DNA of 55,678 nucleotides. It comes from Isotricha intestinalis. Taxonomy: Eukaryota > Ciliophora > Litostomatea > Vestibuliferida > Isotrichidae. Shown one piece after another: positions 1 to 55,678 of the stretch; position 1 is the first letter of the stretch, and each line of letters begins with the position of its first letter. The notes under the pieces are model-generated. The model did not search any database. It had not been told where the DNA came from and saw only the letters and a list, made by a program, of their open reading frames with translations. The stretch lies in contig JAJJLU010000396.1 in NCBI GenBank assembly GCA_023807065.1, positions 1-55,678 on the forward strand. The letters are read 5' to 3'. The translations under genes and the position numbers were made by a program.

Positions 1-22
1 CAATCCCCAATCCCCAATCCCC
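1..22. repeat. Telomere-like CCCCAAT repeat at the left end
   Basis: Three tandem CCCCAAT units start the window, preceded by a partial CAAT remnant and followed at once by pure A/T sequence. The C-rich strand runs 5' to 3' from the end inward, as expected for a chromosome end. Ciliate telomeres are short C-rich repeats of this kind (C4A2 in Tetrahymena, C4A4 in hypotrichs); C4A2T is a variant. The first gene starts only about 150 bp inside. The repeat is short, so truncation by assembly is likely. Confidence 0.8.
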
Positions 23-172
23 ATTTTTAAATTTTTTAAAAATTTTTAATTCAAAAAAATTTTTTAAATTTTTTAAAAAAAAAAAATATTTCCCTGCCAT
101 AAATTTTCTTTAATTTTATAAACTTATTCTATAATTAATATACCTTTTTTCAATTTTTTAGTATAAATTTAA

Positions 173-658
173 ATGAAAAAAAATGAATCAATTTTTAATT
201 CTAAAAATTTATCAATTCAAAAAGCAAATGATATAATTATAGATAGTGAAAAACTTAGGAAAAAAAAGGAAAAATTAAGGAATCCAATTTATCAACAATT
301 ATTAATAAATGAGCAACAAATATTAAATTACAGTAGACAAATAAATATTCTTGAGCACGAAAGTAGATTAAGAACAAAAGGAATAATGAATTTAGAGATA
401 GATAGAATAAGAAGAAATAATGAAAAACCAATAAAAATAAAACCATTAAATGAAGATATAATTCAATGTCTTCCAATAAAAAAAGCATATGAACAAGACT
501 GTATAGAATGTGTAATATGTGCAGAAAAAATAAAATTATATTCAAATATTATTATTCTCAATTGTAAAGGTAAACATAAATTTCATGAATTATGTATTAA
601 AGAATGGTTAAATAAAAGTGATAGATGTCCAATTTGTAGAAGTGATAATATAATATGA
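173..658 (+). CDS. RING-H2 finger protein, candidate E3 ubiquitin ligase
   Basis: A 161-residue protein. The first 100 residues are Lys/Glu/Asn-rich and probably helical. The C-terminal 50 residues hold a clear RING-H2 finger: CVIC, then a Cys, KGK, His, two residues, His, two residues, Cys, ten residues, and CPIC. This C3H2C3 zinc layout is typical of E3 ligases that recruit an E2. No signal peptide or membrane segment is visible, so it is probably cytosolic or nuclear. The ATG at 173 is the first in frame and lies in an A-rich context. It is the most telomere-proximal gene and ends with TGA, convergent with the next gene 112 bp away. Substrates cannot be inferred. Confidence 0.8.
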   Translation: MKKNESIFNSKNLSIQKANDIIIDSEKLRKKKEKLRNPIYQQLLINEQQILNYSRQINILEHESRLRTKGIMNLEIDRIRRNNEKPIKIKPLNEDIIQCLPIKKAYEQDCIECVICAEKIKLYSNIIILNCKGKHKFHELCIKEWLNKSDRCPICRSDNII

Positions 659-770
659 AATAAAAAATAAAATATATAAATATTTTTTTTGTTAATTATT
701 TCATAATAATTATTCCGTTTATTTAAATGTTTTCATCATTGTCAATTGAAGAAATAAAACATTATATACT

Positions 771-2474
771 TTAACTTATTAATATTCTACATCCTGGACA
801 TTTCCTTTCATTTTGATTTGGATTTTCAATAATTAGTTTATAACATTTTTCACAAATTAAAAATGCACATTCACAATTAAAATGTTTTAATTTTTCTTTT
901 TCTTCTAAGCAAATACCACATTCAAATTTTATATTAGTTTTTTTATTTATTCTTTTTTTACAAATAGGACATTCATTATTAATTTTATGTCTATTACAAA
1001 ATTTACATCCACAATCACTTATTATTTTAGCTTCTCTTTGACATAAATTACATTTATCAAATTTCTTTTTTCCATTTATAATACTAATTTCATCATCTTT
1101 TTTATTATTAATAGAATTATTCTCATGAATTATATTTGGATTTATATTATTAATTTTTCTTTCTTGATTATAAACTTTATTAGTCTTACATTTTTTTTTA
1201 TAAATAGAAATTGAAAGAATTAAGAGTATAATAAATAAAGAACAACAAATAATAATTAAAGCTATTTTTAATGATTTTGAATTATGAGAGCATAAATTAT
1301 CTTTATTTAATTCATATCCTTTTTCACATTCCAAACATTTTTGATTTAAACATTTTTCACAATTTTGAATGTTTGAACAATCTTCAATACATTCTCCATT
1401 AATAATTTTGTTTCCTGTTTCACATAAATAACATATATTATTTTTTTCAAATAAACAATTAGATTTACTAAAAGGAGTAAAAATGTCTTTTAAAGTAAAA
1501 TTATATCCTTCTTTATTTAAAAATGTAAATTTTTTATTTAAATAATCTATTTCAAAATTAATAACTTCATTATAATAATTAGAATTACTTTCATTTATTT
1601 TAACACATTCAAAATTATTATTTAATTCATATTCATTAGAACATACATTACAAATTAATTCTGTTTCACAATCAATACAATTATTAGAACATTTATAACA
1701 TAAACCATTTCTTTTATAATAACCAGAATTACAATACATACAATCATTTTTATTTTTACATAATAAACAATTATTAATTTCACAAAAATTATTATCTAAA
1801 CAATCACTATAAGAATATAGAATATAATTATTACAAACAACACATTTATTTTCACATTCATAAAATTTAAAATCAAATTTAATACCAGGACAATTATTTC
1901 TTAAACATTTAGGAACACAATAACCATTATTTATATACTCATTTGTATTTTGACATGAAAAACAGTTTTCGAAAACTTTATTACAATCATTGTATTTATT
2001 ACATTTTCCTTTTATTAATTCATATCCTGAATTACATGACAAACATGTTCCTTCAAATGTAGAAGAACATTTTAAACAATTGATATCATCACATTTTATT
2101 TTTAAATATGAATTATATATACATTTTTTTAAATTTGAATCATATTTATAATTTTGAATACATTTTTTACAACTATTATGACCACATATTTCACAATTTT
2201 CAATATTACAAATACATTGATTATTTTTATCCATTTTTAAATTATTTTTGCAATAAAGACAATCTGAAAATCTAAAGGATGAAGTACATATTAAACAATT
2301 TGAATCATAACATTCACATTTACCATCTTTTAATATATAATTTTTTTTACATACAGAGCAACTTCCATAATTTGAATCAAAACATAATTCACAACTATAT
2401 TCAAAACAATTAGGGAATAAAATATAAAAGTTTGATTTGATAAATAATATTGTAATAAATAATAAAAAAACCAT
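771..2474 (-). CDS. Cysteine-rich single-pass membrane protein with cytoplasmic RING-like domains
   Basis: A 567-residue protein. Residues 1-17 form a hydrophobic signal peptide. Residues 20-395 are packed with CxxC and CxxCxxxY motifs resembling growth-factor-receptor/furin-like cysteine-rich repeats, a common extracellular architecture in ciliate surface proteins. A strong hydrophobic segment at about 401-424 is followed by a basic stop-transfer stretch (YKKKCK). The cytoplasmic tail has two zinc-binding, RING-like clusters: CNLC...CGCKFCNRH...CPIC (about 475-505) and CGIC...CECAFLICEKC...CPGC (about 519-563). The second resembles a RING with CPGC as its last pair. It may be a receptor-like E3 ligase, but E2 binding is inferred only from cysteine spacing. 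Ligand unknown. Confidence 0.75.
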   Translation of the reverse strand: MVFLLFITILFIKSNFYILFPNCFEYSCELCFDSNYGSCSVCKKNYILKDGKCECYDSNCLICTSSFRFSDCLYCKNNLKMDKNNQCICNIENCEICGHNSCKKCIQNYKYDSNLKKCIYNSYLKIKCDDINCLKCSSTFEGTCLSCNSGYELIKGKCNKYNDCNKVFENCFSCQNTNEYINNGYCVPKCLRNNCPGIKFDFKFYECENKCVVCNNYILYSYSDCLDNNFCEINNCLLCKNKNDCMYCNSGYYKRNGLCYKCSNNCIDCETELICNVCSNEYELNNNFECVKINESNSNYYNEVINFEIDYLNKKFTFLNKEGYNFTLKDIFTPFSKSNCLFEKNNICYLCETGNKIINGECIEDCSNIQNCEKCLNQKCLECEKGYELNKDNLCSHNSKSLKIALIIICCSLFIILLILSISIYKKKCKTNKVYNQERKINNINPNIIHENNSINNKKDDEISIINGKKKFDKCNLCQREAKIISDCGCKFCNRHKINNECPICKKRINKKTNIKFECGICLEEKEKLKHFNCECAFLICEKCYKLIIENPNQNERKCPGCRILIS

Positions 2475-2985
2475 TTTAATTTTTGAAAATAAATTATCTT
2501 TTTCAAAATTAAAATTTTAATTTAAAATAATTATTGAAATGAATCATAATATTCAATTATTTGGAATTTAATAGAAAATAAAAAAATATAAAACACAAGA
2601 AAAAAAAAATTAAAAAATTAAATATTATAAATATTGGAATAAATATATTATAATAAAAGATAAAATATAGAAATTAAAAATTTATATTATAGAAAAAAAT
2701 AATCCACAATGGGAATAGATTTCTATTGAATTAAGTGTAATTTAAATAGTAAAGAACGGTAATTTATCAACAACACATAATATAATCTCCTCAATGTTAA
2801 TATATAAACAATAAAATAGATATAAAATATGAAAAGAAGAAAAGTTAGAGAATGAAAATAAATATATTATCTTTTCAAATGGTTTTTTTCATAATATTTT
2901 TTTTAAGGAAATTAATATTTTTTTTATATTTAAATTATATTATTTTTGAAAAAATATACATATATATTATAGAGTGTTATTAATC
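2475..2985. other. Intergenic spacer, nothing recognised
   Basis: This 511 bp A/T-rich spacer lies upstream of the cysteine-rich membrane protein and downstream of the casein kinase gene, both on the minus strand. I see no open frame of note, no tRNA-like arms and no repeat. It should contain the promoter of the membrane-protein gene and the 3' end of the kinase transcript. Confidence 0.6.
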
Positions 2986-4788
2986 TTAAAAAATAATACA
3001 TTTACATTTTGTATTAGTTTGAATTTCCCCTAATTTATCATCCATACTTTTTGTTCTTTGTCTCCTTCTTTTAATATGTTCTTTACTTTTCTCGTTAATA
3101 TTATTTAAATTTATATCATTAATATTCAATTCTTTTTTTTCATTAATATCATTATATTTTTCTTCTATTTTAATTTCATTTAAAATATCATCATTATTTT
3201 GTCTTTCAGTTGTTTCAATTTCTATTGTTTTTATACTTTTAGATATTTTTTTATTTGACATAAATCCATTTCCTCTTAAATTTGTATTATTTGTTTGATA
3301 ATATTCATTATTTAATTCTCCTTTTATTACTTTCTTTGAATTTTTTTTTTGGATATTTCTAGAACTTAAATTTTGAAATAAAGGAGTTGGTTCTTCTTTA
3401 TTACTTTTATATTTTTTCATTTTATAATTTTCATCAATTTCATTATTTTCATTATTATAATAATTGTTATTATTATTATTATTATAATCCTCATTGAAAG
3501 AAACATCATTTTCATCATAATTTTTTTTTCCATTTAAATGAATATTTAAAGTACTATTACTTCTAATTTTTTTTTTCTTAACATAATTATTATTCCTATT
3601 ACTATTATTATTATTATTTTTAAAATTATTAGAATTATAATTATTATTATTTTTAGAATTACCAATTTGATAATCAGTATCTTCTTCAGTAGTTTCTTGA
3701 ATAAAAACTTTACTATTCCTTAAATGATTTTTAACTTCATTATCATCTTCATTATCATTATCTTTTTCATTTTTTGATTCATTATTTTTATTAACAATTA
3801 AACTGACATCTCTAGATTTATTAAGTAAATCATTTTTAATAAAATCTAAAGTATTATTTTTTTCTTGTTCCAAACTTAAATGTTCTAAAAAATTTTTTTT
3901 CCAATCAAAATCATAAAAACAATTATTACAATATTTATTAATCATAGTTTGAAACAACCCAATTAAAAACTCATAATCAGGTTGATCTTCGAAATTTAAT
4001 TGATCACAATATTTAAAATATTTTAAGAATTCATCAGGATGACCTTTAGTTAAGAATTCAAAAGAAGTATTGATTTTTTTTTCAGCGATTTTTTTAAATT
4101 GATCTTCACCAGGTTTAATTTTTAATCCTTGCCAAGGTAAACTTCCTAATAAAAAATACATTAAAACATAACCAATACTTTCAATATCATCTCTTCTACT
4201 TTGTTCAAAACCTCTATGAGCATTTCTAGCACAATATCTTGCTGTTCCTGTAAGAGATTTTCCAGTTGAAAATTTAATATGTTGTTTTTTACTTGTTGAA
4301 TAATATTTTTTCGATAAACCAAAATCAATAATATATATTTTATTCTCGTTCTCATTTATTCCTGTCATAAAATTATCTGGTTTAATATCTCTGTGAATAT
4401 GATATTTTGAATGTACATATTTTATTCTAGTTATCATTTCTATTCCTAATACACAAACTGTTTTTAAGGAAAATTTCTTTTTACATGAATTAAAAATTTC
4501 TTCTAAAGATTTTCCTAAAAGTTCTTGAACTAATATATTGTGAGTTTGATTATTTCCGTAACAATATATTTTTGGAATTCCTTCATTTTGAAGATATATT
4601 AAACGGTAAGCTTCTGTTTCTAATGTTCCTTGTGATGATTTTTCTCTTTTCTCCATTTTTATTGCTACTTTTTCTTCAGTTGATATTACTCTTCCTAAAT
4701 ATACTGTTCCAAAAGAACCTTTTCCTATTCTTTTTATTATTTGATATTTCGAAAATATTATTTTGTTCAAGTATGCTTCTTGAGACAT
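2986..4788 (-). CDS. Casein kinase 1 family Ser/Thr kinase with C-terminal CaaX-like box
   Basis: A 600-residue protein. The kinase domain covers about residues 15-300: glycine loop GKGSFG at 22-27, catalytic lysine in VAIK (Lys44), HRDIKPDN with Asp134, and DFG at 155-157. The segment GTARYCARNAH corresponds to the CK1 signature that replaces the usual APE motif, placing it in the CK1 family. The C-terminal half is Asn/Lys/Glu-rich with short Asn runs. The protein ends in CKCIIF, so the last four residues CIIF fit a CaaX prenylation box with a second Cys two residues upstream that could be palmitoylated. Membrane anchoring is therefore likely. Animal CK1-gamma is also membrane-bound, but through palmitoylation. 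Kinase identity is firm; the subfamily is not. Confidence 0.93.
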   Translation of the reverse strand: MSQEAYLNKIIFSKYQIIKRIGKGSFGTVYLGRVISTEEKVAIKMEKREKSSQGTLETEAYRLIYLQNEGIPKIYCYGNNQTHNILVQELLGKSLEEIFNSCKKKFSLKTVCVLGIEMITRIKYVHSKYHIHRDIKPDNFMTGINENENKIYIIDFGLSKKYYSTSKKQHIKFSTGKSLTGTARYCARNAHRGFEQSRRDDIESIGYVLMYFLLGSLPWQGLKIKPGEDQFKKIAEKKINTSFEFLTKGHPDEFLKYFKYCDQLNFEDQPDYEFLIGLFQTMINKYCNNCFYDFDWKKNFLEHLSLEQEKNNTLDFIKNDLLNKSRDVSLIVNKNNESKNEKDNDNEDDNEVKNHLRNSKVFIQETTEEDTDYQIGNSKNNNNYNSNNFKNNNNNSNRNNNYVKKKKIRSNSTLNIHLNGKKNYDENDVSFNEDYNNNNNNNYYNNENNEIDENYKMKKYKSNKEEPTPLFQNLSSRNIQKKNSKKVIKGELNNEYYQTNNTNLRGNGFMSNKKISKSIKTIEIETTERQNNDDILNEIKIEEKYNDINEKKELNINDINLNNINEKSKEHIKRRRQRTKSMDDKLGEIQTNTKCKCIIF

Positions 4789-5182
4789 TTGGGTTATTTT
4801 AATTTTTTTTTATTATTATTTTTAGGCTTTTTATTTTTTTTTTCAAAAGAATTATTGTTAATAATAATATTTGAATATAAGTAATTATTAAAAAATGTTT
4901 AAATTATATTAAATTAATTATTATTTGTAGATTGAATTAAATCAAAAATTTATTTTTTATTCACTAAATTGTTAAATGATTTTTAAAATGTAATGATAAA
5001 TAAAGATAAAAGATTTAGAAAAAAATAAGTGAAATCAAACCATTTAATATTAGAACAGATAAAAACAAACAATTTAATATATAATGAATAATTCCAAAAA
5101 AAATAAATACTTTAAAATAAATTTATTTATTTATTAATTTCTATATGAATATTCACATAATAAAACAAAAAAATAAAAAAAC
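4789..5182. other. Intergenic spacer, nothing recognised
   Basis: This 394 bp of A/T-rich DNA lies between the start of the casein kinase gene and the stop of the giant E2-E1 gene (both minus strand). It must carry the kinase promoter and the 3' UTR of the giant transcript. No open frame, repeat or RNA fold stands out. Confidence 0.6.
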
Positions 5183-8100
5183 TTATTTTTGAAAATGAAC
5201 TCTCACAATAGGAATATCTTTTAAATAAGTATCATCTTTTTCATTTAAAGTAAAAGTAACCATTAAATCAACATAATTATCTTCTTTAACTCCAATTAAT
5301 TCAATTAAATTTTTATTCAAAATTTCCTCATTTAAATTTCCTTTATCTTTATAAGCCATATAAGAATAAATAGCTTTTTTTCCTTTGAAAATATCTCTTG
5401 GAAACAACATATATTTATTTTTCAAAATATCAAAAAGACTTTTAATATTACATTTATCTTTCTCTAAATTTATTTCCCATCGATCCCATAAAGTAGTAGA
5501 TAAATTATTATGAATAACATTTTTTTTACAAATTCCAGGTTCAGAACTTTGTAAATAAGGAATAGCTAAATTTAAAAAGGAATTTCTATAATTTTCAAAT
5601 TTAATATTCTTTGCAATTTTAACTAATTCAATTGATTGTAAAGCAGCAATTGAAGAAGTTGTTGTTGCTAAAGCAGGAATAATTCTTCCTGCTTTTATTT
5701 TTACTGTCATCCAATCCATTATCTCTAATTTATAATTTCTACAACGTAAAGCACTCATTGCATATATTATATCTATATGAAAATTTAAATCATTATCTTT
5801 TTCAAATTCTGTTGGATTTAATTTCATATTAAAACCTTTTTGAGATATTATTTCTTTTAATTCTTTTATCATTAATTCATCTTTATCTGATGTTGATATT
5901 TCATTATTATCATTTTTATTTTCTTCTTTTTTTTCTTCTTCTGTTTTTTTCCCTTCAGATTCTTCTACTTCTTTTTCAATTTCTTTTAATTTTTCTTCGT
6001 TAGGTTTAAAATCTTCCACTTTAACATTTTTGATCTTAGAACACATATCAATTTTATTTTTATTATCTCTTGGTTTATCATAAGGAATTTTAATACCAAA
6101 CATATTTGCAATTAGACAAGAATAAGCACTAATAAAATCAACACATAATTGATCATCAACATTAAACTCATCAATTACAGGAGGTCTTTTAGGTAGAGAC
6201 CAAAATAATTTTCCATTTTTATCTTTTTTATCAATAGGATAAGCGTATAATAATTGTTTAATATTATTAACAAAAACTTTATTAAATTTCTCTCTAGCAA
6301 TAATTAAGCAATCATTAAAATTATTAGGTTTCTTCTTAATCCATTTAATAGTTTTTTTAACTAATTTAATTTCATCATTTGAGTAATTTCCATTTTTAAA
6401 TTCATCAATGACTTTATTAAAACTTTTAGGTAATTGAGTGAAAATTTTACCAAATTGATCTCTTGCCCATTCAACACAATGAATAGCTTCTTCAGGGAAC
6501 ATTTTTAAAGTACATTGAGGAATATCATTACTAACTTCAGGATCATTTTGAGAAGAATAACTTTCAGTTTTAAAAGGAATAATAATTTGAACATGACCTT
6601 TTGGTCCTAGTGTTCCACTTTCTAATAATGGTTTTCTATTTGATACACATCTTGAATCTACATATCTTCTTGCATTTATATTATCTAATGCATTTGCTAT
6701 TAATGATAATGATGATATGAAATTATCTGAAAATATATTTTCTGTTTCTTCACATAATTTTTCTATTTTTGCAAAAATATGATTTTTTAATAAAGGATTC
6801 ATTTGAATTACTGCAGCTGCAGCTGTTGAACTTTTAGGAAGACGAAGATGTTTTTCTCTAAATAAAAATTGCCTATTTAAATTGCTTACTTCTATTATAT
6901 CTGGATCTGTCACATATATTGAACCATTTTTTCCTGTTCCTAATGATAACATTGAAAAATTCTTTAATAATTCACAACCAATTGCTCCAGCTCCTACTAT
7001 TAATATTTTCATATTTAATATTTTTTCTACTGTCTCTTCACCTAATATTATTTGAAGTGTATCTGTACGATTTTTTCTTTCTTTATAATTAAAATTCTTT
7101 ATACTTGTTTCTATTGATTTTTCATCATTTATATTTATTTCAGGAATAAATTCTAATATGTCTTGAAACATTATTTGCTTTATTGGAGTATATTTATTTG
7201 TTATTGCCTTTATTGCTTCTTGAGATGCAAATCCACCAAAATATGCACAAAGACATGGGAATTGAACCATATGAGTAAATGATATGTAATATAATATTTT
7301 TAAGTCTTCTTCTGAAAATTGTGATTCTTTTGTTTTTATTGTATTTATGAATAAAGATGAAAATTTTAGAGACCATGGCTCTATTTTTTCTTTATATGTT
7401 TTTTTTAATGTGTTTATAGTTGATATTGATAAATTTATTAAAGGACCATTTTTCATTTTTGAAAAATCACTTATTAACATATTGGGATCTGTATATTTTT
7501 CACATATTGATTGATAATTACTACTATTAACATTAATAATATTTTCAATAGGATCAAATTTAATTAATTTCTTTTGTTTAATTTCTCTACAAATACCATT
7601 TCTTTCATATTTCTTATCTTTAAAAATTTTAAAATCTCCAATTAGATTAAATGTACCAGGAGTAAGAACTTTAACTTTAAATTGTTTTTTATTAATTCCA
7701 TCTAAACCAACAACTTCATTAACTTCAATAATATCATCATCAACAAAATCATGTCTAGTACCATCTAAAACAGTAATAAGAGCTTCGTTATCATTTATTA
7801 TTTCAATATTTTTAACCATTACTTCTTTAGCTTCTTCTCCGTCTTTATCATTAACAATGAATTCATTTCCAAAATCATTTATTAATCTCCCTACAGAACC
7901 ATAAATATCACATGAAATAAATTTTTTATTACTTTTCCTACAATAATTATCTATTGATATTAATATATCATTATCACATTCAGTTAATATAATAACATCG
8001 AAATTTTTTAATATATCATTAATTTTATTTTCATCACATGATAATTCAACATTAGAAGATTGAACTTTAACATAATAATTTAATTCTTGTAATTTCTTAA

Positions 8101-11100
8101 CAGAACATTCAGCTCGATTTTTTCCAATATCATTTTCAGAAAGGAAAAATTGAGAAGATAAATCATAAAAATTAGTATTTTTATTATCATGAAGAACAAA
8201 TAATTTACATCCACTTAAAACTAAATTTTTTGCTATTTCAATTCCTAATCCACCAGCTCCACTTAAAAATATAGAAGAATTAGCTTGTCTTTGAACAGCT
8301 TCAATTCCCATTGCTCCTATATATCTACTCCATCTATCTTTTACTTCATCATCATTTAAATTTAATTCTTTATTTTCTATCTTTTTATTTATATTATCTT
8401 TATCATATGTCATATCTACATTATCAATATTTTCAAATGTTATTTTCTCACTTTTTTTCTCTTTTTCAATTTTCTCATCTTCTGCTTTCTTCTGTAAATC
8501 AGAAGGTAAAGGAAGTGAATTTAAAGTTTTTTCTAATTCAACATATATTTCATTCATCATTTGAGTATAAGCACCAGGTTTACTCATTTTAGTAGCTAAA
8601 TTAGAATTATGTTCTAAACTAAAAGAAGAATATTTTGCTTCTGCTACTTTACTTCTTTCAATCCAACCTTTAACTTCTTTTAATATTTGTTCTCTTTTCA
8701 AATAAAAATGTCTTTGAATAACTTCTTCAAATCCAGGACTAGGTTTTCTAATTTGTTCAATCATAGCATATTTAATATTAGAATATCTAACAATATTAGA
8801 ATAAGCTTCATTTTTAGCTTCTCCTTGTGGAGTTCCCATTTCACTTTCACAACTAGGTTCATTAAAATATACTAAATCACTCATAATAATTCCTTGAATA
8901 GAAATTAAAACTTGTAATAAAGTTGAAATTTTAGGATCCCAATTTTCAGTAGATTGTCCTCTCCAAGTTCCAAGAAGTGAAAGACAAACTTTTCCATTAG
9001 AATATAAATTAGGATTAAATCTAGTAGTACCACCACCAGTAGTCATTATAGTAACTTTAGGTGGAGCATTTGGATATTGACCATCGAAGAAAACATCAAA
9101 TTGAAATGCACCATTACTATATGGAGTACCTTCACTTCCCATTATAAGTACTTTCATATAATCCATATTATCTTTATCTACTCTTACATATATTGAATTT
9201 GTACTTTCTATTGGAAGTGATCTTGGTAAATCTGCGAATTCTTGGGCTAATCTTATTGCTTTTCCACTTGATGGATTTCCACTTACACTATTTGAATAAT
9301 AATGCTCAAGTTTACCTGATTTATTCTTCATTGACATATAGTCAAATGCAAATTCACGTAAAAGTAATGGGTAACTCTTCTCTACTGGAAGTTTTAATAT
9401 TTCTGTATAATTTTTCTTATTATCTAAATGAATTTGATATGATTTAATATGCTTTGTTACTATGTCAAATGTACGCATTATTTCATTTGATAATTGTTCT
9501 TCTGTTGATTTTGTTTTCCCAGTTTCTGCACTTTCATGTTTTAATGCATTCGCAAATATTTTAGTGCCATCATTTAATAAACTTAATAATGTATATACAC
9601 TTTGAGTTTGAACTGGTTTATAATCTTTAGATATATCTAATAATAAAGGTATTAAAGATGGATTTTTTGATAATTTTATTGTCATATCTAAATATGCATA
9701 ATATAATTGTGCTTCTTTTGCTAATTCTAATAATGTTCCTCCTCTATATGCGCTTTCTAAACAAGGTAATATTGAACTTTCTAAAAATACTCTTAATGTT
9801 TTATCATCTATTTGCATATCACTTGTATCAAAGAAATCTGTTAATAATTTTATTATACTTGCAATTTGTAAAGAATTACTCTTTTTTCCTGCTAAATATT
9901 GTGTTACATCCCATGTTTTATTATCTCCTGTTTGATCGCTTCCATATCCTACTCCTCTCTTTAATTTTTTTTTACCTGTTAAAACAAATAAATTTGGATT
10001 ATCTTTTTTATCATTTGAGTCTTCACTTTTCTTTTTTTCTTCTTCTTTTTCTTCTCCTGGGGAATATTTTCTTGGTTTTTCATGAGTTAATAATTCTAAT
10101 CTTTCAATTATACAATTAAATATTCCTTTTTCAATTGCTATTTTTCTTAATTCACCAGATCTATTTTTTGAAAAAGAATTTCCTAAAATTTCAAATATAT
10201 ATTTTGAAACATCTGTTCCTTCTTTTTTAATTGAATTTTCATTATCATAAAAACCACAAAGTAAATTAAATAATATTGAAGAGCATTGTTGATGACTAAT
10301 TAAAGAAGCGAAAAATGAAGGAAGTTGACAAAATATTTCTAAATCATCAGTCCATTTAATCCAAAAATCAATTGCTTCTTTATTAGTCCATTTTTGAACA
10401 GTAGATTTTAATACACTAATAATATTTTTTATACCTTCTAATTTCTCAAATTCTTTAAATATAGGTAAATCAGGCGCATAATCCATTAATTCATAATCAA
10501 TTTTTATTTCTCTTTCATCTTTTGATTCAATTTCATTTGTATTTAATTTTAAATCTCTTAATGAAGAAACTTCATAATATATATCTGTGATATTATTTGA
10601 ATCTGAGTATTTTGGAATATTTTCTATTATTACTTCATTTGGAATTTCTTCATTATTTAATAAATTATTAAAAGGAATTTGATCAGAAACAATCATATCT
10701 TTTATTCTTTTAAAAGGAATATTAGAAGGAAATTCAAATATAGGATTATCTCTAACAGTAGCAATAGGATGGTTGGTATTGTAATATTTATTTTGTTTAA
10801 CAATATTCAAATTTAAATTTCCAGTTTCATTAATATATTTAATAGGAATTATCTTACTTATATTAGAAGAAATTCCACCTTGCTTTTTTTTATCATCAGC
10901 AATAACAGTTCCAATATAAACTTCATAAAATTTAATGTCAGTATCAAGAAAATTATCCATTTCATTACTTTTTCCAAGAGGAATATTTTCAATAAATGGA
11001 TTTATTGTAGAAGAATCATTTTCAGTTAAATTTAGATTAATTAAATCTGAAACAGTTAAATAATAACAATCACTTTCAATATTTAATGAACCTAATTCAT

Positions 11101-14100
11101 AATGATTACCTGAAGATTCAGGTTTTAAAGAAGCAGTAATATATTTTTTATTACATATTTGACATAATAAATTTTCATTATTTTCAAGAGGAATAAAATT
11201 AATATCATCTAAATTTGATTGATTAGAAGGAAGATTTGGAAATAATCCATTATAAAAGAAAAATGTCATTGGCTTTTTATCTAAAAATAGTGAATCCATT
11301 GATAATGGATACATTATTATTAAAAATGGTCCTTGATTACATACTGTTGAAATTAATTGTTCTTTTATTTTCTTTGAATCTAAATCTTTTGATGAAAATA
11401 TTTTTTTAAAATTATATTTTTTAAATTTTTTCCCTGGTTCATATTCAAATGAAGTAAATAAATTTGAAAATAAATTTTGAATTTCTATATTTAAAGAAGA
11501 ATCAATTAATATTGATTTTAATTTTTCTTCTTGAATATTTTTCTTTGAAGAATCTTCATTATAAAAATATGATGAAACTAATTTAGGTTCTTTAAATAAA
11601 CTATCCATTTGTTTTTTATCTTTTGAATTATTATTTGAATCTGTGGTTTCTTCACTTGAAGCATTATCATTTGATTCTAAATTACAATAACTTGAATATA
11701 TATTTTTCACATTTGAATCTATTGGATGAATACATATATTTGTAGTTCTTTCTATTTTTAATAATGGAATTAAAACATGGTTAACGTAATTTTTGTCATT
11801 TTTTTGTCTAAATAATTCTAAATCTTTTATTAATATTTCTCCTAATTTTTTGTGACATTCTGGATAATTGCTTATACAATTTTTCATAAATATTACAACA
11901 TTATTCATAAAATCTAAATTATTATTTATTAATATTGTATCACTTTTTTCTTTCTTATTTTTAATACAATCAAAGATTTTGAAATCATAATCATTTTCTC
12001 TTACTAATTTAACGAAATTTTCACTGAAACTCATATTTTTTAACATATTCATTAAATATAACATATTTTTTCCTCTTATTCCATTTGTCACTTCATTAAT
12101 AAACATTTCACAATAATATTTTGCTGAGTTTCCTTCTATAAAGATTTTTTCATATTCTTTATTATTACATACTAAATATGATATTATTTCTAAGTAATCA
12201 TAAATATAATTTTTTTCAAATAATTCATTTAGAATTTTTAAAGAATTTTTAGGTTGACATAATTGACTTGTATCAATGCTATCTTCATTTAATTTTAATT
12301 TTTTATTTGGAATTAATAAAATTGAAACAAAAGATAATATTTCTTTCTTAATTATGGTATATTTATTAATATTATAAATAATATCTCTCAAATCTTCAAA
12401 ATTGAAATTCAATTTAATTTCATTATGAAAAGGAGAAAGTAATAAACCATTAAGAGATAAACAGAAATATTTCATAAAATTAGAAATATTTAATAATTTC
12501 TTTTCATTTCCTTCATTATAAGATTTTTTAACTTCTTTCAAAATAAAATTAATGAATTTATTAATTCTCTCATCTACATATTCTTGACTGTTTTGAGTAA
12601 TTTCAACAGCTAATTTAGCATGAATTTCACTATTTTCAACATTTAATAATCTATTTAATAACCATTCACCTAATTCAAAATTATATTTAGAAACATTAAT
12701 TAAAATCCTACTTAAAATATTAGCATGCTTAGAAATATAAGGTTCAAAAGAATTATAAATTTGTTTAATATTCTCAATAAATGCTTTATCTTTAGCAATA
12801 TGTTTTAAAGTATTAATAAATTCAGTAGTAAATATTTTACTTATTATTGTAATAGATATATTTTTTTCTTTTTCTTGAATATATTCTAAAACTTTATAAT
12901 TATCAATTAATTTTTCTCCAATAATAGAAACACAATTAATTGGAATTGAACAAATTCCATTATCAATTTTTTGACTGTGAGAATTTTTAGTAGATAACAT
13001 AATAGGTCTTCTAATAATAAATTTAAAATATTTTCCTTGACATTTAATTAATTGTTCAATAAAATTATCAATATAATTATCATCATCTTTTAGCATATCT
13101 GGTCTATTTGAAAAGAAATTAAATCCAAAAGCCGTTATTCCTTTTTCAAAATAAGCAGCATCACTAATTTTATCTAATTTAATACAAGTATCAAATTTAT
13201 TTAAACTTTTTCCTACTTCTAAATAAACTGTTGGTACATCACCAAATATTTTATCAGTACTTAAAGAATTATAATGATTGAAAGTAATTAATATTTCTTT
13301 TACTTCAATTATATCAGTTAATCTAAAAATAAAAGTATCTTCATAGAAATTTTCTTTTTTAAGTTCTCTTGAATAAATTTGTCCTGTTGAAGGTATTTTT
13401 TTATTACTCCAGTTATAATTACTTATTGCAGATAATTTAAATTTAGGATCTCCTTCTAATAAATCTATTTTATTTGGAGAAGCAAATTCTTCTAATTTAA
13501 ATTTAGATAAATCTGTATTTAATTTATCATTTTGTTTTTTATCATCTTTATTTTTGTTTAAAGGAAAAAATAATGGTTTATATGGTTTCCCCATTTTGCC
13601 ACTTTCTTTTAATATATTTGAATTTAATTGATTTTTATCATCTTCTTTTTTATCTTGAGTATCATATAAATCATTTAATGATTTTAATAAATCTTCATTT
13701 AAATCATTTGCCATTATTTCATTTTCACTTTCATTTTGTTTTTTATTATCAGAATTTATTTTTTCTTTTCTATGACTAATAATTCTGTCAATGAAAAATT
13801 TAAATCCTTGTAATTCAAAAGCAAAATATTTAGTAATAGTATCATCAATTAAAAATTTACCTAATAAATTTTTTAAAGTTTTAAAAGTTTTATCAATTGT
13901 TCTAATACCATATTTTAAACTCATTTTTTCATTTTTAATTCCATTAATAACATTTTCATCTATTTTTCTTACAATTTTCATAATTTCAACTAAGCAAATT
14001 TCAATTAATTCTTTTCTTTGAGCATAATTATCTACAATATTTTCAACATAATTCCAACATTTAATAACACTTCGGATTACAGGAGAACACGTTGTTTTTT

Positions 14101-17100
14101 CTTTATGAATATTAAATATTAAATATATTAAATAATTTCTTAAAGATTTTTTAAATTCTTCTTCTTCTATTTCTTCTTTTGGTAAATTATTAAATAATTG
14201 CAATGAAAATGAATTGATTATTATTAATAAATTTTCAATTGCTATTATTCTCTTATATAATATTTGATTTCCTGAAACTGCTCCTCCAAAGGCAGAATAA
14301 TTTAAATGTAATAAAAGGAATTTCCCAATTTCAATATATAATTCTTTAACAATTGATAAATGTTCTTTATTTTTTTCTATATCTAAATTAATACTTGTTA
14401 ATAATAAATCAGATTGTTTATGAATTGTTGCATAATTTCCATATAATAATATTTCTGTTAAAATATGAATAAAATCCAATAAACACATTTCATTTTTTTC
14501 ATTAGCACAAGATTTAATTATTGCCACGAACACTTGCATAATTTGATAAAACATATTTTGTTTTAAAGTATGTGATTCTTGTTTATATAAAGTCAAGAAA
14601 ACATTTGTAAATTTAGTATATAATAATTCTTGAATACCATAATCTAATTTTAAAAATGAATCAACCATTAATTTTTTAAAATTATTATTGTAAAACATCA
14701 TATCTAAATTCCCTCTTTCTAAAATATCTGTTAAATATTTCCAAAATGAATTTACATTACTAAAACCTATTTTTGAAGTTTTATTAAATTTAACAGCAAT
14801 TGAAATGAAGTTTTCAATTATTTCATTGTTATTCTTTTTTATTATTACTTCTGATTCAGAAGAAATTTCAGAATTTAATGAATTTATTGAATAACAATTA
14901 TTTAATAAATTTAATATATAATCAAATTTTTCTTCTTCTTCTTCATTTAATATTGAATTATTTATTTGTTGAATAAATTCTAATGTTTTTTCTTGAATTG
15001 TTAAAATTGTTTTATCAAAATTTTTAATTGGTATTTTTACCTTTTCTTCTTTTTTAATTTTATCATTTAATAAATCATAAGGATCAATAACTAAATCAAT
15101 AATTTTAGATAATTTATCTTTTATAATTTCTTTTTCCCATAATTTATTTAAAATTTCAATTAAAAATTTAACAAACTCATTTGTTGAAATTTTTTTTAAA
15201 TTATTTTCTCTTTGAGATTTAACATATTCATGAGTTAAATTTAATATTTGAGCTAAAAGTAAACAACTCATATCAGAAGAAATTTTTAATTGTTCATCAT
15301 TATCAATTAATTTTTTTGTAATATCAATAAATATTTTAATATACTCTTCTATTGAAATAGGTAATTCAATTGAATTTTTTATTTTTGTTATTAAAATCAC
15401 TGTTAAAATTGATATTTTATAAAATATATTTTTGAAATTTTCTTTAGTCCATTTATTATATTCTTCATCAGAAAAACATTTTTGGAATTCTTTCAAAAAT
15501 AATTCATTATCTATATTTAATTGATTAAATATATTTATTAAAGTCAATGCATTCATATAAACATTTTCTTTATTTAAATATAATTCAACTAGTTTACTAA
15601 ATAGATTATTCACATTTGTTTTATTTTCAGGAAGGAAAAATTTCTTTTTTGTAAAAGTATAAACTTCTTTATTTAATTCTTCATTTGCACTTTCATTAAA
15701 TAAAGAAACAATAATTAAATTTTCAATAAAATTATTGTCAACAATTAAATTTTCATCATTTAAAATATTAATTTCATTCAACATAAACTTAATAATTTGT
15801 AAATTTAAGCTTAAACTTTCATTAAGATTGACAGGTAAATTTAATTTATTTATATCTCTTTGAATTTTATTTGCTCTACTAATTTCTACAATAGTCTGTT
15901 CTTTATGTTTTTGAATATCTTGAACTAGTTTATTAACAATATTTTTAATATTAATTTTAATACATTCCCCATTTTCATTTAAATCAATAGCATATTTAGC
16001 TTTTAAAGTTCCAATATTATCTTTATTGTCTTTTTTAATAATATCATGATTGTTTTGTCCTTGGAATATTATAGTATATTTTTTAGTATCTTTAATGAAT
16101 CCTTTTATTTTTTTATATTCACCATTAAAAATGTCTTTTTTATCATATTTAAGATGATTTGATACAAATATCTCATTAATTGTTTTACAAAGATATACTT
16201 GATTAGAAGTTACTTGTCCATAGATTATAGGTACTATTTTTAATGAAGGAAAAGTTTTTATATCATTTGTACTATCATTAATAGATATATTAATACAAAT
16301 ATATCTTGTTGTAAAATCAATTTCATCTTTTTCAAAATTATATATTAAACTTCTGAAATTGTAATTCCCAAACATAGAAAAAGTATTTTTTTTATCATCA
16401 TTATTTTTATTTTGTGAAGATGAAGAAACATTTTTTGTTAATTGCCTCCAAACATGATCATAATAATATTTAAATAATTTTATTTCATAACATTTTTCAT
16501 TAATTGAAAAAATATTGACTCTGAAATTGTAAGTATTTAAATTGTTTAAAATTGTAGAATCATTTTGGCTAAAATCTAATTTAATTTTATTAATTGAATT
16601 AACAGAACCCATATCAATCAAAATATTCATTAAGTCATTATTAAACATAACAACACTTAAATAAGATAAAGAATTTTTTAAATCTTCTTTATTTTCATTT
16701 TCTTCACTTTGAGAGTCTGAATTTGAATTATCATTAAATTTATAAAAATCAAAAGGATATTCATCTTTTAATAAATGACTATTAATAAATATTTGTTCAT
16801 TTGTTTCAAAATTTTGTTCTTTAATAATTTTAATACATTTTTTAATAATATTTATTGCTCTCTGAGTAAATTTACCTTTTTCAACATTATATATTTTAAT
16901 TATACTAAATAAATGATTTAAACCATCACAAGTATATTGTAAAGATGAAATATCACTTAATATTTTATCAAGAGATGATTCTATAATATTATTTGCTTTT
17001 GGATTTTCAACTGCAGTTCTTAAAAAATTAAATGATAAAGAAGATAAAATATTATTATTATTTTCTATTAGATTATTCTTTATTAAATTATAATAATCTA

Positions 17101-20100
17101 TTTTTAATAATATTTCATTATTTATTCCTGGTAATTTATTAAATAAATATTTTAAATATTGTAATATTGCAATTCTTTTACTAACATCTATTTGATTATT
17201 ATATATATAAGAACTTAGGAATAAATTAAATTTATTGAAATTTTCAGTATCAAGAATTAAATTATGGAAATTATTATTAATTAAAATAGAATTATTGATT
17301 AAATCATCGTTAGTCATTAAAAGATTCTTATCTAAATCTTTAAAAGAAATAAAACTACAAGAAACACCAATAATATCAAAATTATCATTATTAGAAACAA
17401 TTTCAACATCGATAGTATCAATTTTTTTATTTTTAAATTCATCATTATTTATACTATTTTTACTAAAAAAAAAATGAGAATTAATATCATTATTATGAAT
17501 AATACTATTAATTTCAATTTCATCAATTTTGGCAATATTATAAACATTATTAATATCATTTTTTAAATATCCATTAACATTAACAGAAATATTATTTAAT
17601 AATTTATTTTCACCTAAAGTATTTTTAATATAATTTTTCTTATCATCAACACTAATACTTTCTTCATCTAAAACTTTCCCTTCCACACCAAAAAATAATA
17701 AACTCATTAATTGAGTTTCAAATTTATTAATATTATCATCTCTTCCATTGGTAGGTAAAAAATAAATATAATTACAGGTTTTTTTCTTAACTACATTACT
17801 TTTAACCATTAAATTATTTCCCATATCAATAAAGCAAACAGGATCATAATCATAAAAATCTTCATTGTTATCTACTTTATTTTGATATAATTTTTTAAAA
17901 TCACTTAATTTAAAATTACTATATTTTCTTTTAGCAATTGGAATACTTTCTAAAGAATTAATTAAAAAAACGCATCCTTTACCAAAAGGTAAATCTGAAC
18001 TTTTAGGTGATTCATCACTAGAAACAACAATATTATCTATTATCATTGGATTATTTTGAAGATGACTAAATAAATAATCTGGTTTTGGATAATTTGAAAC
18101 AAATCTATGATCATTAAATAATATACTACTTATATTTATTGTATTTTGAGATTGAGCTCCTTTAAAATCTACTATTGTCAAAGGAATAAAATCATTTATT
18201 TTATTAAAGGATTCCATTGATAATGCTGTGTTTTCGACAGGATTTAATGTTTGTTTTATTTGAGTTTTATCATTTATTTTGTTTTCTAATTTTATTTTTG
18301 GATTTAATAATATATCAATATTTGATAAAAGGATAAATTGGTTATTTGATAAGTAAAGAGTTTTTTTTTTGGATGTATTATTAAAATATATTTTATTATA
18401 TTCATTTGGATTTTCTGTTTGAGATTTTATTAATCCTTTAACATTACTTGGGTTATTTGATAAATTTATATTTACTCTTTGGAAATCAAACATTTTGGAA
18501 AGTAATATTATTTCTTTTTCTGATAAAGCATTAATATCTAATTTTTCTATATCTATATTTTTTGGTTCTTGTTGTATTTTTATTTCTTCGTTTTTATCTT
18601 GAGAATTATTTATTATTATATCTATTATATTGCATTCATCATATATTTCAAATTTATATATTTCTTCTTTTGAGTTAAATTGAGGAATTATTTGCTGAAA
18701 TGATGGTATTTCTTTTTCAAATTTTACTGGTTTTATTTTTTCTTGGTTATCAATTGAAAGATATCCTTTTTTATTTAATAAATAAATATAATTTAAATCT
18801 TTGAATATTTTAACTTCTGATAAATTTAAATTTTGTTCAATGGATTCGAAATTTTTTTTAATATCAATTTCTTCTTTATCTTCAATTTCTTCAATTATAA
18901 TAGAATCTTTACCTATATCATTGAGTTTTTCTTTATTTTTAATATTAAAAATAAATATTTTATTTTTCTCTTTTCCAACTTCAGCTAAAATACATAATTT
19001 AATTTCATTTTTATTATCAAAAACATAAGAATCAAAAACTTGTGAAACAGAAATAGATAAATGTTTTTCTTCAATAGGAATTAAATGATTATATATATTA
19101 TCTTTATTTTCTCCTAAAAATAAAGGGTATAAAGTATTAATATTATCAAAATAATATTCAGTTAAATTTTGCATAGCAGATTCAATAGTAGAAAATTTTT
19201 TTTGATTAATATTATTTTCAAAGTTATTATTTTCATAACGAATAAAATCTTTGGGAACTAAAATATTAATCATTAATTTATAAGTAACAATTATCATTCT
19301 TTTGTTAATATTATCAAATAAAATAGCAATTAAAATGAAAGGAGCAAAAGGTTCATTTGAATTAGAATTATAGCAAATAAAAACATATTTTATAATAACA
19401 TCTTTGAAAAGATAATTAACAATATTTTTATTGTCTTTATCATTATTAATATTATTAATAATTTTATCATCTTTTTCTTCTTTTTTTTCTTCATTTTTCT
19501 TTTTATAAGCTTCTTCAAATTCTTTTAATTTTTCAATTGGAATATCATTTTCACACATTTCACATTTTTTAGTTCCTTTTTCATTCATAAATGTACAAAT
19601 AGTACATTGCCATTTTCCAATTATTCCTTCTTCTTTTTCTTTATTTTCTAAAGGATCTTCTTGATTTCCATGTTCTAATAAATATTCTAATGCTTTTTCA
19701 AAATCATTTCCATTTAGTTTTAATGCATTTTTACATGATGTTTTTGAAAACCCCATTTGATTCAAATTATTAAAAAATTTTTGATTTACTTTAAAATCCT
19801 TTTTATCATCTTTTATGTTATAATTTTGAGATTCTATTTTAATATCAAATACTCCTTTTTTATTGTTTAAATTATTTTTCGGGTCTAAAAGTGAAGTTAT
19901 ACTTTTTATATTATTATTATTTTTATTTAACCAAAATATATCTTTTATTTGAGTAAAGTTTTCTATTTTTTCAATTCCTTGCAAAATATTAAATCCTCCT
20001 AATTTTAATAAACCTAATTTATAATTATATATATTGACATCACCATTTTTTGAACAAGTGACAAATAAAGGATAAGATTTATTAAAAGAATATAAATCTA

Positions 20101-22372
20101 TTTTATAATTAGGATCATTATTTTCCACTGTATAATTCATATTATTAATTGAATAAGAAACTGGAATAATAGGATAATATTTAATTAAAGGAGAATTTGA
20201 TATATAAGAAGGGAAATATTCATTTAAATATTTTTCTATTTTTTCTTCATTTATAAAAGTATCTGTATTTATTAATCTTTCATCATAATAATATAATTTA
20301 AGTTCATTTGTAAAAGAATTTTCACAACGAAAACCTTTATCACTTAATTGAGTAATATCTTGTCCTTCATTAAAAGGATAATTAATAAAAGAACTTAAAT
20401 TTTGAAAAGAACTATATAAATTATTATCAACAATAATTTTTTCATTTGGATATTTTACTAATAATTGAGTTAAAATTTTATTAATTAAATATTTCATTTT
20501 AGTATATTCTAAATTATCATTTATTATATAATCAGAATATTGTTCATATGAAATTGTAATTTCAGATTCATCTTCTTTACTTATACTTTCACCATCATTA
20601 TTATATGCAAATGGTAATTCTTCATATAATTGTTTATTATCTTTTGCTTCTTGAATTTTTTTTTCTTTTAAAGGTTTATTTTCTTTTAATTCTTTTATTT
20701 CTTTATCTTTATTATCTTTATTTTTTAATTCTTTCTCTTTATCTTTTTCCTTTTTATCTCTTATGATATTTTCTAATTGATGTTGTGATTTTGAAATTAT
20801 TGATTTTATAAATAAATAATCTGATAACAATGAAAAAAAATGAATTCCATTAAACATTGGAAATAGTATGTAATTATTTCCTATTTTTTTCCCATGTAAT
20901 AAACCTTCAAAAAAGTTTCTTACATATACAAATTTTGTTTGTGAAGGTGAATTACATAAAAATTTCTCAAATTCGAATTTTTGAACTAAAAATTTTAAAT
21001 CATCATATTTAATTAATATAATATTTTTATCTTTTTCTTCATGAATTTCCTGTAAATATATATAATTAAATTGTCCATTATTTCCTCTTTTTATAATTTT
21101 CATTTTATTTCCTTTAATTATTAACATTGAATCATTTTGAGGTAAATAATTAATATTAAAATCACTTTTTTCTTCTTTAATAACTTCCTTTATTGTTTTC
21201 ATAAAATCAAATATATCTTCTTTATTTGATTCAATGTAACTTTTTTGTAATTGAACAGCAGATTCAACTGAGAACTCTTTGACGAATTGAATTTGTTTAA
21301 AATTATCAATTAAATACTTTATGATTTTTTCTTTGATATTATTTTCTTCAGGTTGAAATTTATAATTTAAACATGATAAAAATAATTTTTTATGAATATA
21401 TCTTAAATCAAAATTAACTAAAAGTTTCTTTGAAATTTCTTTATTATCAGAATATTCCATACAAGATAAATTACTATTTATACATAAAGAAGAAAATTTA
21501 TTTTGTAAATCAAATATATTTTTCTTATCTTTAAATTTTACAATGAAAAAACCATTAAGAAATCCTTTATCATTTATATCACCTAAAATAAATTTAACAT
21601 CAATTTTTTTATTAAAAGAATTATTAAAATAATTATTTAATCCTTGATTATTTTCAACAAAAATTTCTTTTTTAGAATCAGTAGTAAATATCATTATTTT
21701 TTTTAAAATATCATTTTTATATTTAGAAGTATTATAAATAACATGGGGATCTAAAATAACAGAAGTATTTTTTTTTTCAATAAAAATACAAGGATAAACA
21801 GCATCTTCTTTAAACTTTAAATTTTTTTCATATAATTCTCCATTTAAATAAAAAGAAACATCACAATAATGATAATTAATTTCTAAAAGGACTTTTCTTC
21901 TAGAACTATTTCTAAAAGATCTTGCATTTTTTTTATTAACATTTCCTTTTTCAATATCTAATTTAGAGCACATTCCAAAAAATAAATTTGAACAAGAAAT
22001 AGGACAAATTAATTGAATAATAACTATTCCTTTTGGAATTAAATTATTTACTACTACAAATTCATCTGTAAAATGATCTGAATTTAAAGTTGCAATTGAT
22101 CCTCCTCCTGATATTTTTATATTTTTTGATGATAATAATGTTGAAAATTTGGCACTTATTGAATGATTATTATTTATTTCATTCTTTTTATTTTGATTAT
22201 TCTCTTTTTTTTGCTTTTCTACTTTTTTTTCGTTTAAATTTATTATTTTTGTTTTTTCTTTTAAAGGAAATTTTGAATATAATATTCCTTTTTCAAGATA
22301 TATTATTTCACCTGTTAAAGGATCTTTTGTAGACCATTCTATTTCTTCTTTTTCCATTTGAGCATTTGACAT
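5183..22372 (-). CDS. Giant BIRC6-like E2 fused to a complete UBA1/UBA6-type E1 (single polypeptide)
   Basis: One open frame of 5,729 codons without introns. Domains in order: SPRY-like region (about 80-205); UBA (about 861-905, with the MGF motif); NZF/RanBP2 zinc finger (about 916-945, CxxC-x10-CxxC, with Thr-Phe after the second Cys and Met before the last, the ubiquitin-binding NZF signature); beta-sandwich/discoidin-like regions (about 1910-2060 and 2985-3160); a helical region containing [16 protein letters not shown], matching the segment before the E2 in animal BIRC6; UBC domain (about 4368-4530, [20 protein letters not shown], catalytic Cys4463, then the BIRC6-type HFYLKREQI helix). 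After a charged linker (about 4560-4670) a full E1 follows: inactive adenylation half with GAGGLG, FCCH (about 4837-4914), active adenylation half with GAGAIG (5127-5132) and NLNRQFLFR, catalytic Cys5287 in [9 protein letters not shown], SCCH, and ubiquitin-fold domain to the end. Both enzyme halves keep their catalytic cysteines. No canonical BIR domain is visible. It would activate, transfer and bind ubiquitin in one chain. UBA1 versus UBA6 type cannot be decided by eye. Confidence 0.93.
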   Translation of the reverse strand: [5729 protein letters not shown]

Positions 22373-22954
22373 AATTATTGTTTATTTATATATATATATA
22401 TTTTTTTTTTTGGACACTTCTTAAAATAATTAAAATTAATTATTTTTTTTTTTATTTGTTAAAAATTTTTAAAGCAATTAATTATTTTATTATATTTTTT
22501 TTTTAATGTAAAATAAGATAAATCAAATAATAAATTTTTAAAATATATTTCAATTATTTTTTCAAACTAATTAACTATTATAAAATATATTTTATAAAAT
22601 CTATTTTATAAATATAGAAATAACCTTTTTTAAAAAAAATATAGAAAATAAATTGAGGATCACAATGAAATTCAATATTTTTGTTTTAAATAAGATTATT
22701 GATAACCTAATTATATTTAGATAAAGAAATTAATAAAATTTTCTTTTAAATTATTAACCAAATAAATTTTAACTATGTAACTACTTTAAATAAAAATATT
22801 TCTAACATTTTTAATAATCATAACATTAATATTTTATTATTTGATAAAAGAAAATAGTTAAATTTAATTCAAAATTTTGAAAATTCAAAAATAATCTTTT
22901 AATATTTAAAAACTATAACTAACTATACTAATTTTATAAATAAATATAATTTAC
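22373..22954. other. Intergenic spacer upstream of the giant gene
   Basis: This 582 bp A/T-rich region lies upstream of the giant E2-E1 gene and downstream of the DHHC gene (both minus strand). It begins with a short TA-dinucleotide tract and T-runs next to the giant gene's start codon, the likely promoter side. I find no open frame or structured RNA. Confidence 0.55.
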
Positions 22955-24754
22955 TTAAATATCATCTTCATTTAGATTTTCATTTTCATTAGACATATCT
23001 TCATTAATAATTTCTTTCATATTCTCATTATTATTATTATTAATATTTATATTATTATTACTGTCATTACTTTTTTGATGATCTGTATATATTTCATCAT
23101 CAATGATATCTTTTTCATCATTAATATTAAACTTAGTATTCCTAACAAAAGCATTATCTTCATCTTCATTATTAATTTCTATCATTCCTACTTCTTTATC
23201 AATTAATTTTTCATTATTATTATTATCATCAATAAGTATTTCATTTTTAATTTCTTTTTCATTATTTTTCAATAAATTTTCTTCCGATTTTGCCAAATTA
23301 AACAAACCAAAAGTTTTAAAAATTTTCATTAAAAATAAAAAAATAAGCGGAAAAGAAAAAATAACAGAATAGCAAAAAACAAAAGCACAACCTAAAATTC
23401 TCAATCCAGTATAATCTCTATCATTACTTATCCAAAAGAAAAAAAGTGAAGTTTCAATAATATTATAATCACTATAAATACATAAAGTACTAATAAAAAT
23501 ATTTAATAATGAATAAAATAGTGAAATAATAATAAAAAAAACATATGGAATTTTATTACCTTTCCCAATACATTTATTTAACCAAAAACAATGATGTTCT
23601 AATCCTTCAATACATTTATCACAAATAAAACAATGTTTAATATTTTTATTTTTCAAAACAAAACATTTAGGACAATAATTTTTAATATCTTTGTTTTGAT
23701 CAATTAAATATTTTAAAGGATTTTCTCCATTTGCATCTCTAATTAATTCATCATTTTTAACATAACCAGATTCAAAAGATAATAAAAGAAAATAACTTAA
23801 TAAGCAAAGAATAAATAAACCTAAATTTCCATAAATTAAATATTTTTCATAATTATCATTATTTAAAAAAGGTAAAATTAATGTAACAACAATAATTTCA
23901 GGTAAACAAATAATAACCCAAATAAATTTCTTATAAATATTTTCTGGTCTTATATAATTAATAGGCATATCTAAAGAACATAAAGGATTAAAATCATTAT
24001 TTTCAAGCATATTATAAATTTTATAATATTTATTCTTATTAGCAATATCAATGGGAAATTCACCTTTTAAATTTTTAATATTTTTATCAGCACCACTTTG
24101 TAATAATTTCAAAACAATTTTTTCTTTATTACTTTGGACAGCTAAATGAAGAGGAGTGAATCCTTCTTTATCTTTAGCATTAATACTAGCATTTAAACTT
24201 AATAATAAACTAACAGTTTCTTCAGCTCCAGAATAACAGGCCCAATGTAAAGGAGTAGACCCATATTCATCAATAGAGAAAATATCCTGTGATTGATAAT
24301 GTATGAAATAAACCATTATTGATGGTTGATTACTCTCTGCTGCAAGATGCATTACATTCTTTCCTCTATTTGTCACACTTTCCACTTCAGCTCCATTCTC
24401 TATTAGAAATTGTGTTATTGGGATGCTACCTTTACATGCAGCATAATGTAATGCAGTGAAGCCCTCTGATGTCTTCTCATTCAGGAATTTCAGGAGTTGG
24501 GATGAAGAACCTAAACCAAAACGCTTTTTCAATTCAGAGATTATCAAATTCGTTAAAGGAAGAGAGTTCATAAACACTGCTCGATGAAGGCAAGTGTAAC
24601 CATCTGCTTCTTTTAGTAACCAAACTTTGTTAGATGTGTCACTAAAGTATTGTTGGATGAGAGATGTATTTTGGGATTTTATAGCTGAAAAAAATTCAGA
24701 TGATGTTATTTGATTGTCTAAGTTTAAATTAGAATTTGAGGATTTGCTAAACAT
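22955..24754 (-). CDS. Ankyrin-repeat DHHC-type S-acyltransferase with an EHHC core
   Basis: A 599-residue protein. Residues about 45-255 contain six or so ankyrin repeats (recognisable cores such as GFTPLHLAVQ and GSTPLHWACYSG). They are followed by four hydrophobic membrane segments and, between the second and third, the zinc-binding cysteine-rich domain CPKC...HCFICDKCIEGLEHHCFWLNKCIGKGN. This is the Akr1/ZDHHC13/ZDHHC17 architecture: ankyrin repeats recruit substrate and the cysteine of the core (Cys389) takes the acyl chain. The aspartate of the DHHC core is replaced by Glu386. The C-terminal tail is acidic and Asn-rich. It shares an 82 bp divergent promoter region with the next gene. 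Activity is likely but depends on Glu replacing Asp. Confidence 0.9.
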   Translation of the reverse strand: MFSKSSNSNLNLDNQITSSEFFSAIKSQNTSLIQQYFSDTSNKVWLLKEADGYTCLHRAVFMNSLPLTNLIISELKKRFGLGSSSQLLKFLNEKTSEGFTALHYAACKGSIPITQFLIENGAEVESVTNRGKNVMHLAAESNQPSIMVYFIHYQSQDIFSIDEYGSTPLHWACYSGAEETVSLLLSLNASINAKDKEGFTPLHLAVQSNKEKIVLKLLQSGADKNIKNLKGEFPIDIANKNKYYKIYNMLENNDFNPLCSLDMPINYIRPENIYKKFIWVIICLPEIIVVTLILPFLNNDNYEKYLIYGNLGLFILCLLSYFLLLSFESGYVKNDELIRDANGENPLKYLIDQNKDIKNYCPKCFVLKNKNIKHCFICDKCIEGLEHHCFWLNKCIGKGNKIPYVFFIIISLFYSLLNIFISTLCIYSDYNIIETSLFFFWISNDRDYTGLRILGCAFVFCYSVIFSFPLIFLFLMKIFKTFGLFNLAKSEENLLKNNEKEIKNEILIDDNNNNEKLIDKEVGMIEINNEDEDNAFVRNTKFNINDEKDIIDDEIYTDHQKSNDSNNNININNNNNENMKEIINEDMSNENENLNEDDI

Positions 24755-24836
24755 TTTATTTTTTGTTTTTTATTATTTAAATTTTTTTATGTATTTCATT
24801 TTTTTTTATATATATTATATAAAGAAAATTTTAATT
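24755..24836. promoter_or_regulatory. 82 bp divergent intergenic region between the DHHC gene and a secreted-protein gene
   Basis: Two start codons point away from each other across 82 bp of T-rich sequence on the plus strand. Both promoters and both 5' UTRs must fit here or be shared. No specific motif is recognised. Confidence 0.5.
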
Positions 24837-25631
24837 ATGGGGAAAATATTCTGGGCTTTAATATGGTTTTTAATTAAATTTATTTTTAATTTAGATAATT
24901 CATGTAGACCAGGTATTCATCAAATGATTGTAATATTAGATAAATTTAATGATAATAAATATAGAGTAGGATTATCAAAATTTAAATATACTTTTATTTT
25001 ATTATCAACTCCTGAAGAACCAACAGATCAACAAATAATCTTTTCAGGAAAATTCCCAGTTAATATAAATATAGATTTATATGAAGATTTAATATATTTT
25101 TTCATTCCAAATGCTCCATTTTGTTTAACTGATTTAATTAATAATAGACAAGGAATCATTTTAGGTAATTTTTCACAATATAAACCAAATAAATTAATTT
25201 TAAATGGTATTTTTATTGAAATTGAAGAAATTTTAATGAATAAACCAATTGATGAAAAAGATTTAACAAATGAATATTATTTAATAAATAATTTTAAACC
25301 TCCTTCTCAATATGTTTTATTATTGAAAAAAATAAATTCACAAGGAAATCAATTTTTTCAAATTTTTAAAGCAGAAATGAAAGAAACGAAATTAAATCAA
25401 TTATATTGTAAAAATGAAGAAGATGAAAAAGATTATAATTTAAATATTGGAAATGTTGTTGAAATTTCTCCTCAATTTGGAGAACAGAATTATATAATTA
25501 AAGAAGGTTTGATATATAAAGGAAGTATTTTTGAACCTTATTTTAAAACTTTTATTTTAAATAATATTGAAGTTTATATTTGTTTATTATTTGAGGATAA
25601 TAAATATTCAAAGGAATGCTTTTTCGAATAA
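24837..25631 (+). CDS. Unrecognised protein with N-terminal signal peptide
   Basis: I do not recognise this family. The ATG at 24837 is chosen because the protein then begins with a compact signal peptide (MGKIFWALIWFLIKFIF) followed by polar sequence. In-frame ATGs upstream at 24789 and 24714 would add hydrophobic residues, and the furthest one overlaps the divergent DHHC gene. The mature part, about 240 residues, is a mixed alpha/beta-looking chain with few cysteines and no second membrane segment, so the product is probably secreted or lumenal. It ends with TAA and converges on the next gene. The codon pattern is consistent throughout, so it is a real gene. Confidence 0.7.
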   Translation: MGKIFWALIWFLIKFIFNLDNSCRPGIHQMIVILDKFNDNKYRVGLSKFKYTFILLSTPEEPTDQQIIFSGKFPVNINIDLYEDLIYFFIPNAPFCLTDLINNRQGIILGNFSQYKPNKLILNGIFIEIEEILMNKPIDEKDLTNEYYLINNFKPPSQYVLLLKKINSQGNQFFQIFKAEMKETKLNQLYCKNEEDEKDYNLNIGNVVEISPQFGEQNYIIKEGLIYKGSIFEPYFKTFILNNIEVYICLLFEDNKYSKECFFE

Positions 25632-25939
25632 AAATTTTTTAATTGAAATTTTTTTGTTATTATAATATACATAATAGTTAATTTTATATTAAATTTTATT
25701 CATAATATATATTATTTGAAAGTATTCTTTTATAAATATTTAAAAATGTTTTAGATCTCTTGTATATTCCTTTGATTCTTTAAATTTATCTGATTAAATA
25801 TAGATAATGTATTTATATTGAGGAAATCTTATAATATAAACTTTTAATGAAATATTCTTTTAATAAATAATTTATTAATTTTATTTTAAAGATTCATATT
25901 TTAATACTTAAAAAAACATCATTATATTAACAGAAAAAA
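25632..25939. other. Convergent intergenic spacer
   Basis: This 308 bp lies between the stops of two convergent genes. It is A/T-rich, with no open frame and no clear structure; it should hold two 3' ends. Confidence 0.6.
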
Positions 25940-28666
25940 CTATATTTTTAAAGGTTTATTTATTTTTTCTGAAGAAGAATTTTTCCTATATATAGAAAAA
26001 ATACCATCTTTAAAATTAATCATTGTATTATTAGGTTTTTTATTTATTGAATAAGGATAATTTTTTTTTTTATTAAAAGGAGAATAAAATTGTAATTTTT
26101 TATTTATATTATCATTAATTTCAAAAACAGATTTAGAGCGTTTCATTCTTTTTAAATTTAAATTAATAATTGGAGATATTAAATTTGACTTATTATAATC
26201 CATATTATAATTATAAGAATTATTAAAAATCAATTTACTTAAATTTGGTAACATCTTACTTTCTGATCTTGATTTCTTTCTTTTTTTTTCAAACATATCT
26301 TCATTATAAATAATTTTTGATGCTAGTGATTTATGTTTTTTTTGTTGTAAACGTTTAAATTGAATTGTATTTTTTTTTTTCTCTTCTTTTTCTTTTTTTA
26401 AATATTCATAATATTTTGATTGTAATTCTATATCAGAAGTTAAATTATTTTCATTCTTATTTCTTCCTCCTATTATTTTTTTAAAAAAATGAGAATTTAA
26501 ATTTCTTAAATCATCCATTCTTAAAAAACTATTTTTTTTATCTATATTATTAAATTTATTTAATGAAAGAGGATTTTTTTTCTTAATTTTTTGTTTTTTT
26601 ATTGTTTCATTATCTTCATTTTCATCTAATTCAAATTCCAAATCATCATCTAAACAAGGAAAAGATTGAATTAAATTTAATGATTTAGTTTCATTTTTAT
26701 TATTATTTAAATTTTTTATATTATTTTTATTATTATTGTTATTCTTTTTATTTTTATTATTATTTTTTTCAACTAATTCATTTTCATATTTATTAATAAA
26801 AATATTTAATTTAGTATAATTTTTCATAAGAAAATATTGTTTTGTCTCCATATCAGTACTTAAGTCTTTTTGTTTATTATTATTATATTTTGAATGAAAT
26901 TTAGAAATTTTATCTTTTTTTTTTAAAAATCGAATAAAATTTTGAAACATTTCATTTTCAGTAATATTTTGTTTAGGAATATTTAAATTCCTGTGAGAAT
27001 TATTTTTCTTTAAAACTTTTTCTTTTTTTATATTATCTTCTTTAAATCTATTTGAGCTTAAATTATGATCACACAAATTTGAAAAATGATTTATTGGTTT
27101 TCTATTAGTTAAAACACTTTTTCTTCTTAAGTTCATTATATTTATAGGACGTTGAGAGATAGAATTAGAATTTATTCCAAAAGAAAAAGATGAAAGTATA
27201 ATATAAGCAATAGAATTTGCAAATTGAAAAAAAAAATGACAAATTTTTTTTAAACATAAATTTAAATTTATATTATCTAAATCAATTGAAAACTCTTTTT
27301 CTTTTAAAATTAATGTTTGAATATCATCTGATATTACTGAGTTTGTTCTTGGAATATTTTTTGATATATTTTTAACTTGGTTATATAAGAAATCCGCTAA
27401 TCTATTTAAAATAATATAATATTTTCTTATTTTTTCCTTTAATTCATCTTGTTCTTGTTTCTTTAATAATATAAGTTTTTTTATTTTTTTAGAATTTTTT
27501 TCTTCATATTTATCTTTATTTATCTCATAATTTTTTTCTTGAATAACAATTTTATTTTTAATATCAATTAATTGTTTATCTAAATTTGAATATTCAGAAG
27601 TTAATTCCATAATTTCACTATTTAAAAAATAATAATTTTGATTTAATTGATTTAATTTTTCAAACATATTATTATAATTTGAAATTACATTTTCTAAATT
27701 TTTAAATTGTAAAGTATAAAAAAGATTTTCTAATTTTAATTTGATTTGATAATATTCTTTCAATATTATTTTATTATCTTCAAAAAGACTTTTATTATAA
27801 TCTTTTCTGGATAAAATATAATGTTTATTTTTTTGAATTTTCATAAATAATTTTCTTAATTGACTTTCATATTTATCTTCTGACTCTTCCAAATTTTTTA
27901 TATTTTCATTTAAATTATTTATTTCTTCAATTTTATTATATAATTCTTTTTCTTGTTCAGCTTCTTTTTTTTGATGAATATATTTTATTATATTTAATTT
28001 TTGTTCTTCAGCGTTTAATTGAAAAATAGCATGATTTTGTACTATTTGATATTGAGAATATTGATTTGATATTTTTTCTTCAAATAATAATTCATTTTGA
28101 ATTCTTTCTATAATTCTAATGTGACAATCACTTAATCTTTTTTTCATATGTTTATAAATAATTAAATCATTTTCTTTAATTTTGGCTTTTTCTTTTAAAC
28201 GTTCAATTAATTTATCATGAAGCTCTGTAGAATTAACATAAATAGTATATTTATTCATTATTATATTCTGTGTATTTTCTATAAATTCTTTTATTTCATT
28301 TTTTTTCTTTTGAATTAAATTTAAATTGTCATTATATATTTTATTCTTTTTGTTTATTTCATTTAGATAATATTCTTCTACTTTATTCATATTTGCATAT
28401 TTAATATTCTTTTCTATTAAAAATCTAAAAAATTCATATTTAATTTCATCATTTAAATTTAATTCGTTTTTTTTATCTATTATCACTGATTTTTTTTTCT
28501 TTTTTATTTTAGGTTTCTTTTCCTTAATTTCTTCATTTAATATTATTTTATCTGATTGAGTATTAATATTTATCTCATCTAATTCTATTTTATTTGTTTG
28601 ACTTTGATTTTCTTCTATATTTTTTGTATTTCCCATTATATCTACATTCGTCAAATATAAAGACAT
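25940..28666 (-). CDS. Long coiled-coil protein, unrecognised
   Basis: A 908-residue protein without a confident family match. Residues about 55-440 are almost wholly heptad-like Lys/Glu/Leu/Ile/Asn sequence and should form long coiled coils. The rest is low-complexity and basic, with runs of Asn, Lys and Ser. No signal peptide, membrane span or catalytic motif is seen. The segment near 315-370 (Glu/Asn/Phe-rich helices) faintly recalls outer-dynein-arm docking coiled coils, but I would not name it on that. A cytoskeletal or ciliary structural role is the most natural guess. It ends in TAG, which shows that TAG is a stop in this genome. Confidence 0.7.
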   Translation of the reverse strand: MSLYLTNVDIMGNTKNIEENQSQTNKIELDEININTQSDKIILNEEIKEKKPKIKKKKKSVIIDKKNELNLNDEIKYEFFRFLIEKNIKYANMNKVEEYYLNEINKKNKIYNDNLNLIQKKKNEIKEFIENTQNIIMNKYTIYVNSTELHDKLIERLKEKAKIKENDLIIYKHMKKRLSDCHIRIIERIQNELLFEEKISNQYSQYQIVQNHAIFQLNAEEQKLNIIKYIHQKKEAEQEKELYNKIEEINNLNENIKNLEESEDKYESQLRKLFMKIQKNKHYILSRKDYNKSLFEDNKIILKEYYQIKLKLENLFYTLQFKNLENVISNYNNMFEKLNQLNQNYYFLNSEIMELTSEYSNLDKQLIDIKNKIVIQEKNYEINKDKYEEKNSKKIKKLILLKKQEQDELKEKIRKYYIILNRLADFLYNQVKNISKNIPRTNSVISDDIQTLILKEKEFSIDLDNINLNLCLKKICHFFFQFANSIAYIILSSFSFGINSNSISQRPINIMNLRRKSVLTNRKPINHFSNLCDHNLSSNRFKEDNIKKEKVLKKNNSHRNLNIPKQNITENEMFQNFIRFLKKKDKISKFHSKYNNNKQKDLSTDMETKQYFLMKNYTKLNIFINKYENELVEKNNNKNKKNNNNNKNNIKNLNNNKNETKSLNLIQSFPCLDDDLEFELDENEDNETIKKQKIKKKNPLSLNKFNNIDKKNSFLRMDDLRNLNSHFFKKIIGGRNKNENNLTSDIELQSKYYEYLKKEKEEKKKNTIQFKRLQQKKHKSLASKIIYNEDMFEKKRKKSRSESKMLPNLSKLIFNNSYNYNMDYNKSNLISPIINLNLKRMKRSKSVFEINDNINKKLQFYSPFNKKKNYPYSINKKPNNTMINFKDGIFSIYRKNSSSEKINKPLKI

Positions 28667-28900
28667 TTTTTAATTTTTTTCAAATAATTAATTGTTATTC
28701 CATAATACATAACAAATAAAATTCTAAAAAAATTTTTATTTTTTAAATATATAATATTAAATTGATATTATTTTATTTTTTTATTATAAAATTATGTAAA
28801 TTAAATTTATGCTATAAATTAATTATTTTTTTTAACTCTGATTTTACAATTTGAAAAGTAAAATTATTATATTCATTAATATTATTTCTTCATTGAATTA

Positions 28901-29551
28901 TTATTTATTATTTTTTTTCTTTTCACCACAACACCCTTTTTTTTCTTTTAATTTCAAATCTAATTTAATTTGACTTTCTCGGTCAATCTTAATATTTTCT
29001 TCTTTTTCTTTTTCTTCTTCTTTTTCTTCCTCTTTTTTTTCATTTAATTTTTTTAAATAAGATTCAGCTAAACTATTAAAGGCTAAATCAACACTTTCTT
29101 TATCTTTAGCACTAGTTTCAAAAAATAAAGCTCCAATAGAATCAGCAAATTCTTTTCCTTCATTAGTATTGACTTTTTTAGCTTCATATAAATCACTTTT
29201 ATTAGCAGCAATACCAAAAATAATTCCATCTTTATTAGCACACTCTAAAACATTCTTATACCAATCATTTAATTTTGTGAAAGATTCTCTTTCAGTTATA
29301 TCATATACTATTAAGGCTATATTTGTTTTTTTCATAAATATTTTATTAGCTGCTTTATATACTTCTTGTCCTGCAGTGTCCCATATTTCTAATGTTAATT
29401 CTTGTCCATTCATTTTTATTTTTTTTATCACTTTATCAGGTGCTGTTGTTGATTGATATTCTGTTTGAAAACTTGATTCATGATATTGAGAAAGAATACT
29501 TGTTTTTCCTACTTTTCCTTCTCCTACTATTATAAATTTTGCTTTTTCCAT
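28901..29551 (-). CDS. Rab-family small GTPase (Rab5/21-like)
   Basis: A 216-residue protein with all guanine-nucleotide motifs: P-loop GEGKVGKTS (10-18), WDTAGQE (57-63), NKSD (117-120) and SAK (147-149). The overall pattern places it in the Rab5/Rab21/Rab22 neighbourhood of membrane-traffic GTPases. Two details are unusual. The switch II residues after AGQE are Val-Tyr rather than the common Arg-Phe. The C-terminal double cysteine (GCCGEKKKNNK) is followed by nine more residues, so it is not a standard terminal CC or CxC geranylgeranylation site. A long Lys/Glu stretch precedes it. GTPase assignment is firm; the subfamily is a guess. Confidence 0.9.
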   Translation of the reverse strand: MEKAKFIIVGEGKVGKTSILSQYHESSFQTEYQSTTAPDKVIKKIKMNGQELTLEIWDTAGQEVYKAANKIFMKKTNIALIVYDITERESFTKLNDWYKNVLECANKDGIIFGIAANKSDLYEAKKVNTNEGKEFADSIGALFFETSAKDKESVDLAFNSLAESYLKKLNEKKEEEKEEEKEKEENIKIDRESQIKLDLKLKEKKGCCGEKKKNNK

Positions 29552-30090
29552 TTTTCTAAATTTAAGATTTTTTATGATATAATTTTTTTTCCACCAAATA
29601 TACTTTTTTAGAACATTTTAATTTTCTTTATTTTAAATTAATTATTAAATGTTTATCAATTTAAATTAAGTGAAAATCATTGGTATGCTAAGTCTTTTAT
29701 TTTTAATTTATTTTCAAAGTAATCGTTATAAAATCAAGGAATTAAAATTTTGGATGTTAGTAGAAAAAAATAATTATAGAAAAATAATAATAAAGAAGTG
29801 AAATAATTAATAATCATATAGGATAAAGAGAATAAAAACGAAAAATTAAAAACCTGATTCGAACATTTTTTTAATATAATCCTAAATAATTCATCAATGA
29901 TTTTTTTAATTATATAAAATAAGAATTATATCTTTTTAATTATTAATTTTCTATATTATATCTTTATTCAAAATTATTTAATCAATAACTAATTTATTAT
30001 TAGTTATTGTTTATAAGTTTATTTTTAATCAATTAATAATTAATTGAATTTATTAAAATATTAAAATTTTATTTTTATCTAATTGCTTGA
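29552..30090. other. Divergent intergenic region between Rab and bystin genes
   Basis: This 539 bp A/T-rich region holds both promoters. An 11-bp perfect inverted repeat with a 5-nt loop occurs at 29983-30009, about 80 bp upstream of the bystin start, but such repeats are expected by chance at this base composition. No RNA gene is seen. Confidence 0.5.
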
Positions 30091-31239
30091 ATGGCAAAGA
30101 AAAATTTAAATAATAAAAAAAAAGAAAAAAGACGAAATCCAAGAAAAAAAGTAATTCACGAGCATTGGAAATTTAAAAATGGAAGAATAAATAGAAAAAA
30201 GGAGAAGAAATTAATGGAAAAATTAAAAAAATCAAAAACTGAATTTCAAAAAGAAGAAGAGGAAATAGAATTAATAGAGAACGAAAAAAATTTATTTGAT
30301 TCAAAGGGATATTACATAAGTTCAAAAATAAAAGAAGAAGAAAAGAATATATTAGACTGGGATTTTGAAGAGGAAAAAATTCCAATAATAAACCAGAAAG
30401 AAATATTAGAAAAAATGAATTTAATAAATGAAAAACAATTAGATGCAAAAATAGTAACAGCATATAAATTAGTAGGAGAAATATTAAAAAATTATACTTC
30501 AGGACAATTACCAAAAGCATTTAATATATTAACATCAACAGAAAATTGGGAAGAATTAATAAATTTAACTGAACCATATAATTGGAGTCCTCAAGCAATG
30601 TATGAAGCAACAAAATTATTTTCAAGTTCAGAAATAACAATATCTTATATTTTTTATGAAAAATATTTATTACCTTCATTAAGAAATGATATTAGAATAA
30701 ATAAAAAATTAAATATACATTATTATAAAAGTTTAAAAAGAAGTTTATTTAAACCAAGTGCTTTTTTTAAAGGAATTATATTACCAATAAGTCAAAATTT
30801 AAAATTTAAAGAAGCAGCAATTTTCGGTTCTATATTAAGAAAATGTTCTATTCCTGTTAATCATGCTTCTGCTGCTTTAGTTAAATTAATGCAATTTTGT
30901 AAAAATGGAAAAAATGGAATTTCTTCTGGTGCTTTATATTTTATTAAAATTTTATTAATGAAAAAATATGCTATTCCTTTTCAAGTCAAAGAAAATTTTG
31001 TCAATTTTTTCTGTGATTATGAAAATTATCCTTTTAATCTTCCTGTTATGTTTCATCAATGTTTCTTACTCTTTGTTCAAAGATATAAAAATGATTTAAC
31101 TCTTAAAGAAAAAGAAAGATTAAGAAAATTAAATAAAAAAATAGCTCATCATTTAATTGGAGATGAAATCAATAAGGAATTAAATTATAATTTAAAAAAT
31201 GATAATCAGAAGTTAAATAAAAATATGCAAATTGATTAA
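30091..31239 (+). CDS. Bystin (Enp1/BYSL), 40S ribosome assembly factor
   Basis: A 382-residue protein. The N-terminus (1-70) is strongly basic and likely nucleolar-targeting. From about residue 110 the sequence follows the bystin domain closely: a region beginning TAYKLVGEILKNYTSGQLPKA, then WSPQAMYEATKLFSS, LLPSLRNDI, HYYKSLKRSLFKPSAFFKG and KCSIPVNHASAALVKL. Bystin/Enp1 binds pre-40S particles and is needed for 18S rRNA maturation. The length is close to that of minimal family members (yeast Enp1 and human BYSL are longer at the N-terminus). It is a housekeeping single-exon gene, with a start codon after an A/T-rich leader and a TAA stop. Confidence 0.95.
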   Translation: MAKKNLNNKKKEKRRNPRKKVIHEHWKFKNGRINRKKEKKLMEKLKKSKTEFQKEEEEIELIENEKNLFDSKGYYISSKIKEEEKNILDWDFEEEKIPIINQKEILEKMNLINEKQLDAKIVTAYKLVGEILKNYTSGQLPKAFNILTSTENWEELINLTEPYNWSPQAMYEATKLFSSSEITISYIFYEKYLLPSLRNDIRINKKLNIHYYKSLKRSLFKPSAFFKGIILPISQNLKFKEAAIFGSILRKCSIPVNHASAALVKLMQFCKNGKNGISSGALYFIKILLMKKYAIPFQVKENFVNFFCDYENYPFNLPVMFHQCFLLFVQRYKNDLTLKEKERLRKLNKKIAHHLIGDEINKELNYNLKNDNQKLNKNMQID

Positions 31240-31674
31240 TTAATAATCTAATAAAACGTTTTATTTATTTTTTTTTCAATTCAAATTATTCAAATTATTT
31301 ATTTTTTATATATTTAATCCTTTTCATAAAGATTTCAAATAAACTTTATTATTTATTAATGAAATGAGATTTAGCTTTTTTTATCTACTTACTTTATTAT
31401 ATTCTAAAATTAATCTATTAAAATAAAAAAAGAGATTATAAGTTTTATTATATTGATTGTAAAAAATAAAAATATACAATTAATTTTATTAAAAAAAGAA
31501 GAATATATAACAAGAAATAAAATATATCTTTATTGAATTGAATATGAAAATATATAAAATATTAATATTTATTAACTTTGTTGTTTTTATATATATTATT
31601 ATTTATAATCTAAAATATATGAATTGAATAAATATTTAACAAATCCTATAAATAAACATTGTAATTTCTCCAAT
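31240..31674. other. Convergent intergenic spacer
   Basis: This 435 bp of A/T-rich DNA lies between the 3' ends of the bystin gene and the LRR gene. No coding frame, RNA-like structure or repeat is evident. Confidence 0.6.
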
Positions 31675-33684
31675 TTATAAATTAAAGGCTATTCCTTCAA
31701 TATCCTTTATAATATCTAATGCTAATACAATATCAAATGAATTTTCTGATAAATCAATTTCTTTTATTGATCTTTTTCTTTTAATATTTTTTAATTCTTT
31801 TAATCCTTTTAGTGTTATTTGACATTTTTTTAATTCAATTTTTTTAATACTTTCATTTTTATTTATAAAATCACATATCACTTTCATTCCATTATCTCCG
31901 AATTGATTATTACTTAAGTAAATTTCTTGAATTTGAGTTAAATGTAATTTATTTAAGAATTCAAATAAAATATCAGATGAAATTTTTGAATTATTTAAAA
32001 ATAAGAATTCTAGTTTATTTAAAGAATTAATAAAATTAATTAAGATTTTACATTCATTCATATCTTTTATTTTAATTGAAGAAAGATTAATTTTATAAAA
32101 ATTATCTCCAAATAAACAAGAATTAATATCTTTTATTGTTGTTGGATTTTCACTTATATCTAAATCAGTTAATTCAGTTTTTAAAGCATCTTTATATTTT
32201 ATTTTATTTTTTGAAAGAATTAATTGTTTAACTTGAATTTTATTTAAAGGAAAATATTTACTTAGTTTATTATTTGATAAATCTATTTTATCATATATAA
32301 ATTTATTGGTTTTAAATCTAATATTTTGAAATAAATCATCTTCTAAATTTGAATTATTAATATAAATTTCTTTACATTCTTCAAAATTTTCAATCATAAT
32401 ATTTACTGAATTTATAAATGAATTTTTGATTTTTGAAATATCTTTAAAATATAATTTTTTGATTTGAGATTTAAATGTTAAAACTAGATTAACAGCTAAA
32501 TCAAAAATATAATCACATTTTCCATCTTTATCATATATAATCTCACCATATAATTCAATTGTATTTATTTCTTTGATATTATATTTTAATATAGAAATCA
32601 GATATAAACATTTTAAACCTGAAATTTGTTTTAAATTAATTTTTAATTTATTATTATAGAGAGTATATAAATCAGAAAAATTGAATTCTTTAATAAAATA
32701 GATATTACTATATTGTTCAATAAATATTTTACCATTTGAAATTATTTTTTCTATTTCTGTTAATAAATTTTTTTCATAATTTAAAATTTTTGAATTTGAA
32801 TGATTAATTGTATCAATGTTTTCATTATTTTTTTTCATTAAAATATTATTGTTAAAAATATCTTTAGATAATTTATTAATTTCCTCATTTTTAATTCTAA
32901 AAATAATATCATAGAAACACAAATTATAAATATTTTTTATATAAAAATCATTTTTAAAAATATTTGAATACATTTCAAAATTTGTATTTATTTCATAAAT
33001 AATATTCAAATAATTAAAAGAATTTTGATGAATATAATTTAAATATTCATTTTCTTTTTTTAATTCATTTAATTGTTCAATTTGTTTTTGAAGTTCTTTA
33101 ACTTTATTATTTTCAAATAATAATTCATTTATTTTTTTCTCTTTTAAATTTAAAGTTTCTTTATATTGATTTTCTGATTTTTCAGTAAAAGCTCTATAAT
33201 CCTTTAATTGATTTTCCAAATTTTTAATATTTTCTTTTAAATTATTAATTTCATTTTCTAAATTAATTTTTTCGTTTTTAATTTCTGTGATTTTATTATT
33301 TAATAATTTATTATCATTCTTTAATTTAATTTTTTCTTTATCTTCAATTTTATTAAATTGTATTTCAAATTCTTTTGTAATTTCATTTTCAAAATTTTTT
33401 GAATTTCTTTCTTTATCATATTTTTCTTGAAGTTCATTAACTGATTTTCTCATTCCTTCTAAAATTAATTTATAATTGTTAACTTCTGTATTTTTATTAT
33501 CTAATTCTTGAAAAGCTAATGATAATCTTTTATTATATTCTTCTATTTCTTTTCTTGAACTTTTTTTAGAACTTTTAGAGAATAATTGTGAATTTGAACT
33601 ATGTTTAATTGAAAAATCACATACTTTTTGTTGTTTAATATTTTTCTGTTTAATGTTATATTCCATTTTTTTAAAATAAAACAA
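31675..33684 (-). CDS. Coiled-coil protein with C-terminal leucine-rich repeats
   Basis: A 669-residue protein, family not recognised. Residues about 40-215 form a long coiled coil (Lys/Glu/Asn/Leu heptads). Residues about 440-669 contain degenerate leucine-rich repeats of the RNase-inhibitor type, for example cores LNKLEFLFLNNSKIS, IQEIYLSNNQFGDNG and IKKIELKKCQITLKG. There is no signal peptide or catalytic motif. Coiled-coil/LRR proteins of this sort are common in ciliates and often belong to the cytoskeleton, but that role is not shown here. A second in-frame Met six codons downstream of the first (at 33666) is an equally good start. Confidence 0.75.
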   Translation of the reverse strand: MFYFKKMEYNIKQKNIKQQKVCDFSIKHSSNSQLFSKSSKKSSRKEIEEYNKRLSLAFQELDNKNTEVNNYKLILEGMRKSVNELQEKYDKERNSKNFENEITKEFEIQFNKIEDKEKIKLKNDNKLLNNKITEIKNEKINLENEINNLKENIKNLENQLKDYRAFTEKSENQYKETLNLKEKKINELLFENNKVKELQKQIEQLNELKKENEYLNYIHQNSFNYLNIIYEINTNFEMYSNIFKNDFYIKNIYNLCFYDIIFRIKNEEINKLSKDIFNNNILMKKNNENIDTINHSNSKILNYEKNLLTEIEKIISNGKIFIEQYSNIYFIKEFNFSDLYTLYNNKLKINLKQISGLKCLYLISILKYNIKEINTIELYGEIIYDKDGKCDYIFDLAVNLVLTFKSQIKKLYFKDISKIKNSFINSVNIMIENFEECKEIYINNSNLEDDLFQNIRFKTNKFIYDKIDLSNNKLSKYFPLNKIQVKQLILSKNKIKYKDALKTELTDLDISENPTTIKDINSCLFGDNFYKINLSSIKIKDMNECKILINFINSLNKLEFLFLNNSKISSDILFEFLNKLHLTQIQEIYLSNNQFGDNGMKVICDFINKNESIKKIELKKCQITLKGLKELKNIKRKRSIKEIDLSENSFDIVLALDIIKDIEGIAFNL

Positions 33685-34098
33685 TTAAAAATATTAATAT
33701 TTTGATTATAAAATAAATTATCATTTAAAAAAATTAAGAACGAAAAAAATTAATTTGATAATGGAAAAAAAAATAAATTTTAAATGATTCTAAATAAATT
33801 TATTTTATTTCTCATACAATGAAGGATTTTGGAATTATTATAAAAAAAAAAAATAGACTTTTTTTCTTGAAAAATAACTAATGTTCGATAATTTTATTTT
33901 CATTTCAAATAATTTTGATTGTAATAAATATTTGTATTATTTAATATAATTAATCCATGTTTACCTTTTTAAATGAATTTCAATTTATTTAAAGAATTAA
34001 TCTGAATATTTCCATTTAAAATTGATTTTTTCTTCTTTCAAAAAATTGAATTTTAATTGATATATAAATATAATAATAGTGAAATAATAAATCAATAA
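33685..34098. other. Divergent intergenic region
   Basis: This 414 bp between two divergent genes should contain both promoters. It is A/T-rich with several long A-runs. No recognisable motif or RNA gene. Confidence 0.55.
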
Positions 34099-34962
34099 AT
34101 GAAATCTTGGAATATGAGATTCCTCCCTATTGTCTTATTATTAATTTCTTTTTTATCTTTGAGTATATCCTTCATTAATGTTTTAAAACAAAAAGATATG
34201 AAAAATGAATTTCAAAAAATTATAGCAAATAGAAAATTGGAAGGAAATATAATTCCTGTTCCTTGTGAAGATAATTGTACTGATTTAATTGTAAATTATA
34301 CTGATTTAATTGAAAGAATAAGAAAATTAGAACAGGAAAATTTAGAATTAAAGACAAATATTTCCTTTTTACAAAATGATTTTAATGTTATAGAAAAAAT
34401 TGATCAATTAGAAAAAACAAAATTAAATAAAACAGACATTAAATACTTATGTAAACAAGAAGATCTTAATAATTTTTATACCAAAAATGAAATTGATGCA
34501 GATTTTGAAAAAAAATTAAACACTTATTATACTAAAATCGAAATTAATGAAAATCATTTAAACAAAACAGAATTAGATAAAACTCTTAAGAGTTATTTAA
34601 AAAGTACAGAAAAAGAACAAATTAAAAATGAATTTAATCAAATACTTGAAAACTATCCAAATAGAACAGAACTTAATAAAATAATAGATAATAAATGCAT
34701 AATTAATGATTCATGCTCTGGAATTAATAATAAATTAAAAAATTATTATACAAAAGGAGAAATAAATAATAAATTTAATGAAACTATGAAAAATTATTAT
34801 ACAAAAGGAGAATTAAATACTAAATTTAATAGTTATTATACATCTACTTCAATAAATAATAAATTTAATGATACATTGAAAAATTATTATACAAAAGGAG
34901 AATTAAATACTAAATTTAATAGTTATTATACTAAAAATCAAATAGATAATAAACTTAAATAA
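34099..34962 (+). CDS. Membrane-anchored protein with phage-tail-fibre-like YTKxEI repeats
   Basis: A 287-residue protein. Residues about 7-28 form one hydrophobic segment that is either a signal peptide or a type II membrane anchor. A coiled-coil stretch (about 85-130) is followed by seven copies of a motif close to YYTKxEIxxKF, spaced 14-22 residues apart, up to the C-terminus. YTKxE(I/V)D repeats are a hallmark of phage tail-fibre shafts and related trimeric fibres. The last two full units are duplicated almost perfectly at DNA level. About nine N-x-S/T sequons (NCT, NYT, NIS, NKT, NRT, NDS, NET, NDT) suggest a lumenal or extracellular, glycosylated domain. A trimeric surface fibre is a plausible reading. 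It could be a transferred shaft domain or convergent low-complexity sequence; function is unknown. Confidence 0.7.
   Translation: MKSWNMRFLPIVLLLISFLSLSISFINVLKQKDMKNEFQKIIANRKLEGNIIPVPCEDNCTDLIVNYTDLIERIRKLEQENLELKTNISFLQNDFNVIEKIDQLEKTKLNKTDIKYLCKQEDLNNFYTKNEIDADFEKKLNTYYTKIEINENHLNKTELDKTLKSYLKSTEKEQIKNEFNQILENYPNRTELNKIIDNKCIINDSCSGINNKLKNYYTKGEINNKFNETMKNYYTKGELNTKFNSYYTSTSINNKFNDTLKNYYTKGELNTKFNSYYTKNQIDNKLK
34787..34931 (+). repeat. 55-bp perfect direct repeat, 90-bp period, in the fibre-like gene
   Basis: Bases 34787-34841 and 34877-34931 are identical, offset by exactly 90 bp (30 codons). Each copy encodes KNYYTKGELNTKFNSYYT. Identity at silent positions shows a recent duplication or active homogenisation of the shaft repeat. 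Confidence 0.9.
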
Positions 34963-36057
34963 AGAATAATTTATAATGAAATTTAAAAATTTTCGGTCAG
35001 ATTTTTTTTAAATCTTAATATTTTGGGATTAATATCATCATTTGAAAAAAATATTTTTCTAATTTTATTAGATTTTCAAAGACATATAATTTTTAATTTC
35101 GATATATTCCTTTGAAAAATTATAAATTCTTGTTGTTGACGTTTTCCATTGATTTCATTCTTATTATTATATATATGTTTATTTTTGAAAAAAACCCTAT
35201 AACTTAATAAATTTTTTAACGAAAACCAATGGAAAAATAAAAGAAATTAAATTGTTAATTAGTATTTATATTTTTTAATCTTTCTAAAACATAGAAATCA
35301 CCTGATAATATACTTTGAAGGGTATTTACTAGTTTTTCCTGAATAACTTAAAAATATTTTATATTTTTTTCCATACTATAAATATTTCATGTTATATTTA
35401 AATAAAAATTACTAATATAGATTTGTTTTATTTTTTTAAAATTGAAATCTCAATATTATTCAAATTAATTGCTTTAATAATATTAAACTCATTTTAAACT
35501 TATAATATTAAACAAATTAGAGAAAATCTTATAAATAAAGATCTCTATGGAATTATTTAAAAATTGATTAAAGAAAAAACTTTATAATCTAAAATTCAAT
35601 TTTAATGTTTTATTTAATTATTAAAGGAGAATTGTTAAAAAATAGTTTTAATTAGAATTTTTTGGGAAAATATTCCAGAAAATGAAATATCAAATAAGGA
35701 AATATATAATAAGTAATTATTTAACATGTAAATTTTTTTAGATAATAGTTAAAAATGCTTCAATATTTATAAAATTTGATTATTTATCATGAATATAAAT
35801 TTAAAACATTTAAAATAAGATATTTTAAAAATGAAATTTTTTATAAATCTTTCTTAAGAAAATCACAAAATACAATTTAAAAATATAATTGATTAATTAC
35901 ATTTTTTCAAAAATTCAGTATAATAAATTTTTTTCTAATTTTATTTAATATAATAAAATTAAATTTATAACATATAAATATTTGATTAAATAAATTTTAT
36001 TTTGTTATAAAACATCTTTTTTTACTTTAATTATATACCTTAAATAATATTATCAAA
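34963..36057. other. Long convergent intergenic region (1.1 kb)
   Basis: This is the second-longest gap in the window, between the 3' ends of the fibre-like gene and the GTPase gene. It is A/T-rich on both strands. A short inverted repeat (TTTTCCATTG near 35140 and CAATGGAAAA near 35228) could pair across about 80 bases but is too short to interpret. No convincing coding frame or tRNA-like cloverleaf is visible. Confidence 0.5.
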
Positions 36058-38106
36058 TTATTTAAATATTTTAGTAATAACACCAAAAGCCTTTAAAGAC
36101 TGATCAAATATAATAACATTACTTCCAACATTAATATACTCAGGATTAAACATAAACTCAACAATTAATCTAGTTTTAGTAGTAGAACTAATAATAAATT
36201 CATCATTATCTTCTTGTCCAATAATATATTTTTCTTTAATACCACTTAATTTATTATCTTCTTTTTTTTTATTTTGAATTTTTTCAATCTCTCCTTTAAC
36301 ATTACTTAAATTAATTTTATCATCTTTTAAAAAAATTTCTAATTCATTTTCTTGGGAAGAATTATTATAAAATAAGAAAATATCATTAAATTTTTTAATT
36401 CTAACACCTTGTCTAATATGTTTAATATTTAAAACAGGTTGATAAGTACTCTTAATAATTCTTCTAGAGCCATCAATAGTCCATAATTCAATTTCAAATA
36501 TTTTTGAACTTACAGGATGAGAATTAATATCTAAAAGAACCATTCCTTTTTTAATTTCATCTTTTAATATATTATTTTGATTTTTAATAACGATAGAACA
36601 ATATTGGCCTTTATATGTATATTTAACATCTATTTTTTTACAATGAATATTTTCTATTTCTACTATTTTAAAATTACCTTCTTGATCAGGTCCTAAATAA
36701 CATTTTGTTTTTGCTTTTACTTTTCCTTTACTAACTATACCAATTAAAATTATTTTATTATTATCTGTTATTGTTTCATGAATATCAAATTCCATTTTTT
36801 CCATTTCAATTTGTTTTAATTCATCTTCTAATTTATTATTTACTGGTAAAGTACTTAAAAAACTTTTAAATAAATTTAATCCTTCCCATTTTAAATTTGA
36901 AACTAAAAAAGTCAACATTATATTTTTTTCTTGAATATTTCTGGAAAATAAAACAATATCATCATTATTTTTCATAATAATAGGAATTAATCCGATTTTT
37001 AATTTCATAACAGTAGATTTATAAAGGTTAATTAAATTTTTAATTTGTTGTTCATTAATTAAATCAATTTTAGTGAAAACAGTAATAATAGGTAATTTCA
37101 TATTAAAAGCAAAATTTAAAAATTCAATAGTTCTATTATTAATACCATCATATGCAGAAATAACTAATAATAAATAATCCAAATAATCATTACTTAAAGT
37201 ACTAGTAGTAGTTTTTTTAAAATTAACTTTAGTACCAGCAACATCATAAAAATTAATAATTTTATAAGATTTATGTACAATTTGAGACCAAGAAGGTTTT
37301 TCTAAATTATTATAATTAGTCAATTCACCATTTTCATCAAAACCTAAAATTTGATGAGAAATAGAACTTGTTTTCCCACTAAATATTTCATGTTTATGTC
37401 TAAATACATTTGTCCTTGCTAAACCTTTTCCATTATCTAATAAATTTGAAACTAAAACTCCAATTAAAGTACTTTTTCCAGAACTTTCTTCACCTAATAA
37501 TCCAATTTTAATTTCTAATTTATCTCTTAAAACTTCTTCTTCTTTTTTAATATATAATTCAGCAATGAAACCGCATTGACCTTGAATTAATTTACTAATT
37601 TTAACATTTAAATTTAAATTATTTGCAATAGTATAAATAACATTAACAGATATTTCTAATTCTTCTTTTGAAATTCCTAAAGGATTTCCATTATCTTCAA
37701 CTCCTATTTTATAATAACATTCTCCGCCTCCTTCTTCTAATCTAAATTTCATTTGAGTTGTTAATTCTTCTATTCTATTTATATCAACATCACATAATTT
37801 TAATTTATATTCTACATTTCCATAATCATATTCAATGTCATAATTTTTTTTCTTTTCTAATTTATATTTTGTATAATCTATTGAAAATTTTTTTTCATTT
37901 GTATTTATTATATTTTTTTTACTCTTTTCTATTCCTTCTGAATTGTAACCTTTTTCTATATTATCTTTTTTCTTTCTTCTCTTTGTACTTTTTGCATTTG
38001 GGTTATATGATATTTTTCTCTGTTTTTTATTCTTGATTTCAAATTTCTCACTGTCCTCGTCATCAGGACCAAAACAACTTTTTATTATATCGAAATTGCT
38101 TAACAT
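36058..38106 (-). CDS. GTPBP1/GTPBP2-like translational GTPase
   Basis: A 682-residue protein. The GTPase domain begins near residue 198: G1 GEESSGKS (205-212), a switch I region with GLARTNVFRHKHEI and GKTSSIS as in GTPBP1/2, G3 as DVAG (288-291), and G4 as TKID (345-348). The family uses TKID in place of NKxD, so this is normal. Two beta-barrel domains follow, as in EF-Tu-like factors. The N-terminal 70 residues are basic and low-complexity. GTPBP1/2 act in ribosome rescue and mRNA surveillance in animals; the role in protists is inferred from family. The motif agreement through switch I makes the call strong. Confidence 0.92.
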   Translation of the reverse strand: MLSNFDIIKSCFGPDDEDSEKFEIKNKKQRKISYNPNAKSTKRRKKKDNIEKGYNSEGIEKSKKNIINTNEKKFSIDYTKYKLEKKKNYDIEYDYGNVEYKLKLCDVDINRIEELTTQMKFRLEEGGGECYYKIGVEDNGNPLGISKEELEISVNVIYTIANNLNLNVKISKLIQGQCGFIAELYIKKEEEVLRDKLEIKIGLLGEESSGKSTLIGVLVSNLLDNGKGLARTNVFRHKHEIFSGKTSSISHQILGFDENGELTNYNNLEKPSWSQIVHKSYKIINFYDVAGTKVNFKKTTTSTLSNDYLDYLLLVISAYDGINNRTIEFLNFAFNMKLPIITVFTKIDLINEQQIKNLINLYKSTVMKLKIGLIPIIMKNNDDIVLFSRNIQEKNIMLTFLVSNLKWEGLNLFKSFLSTLPVNNKLEDELKQIEMEKMEFDIHETITDNNKIILIGIVSKGKVKAKTKCYLGPDQEGNFKIVEIENIHCKKIDVKYTYKGQYCSIVIKNQNNILKDEIKKGMVLLDINSHPVSSKIFEIELWTIDGSRRIIKSTYQPVLNIKHIRQGVRIKKFNDIFLFYNNSSQENELEIFLKDDKINLSNVKGEIEKIQNKKKEDNKLSGIKEKYIIGQEDNDEFIISSTTKTRLIVEFMFNPEYINVGSNVIIFDQSLKAFGVITKIFK

Positions 38107-38266
38107 TTAATTTTTTATTTTTATTTTATTTTAGTATTTTTTTATTTTTTTTAATATCATTATTATTTTTTTTATAGTTTTTAAATTGTTTTCATTGAGA
38201 ATAAATAATGTTATATTTTTTTATATAATATAAATAAATTAAAAGATTAAACTAAATTAATAATTT

Positions 38267-38908
38267 TTATTTTTTTTTCTTTTGATATTGATTTATTATG
38301 TGTTTTATTCTTTCAAAATTTGATTTTAAATTACTGTATTCAAAACTTAAATCTATATAATTTTTTTGACTTGTTTGAATTATACTTCTATATTTTGCAA
38401 CATCTTTTTCAATTAAATTAATTTCTTTTTTATATTCGTTATTTTGTTCATTTAATTTTATTAAGTACTCTTTATATCTTCTTAAATTATTTATATCTTT
38501 TAAAAGAAGCATTTTTTTTTCAAAAAGAGTATATAAATTTTTATCTAAATATTTCATAAAATTTGAATTATTTTCTTTATTAGAATTTCTAAAGTTCCCT
38601 TTTTTATAAACTATTGGATTAAAACTTTTAGAAGAATTTTTTCTTTTATTTCTTAAATTATTTGTTGAAAATGAATTATTTCCTTTTTCTTTTGAAAATG
38701 AAGTATATAAAGCTTTATGAGAAGCATAATGAGAAGATTTTGGTCTTTTGTTAATTTTAGTATCATTTAAGTTATAAATATCCAAAGCACTTAGTTGAAA
38801 ATTTTTTTTTTTTGAATTCATTTTTTTATTAGAAACAATAGTATTATTCCTCGAGCCTCTACTATAATTTTCACTATCATTAACTTGAGCTAATAATTCT
38901 TTAATCAT
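38267..38908 (-). CDS. Small coiled-coil protein, unrecognised
   Basis: About 213 residues if translation starts at the Met at 38908. A further in-frame ATG at 38989 would add a hydrophobic stretch but overlap the divergent gene starting at 38953, so I prefer the internal start. The first half is basic and Ser/Asn-rich; residues about 125-210 form a coiled coil. There are no catalytic motifs and no recognised family. Its start codon lies only 44 bp from that of the divergent neighbour, so the two may be co-regulated. Confidence 0.6.
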   Translation of the reverse strand: MIKELLAQVNDSENYSRGSRNNTIVSNKKMNSKKKNFQLSALDIYNLNDTKINKRPKSSHYASHKALYTSFSKEKGNNSFSTNNLRNKRKNSSKSFNPIVYKKGNFRNSNKENNSNFMKYLDKNLYTLFEKKMLLLKDINNLRRYKEYLIKLNEQNNEYKKEINLIEKDVAKYRSIIQTSQKNYIDLSFEYSNLKSNFERIKHIINQYQKKKK

Positions 38909-38952
38909 ATTTATTATTATTGTAAAATATATATAATTTAAAAAAATTAAAA

Positions 38953-40788
38953 ATGAAAGTAAAAGAATTAAAAGGTCATCCACCTTCAATATTAATATTA
39001 AGAAGTAATATTCATAAAAAAAAGATAAATAGATTCAATTCTTTATCAATAAAAACAACTAAAGAAATGGGTGATTTAGTTGTTTCAATGAATAAAATCT
39101 GTAAAGCTATGTTATATTCACCTCATAATATTGATTATCAATCTATAAATTATTTAAGTAAAAAAGGTTTAAATACTACTCTTTTATTAAAAAATTCTAT
39201 TAGAAATTCTAATAATATTATTAGTTCTTATGAAAATGAAGATTTTTTAGAACAAGATTTATATGTTCCTGTTTATTTAAAGGAAAATAAAAATAATAAA
39301 AAAAGGGTTAAAAGTGAAGGAAATATTGAAAAGAAAAATATTTATAATAAGAAAGAAGAAAATATTAACGAAAGTATTAATTTTGATTTAAAAAAATATA
39401 TTGATAAAAAAAGTAAGAGAAAAGTAAAGAAATTATTAAAATATCATGAAAAATTAAAAAAATTGAAAAAGTTAGATATATTAAAAGCAGAGATAATTAG
39501 GAATGAACAAAGGAAAAAATATACTTTATTTAAAAGTTTTGAAAAACCAATGAGTAGAGAAGGTTTATCATTTTATAGAAATGAAGCAAAAACATATACT
39601 GGAATTCAAAGTAAATATTTAGAGTATAATAAAACTTTAAAAAAAAGAAATAAAGAAATTACATTAAATAGTTTAAATTCAACAAATGGAAATCCAACAA
39701 AAATAGATTATAATAAAACAAATAAAAATTTTGCAATAAATTTAACAGGAAAAGAAAATAAAAATTCTTATCATCATAAAAATAAAAGTTCAGAAATTTT
39801 TCAAAATACTCAAGTTTCAACAACATTAAATTCAACAATTAATAATTCACTAAATTCAATTAATAAAAATAATAATAATAATTACAGCAAAAAAAGACCT
39901 TTAACTTCAAATTATATAACAAGTAGAAATACTTTTTTAAAATATAAACAAAACTATCATAAAAATAAATTAAATAATATAATAACAAATATTAATAATA
40001 TTGAAGATAAAGTAAAAAAAGAATCTGATTTATTTGAAAAAGATTGTAAAGATGATAATAAATATAATCAAGAAAAAAAAAAAAGAAAAACAAAAAGTTA
40101 TGATTATGGAAAAGTAAAAAAAGAAAAAAATAGTTTTATAAATAAAATAAATTCGGAATTTAACTTTACAAAATCAAAAGAAAATAATAATGATATAATG
40201 GATGAACATGAATTAGCAAAAAAAAATGCAAAAAAAGTATTAGAATTTTTAGATGATAAAGGAAAAGATATATTAAAAAGAATAATAAATAAAATGATAT
40301 ATGATGATAATAGATTACATAAAAAATTTATAATGGATAGTGTATATGAAAGAAAATTATTTAAAATAAGAACTTATAAAGAATTTTCTTTAGTTGCTCA
40401 AGAATCATTATTTTTAGATAAACAATTAAAAGATGAAGAAAAAGATAATGAACAAGAAGAAAAAGAAGTTATGCATATTTTAAGAGATATATTACAAATG
40501 AAATATGATAATGAAAATGATTTAAGAGAAAGTATTTTAAGATGTAATGTTTTAAAAAGAGTTCAATTATATGAAGACAGAGCTCAAAGGGAAACTGGTC
40601 ATTTTTTTAGAGAAAAATTTAAAGAAAATGTTGAAGATCCAAGTTATTATAAAAATAAAGAAATAAAAAATAAAAGAAAAAGTAAAAGTTATAATATTAA
40701 TTCTAAATATAATAGTGATGATATAAATAATGATCATGATTATAAAAATTATAATAATTTTATTAATAATAATTATGATAATCATTAA
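38953..40788 (+). CDS. Lys/Asn-rich protein with helical C-terminal region, unrecognised
   Basis: A 611-residue protein of unknown family. Residues 1-120 look semi-conserved (beginning MKVKELKGHPPSILILRSN). The middle (about 120-400) is low-complexity, basic and Asn/Ser-rich. Residues about 415-570 form a helical region rich in charged residues with better sequence complexity, such as HELAKKNAKKVLEFLDDKG and QLYEDRAQRETGHFFREKF, and are the likely folded part. No membrane span or enzyme motif is found. It may be a cytoskeletal or basal-body component, but nothing in the sequence proves that. Confidence 0.7.
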   Translation: MKVKELKGHPPSILILRSNIHKKKINRFNSLSIKTTKEMGDLVVSMNKICKAMLYSPHNIDYQSINYLSKKGLNTTLLLKNSIRNSNNIISSYENEDFLEQDLYVPVYLKENKNNKKRVKSEGNIEKKNIYNKKEENINESINFDLKKYIDKKSKRKVKKLLKYHEKLKKLKKLDILKAEIIRNEQRKKYTLFKSFEKPMSREGLSFYRNEAKTYTGIQSKYLEYNKTLKKRNKEITLNSLNSTNGNPTKIDYNKTNKNFAINLTGKENKNSYHHKNKSSEIFQNTQVSTTLNSTINNSLNSINKNNNNNYSKKRPLTSNYITSRNTFLKYKQNYHKNKLNNIITNINNIEDKVKKESDLFEKDCKDDNKYNQEKKKRKTKSYDYGKVKKEKNSFINKINSEFNFTKSKENNNDIMDEHELAKKNAKKVLEFLDDKGKDILKRIINKMIYDDNRLHKKFIMDSVYERKLFKIRTYKEFSLVAQESLFLDKQLKDEEKDNEQEEKEVMHILRDILQMKYDNENDLRESILRCNVLKRVQLYEDRAQRETGHFFREKFKENVEDPSYYKNKEIKNKRKSKSYNINSKYNSDDINNDHDYKNYNNFINNNYDNH

Positions 40789-41330
40789 ACAATTATAATA
40801 TATTTTATAGTTTTAATATTTAATTTTTTTATTCATATATTATTAAAAAATAATTTTGAAAATTGAATTTTATCAATTCAATTGTGTTTATTAATTTATT
40901 ATCTTTAAATTGAAAATAAATTCTTTTAATAATTGAAAGTATATTTTAATAGAAATTAAATAAATAAATATAAAAAAATATATGAATTCATTTGAAATAA
41001 ATACAAATAATTTATCTGTTCACATTATAAAAAAATAATGAACAATATAAATAAATAATGAAGAAACAGAAAATAATATAAGTGAAAAAGAAAAAAATTT
41101 AAAAATAACAAAGGAAAATAATAATTATAAAATCTAAAGAAAAAAAAAGTTAAAATAAAAATAATATTGAAATAATTCCAATTGTAATTTAGAAAATATA
41201 TAAATGTGATATAAGTTGAATAACTGATAAAAAAGTAATTTGTGAATGTTGTAATATAATATAAATTTGAAATGTTTATTTTATTTTTTTGTATCATTTG
41301 TAAATATTTTTCTTTTTATTAATATTAAAT
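40789..41330. other. Intergenic spacer with weak coding-like plus-strand stretch
   Basis: This 542 bp separates two plus-strand genes. A frame starting at 40982 reads like Lys/Glu/Asn-rich protein on the plus strand but is broken by several TAA, TGA and TAG codons and has no intron that would rescue it. It could be a decayed gene or chance; A/T-rich DNA often looks like this. The promoter of the SAS-4-like gene must lie near the right end. Confidence 0.4.
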
Positions 41331-43175
41331 ATGAAATATAAAACTTTTTCTGAAGTTATTTCAAGTGTTGCTAAATTTTCTAAAATTAATTTTGATGATA
41401 GATTAGAAGAATTTTTAACTGGAACTAGTAAAAGAAAAGAAGAAGAAGAAAATAGAAAAAAAAGAAATGATGAATTAAAAAAAGAATTAAAGAATATTGA
41501 AAATGAAAGAAAAATAGATTTTATTTTAAATAAACAAGAAAATATTTTTGATAATAAAGAAATAGAAAGAATAAATAAAACTATTAAATTAAATGAAGAT
41601 TTATATGGAAATAAAAATATAAATAAAGAAAAAGACGAAGAAAATATAATAGAAAAAGAAAATATAAAAGAAAATGATGATGTAATTAAAAAAGAAAAAA
41701 ATAAAAAATTATTTGATGAAAATTTTTTGGAAGATAATTTTATAAATCAAAATAAAAATAATTTTAAATTTAATCCAGATTTAAATATAAATAATGAAAA
41801 AAATAAACCTAAAATAATAGAAGTTATAAAAGAAAAAAATATAATAAAAGATAATAATGAAGAAATTAAAATTGAAAAACCGCCAAAGCCAATGTCACAT
41901 GCTTTATCTTTAAATCCTTTTATAATTGAAAAAGATGATATTATAACAATGAATAATAATAATAATAATAAAATAATATCTTTAAAAAAAAATAATAATA
42001 GAATTAATTATGAAAAAGATAATTCTTTTGAAAGTAAAAATAATATCAATTTACTTGATGAATTTAATAAAGAAAAAAAAATAAATCAGCAATTACAAAA
42101 TATATTATCTAAAAATTCAAGTGTTAGTAAAAATAATTATTTTGAAAAATTAAGAGAAGATTATAATAATCAATTTTATATAATTCAATCAAAAAAAAAT
42201 CCTTATAATCAAGCGAAAAAAATTTTAAAAGAAAAATTAACTCCAAATGAAACAAAACAATTAAAAGAAATTGAAAATCAAATTGAACAAACAAAAAATC
42301 AAATAAATTTATTAAAAGAAGAAAAAGAAAAATTAAGAATTCAAATTATAGAAAAACAAAAAGAGATTTCAGATTTTAATTTAAAAAGAAAAAAAGAGGA
42401 TTTTGAAAATGAAAGAAATTTACAAAATGAACTTCGTTCAATATTAAATAAATTTAAATTAGAATTATATAAATCAGAATTAAAAAATAAAAATGCAAAT
42501 AAAGAAAAGCCAGAAGAATATTATGAATTATCAGATAAAAAGAATAATTTAGAAAAACAAATGAAAGAAAAAGAAAATAAATTTAATTCACAATTTAATA
42601 AATTACAAGGAGAATTATTATTAATAAAGAAAAAAAATCAAGAATTACAAACTTATATTAAATCATATGGAAATATGAATATATTAAATAATATTGAAAA
42701 TAAATCAACTGAAGAAATAAAAAAATTAAATAAAACATTATCAAATAATAATAAAGACAATGAAAAGATAAATAATAATATAGTTAAAGATGATGAAATT
42801 TCAATAAATGTTAAAAAAAAAATAATCTCAACTAAAAATCATCTTAAAGAATTAGATTTAATATATCCAGATAAATATAAAGAAAATAAAGAATATACTC
42901 CAATAGTAACAAAACAACAATTTGATAAAGATGGTAAAATAATAAGATTATTTGATTCAGGAAAAAAAGAAATTTTATTTACAAATGGAACTAAAAAAGA
43001 AATATTTCCAGACGGATATACTTTAGTAAATTATCAAAACGGAGATATAAAACAAATTATACCAAATTATAAAGAAACCTATTTTTATAATAAAGAAAAA
43101 ATTCTTCAAGTAAAATTTTCAGATGGAACTATATATATAAAATATAATGATGGGAAAATAGAAGAAATTTCTTAA
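41331..43175 (+). CDS. SAS-4/CPAP (CENPJ)-like centriole protein
   Basis: A 614-residue protein. Residues about 1-330 are charged and mostly disordered or helical, and about 300-430 form a coiled coil. The last 95 residues or so (from about 520) make the T-complex-10 C-terminal (TCP/G-box) domain: repeating beta-hairpins such as DKDGKIIRLFDSGKKEILF, NGTKKEIFPDGYTLVNYQNG and FSDGTIYIKYNDGKIEEI. That domain defines SAS-4/CPAP and binds STIL/Ana2 in animals. It is required for centriole and basal-body assembly. The protein is shorter than human CPAP, and tubulin-binding motifs at the N-terminus are not obvious. It is good evidence for a ciliated organism. Confidence 0.88.
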   Translation: MKYKTFSEVISSVAKFSKINFDDRLEEFLTGTSKRKEEEENRKKRNDELKKELKNIENERKIDFILNKQENIFDNKEIERINKTIKLNEDLYGNKNINKEKDEENIIEKENIKENDDVIKKEKNKKLFDENFLEDNFINQNKNNFKFNPDLNINNEKNKPKIIEVIKEKNIIKDNNEEIKIEKPPKPMSHALSLNPFIIEKDDIITMNNNNNNKIISLKKNNNRINYEKDNSFESKNNINLLDEFNKEKKINQQLQNILSKNSSVSKNNYFEKLREDYNNQFYIIQSKKNPYNQAKKILKEKLTPNETKQLKEIENQIEQTKNQINLLKEEKEKLRIQIIEKQKEISDFNLKRKKEDFENERNLQNELRSILNKFKLELYKSELKNKNANKEKPEEYYELSDKKNNLEKQMKEKENKFNSQFNKLQGELLLIKKKNQELQTYIKSYGNMNILNNIENKSTEEIKKLNKTLSNNNKDNEKINNNIVKDDEISINVKKKIISTKNHLKELDLIYPDKYKENKEYTPIVTKQQFDKDGKIIRLFDSGKKEILFTNGTKKEIFPDGYTLVNYQNGDIKQIIPNYKETYFYNKEKILQVKFSDGTIYIKYNDGKIEEIS

Positions 43176-43359
43176 TAATGAAGAATAATATATTTATAAA
43201 ATTATAATATAAATAAATCAAAATAAATAATTATAATAATAATAATCAAAATTTAAATTACATAATTTAACATTTTTACCCAAAGAAAAATACCTACTTT
43301 ATATTTTGAAAATCAAAAAAAAATAAGTAAATAAACCTCAAAAAAAAATATAATAAATT

Positions 43360-44082
43360 TTAAAACTTATAATATTCAATTTGATTTTTAATTTTATAAG
43401 CTTTATCAATCATAGGTGTAAAAACTTTATTTTTTTCAAAAATCCAAACAGCACAATTATTAGGTTTAGCTAATCTATGATAAGCATCAATAGAAAAATT
43501 TAAAAAATGAAAAGCAAAAACTCTAACAAAACAAGCATGAGTAACAAGAATAATATTTTTATAATATTTATTACCAAATTCAATTTCATCAAAAAATTTT
43601 TTTTTAAATTCTTCAACTCTTCTATTAACATCAGCTCCACTTTCACCTCCATTTCCTCTAAAATAATATTTACCTACTTTTATTCTTTTTTCTCTTTTTT
43701 GTTTAGTTATATTTGCCATCATACCAAATTCTTGTTCTCTTAAAAGTGGTTCTATTTGATAATTAAATTTATAATTTTTTTTCTTTAATTCATTTCTTAT
43801 TTCATAAAAAGTTTGAAGAGTTCTTTTATATGAAGATATATAAAATTTTAATGTTTCATTTGGATATATTATTTTTTGAATTTTTTTTGCTACTTCTCTT
43901 GCTTCTTCTTCACCTTTTTCTGTTAAACTTATTTTATTGTTTGGTGTTGTTGAATATACTTTTGGATTTAAATTTGCCTCACTTTGACCATGACGAACTA
44001 ATAATATTTTTTCTGGTAAACGATCAAATAAGTATTTTCTTTCTACGATAAAACCTTTATGGATTAATTTTATTAAACTCAT
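43360..44082 (-). CDS. Histidine phosphatase (phosphoglycerate-mutase-like)
   Basis: A 240-residue protein of the histidine phosphatase superfamily. The catalytic motif is LVRHGQSEAN with nucleophile His31. Arg87 sits in SSYKRTLQT, the acidic residue in LLREQEFG (Glu116 or Glu118), and the second histidine in VTHACFVRVF (His182). The sequence resembles the broad-specificity phosphatase branch more than glycolytic mutases, because it lacks the insertions typical of cofactor-dependent mutase. The substrate cannot be told. It has no targeting signal and is probably cytosolic. It converges on the SAS-4 gene with a 184 bp gap. Confidence 0.9.
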   Translation of the reverse strand: MSLIKLIHKGFIVERKYLFDRLPEKILLVRHGQSEANLNPKVYSTTPNNKISLTEKGEEEAREVAKKIQKIIYPNETLKFYISSYKRTLQTFYEIRNELKKKNYKFNYQIEPLLREQEFGMMANITKQKREKRIKVGKYYFRGNGGESGADVNRRVEEFKKKFFDEIEFGNKYYKNIILVTHACFVRVFAFHFLNFSIDAYHRLAKPNNCAVWIFEKNKVFTPMIDKAYKIKNQIEYYKF

Positions 44083-44685
44083 TAATATATATGTTTATTA
44101 ATTAATAATAATTAATTAATTGTTTGATTCAAAATATCTTTTTTTACAAATAAATATTAATTTTCTGAATAAAAATTTATTTATCATGAATTGATATATG
44201 ATATAATCAATTTCTAAATAAAACAATTTATTTTATAATAAAAAAATTCCTTTAATTAATTAAAAAAAAGAAGAAATTAAAAAATATATTATTGTCTTAT
44301 TTATAGTTAAATAAAATCTTATTGATTATTATATAAATTCATTATGTAATCTATTTTGGAAGTCTATTTTATTTTGATACTATTTTTACTGTTTCATCCA
44401 AATTTTTTAATGAATAATTTTGTTAAATTTGTTCTCATTAAATTTTTTTTGTTGTCAGAAGTATTATTTATTAATTTTCATTTTCTTCATCAATAATTTT
44501 TTTCAACTATTAAATATTTACTAAAGATATTAAAAATTTTTGACTTGGAGAAATTGATATAAGTTTTTTTAATATTAAAAAACATTTCAATTTACTTTTT
44601 TATTTAATTCTTTTAATTGAAACAATATTTAAGATATAAAAATTTAAAAATAATATTTATTCTTTAAAAAATATAAATTTAAATT
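44083..44685. other. Intergenic spacer, nothing firm
   Basis: This 603 bp lies between two phosphatase genes on the minus strand. A minus-strand frame at 44590-44330 looks mildly protein-like but carries at least five stops of different types, so I regard it as chance or long-dead sequence. No RNA gene or repeat is seen. Confidence 0.5.
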
Positions 44686-45204
44686 TTATATATCTTTATT
44701 TGAATTTGCTATATTTTCATCATAATATTTAGTTAATTCTTTTTCAAAACCTTCATTAGGATTAACACAACTTCTAATTTTTCTAACAAATTCTTTAGCT
44801 TCTTGAAAACTCATTTTTTTTTCTTTAATTAAATAAAATATAATAACACTAGCAGAACGACTTTTCCCATAAACACAATGAACTAATATTTTCTTATCTT
44901 TATTTTCTTTAATAAATTTATAAGCATCTTCCATTGATTTAATTAAAGGTTGTTTAGTTTCATCCTTTAAATTTAAATTAATATAAGTAATTTCTTTAGG
45001 AAATTTATTAGGTAAATTAAAAGCACAATTAATAATATTTGAAATATTATTTTTCCTTAAAATGCCTATATCATCAGCAGCTCTGAAATCACCTAAAAAT
45101 AAATTATCAACGATAAAATTAATAGGTTCAACGTCTTTATAAAGAAAATTTCCTAACCCAATTTTTTTCCAAAAAGAATGAACATAAGGAAACAATTTTT
45201 TCAT
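44686..45204 (-). CDS. Dual-specificity protein phosphatase
   Basis: A 172-residue single-domain phosphatase. The signature loop is HCVYGKSRSAS with nucleophile Cys110 and Arg116, and the general acid is probably Asp81 in NLKDET. The length and the LGDFRAADDIGIL start of the domain match atypical DUSPs. These remove phosphate from Ser/Thr/Tyr in proteins, and some act on other substrates, so the target is open. It has no targeting signal or extra domain. Its start is 47 bp from that of the divergent kinesin gene. Confidence 0.92.
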   Translation of the reverse strand: MKKLFPYVHSFWKKIGLGNFLYKDVEPINFIVDNLFLGDFRAADDIGILRKNNISNIINCAFNLPNKFPKEITYINLNLKDETKQPLIKSMEDAYKFIKENKDKKILVHCVYGKSRSASVIIFYLIKEKKMSFQEAKEFVRKIRSCVNPNEGFEKELTKYYDENIANSNKDI

Positions 45205-45251
45205 TGAAAAATAAAAAAATAATAAAAAAAATTTAAAAACCTTTTAAAAAA
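45205..45251. promoter_or_regulatory. 47 bp divergent intergenic region, phosphatase/kinesin-13
   Basis: Two start codons are separated by only 47 bp of A-rich sequence (plus strand). Any promoter elements must be shared or lie within the opposing coding region. Confidence 0.5.
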
Positions 45252-47198
45252 ATGAAAAAACAATATGGAGAAAATAACGTGAAGAAGGGTGGAATAGCAG
45301 AAGAAATAGCAATATTAAAACAGAGAAGAGAAGCAAGAAAATTAAGAGAAGATAGAAAAAATAATCCAAATGAAATAAAAAATCCAAAAGAAGCAGATGC
45401 AAAATTTGTAAAAATGATGAAACAAAAAAAACAAGAAATGCAAAAATTATCTCCTTCAAATTTTTCATTATCATCTCAATCAAAAATATTTGTAGTAGTA
45501 AGAAAAAGACCAATAAATCAAAAAGAAATAAATAATGGAGAAATAGATTGTATATCAGTAATAAATCCCAAAGTATATATTCATGAATGTAAAATACAAG
45601 TAGATGGAATATCAAAATATTTAGAAGATCATGAATTTTATTTTGATAATACATTTGGAGAAAATGATTCAACAAAAGATGTATATAAATATACAATTGA
45701 GCCAATAATAAATTTAATTTTAGATCAAGGTATTGTAACTTGTTTTGCATATGGACAAACTGGAAGTGGAAAAACATATACAATGAAAGGAATAGAATCA
45801 CAAGCAATTGATGCTTTATATAATATGAGTAAAAAGAATGGAAATAAATTTGATTTTTATATAAGTTTCTTTGAAATATATGGTGGTAGATTATATGATT
45901 TATTAAATAATAAAAATAAATTACAAGTTTTAGATGATAAAAATGGGAAAGTTCAAATATATGGTTTAATAAATCAAATTGCTGAAACACCAGAAGAAAT
46001 GCATCATATAATAGATGCAGCAAATTCAATTAGAACAACACATAATACTGTAACTAATGAAACTTCTTCTAGAAGTCATGCTATATGTAATATTGTTATT
46101 AAATTAAAGGGAGAAGAAGAAGAATATGGTAAATTATCTCTTGTTGATTTAGCTGGAAGTGAAAGAGCTCAAGAAACTCAAAGTAATAATAGGCAAAGAA
46201 GAGCTGAAGGTGCTGAAATTAATAAAAGTTTATTAGCTCTTAAAGAATGTATTAGAGCTCTTGATGAAAAAAAAAACGGAAATCCTGATACTCATGTCCC
46301 TTTCAGAGCAAGTAAATTAACTCATGTTTTAAGAGATTCTTTTATTAGTAAAAATGATAAAAGTAAAATTATTATGATTTCTTGTGTTTCTCCCTCATAT
46401 GCTAATGCTAATCATTCTATAAATACTTTGAGATATTCAGATAGGTTAAAAGAACAGACAAAACAACATTTTGGAGGAAATTATAATAATATAGGAGCAA
46501 GAAATATTAATAATAATAATACTAATAATAACAATAATAATAATAATAGTAATAATAATAACAATAATAATAATAATAATAATTATAATAGTAATAATAA
46601 TTATAATAGTAATAATAATAATAATAATAACAGTAATAATAATAATAGTAATAGACTATCTAATATTAATAATAATAAAGTTCAAGGTAATAAAAATAAT
46701 AGAGGGTCAAATTATAATAAAGTTAATAATAATAATAATAATAAAAATAAGCAAGTAACTTCTAAAAATATTAAACAAGTTGATGCAATGGATATAGATG
46801 ATGGGAATAAAGAAGAAAAAGAAGAAGAAGAAGATTGGCAATATTTAAAAAAAACAGCTAAATTAGAAGGAAAATTAATAAGCGATGATTATATAAGATA
46901 TCATCAATTAACTGATAAATTAGTAGAAGATGAAGATGATATAATTAATACTCATATGAATATTATAAAAGATGATGCTAAATTATTAAATGAAGAAGGA
47001 GATTTAATTACTAATATTAAAGGAGTTGGAAAAGAAGAAGATTTTACTATTGATGAATATATTAGTGGATTAGATAAAGTTATTGAATATAAATTACAAG
47101 CTTATTCTAAATTAAGAGATAAAGTTAATAGATATAAGAAACATTGCCAAGAAGAAGATGCTTTAAGGAAAAAATTAAATCCTAATAATTTTAATTGA
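45252..47198 (+). CDS. Kinesin-13 microtubule depolymerase
   Basis: A 648-residue protein. A basic neck-like N-terminus (1-75) precedes an internal-type motor domain from about 78: P-loop GQTGSGKT (168-175), switch I SSRSHA, and switch II DLAGSE. The loop-2 region (112-130, QVDGISKYLEDHEF) aligns with the kinesin-13-specific KVD finger, with Gln116 where Lys is usual. After the motor comes an Asn-rich tract of roughly 90 residues, then a helical tail ending DKVIEYKLQAYSKLRDKVNRY, typical of the MCAK/KIF2 C-terminus. Kinesin-13s shorten microtubules in spindles and set flagellar length in protists. It ends with TGA, and its 3' end is 69 bp from that of the convergent gene. Confidence 0.95.
   Translation: MKKQYGENNVKKGGIAEEIAILKQRREARKLREDRKNNPNEIKNPKEADAKFVKMMKQKKQEMQKLSPSNFSLSSQSKIFVVVRKRPINQKEINNGEIDCISVINPKVYIHECKIQVDGISKYLEDHEFYFDNTFGENDSTKDVYKYTIEPIINLILDQGIVTCFAYGQTGSGKTYTMKGIESQAIDALYNMSKKNGNKFDFYISFFEIYGGRLYDLLNNKNKLQVLDDKNGKVQIYGLINQIAETPEEMHHIIDAANSIRTTHNTVTNETSSRSHAICNIVIKLKGEEEEYGKLSLVDLAGSERAQETQSNNRQRRAEGAEINKSLLALKECIRALDEKKNGNPDTHVPFRASKLTHVLRDSFISKNDKSKIIMISCVSPSYANANHSINTLRYSDRLKEQTKQHFGGNYNNIGARNINNNNTNNNNNNNNSNNNNNNNNNNNYNSNNNYNSNNNNNNNSNNNNSNRLSNINNNKVQGNKNNRGSNYNKVNNNNNNKNKQVTSKNIKQVDAMDIDDGNKEEKEEEEDWQYLKKTAKLEGKLISDDYIRYHQLTDKLVEDEDDIINTHMNIIKDDAKLLNEEGDLITNIKGVGKEEDFTIDEYISGLDKVIEYKLQAYSKLRDKVNRYKKHCQEEDALRKKLNPNNFN
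46507..46650 (+). repeat. AAT microsatellite encoding polyasparagine in kinesin-13
   Basis: A dense run of AAT/AAC codons, broken by a few AGT and TAT codons, encodes an Asn-rich linker between motor and tail. It is in frame and does not disturb the motor. Confidence 0.85.
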
Positions 47199-47267
47199 AG
47201 ATATTTTATTTTTTATCATAATTAAAAAGTTATTTTTGTTTTTTATGTTTTTTATATATATATTTTT

Positions 47268-48760
47268 TTATTTGTTTAACATTTTTTTTAATTTTGATTG
47301 TAATTCAAATATTTCTTGATCTAAAGTATCAATATCCTTTTTTATTTGTTTTGGTTTATTATCTCTAAAAACTTTTTCATTTAATAATTCAGTATTTGTT
47401 TTTTTATGTTTTTTCTTTTTATTATTATTAAATTTTTCAAATTCTAATGAGGAATTTTTTTTTTGATTGGATTTCTTTTTATTATAATATTCATTTTCAG
47501 ATTGATTTGAATTTTCATCTTCAAAATAATAATTATTATCATTAATTAAACTATCTTTTTCTCTTTGAAATTCTTCTTTATAAGTATCTTCAGTAAATAA
47601 TTTTGGATTTGTAGAAGTTTTTTTTAATAATCCTTCTAAATATCTTATAATACTATTTTTATAATTTAACTCTTCTTTTATTTGGGAAATATTTTCACAT
47701 TTTAATTCATAATCTTTGAAATTTGATTTTAAATTTACATTTTCTTCTTCAAGTAAATTGATTTTATTTTGAAATTCTTTTGAAGCTTGTTTAAATTGAT
47801 TTTGAAGTTCATCAAATTGTTTTTTATTATCTAATAATTTTTTAATATAATTCGTTTTTTCTTGTTCATAATTTTTTTGAATATTCTCAAATTGTTCTAA
47901 AGCTTTTTTTAAATTATCATTTTCTAAACTTAATAATTTAATTTTATCTTCACAATTTTGAATTAAAGTATTAAATTGTTCATCCATTATTTTCCTTTTA
48001 TTTTCATTTTCTAAACTTCTAATATAATTATTATCAGAATTTTCATTTTGTAAAGATTGTAAATATTCAATTTCAAAAACATTTTCATTTAACAATGGAT
48101 TATAAATCATTTGATGAAATTGATTGATTGTATTATTTAAATCTAATAATAATTTTGTTTTTTCTGAATTTACATTTTTATTTAATGGAAGGAATTTACT
48201 TATTTTTGAAAATTTCTTTGCATATTTTCTTATTAATTTTATGAATAAAGTTACTTTTTGTTTTATATTTAATGATTTTTTTTTTAAAATTTCAATTTCA
48301 CTTTTTAAATTAATTAATTGACTAATAATTATTTTTTATTCTTACTCTTGAATAGTACTTGATTCAGTTGTATTTACTAATTTATTTTGATAATTATTAT
48401 TCATTTCATCATTAATCAAATTTTCCTTTTTTTTCTCATTTTTTCTTTTATTATTTATATTTTTAGGAGTTGTTGATTTATTTTTTTTATTTTCTATTGT
48501 TTTATTATTTATTTCAAAACTAGTTTTTTTAACTAAAAATTTAAATATTATTTACAATCTAATTTTTCTATATTTTTCATAGAATAATTATTTGCATTAT
48601 TTTTCTTTTCAAAATTAGAAGATAATCTATTTGAATATGATTGATTATTTCTTATAAAATCTGGAGATTGACTTTCTCTTCTAATTTTTTGAATAGTTGA
48701 TGATAATTCAGAATATTTTTTTCTTTTTTCAAATTGTGCTTTATAATTATTATATTCCAT
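47268..48760 (-). CDS. Coiled-coil protein with three exons, unrecognised
   Basis: I join three exons: 48760-48556, 48532-48346 and 48321-47268 (1,446 nt, 481 residues). Exon 1 starts MEYNNYKAQF and ends in phase 1; the two introns (23 and 24 nt, GTAA...TTAG and GTAA...TTAG) restore frame precisely, giving LDFKKTSFE at the first junction and TIQDQLINLKSEIEIL at the second. Without splicing, exon 1 stops at once and exon 3 lacks an early Met. Residues 1-140 are basic and Ser/Asn-rich. The rest is mostly coiled coil (heptads of Leu/Glu/Lys/Asn), with a Lys-rich break near 400. No family is recognised; a structural cytoskeletal role is plausible. Its start is 93 bp from that of the divergent SR gene. 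Confidence 0.75.
48322..48345 (-). other. 24-nt spliceosomal intron (predicted)
   Basis: On the minus strand this begins GTAAG and ends TTATTAG. Removal joins exon 2 (...CAA GA) to exon 3 (T CAA TTA...), keeping a coiled-coil frame. Read through, the frame meets a stop within the intron. Confidence 0.75.
48533..48555 (-). other. 23-nt spliceosomal intron (predicted)
   Basis: On the minus strand this begins GTAAATAA and ends TTTTTAG. Removal joins GAT T to TT AAA, giving LDFKK, and opens the 62-codon second exon. Unspliced, the reading frame stops after two codons. Confidence 0.75.
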
Positions 48761-48853
48761 TTAAATTTTTTTAAAATTTTAAAAAATATTTTTTTTCTAA
48801 AATCAATTTAATAAATAAACAAAAAAATTATATTTTAAGATTATTAAATAATA

Positions 48854-49845
48854 ATGTCTGAAGATAATGGAAATTGTAGAATATTTATTTGCCGTCTTCC
48901 ACAAAGATTAAGAAGAGATGAATTAGAATATGAATTTAAAAAATTTGGAGTAATAAAAGATGTAGAAATAAAAAGAAGATTTGCATTTATTGAATTTGAT
49001 AATGCAAAATCAGCAAAAGAAGCTGTTTCAAAGATGGATGGAAATAAATTATTTGGAAATAAAATAGTAGTTCAAAGTGCACATAGAGGAGAAAAAAAAA
49101 AAGATAAACATAATAATTCAGATAATTCATCTTATTCATCAAAAAATAATAATAGAAGTAAATATGATAGTGATGTATGTTTTAATTGTGGAAAAAGTGG
49201 TCATTGGGCAAAAGAATGTCCAGAAAAAAAAAGATATATAAATAAAAGATGTTATAGTTGTAATGAAAAAGGACATTTAGAAAGAGATTGTCCAAAAGAA
49301 AAAGTATATATAATAATTATTTTAATAAAAAACATAAAAGACATTCAAAAGAAAGAAAATATTCTGATTCTTCATATTTTTCAAATTCATATTCTTCATC
49401 TTATTATTCAAGAAGAAGAAGAAGTAGATCAAGAAGTTATAGTAGAAGTTCATCTTATTCTTCAAGAAGTTATTCTTCTTCTTATTCTAGTTCAAGCAGT
49501 GATTCATATTCAAGTAGAAGTTCTAATTCAAGTAGAAAATATAATAAAAAGAAAAGTAAAAAAAATAATAAAAGTAAAGATAAAAAAAATGAAGTAATTA
49601 ATAATTTATCTACTAGTAATCTTGTCAATAATATTAGTAATACAGGGATTAATTTATCTACTTGTAATATTAATCCTATTATTCAAAATTTTATGAATAA
49701 TTTAAATCAAATGCAATTACAAAAAAATTTAATAGAAAATAATAATAATATTAATATTAGTAATGGACAGAATTTTAATAGCTTGAATTTTACTAAAAGT
49801 AATCAAAATCAAAATTTAAGTTTTCCTCAACCCATAAATCAATGA
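48854..49845 (+). CDS. SR splicing factor: RRM, two zinc knuckles and RS domain (RS2Z-like), with apparent -1 frameshift
   Basis: Residues about 8-76 form an RNA-recognition motif: RNP2 IFICRL and RNP1 RRFAFIEF. Two CCHC zinc knuckles follow: CFNCGKSGHWAKEC and CYSCNEKGHLERDC. An Arg/Ser-rich domain (RRRRSRSRSYSRSSSY...) and an Asn-rich tail to TGA complete it. This is the order of plant RS2Z splicing factors; human SRSF7 has one knuckle. The knuckles and the RS domain are in different frames. The change falls at the AAAAA run 49299-49303 (0-frame codons AAA GAA AAA GTA), where a one-base backward slip or a missing A restores the RS frame. Read without the shift, the protein runs on to 49597 with an Ile/Glu-rich tail. 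No GT-AG intron of suitable length fixes it. Confidence 0.82.
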
Positions 49846-50050
49846 ATTAAATGTAAAAAAGTTTATTCACTCCTTCAAGGTATTTGGGTTTTCATTTATA
49901 CTAGTTATTTATAGCTATTTATTGATTTTTTTATTCTATGACAAAGATAAATGAATTAAAAATTGTTGAAGTAGTTTATTTATTATTTTATTATTTTAAT
50001 TTATATTTTATAATAATATATATGATTAATTTCGAAAAAAAATTGAAAAA

Positions 50051-52837
50051 ATGGAAGTTGAAGAGTCTAAACATTCAGAACAAAATAATCATATTAAAAT
50101 TTTGAATAGAGATAGAGAAGAAAAAAATTCAGAAACTCAATTTGAAGAAAATAAAAAGAAAATATTTTCATATAATATTAAAAAGAGTCATTTAAATGAA
50201 AATTTAAATAACAAAAATATAACTAGTCTTCTTCAAGACATAATACCGGATTTATATTCAAATTATTTAAATAAGTATAATAATAATTTAATATATAACA
50301 ATATAATATATATTGATTTATTTGATTTGAATGAAATACCAAAAAAAGAGAAAGAAGAATCTTTAATTAATTTTCAAAAAGAATTTTTAACTTATTCTAA
50401 CGAATTATTATTATTAGAAGAAACAAATAAAAATAATAATCTTTCAAAATCAAATATAGATATAGAAGAAAATAAAAGTAACAACATAATAAATGATAAT
50501 TATAATTATATTATAAAAGAAACAACATTTATTCCAATTGAACCAATAAATGATATAATTTCAGAACAATCAATAAAAACAAAAATAAATGATAATCAAA
50601 CAAATAATAGTATATATGGAAGAATATCAAAAGAATACAAATTAAATGCTGAAAATGAAAAATTATTAAATCAAATTTTAAAGTCTGAAAAAGATTTAAG
50701 TGATGATAATAATTGTGAAGATATTAATTTAAAAAATTCTATAAATGAAACAAGTAAAATAACTTTAAGAAGTGAAAGTTTTTATAGCAAAGATGAAAGT
50801 ATACATCAAGATATTGATAAAATAATATCAGCTAAAAAAAAAAAAGTGAATGATAAAAATAATAATGAAAAAAAAAATTTTAAAAAGATAAAACTTGAAT
50901 ATGGAAAAAATGAAAAAAATAAAAGTAAAGATTTAAAAAATGAAAATATTCAAGAAAGATATTCAGGAAAATTTTCTAAAAAAAATAATTCAAAAGAAAT
51001 TAATAATTCAAAAGAATTTTCAACAAAAGAAGTGAAAAATCCATTTAAAGATAATAATAATATTAATATTAATGATAATACGATTAAAGAAAAAATTAAG
51101 AAAGAAATAAAACAAGATGATGTAAATAAAAATGAAAATAAAAAAAATTCAATGAATCAAAAACAGGTTAAAGTTTTTAAAAATTTAAATAATCAGGTAA
51201 ATTTAATTCCTGATAAAAAAGAAAAAGAAAAAAATAAAGAAAATTTTTATAATAAAATTGATAATCAAGTAAAAGAAAATATTAATGAAGTTAAAAAAAA
51301 TCAAAAAATAGAAAATAATAATAATAAAAATACTAATAATAATAATAATAACAATAATGATAATAACAATAATAATAATAATAATAATTACAATAATAAT
51401 AATAATAATAATAATAAAATTACGAATAATAATAATAAAAATACGAATTATAATAATAATAATAATAATAATAACAATAATCTAATTTTTAAAGATTTTA
51501 ATGAAAAAAAAAATGATAAAAATAAAAATAATAACATTAATAAAGATTATGGAAATATAAAAAAAGAATTTAACAAAACAAAAAATAGTTTATACGCTGA
51601 AAATAAAATAAATAAGAGTAAAATGAAATTAGAAAAAGCAAGAGAAAATAAAGGAAAGAACATTAAAAAAGAAACTAAAAGTTCATCAGTTCCACATTTA
51701 ATTAAAAATAATAATAAAATTCAAATGGAAATAAATTCAGAAAGAAATACAACATCTCAAAAAAAATCTATTAAAATCAATTTTAATAAAATACAATATA
51801 AAAAAAATAATTTTATGGAAAAAAAAGTAATAGACCAAAAAAAATTAAATCATGATGAAATTCATCAAATGGGAATTAGATATTTAATTGTAAAATGTTC
51901 CTCTCATAATAATCCTAAAATTGAAAGGCAATATAATATAGATTTATCTGAATATAATGGTGAAAGTATATTCTCTAATAATAATCCTAAAAAAAAAAAT
52001 ATATCTAAAAAAAAAAATTACAAAAATAATAATAGTGACCTTGTAAAATCCAATATTAATACAAATGAAAAATTAAATTATATTAATAATGATTTAAATA
52101 ATACTAATTCAATTCAAAATATTACTTCAAAAGATAATAATAATGATAAAGATTCTTTTAAAATAAATATTCAAGATATTATTACTCAAATTGAAAAAAA
52201 ACCTTCGAAAAAAAATTTGAATAATGAAAAAAATATTTCAGAACAATCTAAAAATTTATATAATGGATTTCAATTTAGAGAAGTAATAGATAAATTTTTA
52301 GGATTAGATGAAACTCATTTAAAAAAGTATAAAAATAGTAATAAAAAAACTACAAAAACAATAATAAATAATAAAAAATATATTAATTATAATAATAATA
52401 TAAATTTCAGTGTAAGAAATTCAAAGATAATAAAAAATAATAATTCAAATAAGAATGAAACATTAATTTCAAATTCAATAAATTATGGAAATCCAAATTT
52501 TACATCTTCAATATCAAAACAAGATGATAATTTAGAAAAAAAAAATTATAACTATAATTCTTTTAATAATAATATTTATCAAGAATCAAGTGGATATAAT
52601 TTATTTTCAAAACCAGAAAATATAACAACTAATTTTTATTTATTAAGTAAATCTGAAAATATAACAAATAATGACTTAAGAAACCAAAAATTATCAAATA
52701 ATGGGAATTTAGAAAATAATAATTATAAAAGGAATAATGATTCTCTTTTAAATTCAGCATCTTATGTGTCAAATCATTCTTCAATAAATAAAGACAATGA
52801 AAAAAATAATAATACAGAAGTTGAAAAATTTGAATAA
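50051..52837 (+). CDS. Asn/Lys-rich low-complexity protein, unrecognised
   Basis: A 928-residue protein with no recognised domain. Most of it is Asn/Lys/Glu/Ser-rich and probably disordered. It includes a dense polyasparagine region (about residues 420-480). Two short stretches have normal complexity and may be the functional parts: around 605-640 (DEIHQMGIRYLIVKCSSHNNP) and around 735-765 (NGFQFREVIDKFLGLDETHL). There is no signal peptide or membrane span. The long open frame and consistent codon use show it is a gene. It starts with ATG after an A-run. Confidence 0.7.
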   Translation: MEVEESKHSEQNNHIKILNRDREEKNSETQFEENKKKIFSYNIKKSHLNENLNNKNITSLLQDIIPDLYSNYLNKYNNNLIYNNIIYIDLFDLNEIPKKEKEESLINFQKEFLTYSNELLLLEETNKNNNLSKSNIDIEENKSNNIINDNYNYIIKETTFIPIEPINDIISEQSIKTKINDNQTNNSIYGRISKEYKLNAENEKLLNQILKSEKDLSDDNNCEDINLKNSINETSKITLRSESFYSKDESIHQDIDKIISAKKKKVNDKNNNEKKNFKKIKLEYGKNEKNKSKDLKNENIQERYSGKFSKKNNSKEINNSKEFSTKEVKNPFKDNNNININDNTIKEKIKKEIKQDDVNKNENKKNSMNQKQVKVFKNLNNQVNLIPDKKEKEKNKENFYNKIDNQVKENINEVKKNQKIENNNNKNTNNNNNNNNDNNNNNNNNNYNNNNNNNNKITNNNNKNTNYNNNNNNNNNNLIFKDFNEKKNDKNKNNNINKDYGNIKKEFNKTKNSLYAENKINKSKMKLEKARENKGKNIKKETKSSSVPHLIKNNNKIQMEINSERNTTSQKKSIKINFNKIQYKKNNFMEKKVIDQKKLNHDEIHQMGIRYLIVKCSSHNNPKIERQYNIDLSEYNGESIFSNNNPKKKNISKKKNYKNNNSDLVKSNINTNEKLNYINNDLNNTNSIQNITSKDNNNDKDSFKINIQDIITQIEKKPSKKNLNNEKNISEQSKNLYNGFQFREVIDKFLGLDETHLKKYKNSNKKTTKTIINNKKYINYNNNINFSVRNSKIIKNNNSNKNETLISNSINYGNPNFTSSISKQDDNLEKKNYNYNSFNNNIYQESSGYNLFSKPENITTNFYLLSKSENITNNDLRNQKLSNNGNLENNNYKRNNDSLLNSASYVSNHSSINKDNEKNNNTEVEKFE
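51314..51482 (+). repeat. AAT microsatellite encoding polyasparagine
   Basis: Runs of AAT codons with scattered AAC, AAA and ACG encode an Asn-rich tract in the middle of the low-complexity protein. This is the second large AAT tract in the window, with the same composition as in kinesin-13. Confidence 0.85.
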
Positions 52838-54311
52838 AAAAATTCAAAAAAAAATTCAATTTATATATATATTTTTTTTTTTAAATTTCATTGTTTAAAA
52901 CTAAATATTTATATTTTTCTTTTGTTTATATTTAATTAATATATTATATTAGAAAGTATATAGGTTTTATATCTTTCTTATATTATATTCAAATTTATAA
53001 AAAATGAAATTTCTAAATATTCAATAATAAAATACTTTTTATTGTATTTTTAATAGAAAAAATAAAATAAATTAAAATAATAAATGTAAAAACCTTTTGA
53101 AATTATAATAATAAATTTCAATTAAATTTTTTTCATTCCAACATATTAATTTTATAAAAAAATATTTATAATGAAAAGACAAAATTAAAAGATTTCGATT
53201 TAATTTCATATAAAAATTAATAAAACTTCAAATTTTAGAGAAGAAGATTGACAAATATATTCCTCAAATTCTATAATTAAAATTTTTTTAATGAGAATAT
53301 ATTATTAAATAATCGGAAAAATATGATTTTTATTTTTCAAAATACAAATTTAAATTTAAATATATAGAACAATTTAAAAGAATCTATATTATGAAAAATT
53401 TGTTATTTTATTAAAAAATGAATGTGATATAACTAAATATAAATTAATTTACTTTTATTATTTAAATACAAAAAGTTTTTAGATATTATTGTATTTAATA
53501 TTCCTTAAAATTATTATTTTTTTTTAATTTTAATTTTTGAAAATCTGAAAAATTAGTTTTAATTTATTTTTTTATAAAGATGAATTTATCATAAGGAAAA
53601 TCCATTTTATAAATTTCTTCTTTATTTAGTGAACTTTTAAATTTCTTTTTTTATCATTTATTACTAATAAAAAAATTTTTACATGAAGAATATTTTTCAT
53701 TGATTTATTTTCATTAATTTTATCATTTAAAGGATTAAAGCTCTTGAATTTTTTTTTATAAAGGAGAATATATTATATCTGGTTTTTTTAAATGTAAATT
53801 TTTGAATTGATTCTATATACTTTTTAAGGTAATCATTAAATAATTTTAAATTTGAAATTATTAATTTTATTGACTTTGAAACTAAAGGAAACTTGTTTTT
53901 TCCTTTTAATGAATTTCCAGTTTAGAAATTTGATATAAAATACATTCTTTTTTCTTAATAATTATTTTTAATTTTTGATTATATTAAATTAGATGAAAAA
54001 TTAAAAATTGTAATTATATATACTCATAATTTTTGATTTGAATTTCAAATAAATATTTTGAAATCATATAAAATATCAAAATATCATTGTGGAATATGCA
54101 TATTATATATTTAATTCATCCAAGAATAACAGCAATATATGAAAAATCATAAAATAGAGAGATATAGAATATAATAATAATGAAAAAAAATTAAAATATA
54201 AATTTTAAATATTTAAAGAATAGATGGAATAAAGAATTATATTCAATAAAATGTTTTATAAATTTTTATTAAAATGGAATACATATAAAAACAAAAAAAA
54301 ATTTAGAAAAA
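52838..54311. other. Largest intergenic region (1.5 kb), possible gene remnant on minus strand
   Basis: This is the longest non-coding stretch of the window. It is A/T-rich. On the minus strand 53921-53727 is an open frame of 64 codons without an early Met, followed in other frames by short protein-like pieces down to a stop at 53564-53566. The frame switch falls in an A8 run. This could be a decayed or intron-containing gene, but at this base composition one or two open runs of this length are expected by chance. No RNA gene is recognised. Confidence 0.4.
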
Positions 54312-55525
54312 ATGGAAGTGAATTTAACTGAAGATATGAAAGAAACATTAAATAAAAAACAAAAAATAAAAACTAGTCCAAGTTAATGTTGTTATTCTTT
54401 TTTTTGTTGGATGTTCCAACCATTAACATGGATATCACTAATATCTACAATAATAATAGATAAACTTTACAATCATGTTTCTGAATATCTGTTATATATA
54501 TTATTTTGTTCTTATATTATTTATATAATATTAGAATTATGTTTATCAACATGTAGATTTTTAATTGATAAAAAAGAAAATTTATATACAAGACTAAAGA
54601 AAATATATTCTTCATTACCTAAAATATTATTCAAATGTGAATGTTATCATTATGAAATAACTCATTATACTGTTACAGACTCTAAAGGAAGGACTTATAC
54701 AAGAACCCGTAGTAAAAAAGTAGTTACTCATAGAGAAACTTATTCTTTTCCTTATTATTCTTTTCAAGATGTAAATGGACTTTTTATTTTGAATCAAGAG
54801 AAAATGAAAAATGCAGTTTTTATTAAATTAGAATTGGATAAAGAAATTAATTTCGCTGATAATATTAGTTATTATGATTATTTAATGCAAAAACAACAAT
54901 TTTATATCAGAAACAAAAATAGAGATACTGATCTGGATATGTGGGAAATAAGAGAAATTCAAGATTTTAAAAAATATAATTTTATCAAAATAAGAGATAA
55001 AAATATTTGTACTATTGGATTATTTATTTATCTTTTATCTGTATTTCTAACATTAGGTCAATTTTATAAATATTATGTAAATTGTTATTCAGTGTCTAAA
55101 AATTATAAAATCAGAAAAATAATTTCAACAAGAAATGATTTACAATATATTAATTTAGAGATAATTTATTTCCTTTAATTCCAACAATTCAATTTCTTGA
55201 TAAAAAATATGATTTTAAAATAAATGATACAAGTTTTTGTTTTAGACAATTTAAACCTGCTAATCCTAATGAAAATGAAATTCATGAAGCAGATAATTAT
55301 AAAAATGAAGTTCCTTTATATCAAATAAATTATAAATCAGGAGAAGTTGAAAATATTCCTTATTTTAATGAAAAAGATTATAATAAAAATAATCAATATA
55401 AAGATGTTGTTAGATATAATAATTATAATATAAACTATTTAATTGATACTAATGATAATTATGATCGTTTCGCTGATAATACTGTTAATATAGAAATACA
55501 ATTAAGATTAAAATTTATAAAATAA
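54312..55525 (+). pseudogene. TMEM151-like multi-pass membrane protein gene with two reading-frame breaks
   Basis: From 54411 the protein matches the TMEM151 family: two hydrophobic segments, then CECYHYEITHYTV, the TRTRSKKVVTHRETYSFPYYSF core, DYLMQKQQFYIRNKN, a third membrane region with FLTLGQFYKYYV, and RKIISTRNDL. An ATG at 54312 lies in the same frame 99 bp upstream but is cut off by TAA at 54384-54386. At the other end the frame stops at 55176-55178, yet a different frame (-1) is open from 55154 for 123 codons to TAA at 55523-55525 and reads as good protein (LIPTIQFLDKKYDF...). No GT-AG intron repairs either site. Options are a pseudogene, sequencing errors in T-runs, or stop-codon recoding. 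The biochemical role of TMEM151 proteins is unknown. Confidence 0.65.
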
Positions 55526-55678
55526 AAGTTTTAACATATTTTTTTTCTGAATGAAAAATTGAATGGACTAAATAAATTCACAAAAAAATATTTCATTATA
55601 TTTATTATAGTTTTTATAATTTTTATAATAAAAGTTTTATAAGTTATTTTATAAAAGAATTATTATTTAATTCCCAAT
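55526..55678. other. Right edge of window, A/T-rich, no telomere
   Basis: This 153 bp is A/T-rich 3' flank. The final TTCCCAAT has C on the plus strand, the wrong orientation for a right-hand telomere, and is not repeated. The chromosome end is not reached here as sequenced. Confidence 0.5.

Follow-up and report, generated by a model that had tools for sequence, protein, structure and literature searches.

A BIRC6-type E2 joined in one reading frame to a UBA6-like ubiquitin E1 in the giant protein of a ciliate

The window, a contig of 55,678 nucleotides from Isotricha intestinalis (JAJJLU010000396.1, one of the 2153 contigs of assembly GCA_023807065.1), carries on its minus strand a single open reading frame of 5729 aa (22372..5183), which runs from ATG to TAA in the standard code and contains no internal stop (Table 1). 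Towards its C-terminus the product comprises, in this order, a BIRC6-type UBC domain (Cys4463), a linker of ∼54 aa and a complete UBA6/UBA1-type E1 (Cys5287) that ends in a ubiquitin-fold domain (UFD). An earlier note on this DNA had described one uninterrupted frame joining E2 and E1, as was found here, and the landmarks that it named (GKVC with Cys4463, GAGAIG at 5127 and DIPQC with Cys5287) are all present. The extent that it assigned to the feature, 5183..9300, does hold the fusion, although the E2 domain starts at ∼9328 and the gene extends to 22372.

Table 1. Features of the fusion gene, numbered from the first letter of the window.
Feature	Position	Strand	Evidence or remark
Whole gene, giant fusion protein of 5729 aa	5183..22372	-	TAA stop at 5183-5185
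Weak match to animal BIRC6 272-419 (BIR plus WD40 region), aa 652-800	19973..20419	-	hhalign probability 63.5
UBA-like domain, aa 863-906	19655..19786	-	Pfam PF22562, E 1.1e-7
RanBP2-type zinc finger, aa 919-942	19547..19618	-	Pfam PF00641, E 1.4e-6
Helical region before the UBC, aa 4013-4348, matching the same region of BIRC6	9329..10336	-	hhalign; model
BIRC6-type UBC (E2) and conserved C-terminal helical extension, aa 4349-4624	8501..9328	-	phmmer, Pfam, model, fold matches
E2 catalytic Cys4463 codon	8984..8986	-	GKVC; Cys in 116/116 fused proteins covering the site
Linker, aa 4625-4678	8339..8500	-	charged: 12 K, 8 D and 9 E of 54
Short linker motif VDMTYD, aa 4652-4657	8402..8419	-	D4653 and Y4656 conserved
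Complete UBA6/UBA1-type E1, aa 4679-5729	5186..8338	-	PDB sequence matches, Pfam, model, fold matches
E1 first catalytic-Cys half-domain (FCCH), aa 4861-4932	7577..7792	-	Pfam PF16190, E 4.4e-15
E1 catalytic Cys5287 codon	6512..6514	-	DIPQC; Cys in 119/119 fused proteins
E1 second catalytic-Cys half-domain (SCCH), aa 5293-5558	5699..6496	-	Pfam PF10585 (UBA_E1_SCCH), E 1.9e-63
E1 ubiquitin-fold domain (UFD), aa 5629-5715	5228..5488	-	Pfam PF09358, E 9.6e-5, below cut-off; confident in model

Among PDB sequences the E2 half matched BIRC6 best (phmmer, E ∼1e-71), with UBE2O next (E ∼1e-37); Pfam UQ_con was detected at aa 4389-4497 (E 3e-23), and the top fold matches of the E2 part were 3ceg and 9qim, all of which, with a check of the catalytic residue, bear out the BIRC6-like UBC domain recorded earlier. 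Profile comparison indicates that BIRC6 homology reaches beyond the UBC into the upstream sequence, hhalign aligning aa 4013-4307 to BIRC6 4170-4497 (probability 99.1, E 3.8e-19) and, with the UBC included, aa 4013-4576 to BIRC6 4170-4786 (probability 100, E 1.1e-91). This upstream stretch is mostly helical in the AlphaFold2 model, with one stretch of low confidence, the model that covers the sequence ahead of the E1 being of middling quality overall (mean pLDDT 69.8, pTM 0.56, alignment of 19 rows). When all of the upstream sequence was compared by hhalign, it returned only the stretch that leads into the UBC and, near the N-terminus, a single weak match; none was obtained to the remaining armadillo region of BIRC6. 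The weak match, which was also viewed in an alignment of 15 ciliate proteins, may represent a degenerate BIR; in BIRC6 the BIR sits within a WD40 propeller near the N-terminus. Pfam BIR (PF00653) gave no match in the window protein at E 0.01 and is absent from the precomputed Pfam lists of 67 fused matches. The Pfam BIRC6 domain PF12356 likewise gave no match in the window protein, nor any in its own genome, where its absence carries little weight because control genomes also gave none.

The E1 half contains all of the domains of a canonical ubiquitin E1 (IAD, AAD, FCCH, SCCH and UFD, the last by model and alignment), with two ThiF stretches (Pfam E 2.7e-76). Its best PDB match by sequence was human UBA6 (E 1e-183), UBA1 structures scoring 5e-176 and weaker, and the alignment ends ≤2 residues short of the C-terminus. 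The E-values of the E2 and E1 matches rule out chance as an explanation for either. The AlphaFold2 model of the E1 half is confident (mean pLDDT 88.2, pTM 0.86; ten-residue blocks of the UFD 78-94), and its best solved matches are the E1 chains of E1-BIRC6 complexes, over ∼1070 alignment columns. The fused E2-E1 part amounts to ∼1380 aa here, and the E1 and the region preceding it were folded as separate models. The complete E1 and C-terminal ubiquitin-fold domain that the earlier note had read from the letters were thus both upheld, as was its charged linker. The linker is probably disordered, with a predicted pLDDT of 40-52 per ten-residue block (model with an alignment of 19 rows). Within its short motif D4653 is kept in 110 of 114 linkers and Y4656 in 84, and 114 proteins whose E1 lengths range from 800 to 1121 show an E2-to-E1 distance of 72-100 aa with a median of 79; linker length is thus restricted across the fused proteins.

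Far from being confined to this genome, the fusion occurs widely among ciliates. A search of related ciliates, as the earlier note had suggested, found both parts in 119 of the 197 proteins examined (68 giant proteins and 51 of ≤3000 aa), including named proteins of Tetrahymena, Paramecium, Moneuplotes and Pseudocohnilembus. Relative to the window protein, the giant matches show 37-99 % identity over their fused parts. The E2 catalytic Cys is kept wherever it is covered (116/116) and the E1 catalytic Cys throughout (119/119), and R4683, R5167, D5156, D5158 and D5230 occur in 119/119 fused proteins and K5180 in 118/118. Eighteen E1-only proteins that fall within the fused clade were considered as free E1s and look like cut or split gene models: 16 have their start within the E1, P0108 starts in the tail of the E2 and P0097 starts in the motif of the linker. 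As to the free UBA1 or UBA6 that had been proposed for searching, the Isotricha genome encodes a separate UBA1-type E1, and neither a stand-alone UBA6-type E1 nor a stand-alone BIRC6-type E2 was found among the 33 of 43 candidates scored in this assembly, which may be incomplete; the E1 tree covered frames other than a partial one on C1825. One further fusion gene is present, encoding a short protein of 1934 aa, for which a COP9-subunit-like N-terminus was set aside as a chance-level match.

Activating and attaching ubiquitin are usually the tasks of separate proteins in eukaryotes; an E1 and an E2 ordinarily have only a short encounter, and a given E1 is contested by many E2s. The reading favoured here, with moderate confidence, is that of a naturally occurring, self-charging E1-E2/E3 chimera, its own E1 loading its own UBC either in cis or within a dimer. 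The UBA6-like C-terminal E1 would adenylate ubiquitin, the presumed modifier, and capture it on Cys5287; the UFD would then dock on the tethered BIRC6-type UBC and ubiquitin would pass from Cys5287 to Cys4463, while the giant N-terminal scaffold, with its UBA domain and RanBP2 zinc finger, would pick the substrate that receives it. Given a flexible linker, the E1 could get to the UBC of its own chain, or to that of a partner were the scaffold to form dimers like those of mammalian BIRC6. For both parts, the highest-ranking fold matches include complexes of UBA6 with BIRC6 and of fly UBA1 with BIRC6, which supports self-charging; in mammals, UBA6 and BIRC6 serve as E1 and E2/E3 for LC3B (PMC6863627), and the BIRC6 complex, the UBC of which is flexible, shows enrichment of UBA6 (PMC10827748). 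Further support comes from the conservation of the fusion in ciliates, from catalytic residues intact in both halves, from the narrow E2-to-E1 spacing and the low-confidence linker, from transcripts of relatives that run through the junction, and from the failure to find a stand-alone BIRC6-type E2 or UBA6-type E1 among the candidates scored in the genome. A point against self-charging is that the match of the E2-recruiting UFD to its Pfam model stays under the cut-off.

An artefact of assembly or gene modelling, for which no supporting point was found, can practically be dismissed and is already refuted at the level of the family: no stop codon lies across the E2-E1 junction in the window contig, and the same junction recurs in 119 proteins that come from numerous contigs and sources, among them P0002, 99 % identical and located on a contig of 14.9 kb, and assembled transcripts of relatives that cross it (P0027, P0028 and P0117, both parts being located in each). 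It is improbable that a genuine fusion serves as a precursor from which a cut between E2 and E1 releases the BIRC6-like E2/E3 and the UBA6-like E1 as two proteins; a probably disordered linker would be accessible to cleavage, but its motif is conserved and its length constrained, and if the halves were parted, not much would seem to favour retaining the fusion in giant as well as short proteins. A somewhat more serious alternative, though still an unlikely one, is that most charging takes place between molecules or serves other E2s, the E1 half acting as a scaffold-anchored general UBA6-like E1 and the tether doing no more than raise local concentration. In its favour, the linker is long and was predicted with low confidence, the E1 has all of its usual domains, UBA6 has been solved with another E2, UBE2Z (9ykv, 9ylb), and the genome contains ordinary E2s (15 weak E2 matches). 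Against this alternative stand the spacing of E2 and E1, which is held despite the wide divergence of the giant fused parts, and the genome search, which gave no stand-alone BIRC6-type partner among the candidates scored.

A further alternative concerns the origin of the E1 half and is compatible with the self-charging mechanism. Trees of this half, also suggested by the earlier note, placed all 119 fused E1s in one clade, grouping with UBA6 rather than with the separate ciliate UBA1. This grouping to the exclusion of UBA1 was recovered in three trees, and the separation of all UBA1s from UBA6 plus the fused E1s received Bootstrap/SH-aLRT values of 100/99. Rooting with the genome's own UBA2-like protein gave an outgroup branch of length 6, and the resulting position was discarded; the root between UBA6 and the fused clade is accordingly provisional. 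That the fused E1 is instead a duplicate of ciliate UBA1, its pairing with BIRC6 having arisen anew in ciliates, is regarded as rather improbable given these branch values and the better PDB scores for UBA6. An AU test on 48 rows left a clade of fused E1s and ciliate UBA1 standing (p 0.129), whereas 21 slower rows, chosen after the 48-row result, rejected it (p 0.0003). The strict four-group residue comparison favoured ciliate UBA1 by 3 to 1 at the 70 % level, whereas relaxed counts of residues shared only with UBA6 against those shared only with ciliate UBA1 leaned to UBA6 (9 to 5 at 70 %, 6 to 2 at 80 % and 3 to 2 at 90 %). A UBA1 origin would also agree with the fly BIRC6 complex, which uses UBA1 according to the title of 9qgg.

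The broader proposal, that ciliates as a whole possess an E1 + E2 + E3 cascade in a single polypeptide, which loads its own E2 in cis and freezes an ancient UBA6-BIRC6 partnership, is given about an even chance; were it true, the partnership would predate the split of ciliates from animals or amoebae. If self-charging is correct, the whole ubiquitin tagging pathway may run in one molecule. A natural fusion in several ciliate groups provides a ready-made experiment on the intramolecular E1-E2 step and a stable handle to trap E1-to-E2 transfer, and the tractable organisms Tetrahymena and Paramecium both have it. It would also constitute independent evolutionary evidence for a dedicated pair of BIRC6 and a UBA6-like E1. 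In mammalian cells the BIRC6-UBA6 link is known from biochemistry and genetics.

No description of a eukaryotic E2-E1 fusion was found in the open-licence literature searched, and an earlier mention is possible; within this scope the result is consistent with the earlier statement that no such example had been described. Compared with BIRC6 (BRUCE/Apollon), the ciliate protein has the same class of UBC with a C-terminal helical extension, ∼300 aa of matching upstream sequence, giant size and a nearly identical context of the catalytic Cys, but it lacks a BIR or PF12356 match, has a UBA domain and a RanBP2 zinc finger, and continues into a C-terminal E1 at the point where the animal protein stops. 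Its E1 shares with UBA6 and UBA1 the full domain set, the catalytic residues and the fold, but is not free, its N-terminus being joined to the E2. UBA6 enzymes activate ubiquitin, and in vertebrates FAT10 as well, and charge E2s specific to UBA6. The E3-independent E2 UBE2O is likewise a large E2/E3 hybrid, although it scores far below BIRC6 as a match to the E2 half and is served by a separate UBA1 in solved complexes, to judge from their titles. In the chain of the bacterial protein Cap2 (CBASS) the E2 comes before the E1, according to the earlier note. Cap2 resembles the ciliate protein in having both in one chain, as an E1-E2-like fusion, but it belongs to prokaryotes and its target for activation is a CD-NTase, not a ubiquitin-like protein (PMC12355090). 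The E1 of the ciliate protein is of the eukaryotic kind and has two ThiF stretches, and the ciliate fusion appears to have arisen separately from Cap2, because its two halves align over entire domains with eukaryotic BIRC6 and UBA6.

A single minus-strand gene of the window encodes a BIRC6-type E2 and a ubiquitin E1 in one giant protein. The catalytic residues proposed in the earlier note, Cys4463 for the E2 and Cys5287 for the E1, were checked against the sequence and lie exactly where it had placed them. Among solved structures BIRC6 is the best match of the UBC domain, at E about 1e-71; for the E1 half it is UBA6 (1e-183), with UBA1 behind (5e-176 and weaker). The predicted structure of the E1 half is a confident fold (pLDDT 88.2, pTM 0.86) whose top three fold matches are the E1 chains of the fly UBA1-BIRC6 and human UBA6-BIRC6 complexes, with further UBA6 and UBA1 structures scoring just below; for the region preceding the E1, the top fold match is the BIRC6 UBC.

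Features of the fused gene and its product
Feature	Position	Source
Single frame, minus strand, 5729 aa, stop-free (standard code)	window 22372 to 5183	
UBA-like domain	aa 863-906	Pfam
RanBP2 zinc finger	aa 919-942	Pfam
UBC domain	aa 4389-4497	Pfam
Linker motif (I/V)D-x-x-Y	window 8402-8419	
Ubiquitin E1 domains, C-terminal of UBC: FCCH, two ThiF stretches, SCCH, weak UFD		Pfam

Elsewhere in the window, at 22955-24754, a DHHC palmitoyltransferase domain is joined with ankyrin repeats.

In profile comparisons the resemblance to BIRC6 extends upstream of the UBC domain, where residues 4013-4307 match BIRC6 4170-4497 (probability 99.1, E 3.8e-19), and adding the UBC extends this to residues 4013-4576 against BIRC6 4170-4786 (E 1.1e-91). 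Residues 652-800 match the BIR and WD40 region of BIRC6 weakly (probability 63.5), and in an alignment of this stretch from 15 ciliate proteins, read by eye, BIR-like wording can be made out in some and no zinc-ligand set is visible. Pfam did not find a BIR domain or PF12356 in the giant protein, and PF12356 gave no match in its own genome or in any control genome. The protein is classed here as BIRC6-type; an anti-apoptotic function is not claimed.

The fusion is not confined to Isotricha. A search for giant proteins (roughly 3150-10000 aa) gave 75 matches, 67 with both E2 and E1. Named sources are Tetrahymena utriculariae, T. malaccensis, four Paramecium species, Moneuplotes crassus and Pseudocohnilembus persalinus, with no heterotrich or karyorelict ciliate among them, and the remaining fused matches include EukProt transcripts. 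The eight E2-only matches comprise seven animal BIRC6-like proteins and P0076, a 4513-aa database protein with a BIRC6-like UBC and a Rad60-SLD domain (PF11976) and without an E1; it is perhaps a protist BIRC6 relative lacking the fusion. With the E1 alone as query and among proteins of about 580-1850 aa, both parts were present in at least 50 (50 among the best 120 of 4282 matches), several of which begin within the E2 and are probably incomplete models. Overall, 119 of 197 proteins examined are fused, counting that of the window and a second copy in the same genome; 68 are giant and 51 are of 3000 aa or less. Database names among the giant matches mention one domain or enzyme (for example UBC core domain-containing protein or ubiquitin-activating enzyme E1) or are hypothetical.

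The E2 catalytic Cys is kept in all 116 fused proteins that cover its position, which is lost to truncation in the remaining three. In 119/119 the E1 has its catalytic Cys, its N-terminal Arg, the two Asp of the TDPD motif, and R5167 and D5230; the E1 Lys (K5180) is present in 118/118. By motif, R5167, K5180 and D5230 would be the counterparts of Arg515, Lys528 and Asp576, named for human UBA1 in PMC12355090. On paper, then, both halves appear to retain the residues for function. E2 and E1 lie 72-100 aa apart (median 79, n=114), with E1 lengths of 800 to 1121 over the same set. About 54 aa of this spacing form a charged linker of low predicted confidence, variable except for its motif (D4653 in 110/114, Y4656 in 84/114). 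That the spacing is held within limits and the residues are kept supports the prediction of working transfer.

Among the 33 of 43 candidates scored in the 57.3 Mb Isotricha assembly, which may be incomplete, both parts were found encoded at two places only, the window gene and contig C167, and neither a stand-alone BIRC6-type E2 nor a stand-alone UBA6-type E1 was found, since the other E1s are separate and UBA1-like and the other E2 matches (15, at 28-37 % identity) are ordinary. The C167 fusion (L024:2408-8209) is a 1934-aa frame aligning to giant residues 3938-5727, with 59 % identity across the E2-E1 part; roughly its first 156 residues fall outside the alignment with the giant, and its first 175 gave only a chance-level match to the PDB. 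Contig C322 carries a separate UBA1-type E1 of 1038 aa with many stand-alone relatives. In a 60-row quick tree, C1270 (L027) and C1330 (L026) are placed with ciliate UBA1 and C297 (L028), which has one in-frame TAG inside a match, adjoins that group, all three UBA1-like paralogues being on long branches; a partial UBA1-like frame on C1825 (L033) was left out. P0233, a ThiF family adenylyltransferase labelled as from an archaeal MAG, looks like a ciliate contig mis-binned as an archaeon because it is 69 % identical to the Isotricha UBA1.

The fused E1s form a single clade in the quick tree (100) and in a careful 48-row tree (100/100), and UBA6 and the fused E1s separate together from all animal and ciliate UBA1 rows (SH-aLRT 98 with 60 rows; bootstrap/SH-aLRT 100/99 with 48). 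FastTree again united all 119, in a clade enclosing 18 E1-only proteins. As free E1s these were rejected on their start points (16 within the E1, one E2 tail, one linker motif), and all look like cut gene models. Derivation from ciliate UBA1 was weighed by constraining the two to group: this was 18 log units worse and unrejected with 48 rows (p-AU 0.129), and 41 log units worse and rejected (p 0.0003) with 21 slower rows chosen after the 48-row AU outcome. Columns diagnostic of UBA6 versus ciliate UBA1 are few and mixed. The fused E1s may group with UBA6; the outgroup root was unusable, and therefore the fused clade could be either the sister of UBA6 or an older branch.

Each half lies within, or near, a known family; the novelty is that a eukaryote has E1 and E2/E3 in a single chain. 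E1-E2-like fusions such as Cap2 are described from prokaryotes in PMC12355090; no description of a ciliate or other eukaryotic counterpart was found in searches of an open-licence library. For LC3B, UBA6 is reported as the E1 and BIRC6 as the E2/E3 (PMC6863627), and UBA6 is enriched in purified BIRC6 complex; this complex is dimeric and antiparallel, and its C-terminal UBC is flexible (PMC10827748). On the simplest reading, the E1 would load its own UBC via the ubiquitin-fold domain, or that of its partner if the protein is a dimer, while the scaffold would present substrate. In BIRC6 the UBC is located at the flexible C-terminal end, whereas in the ciliate protein an E1 is tied to that end.
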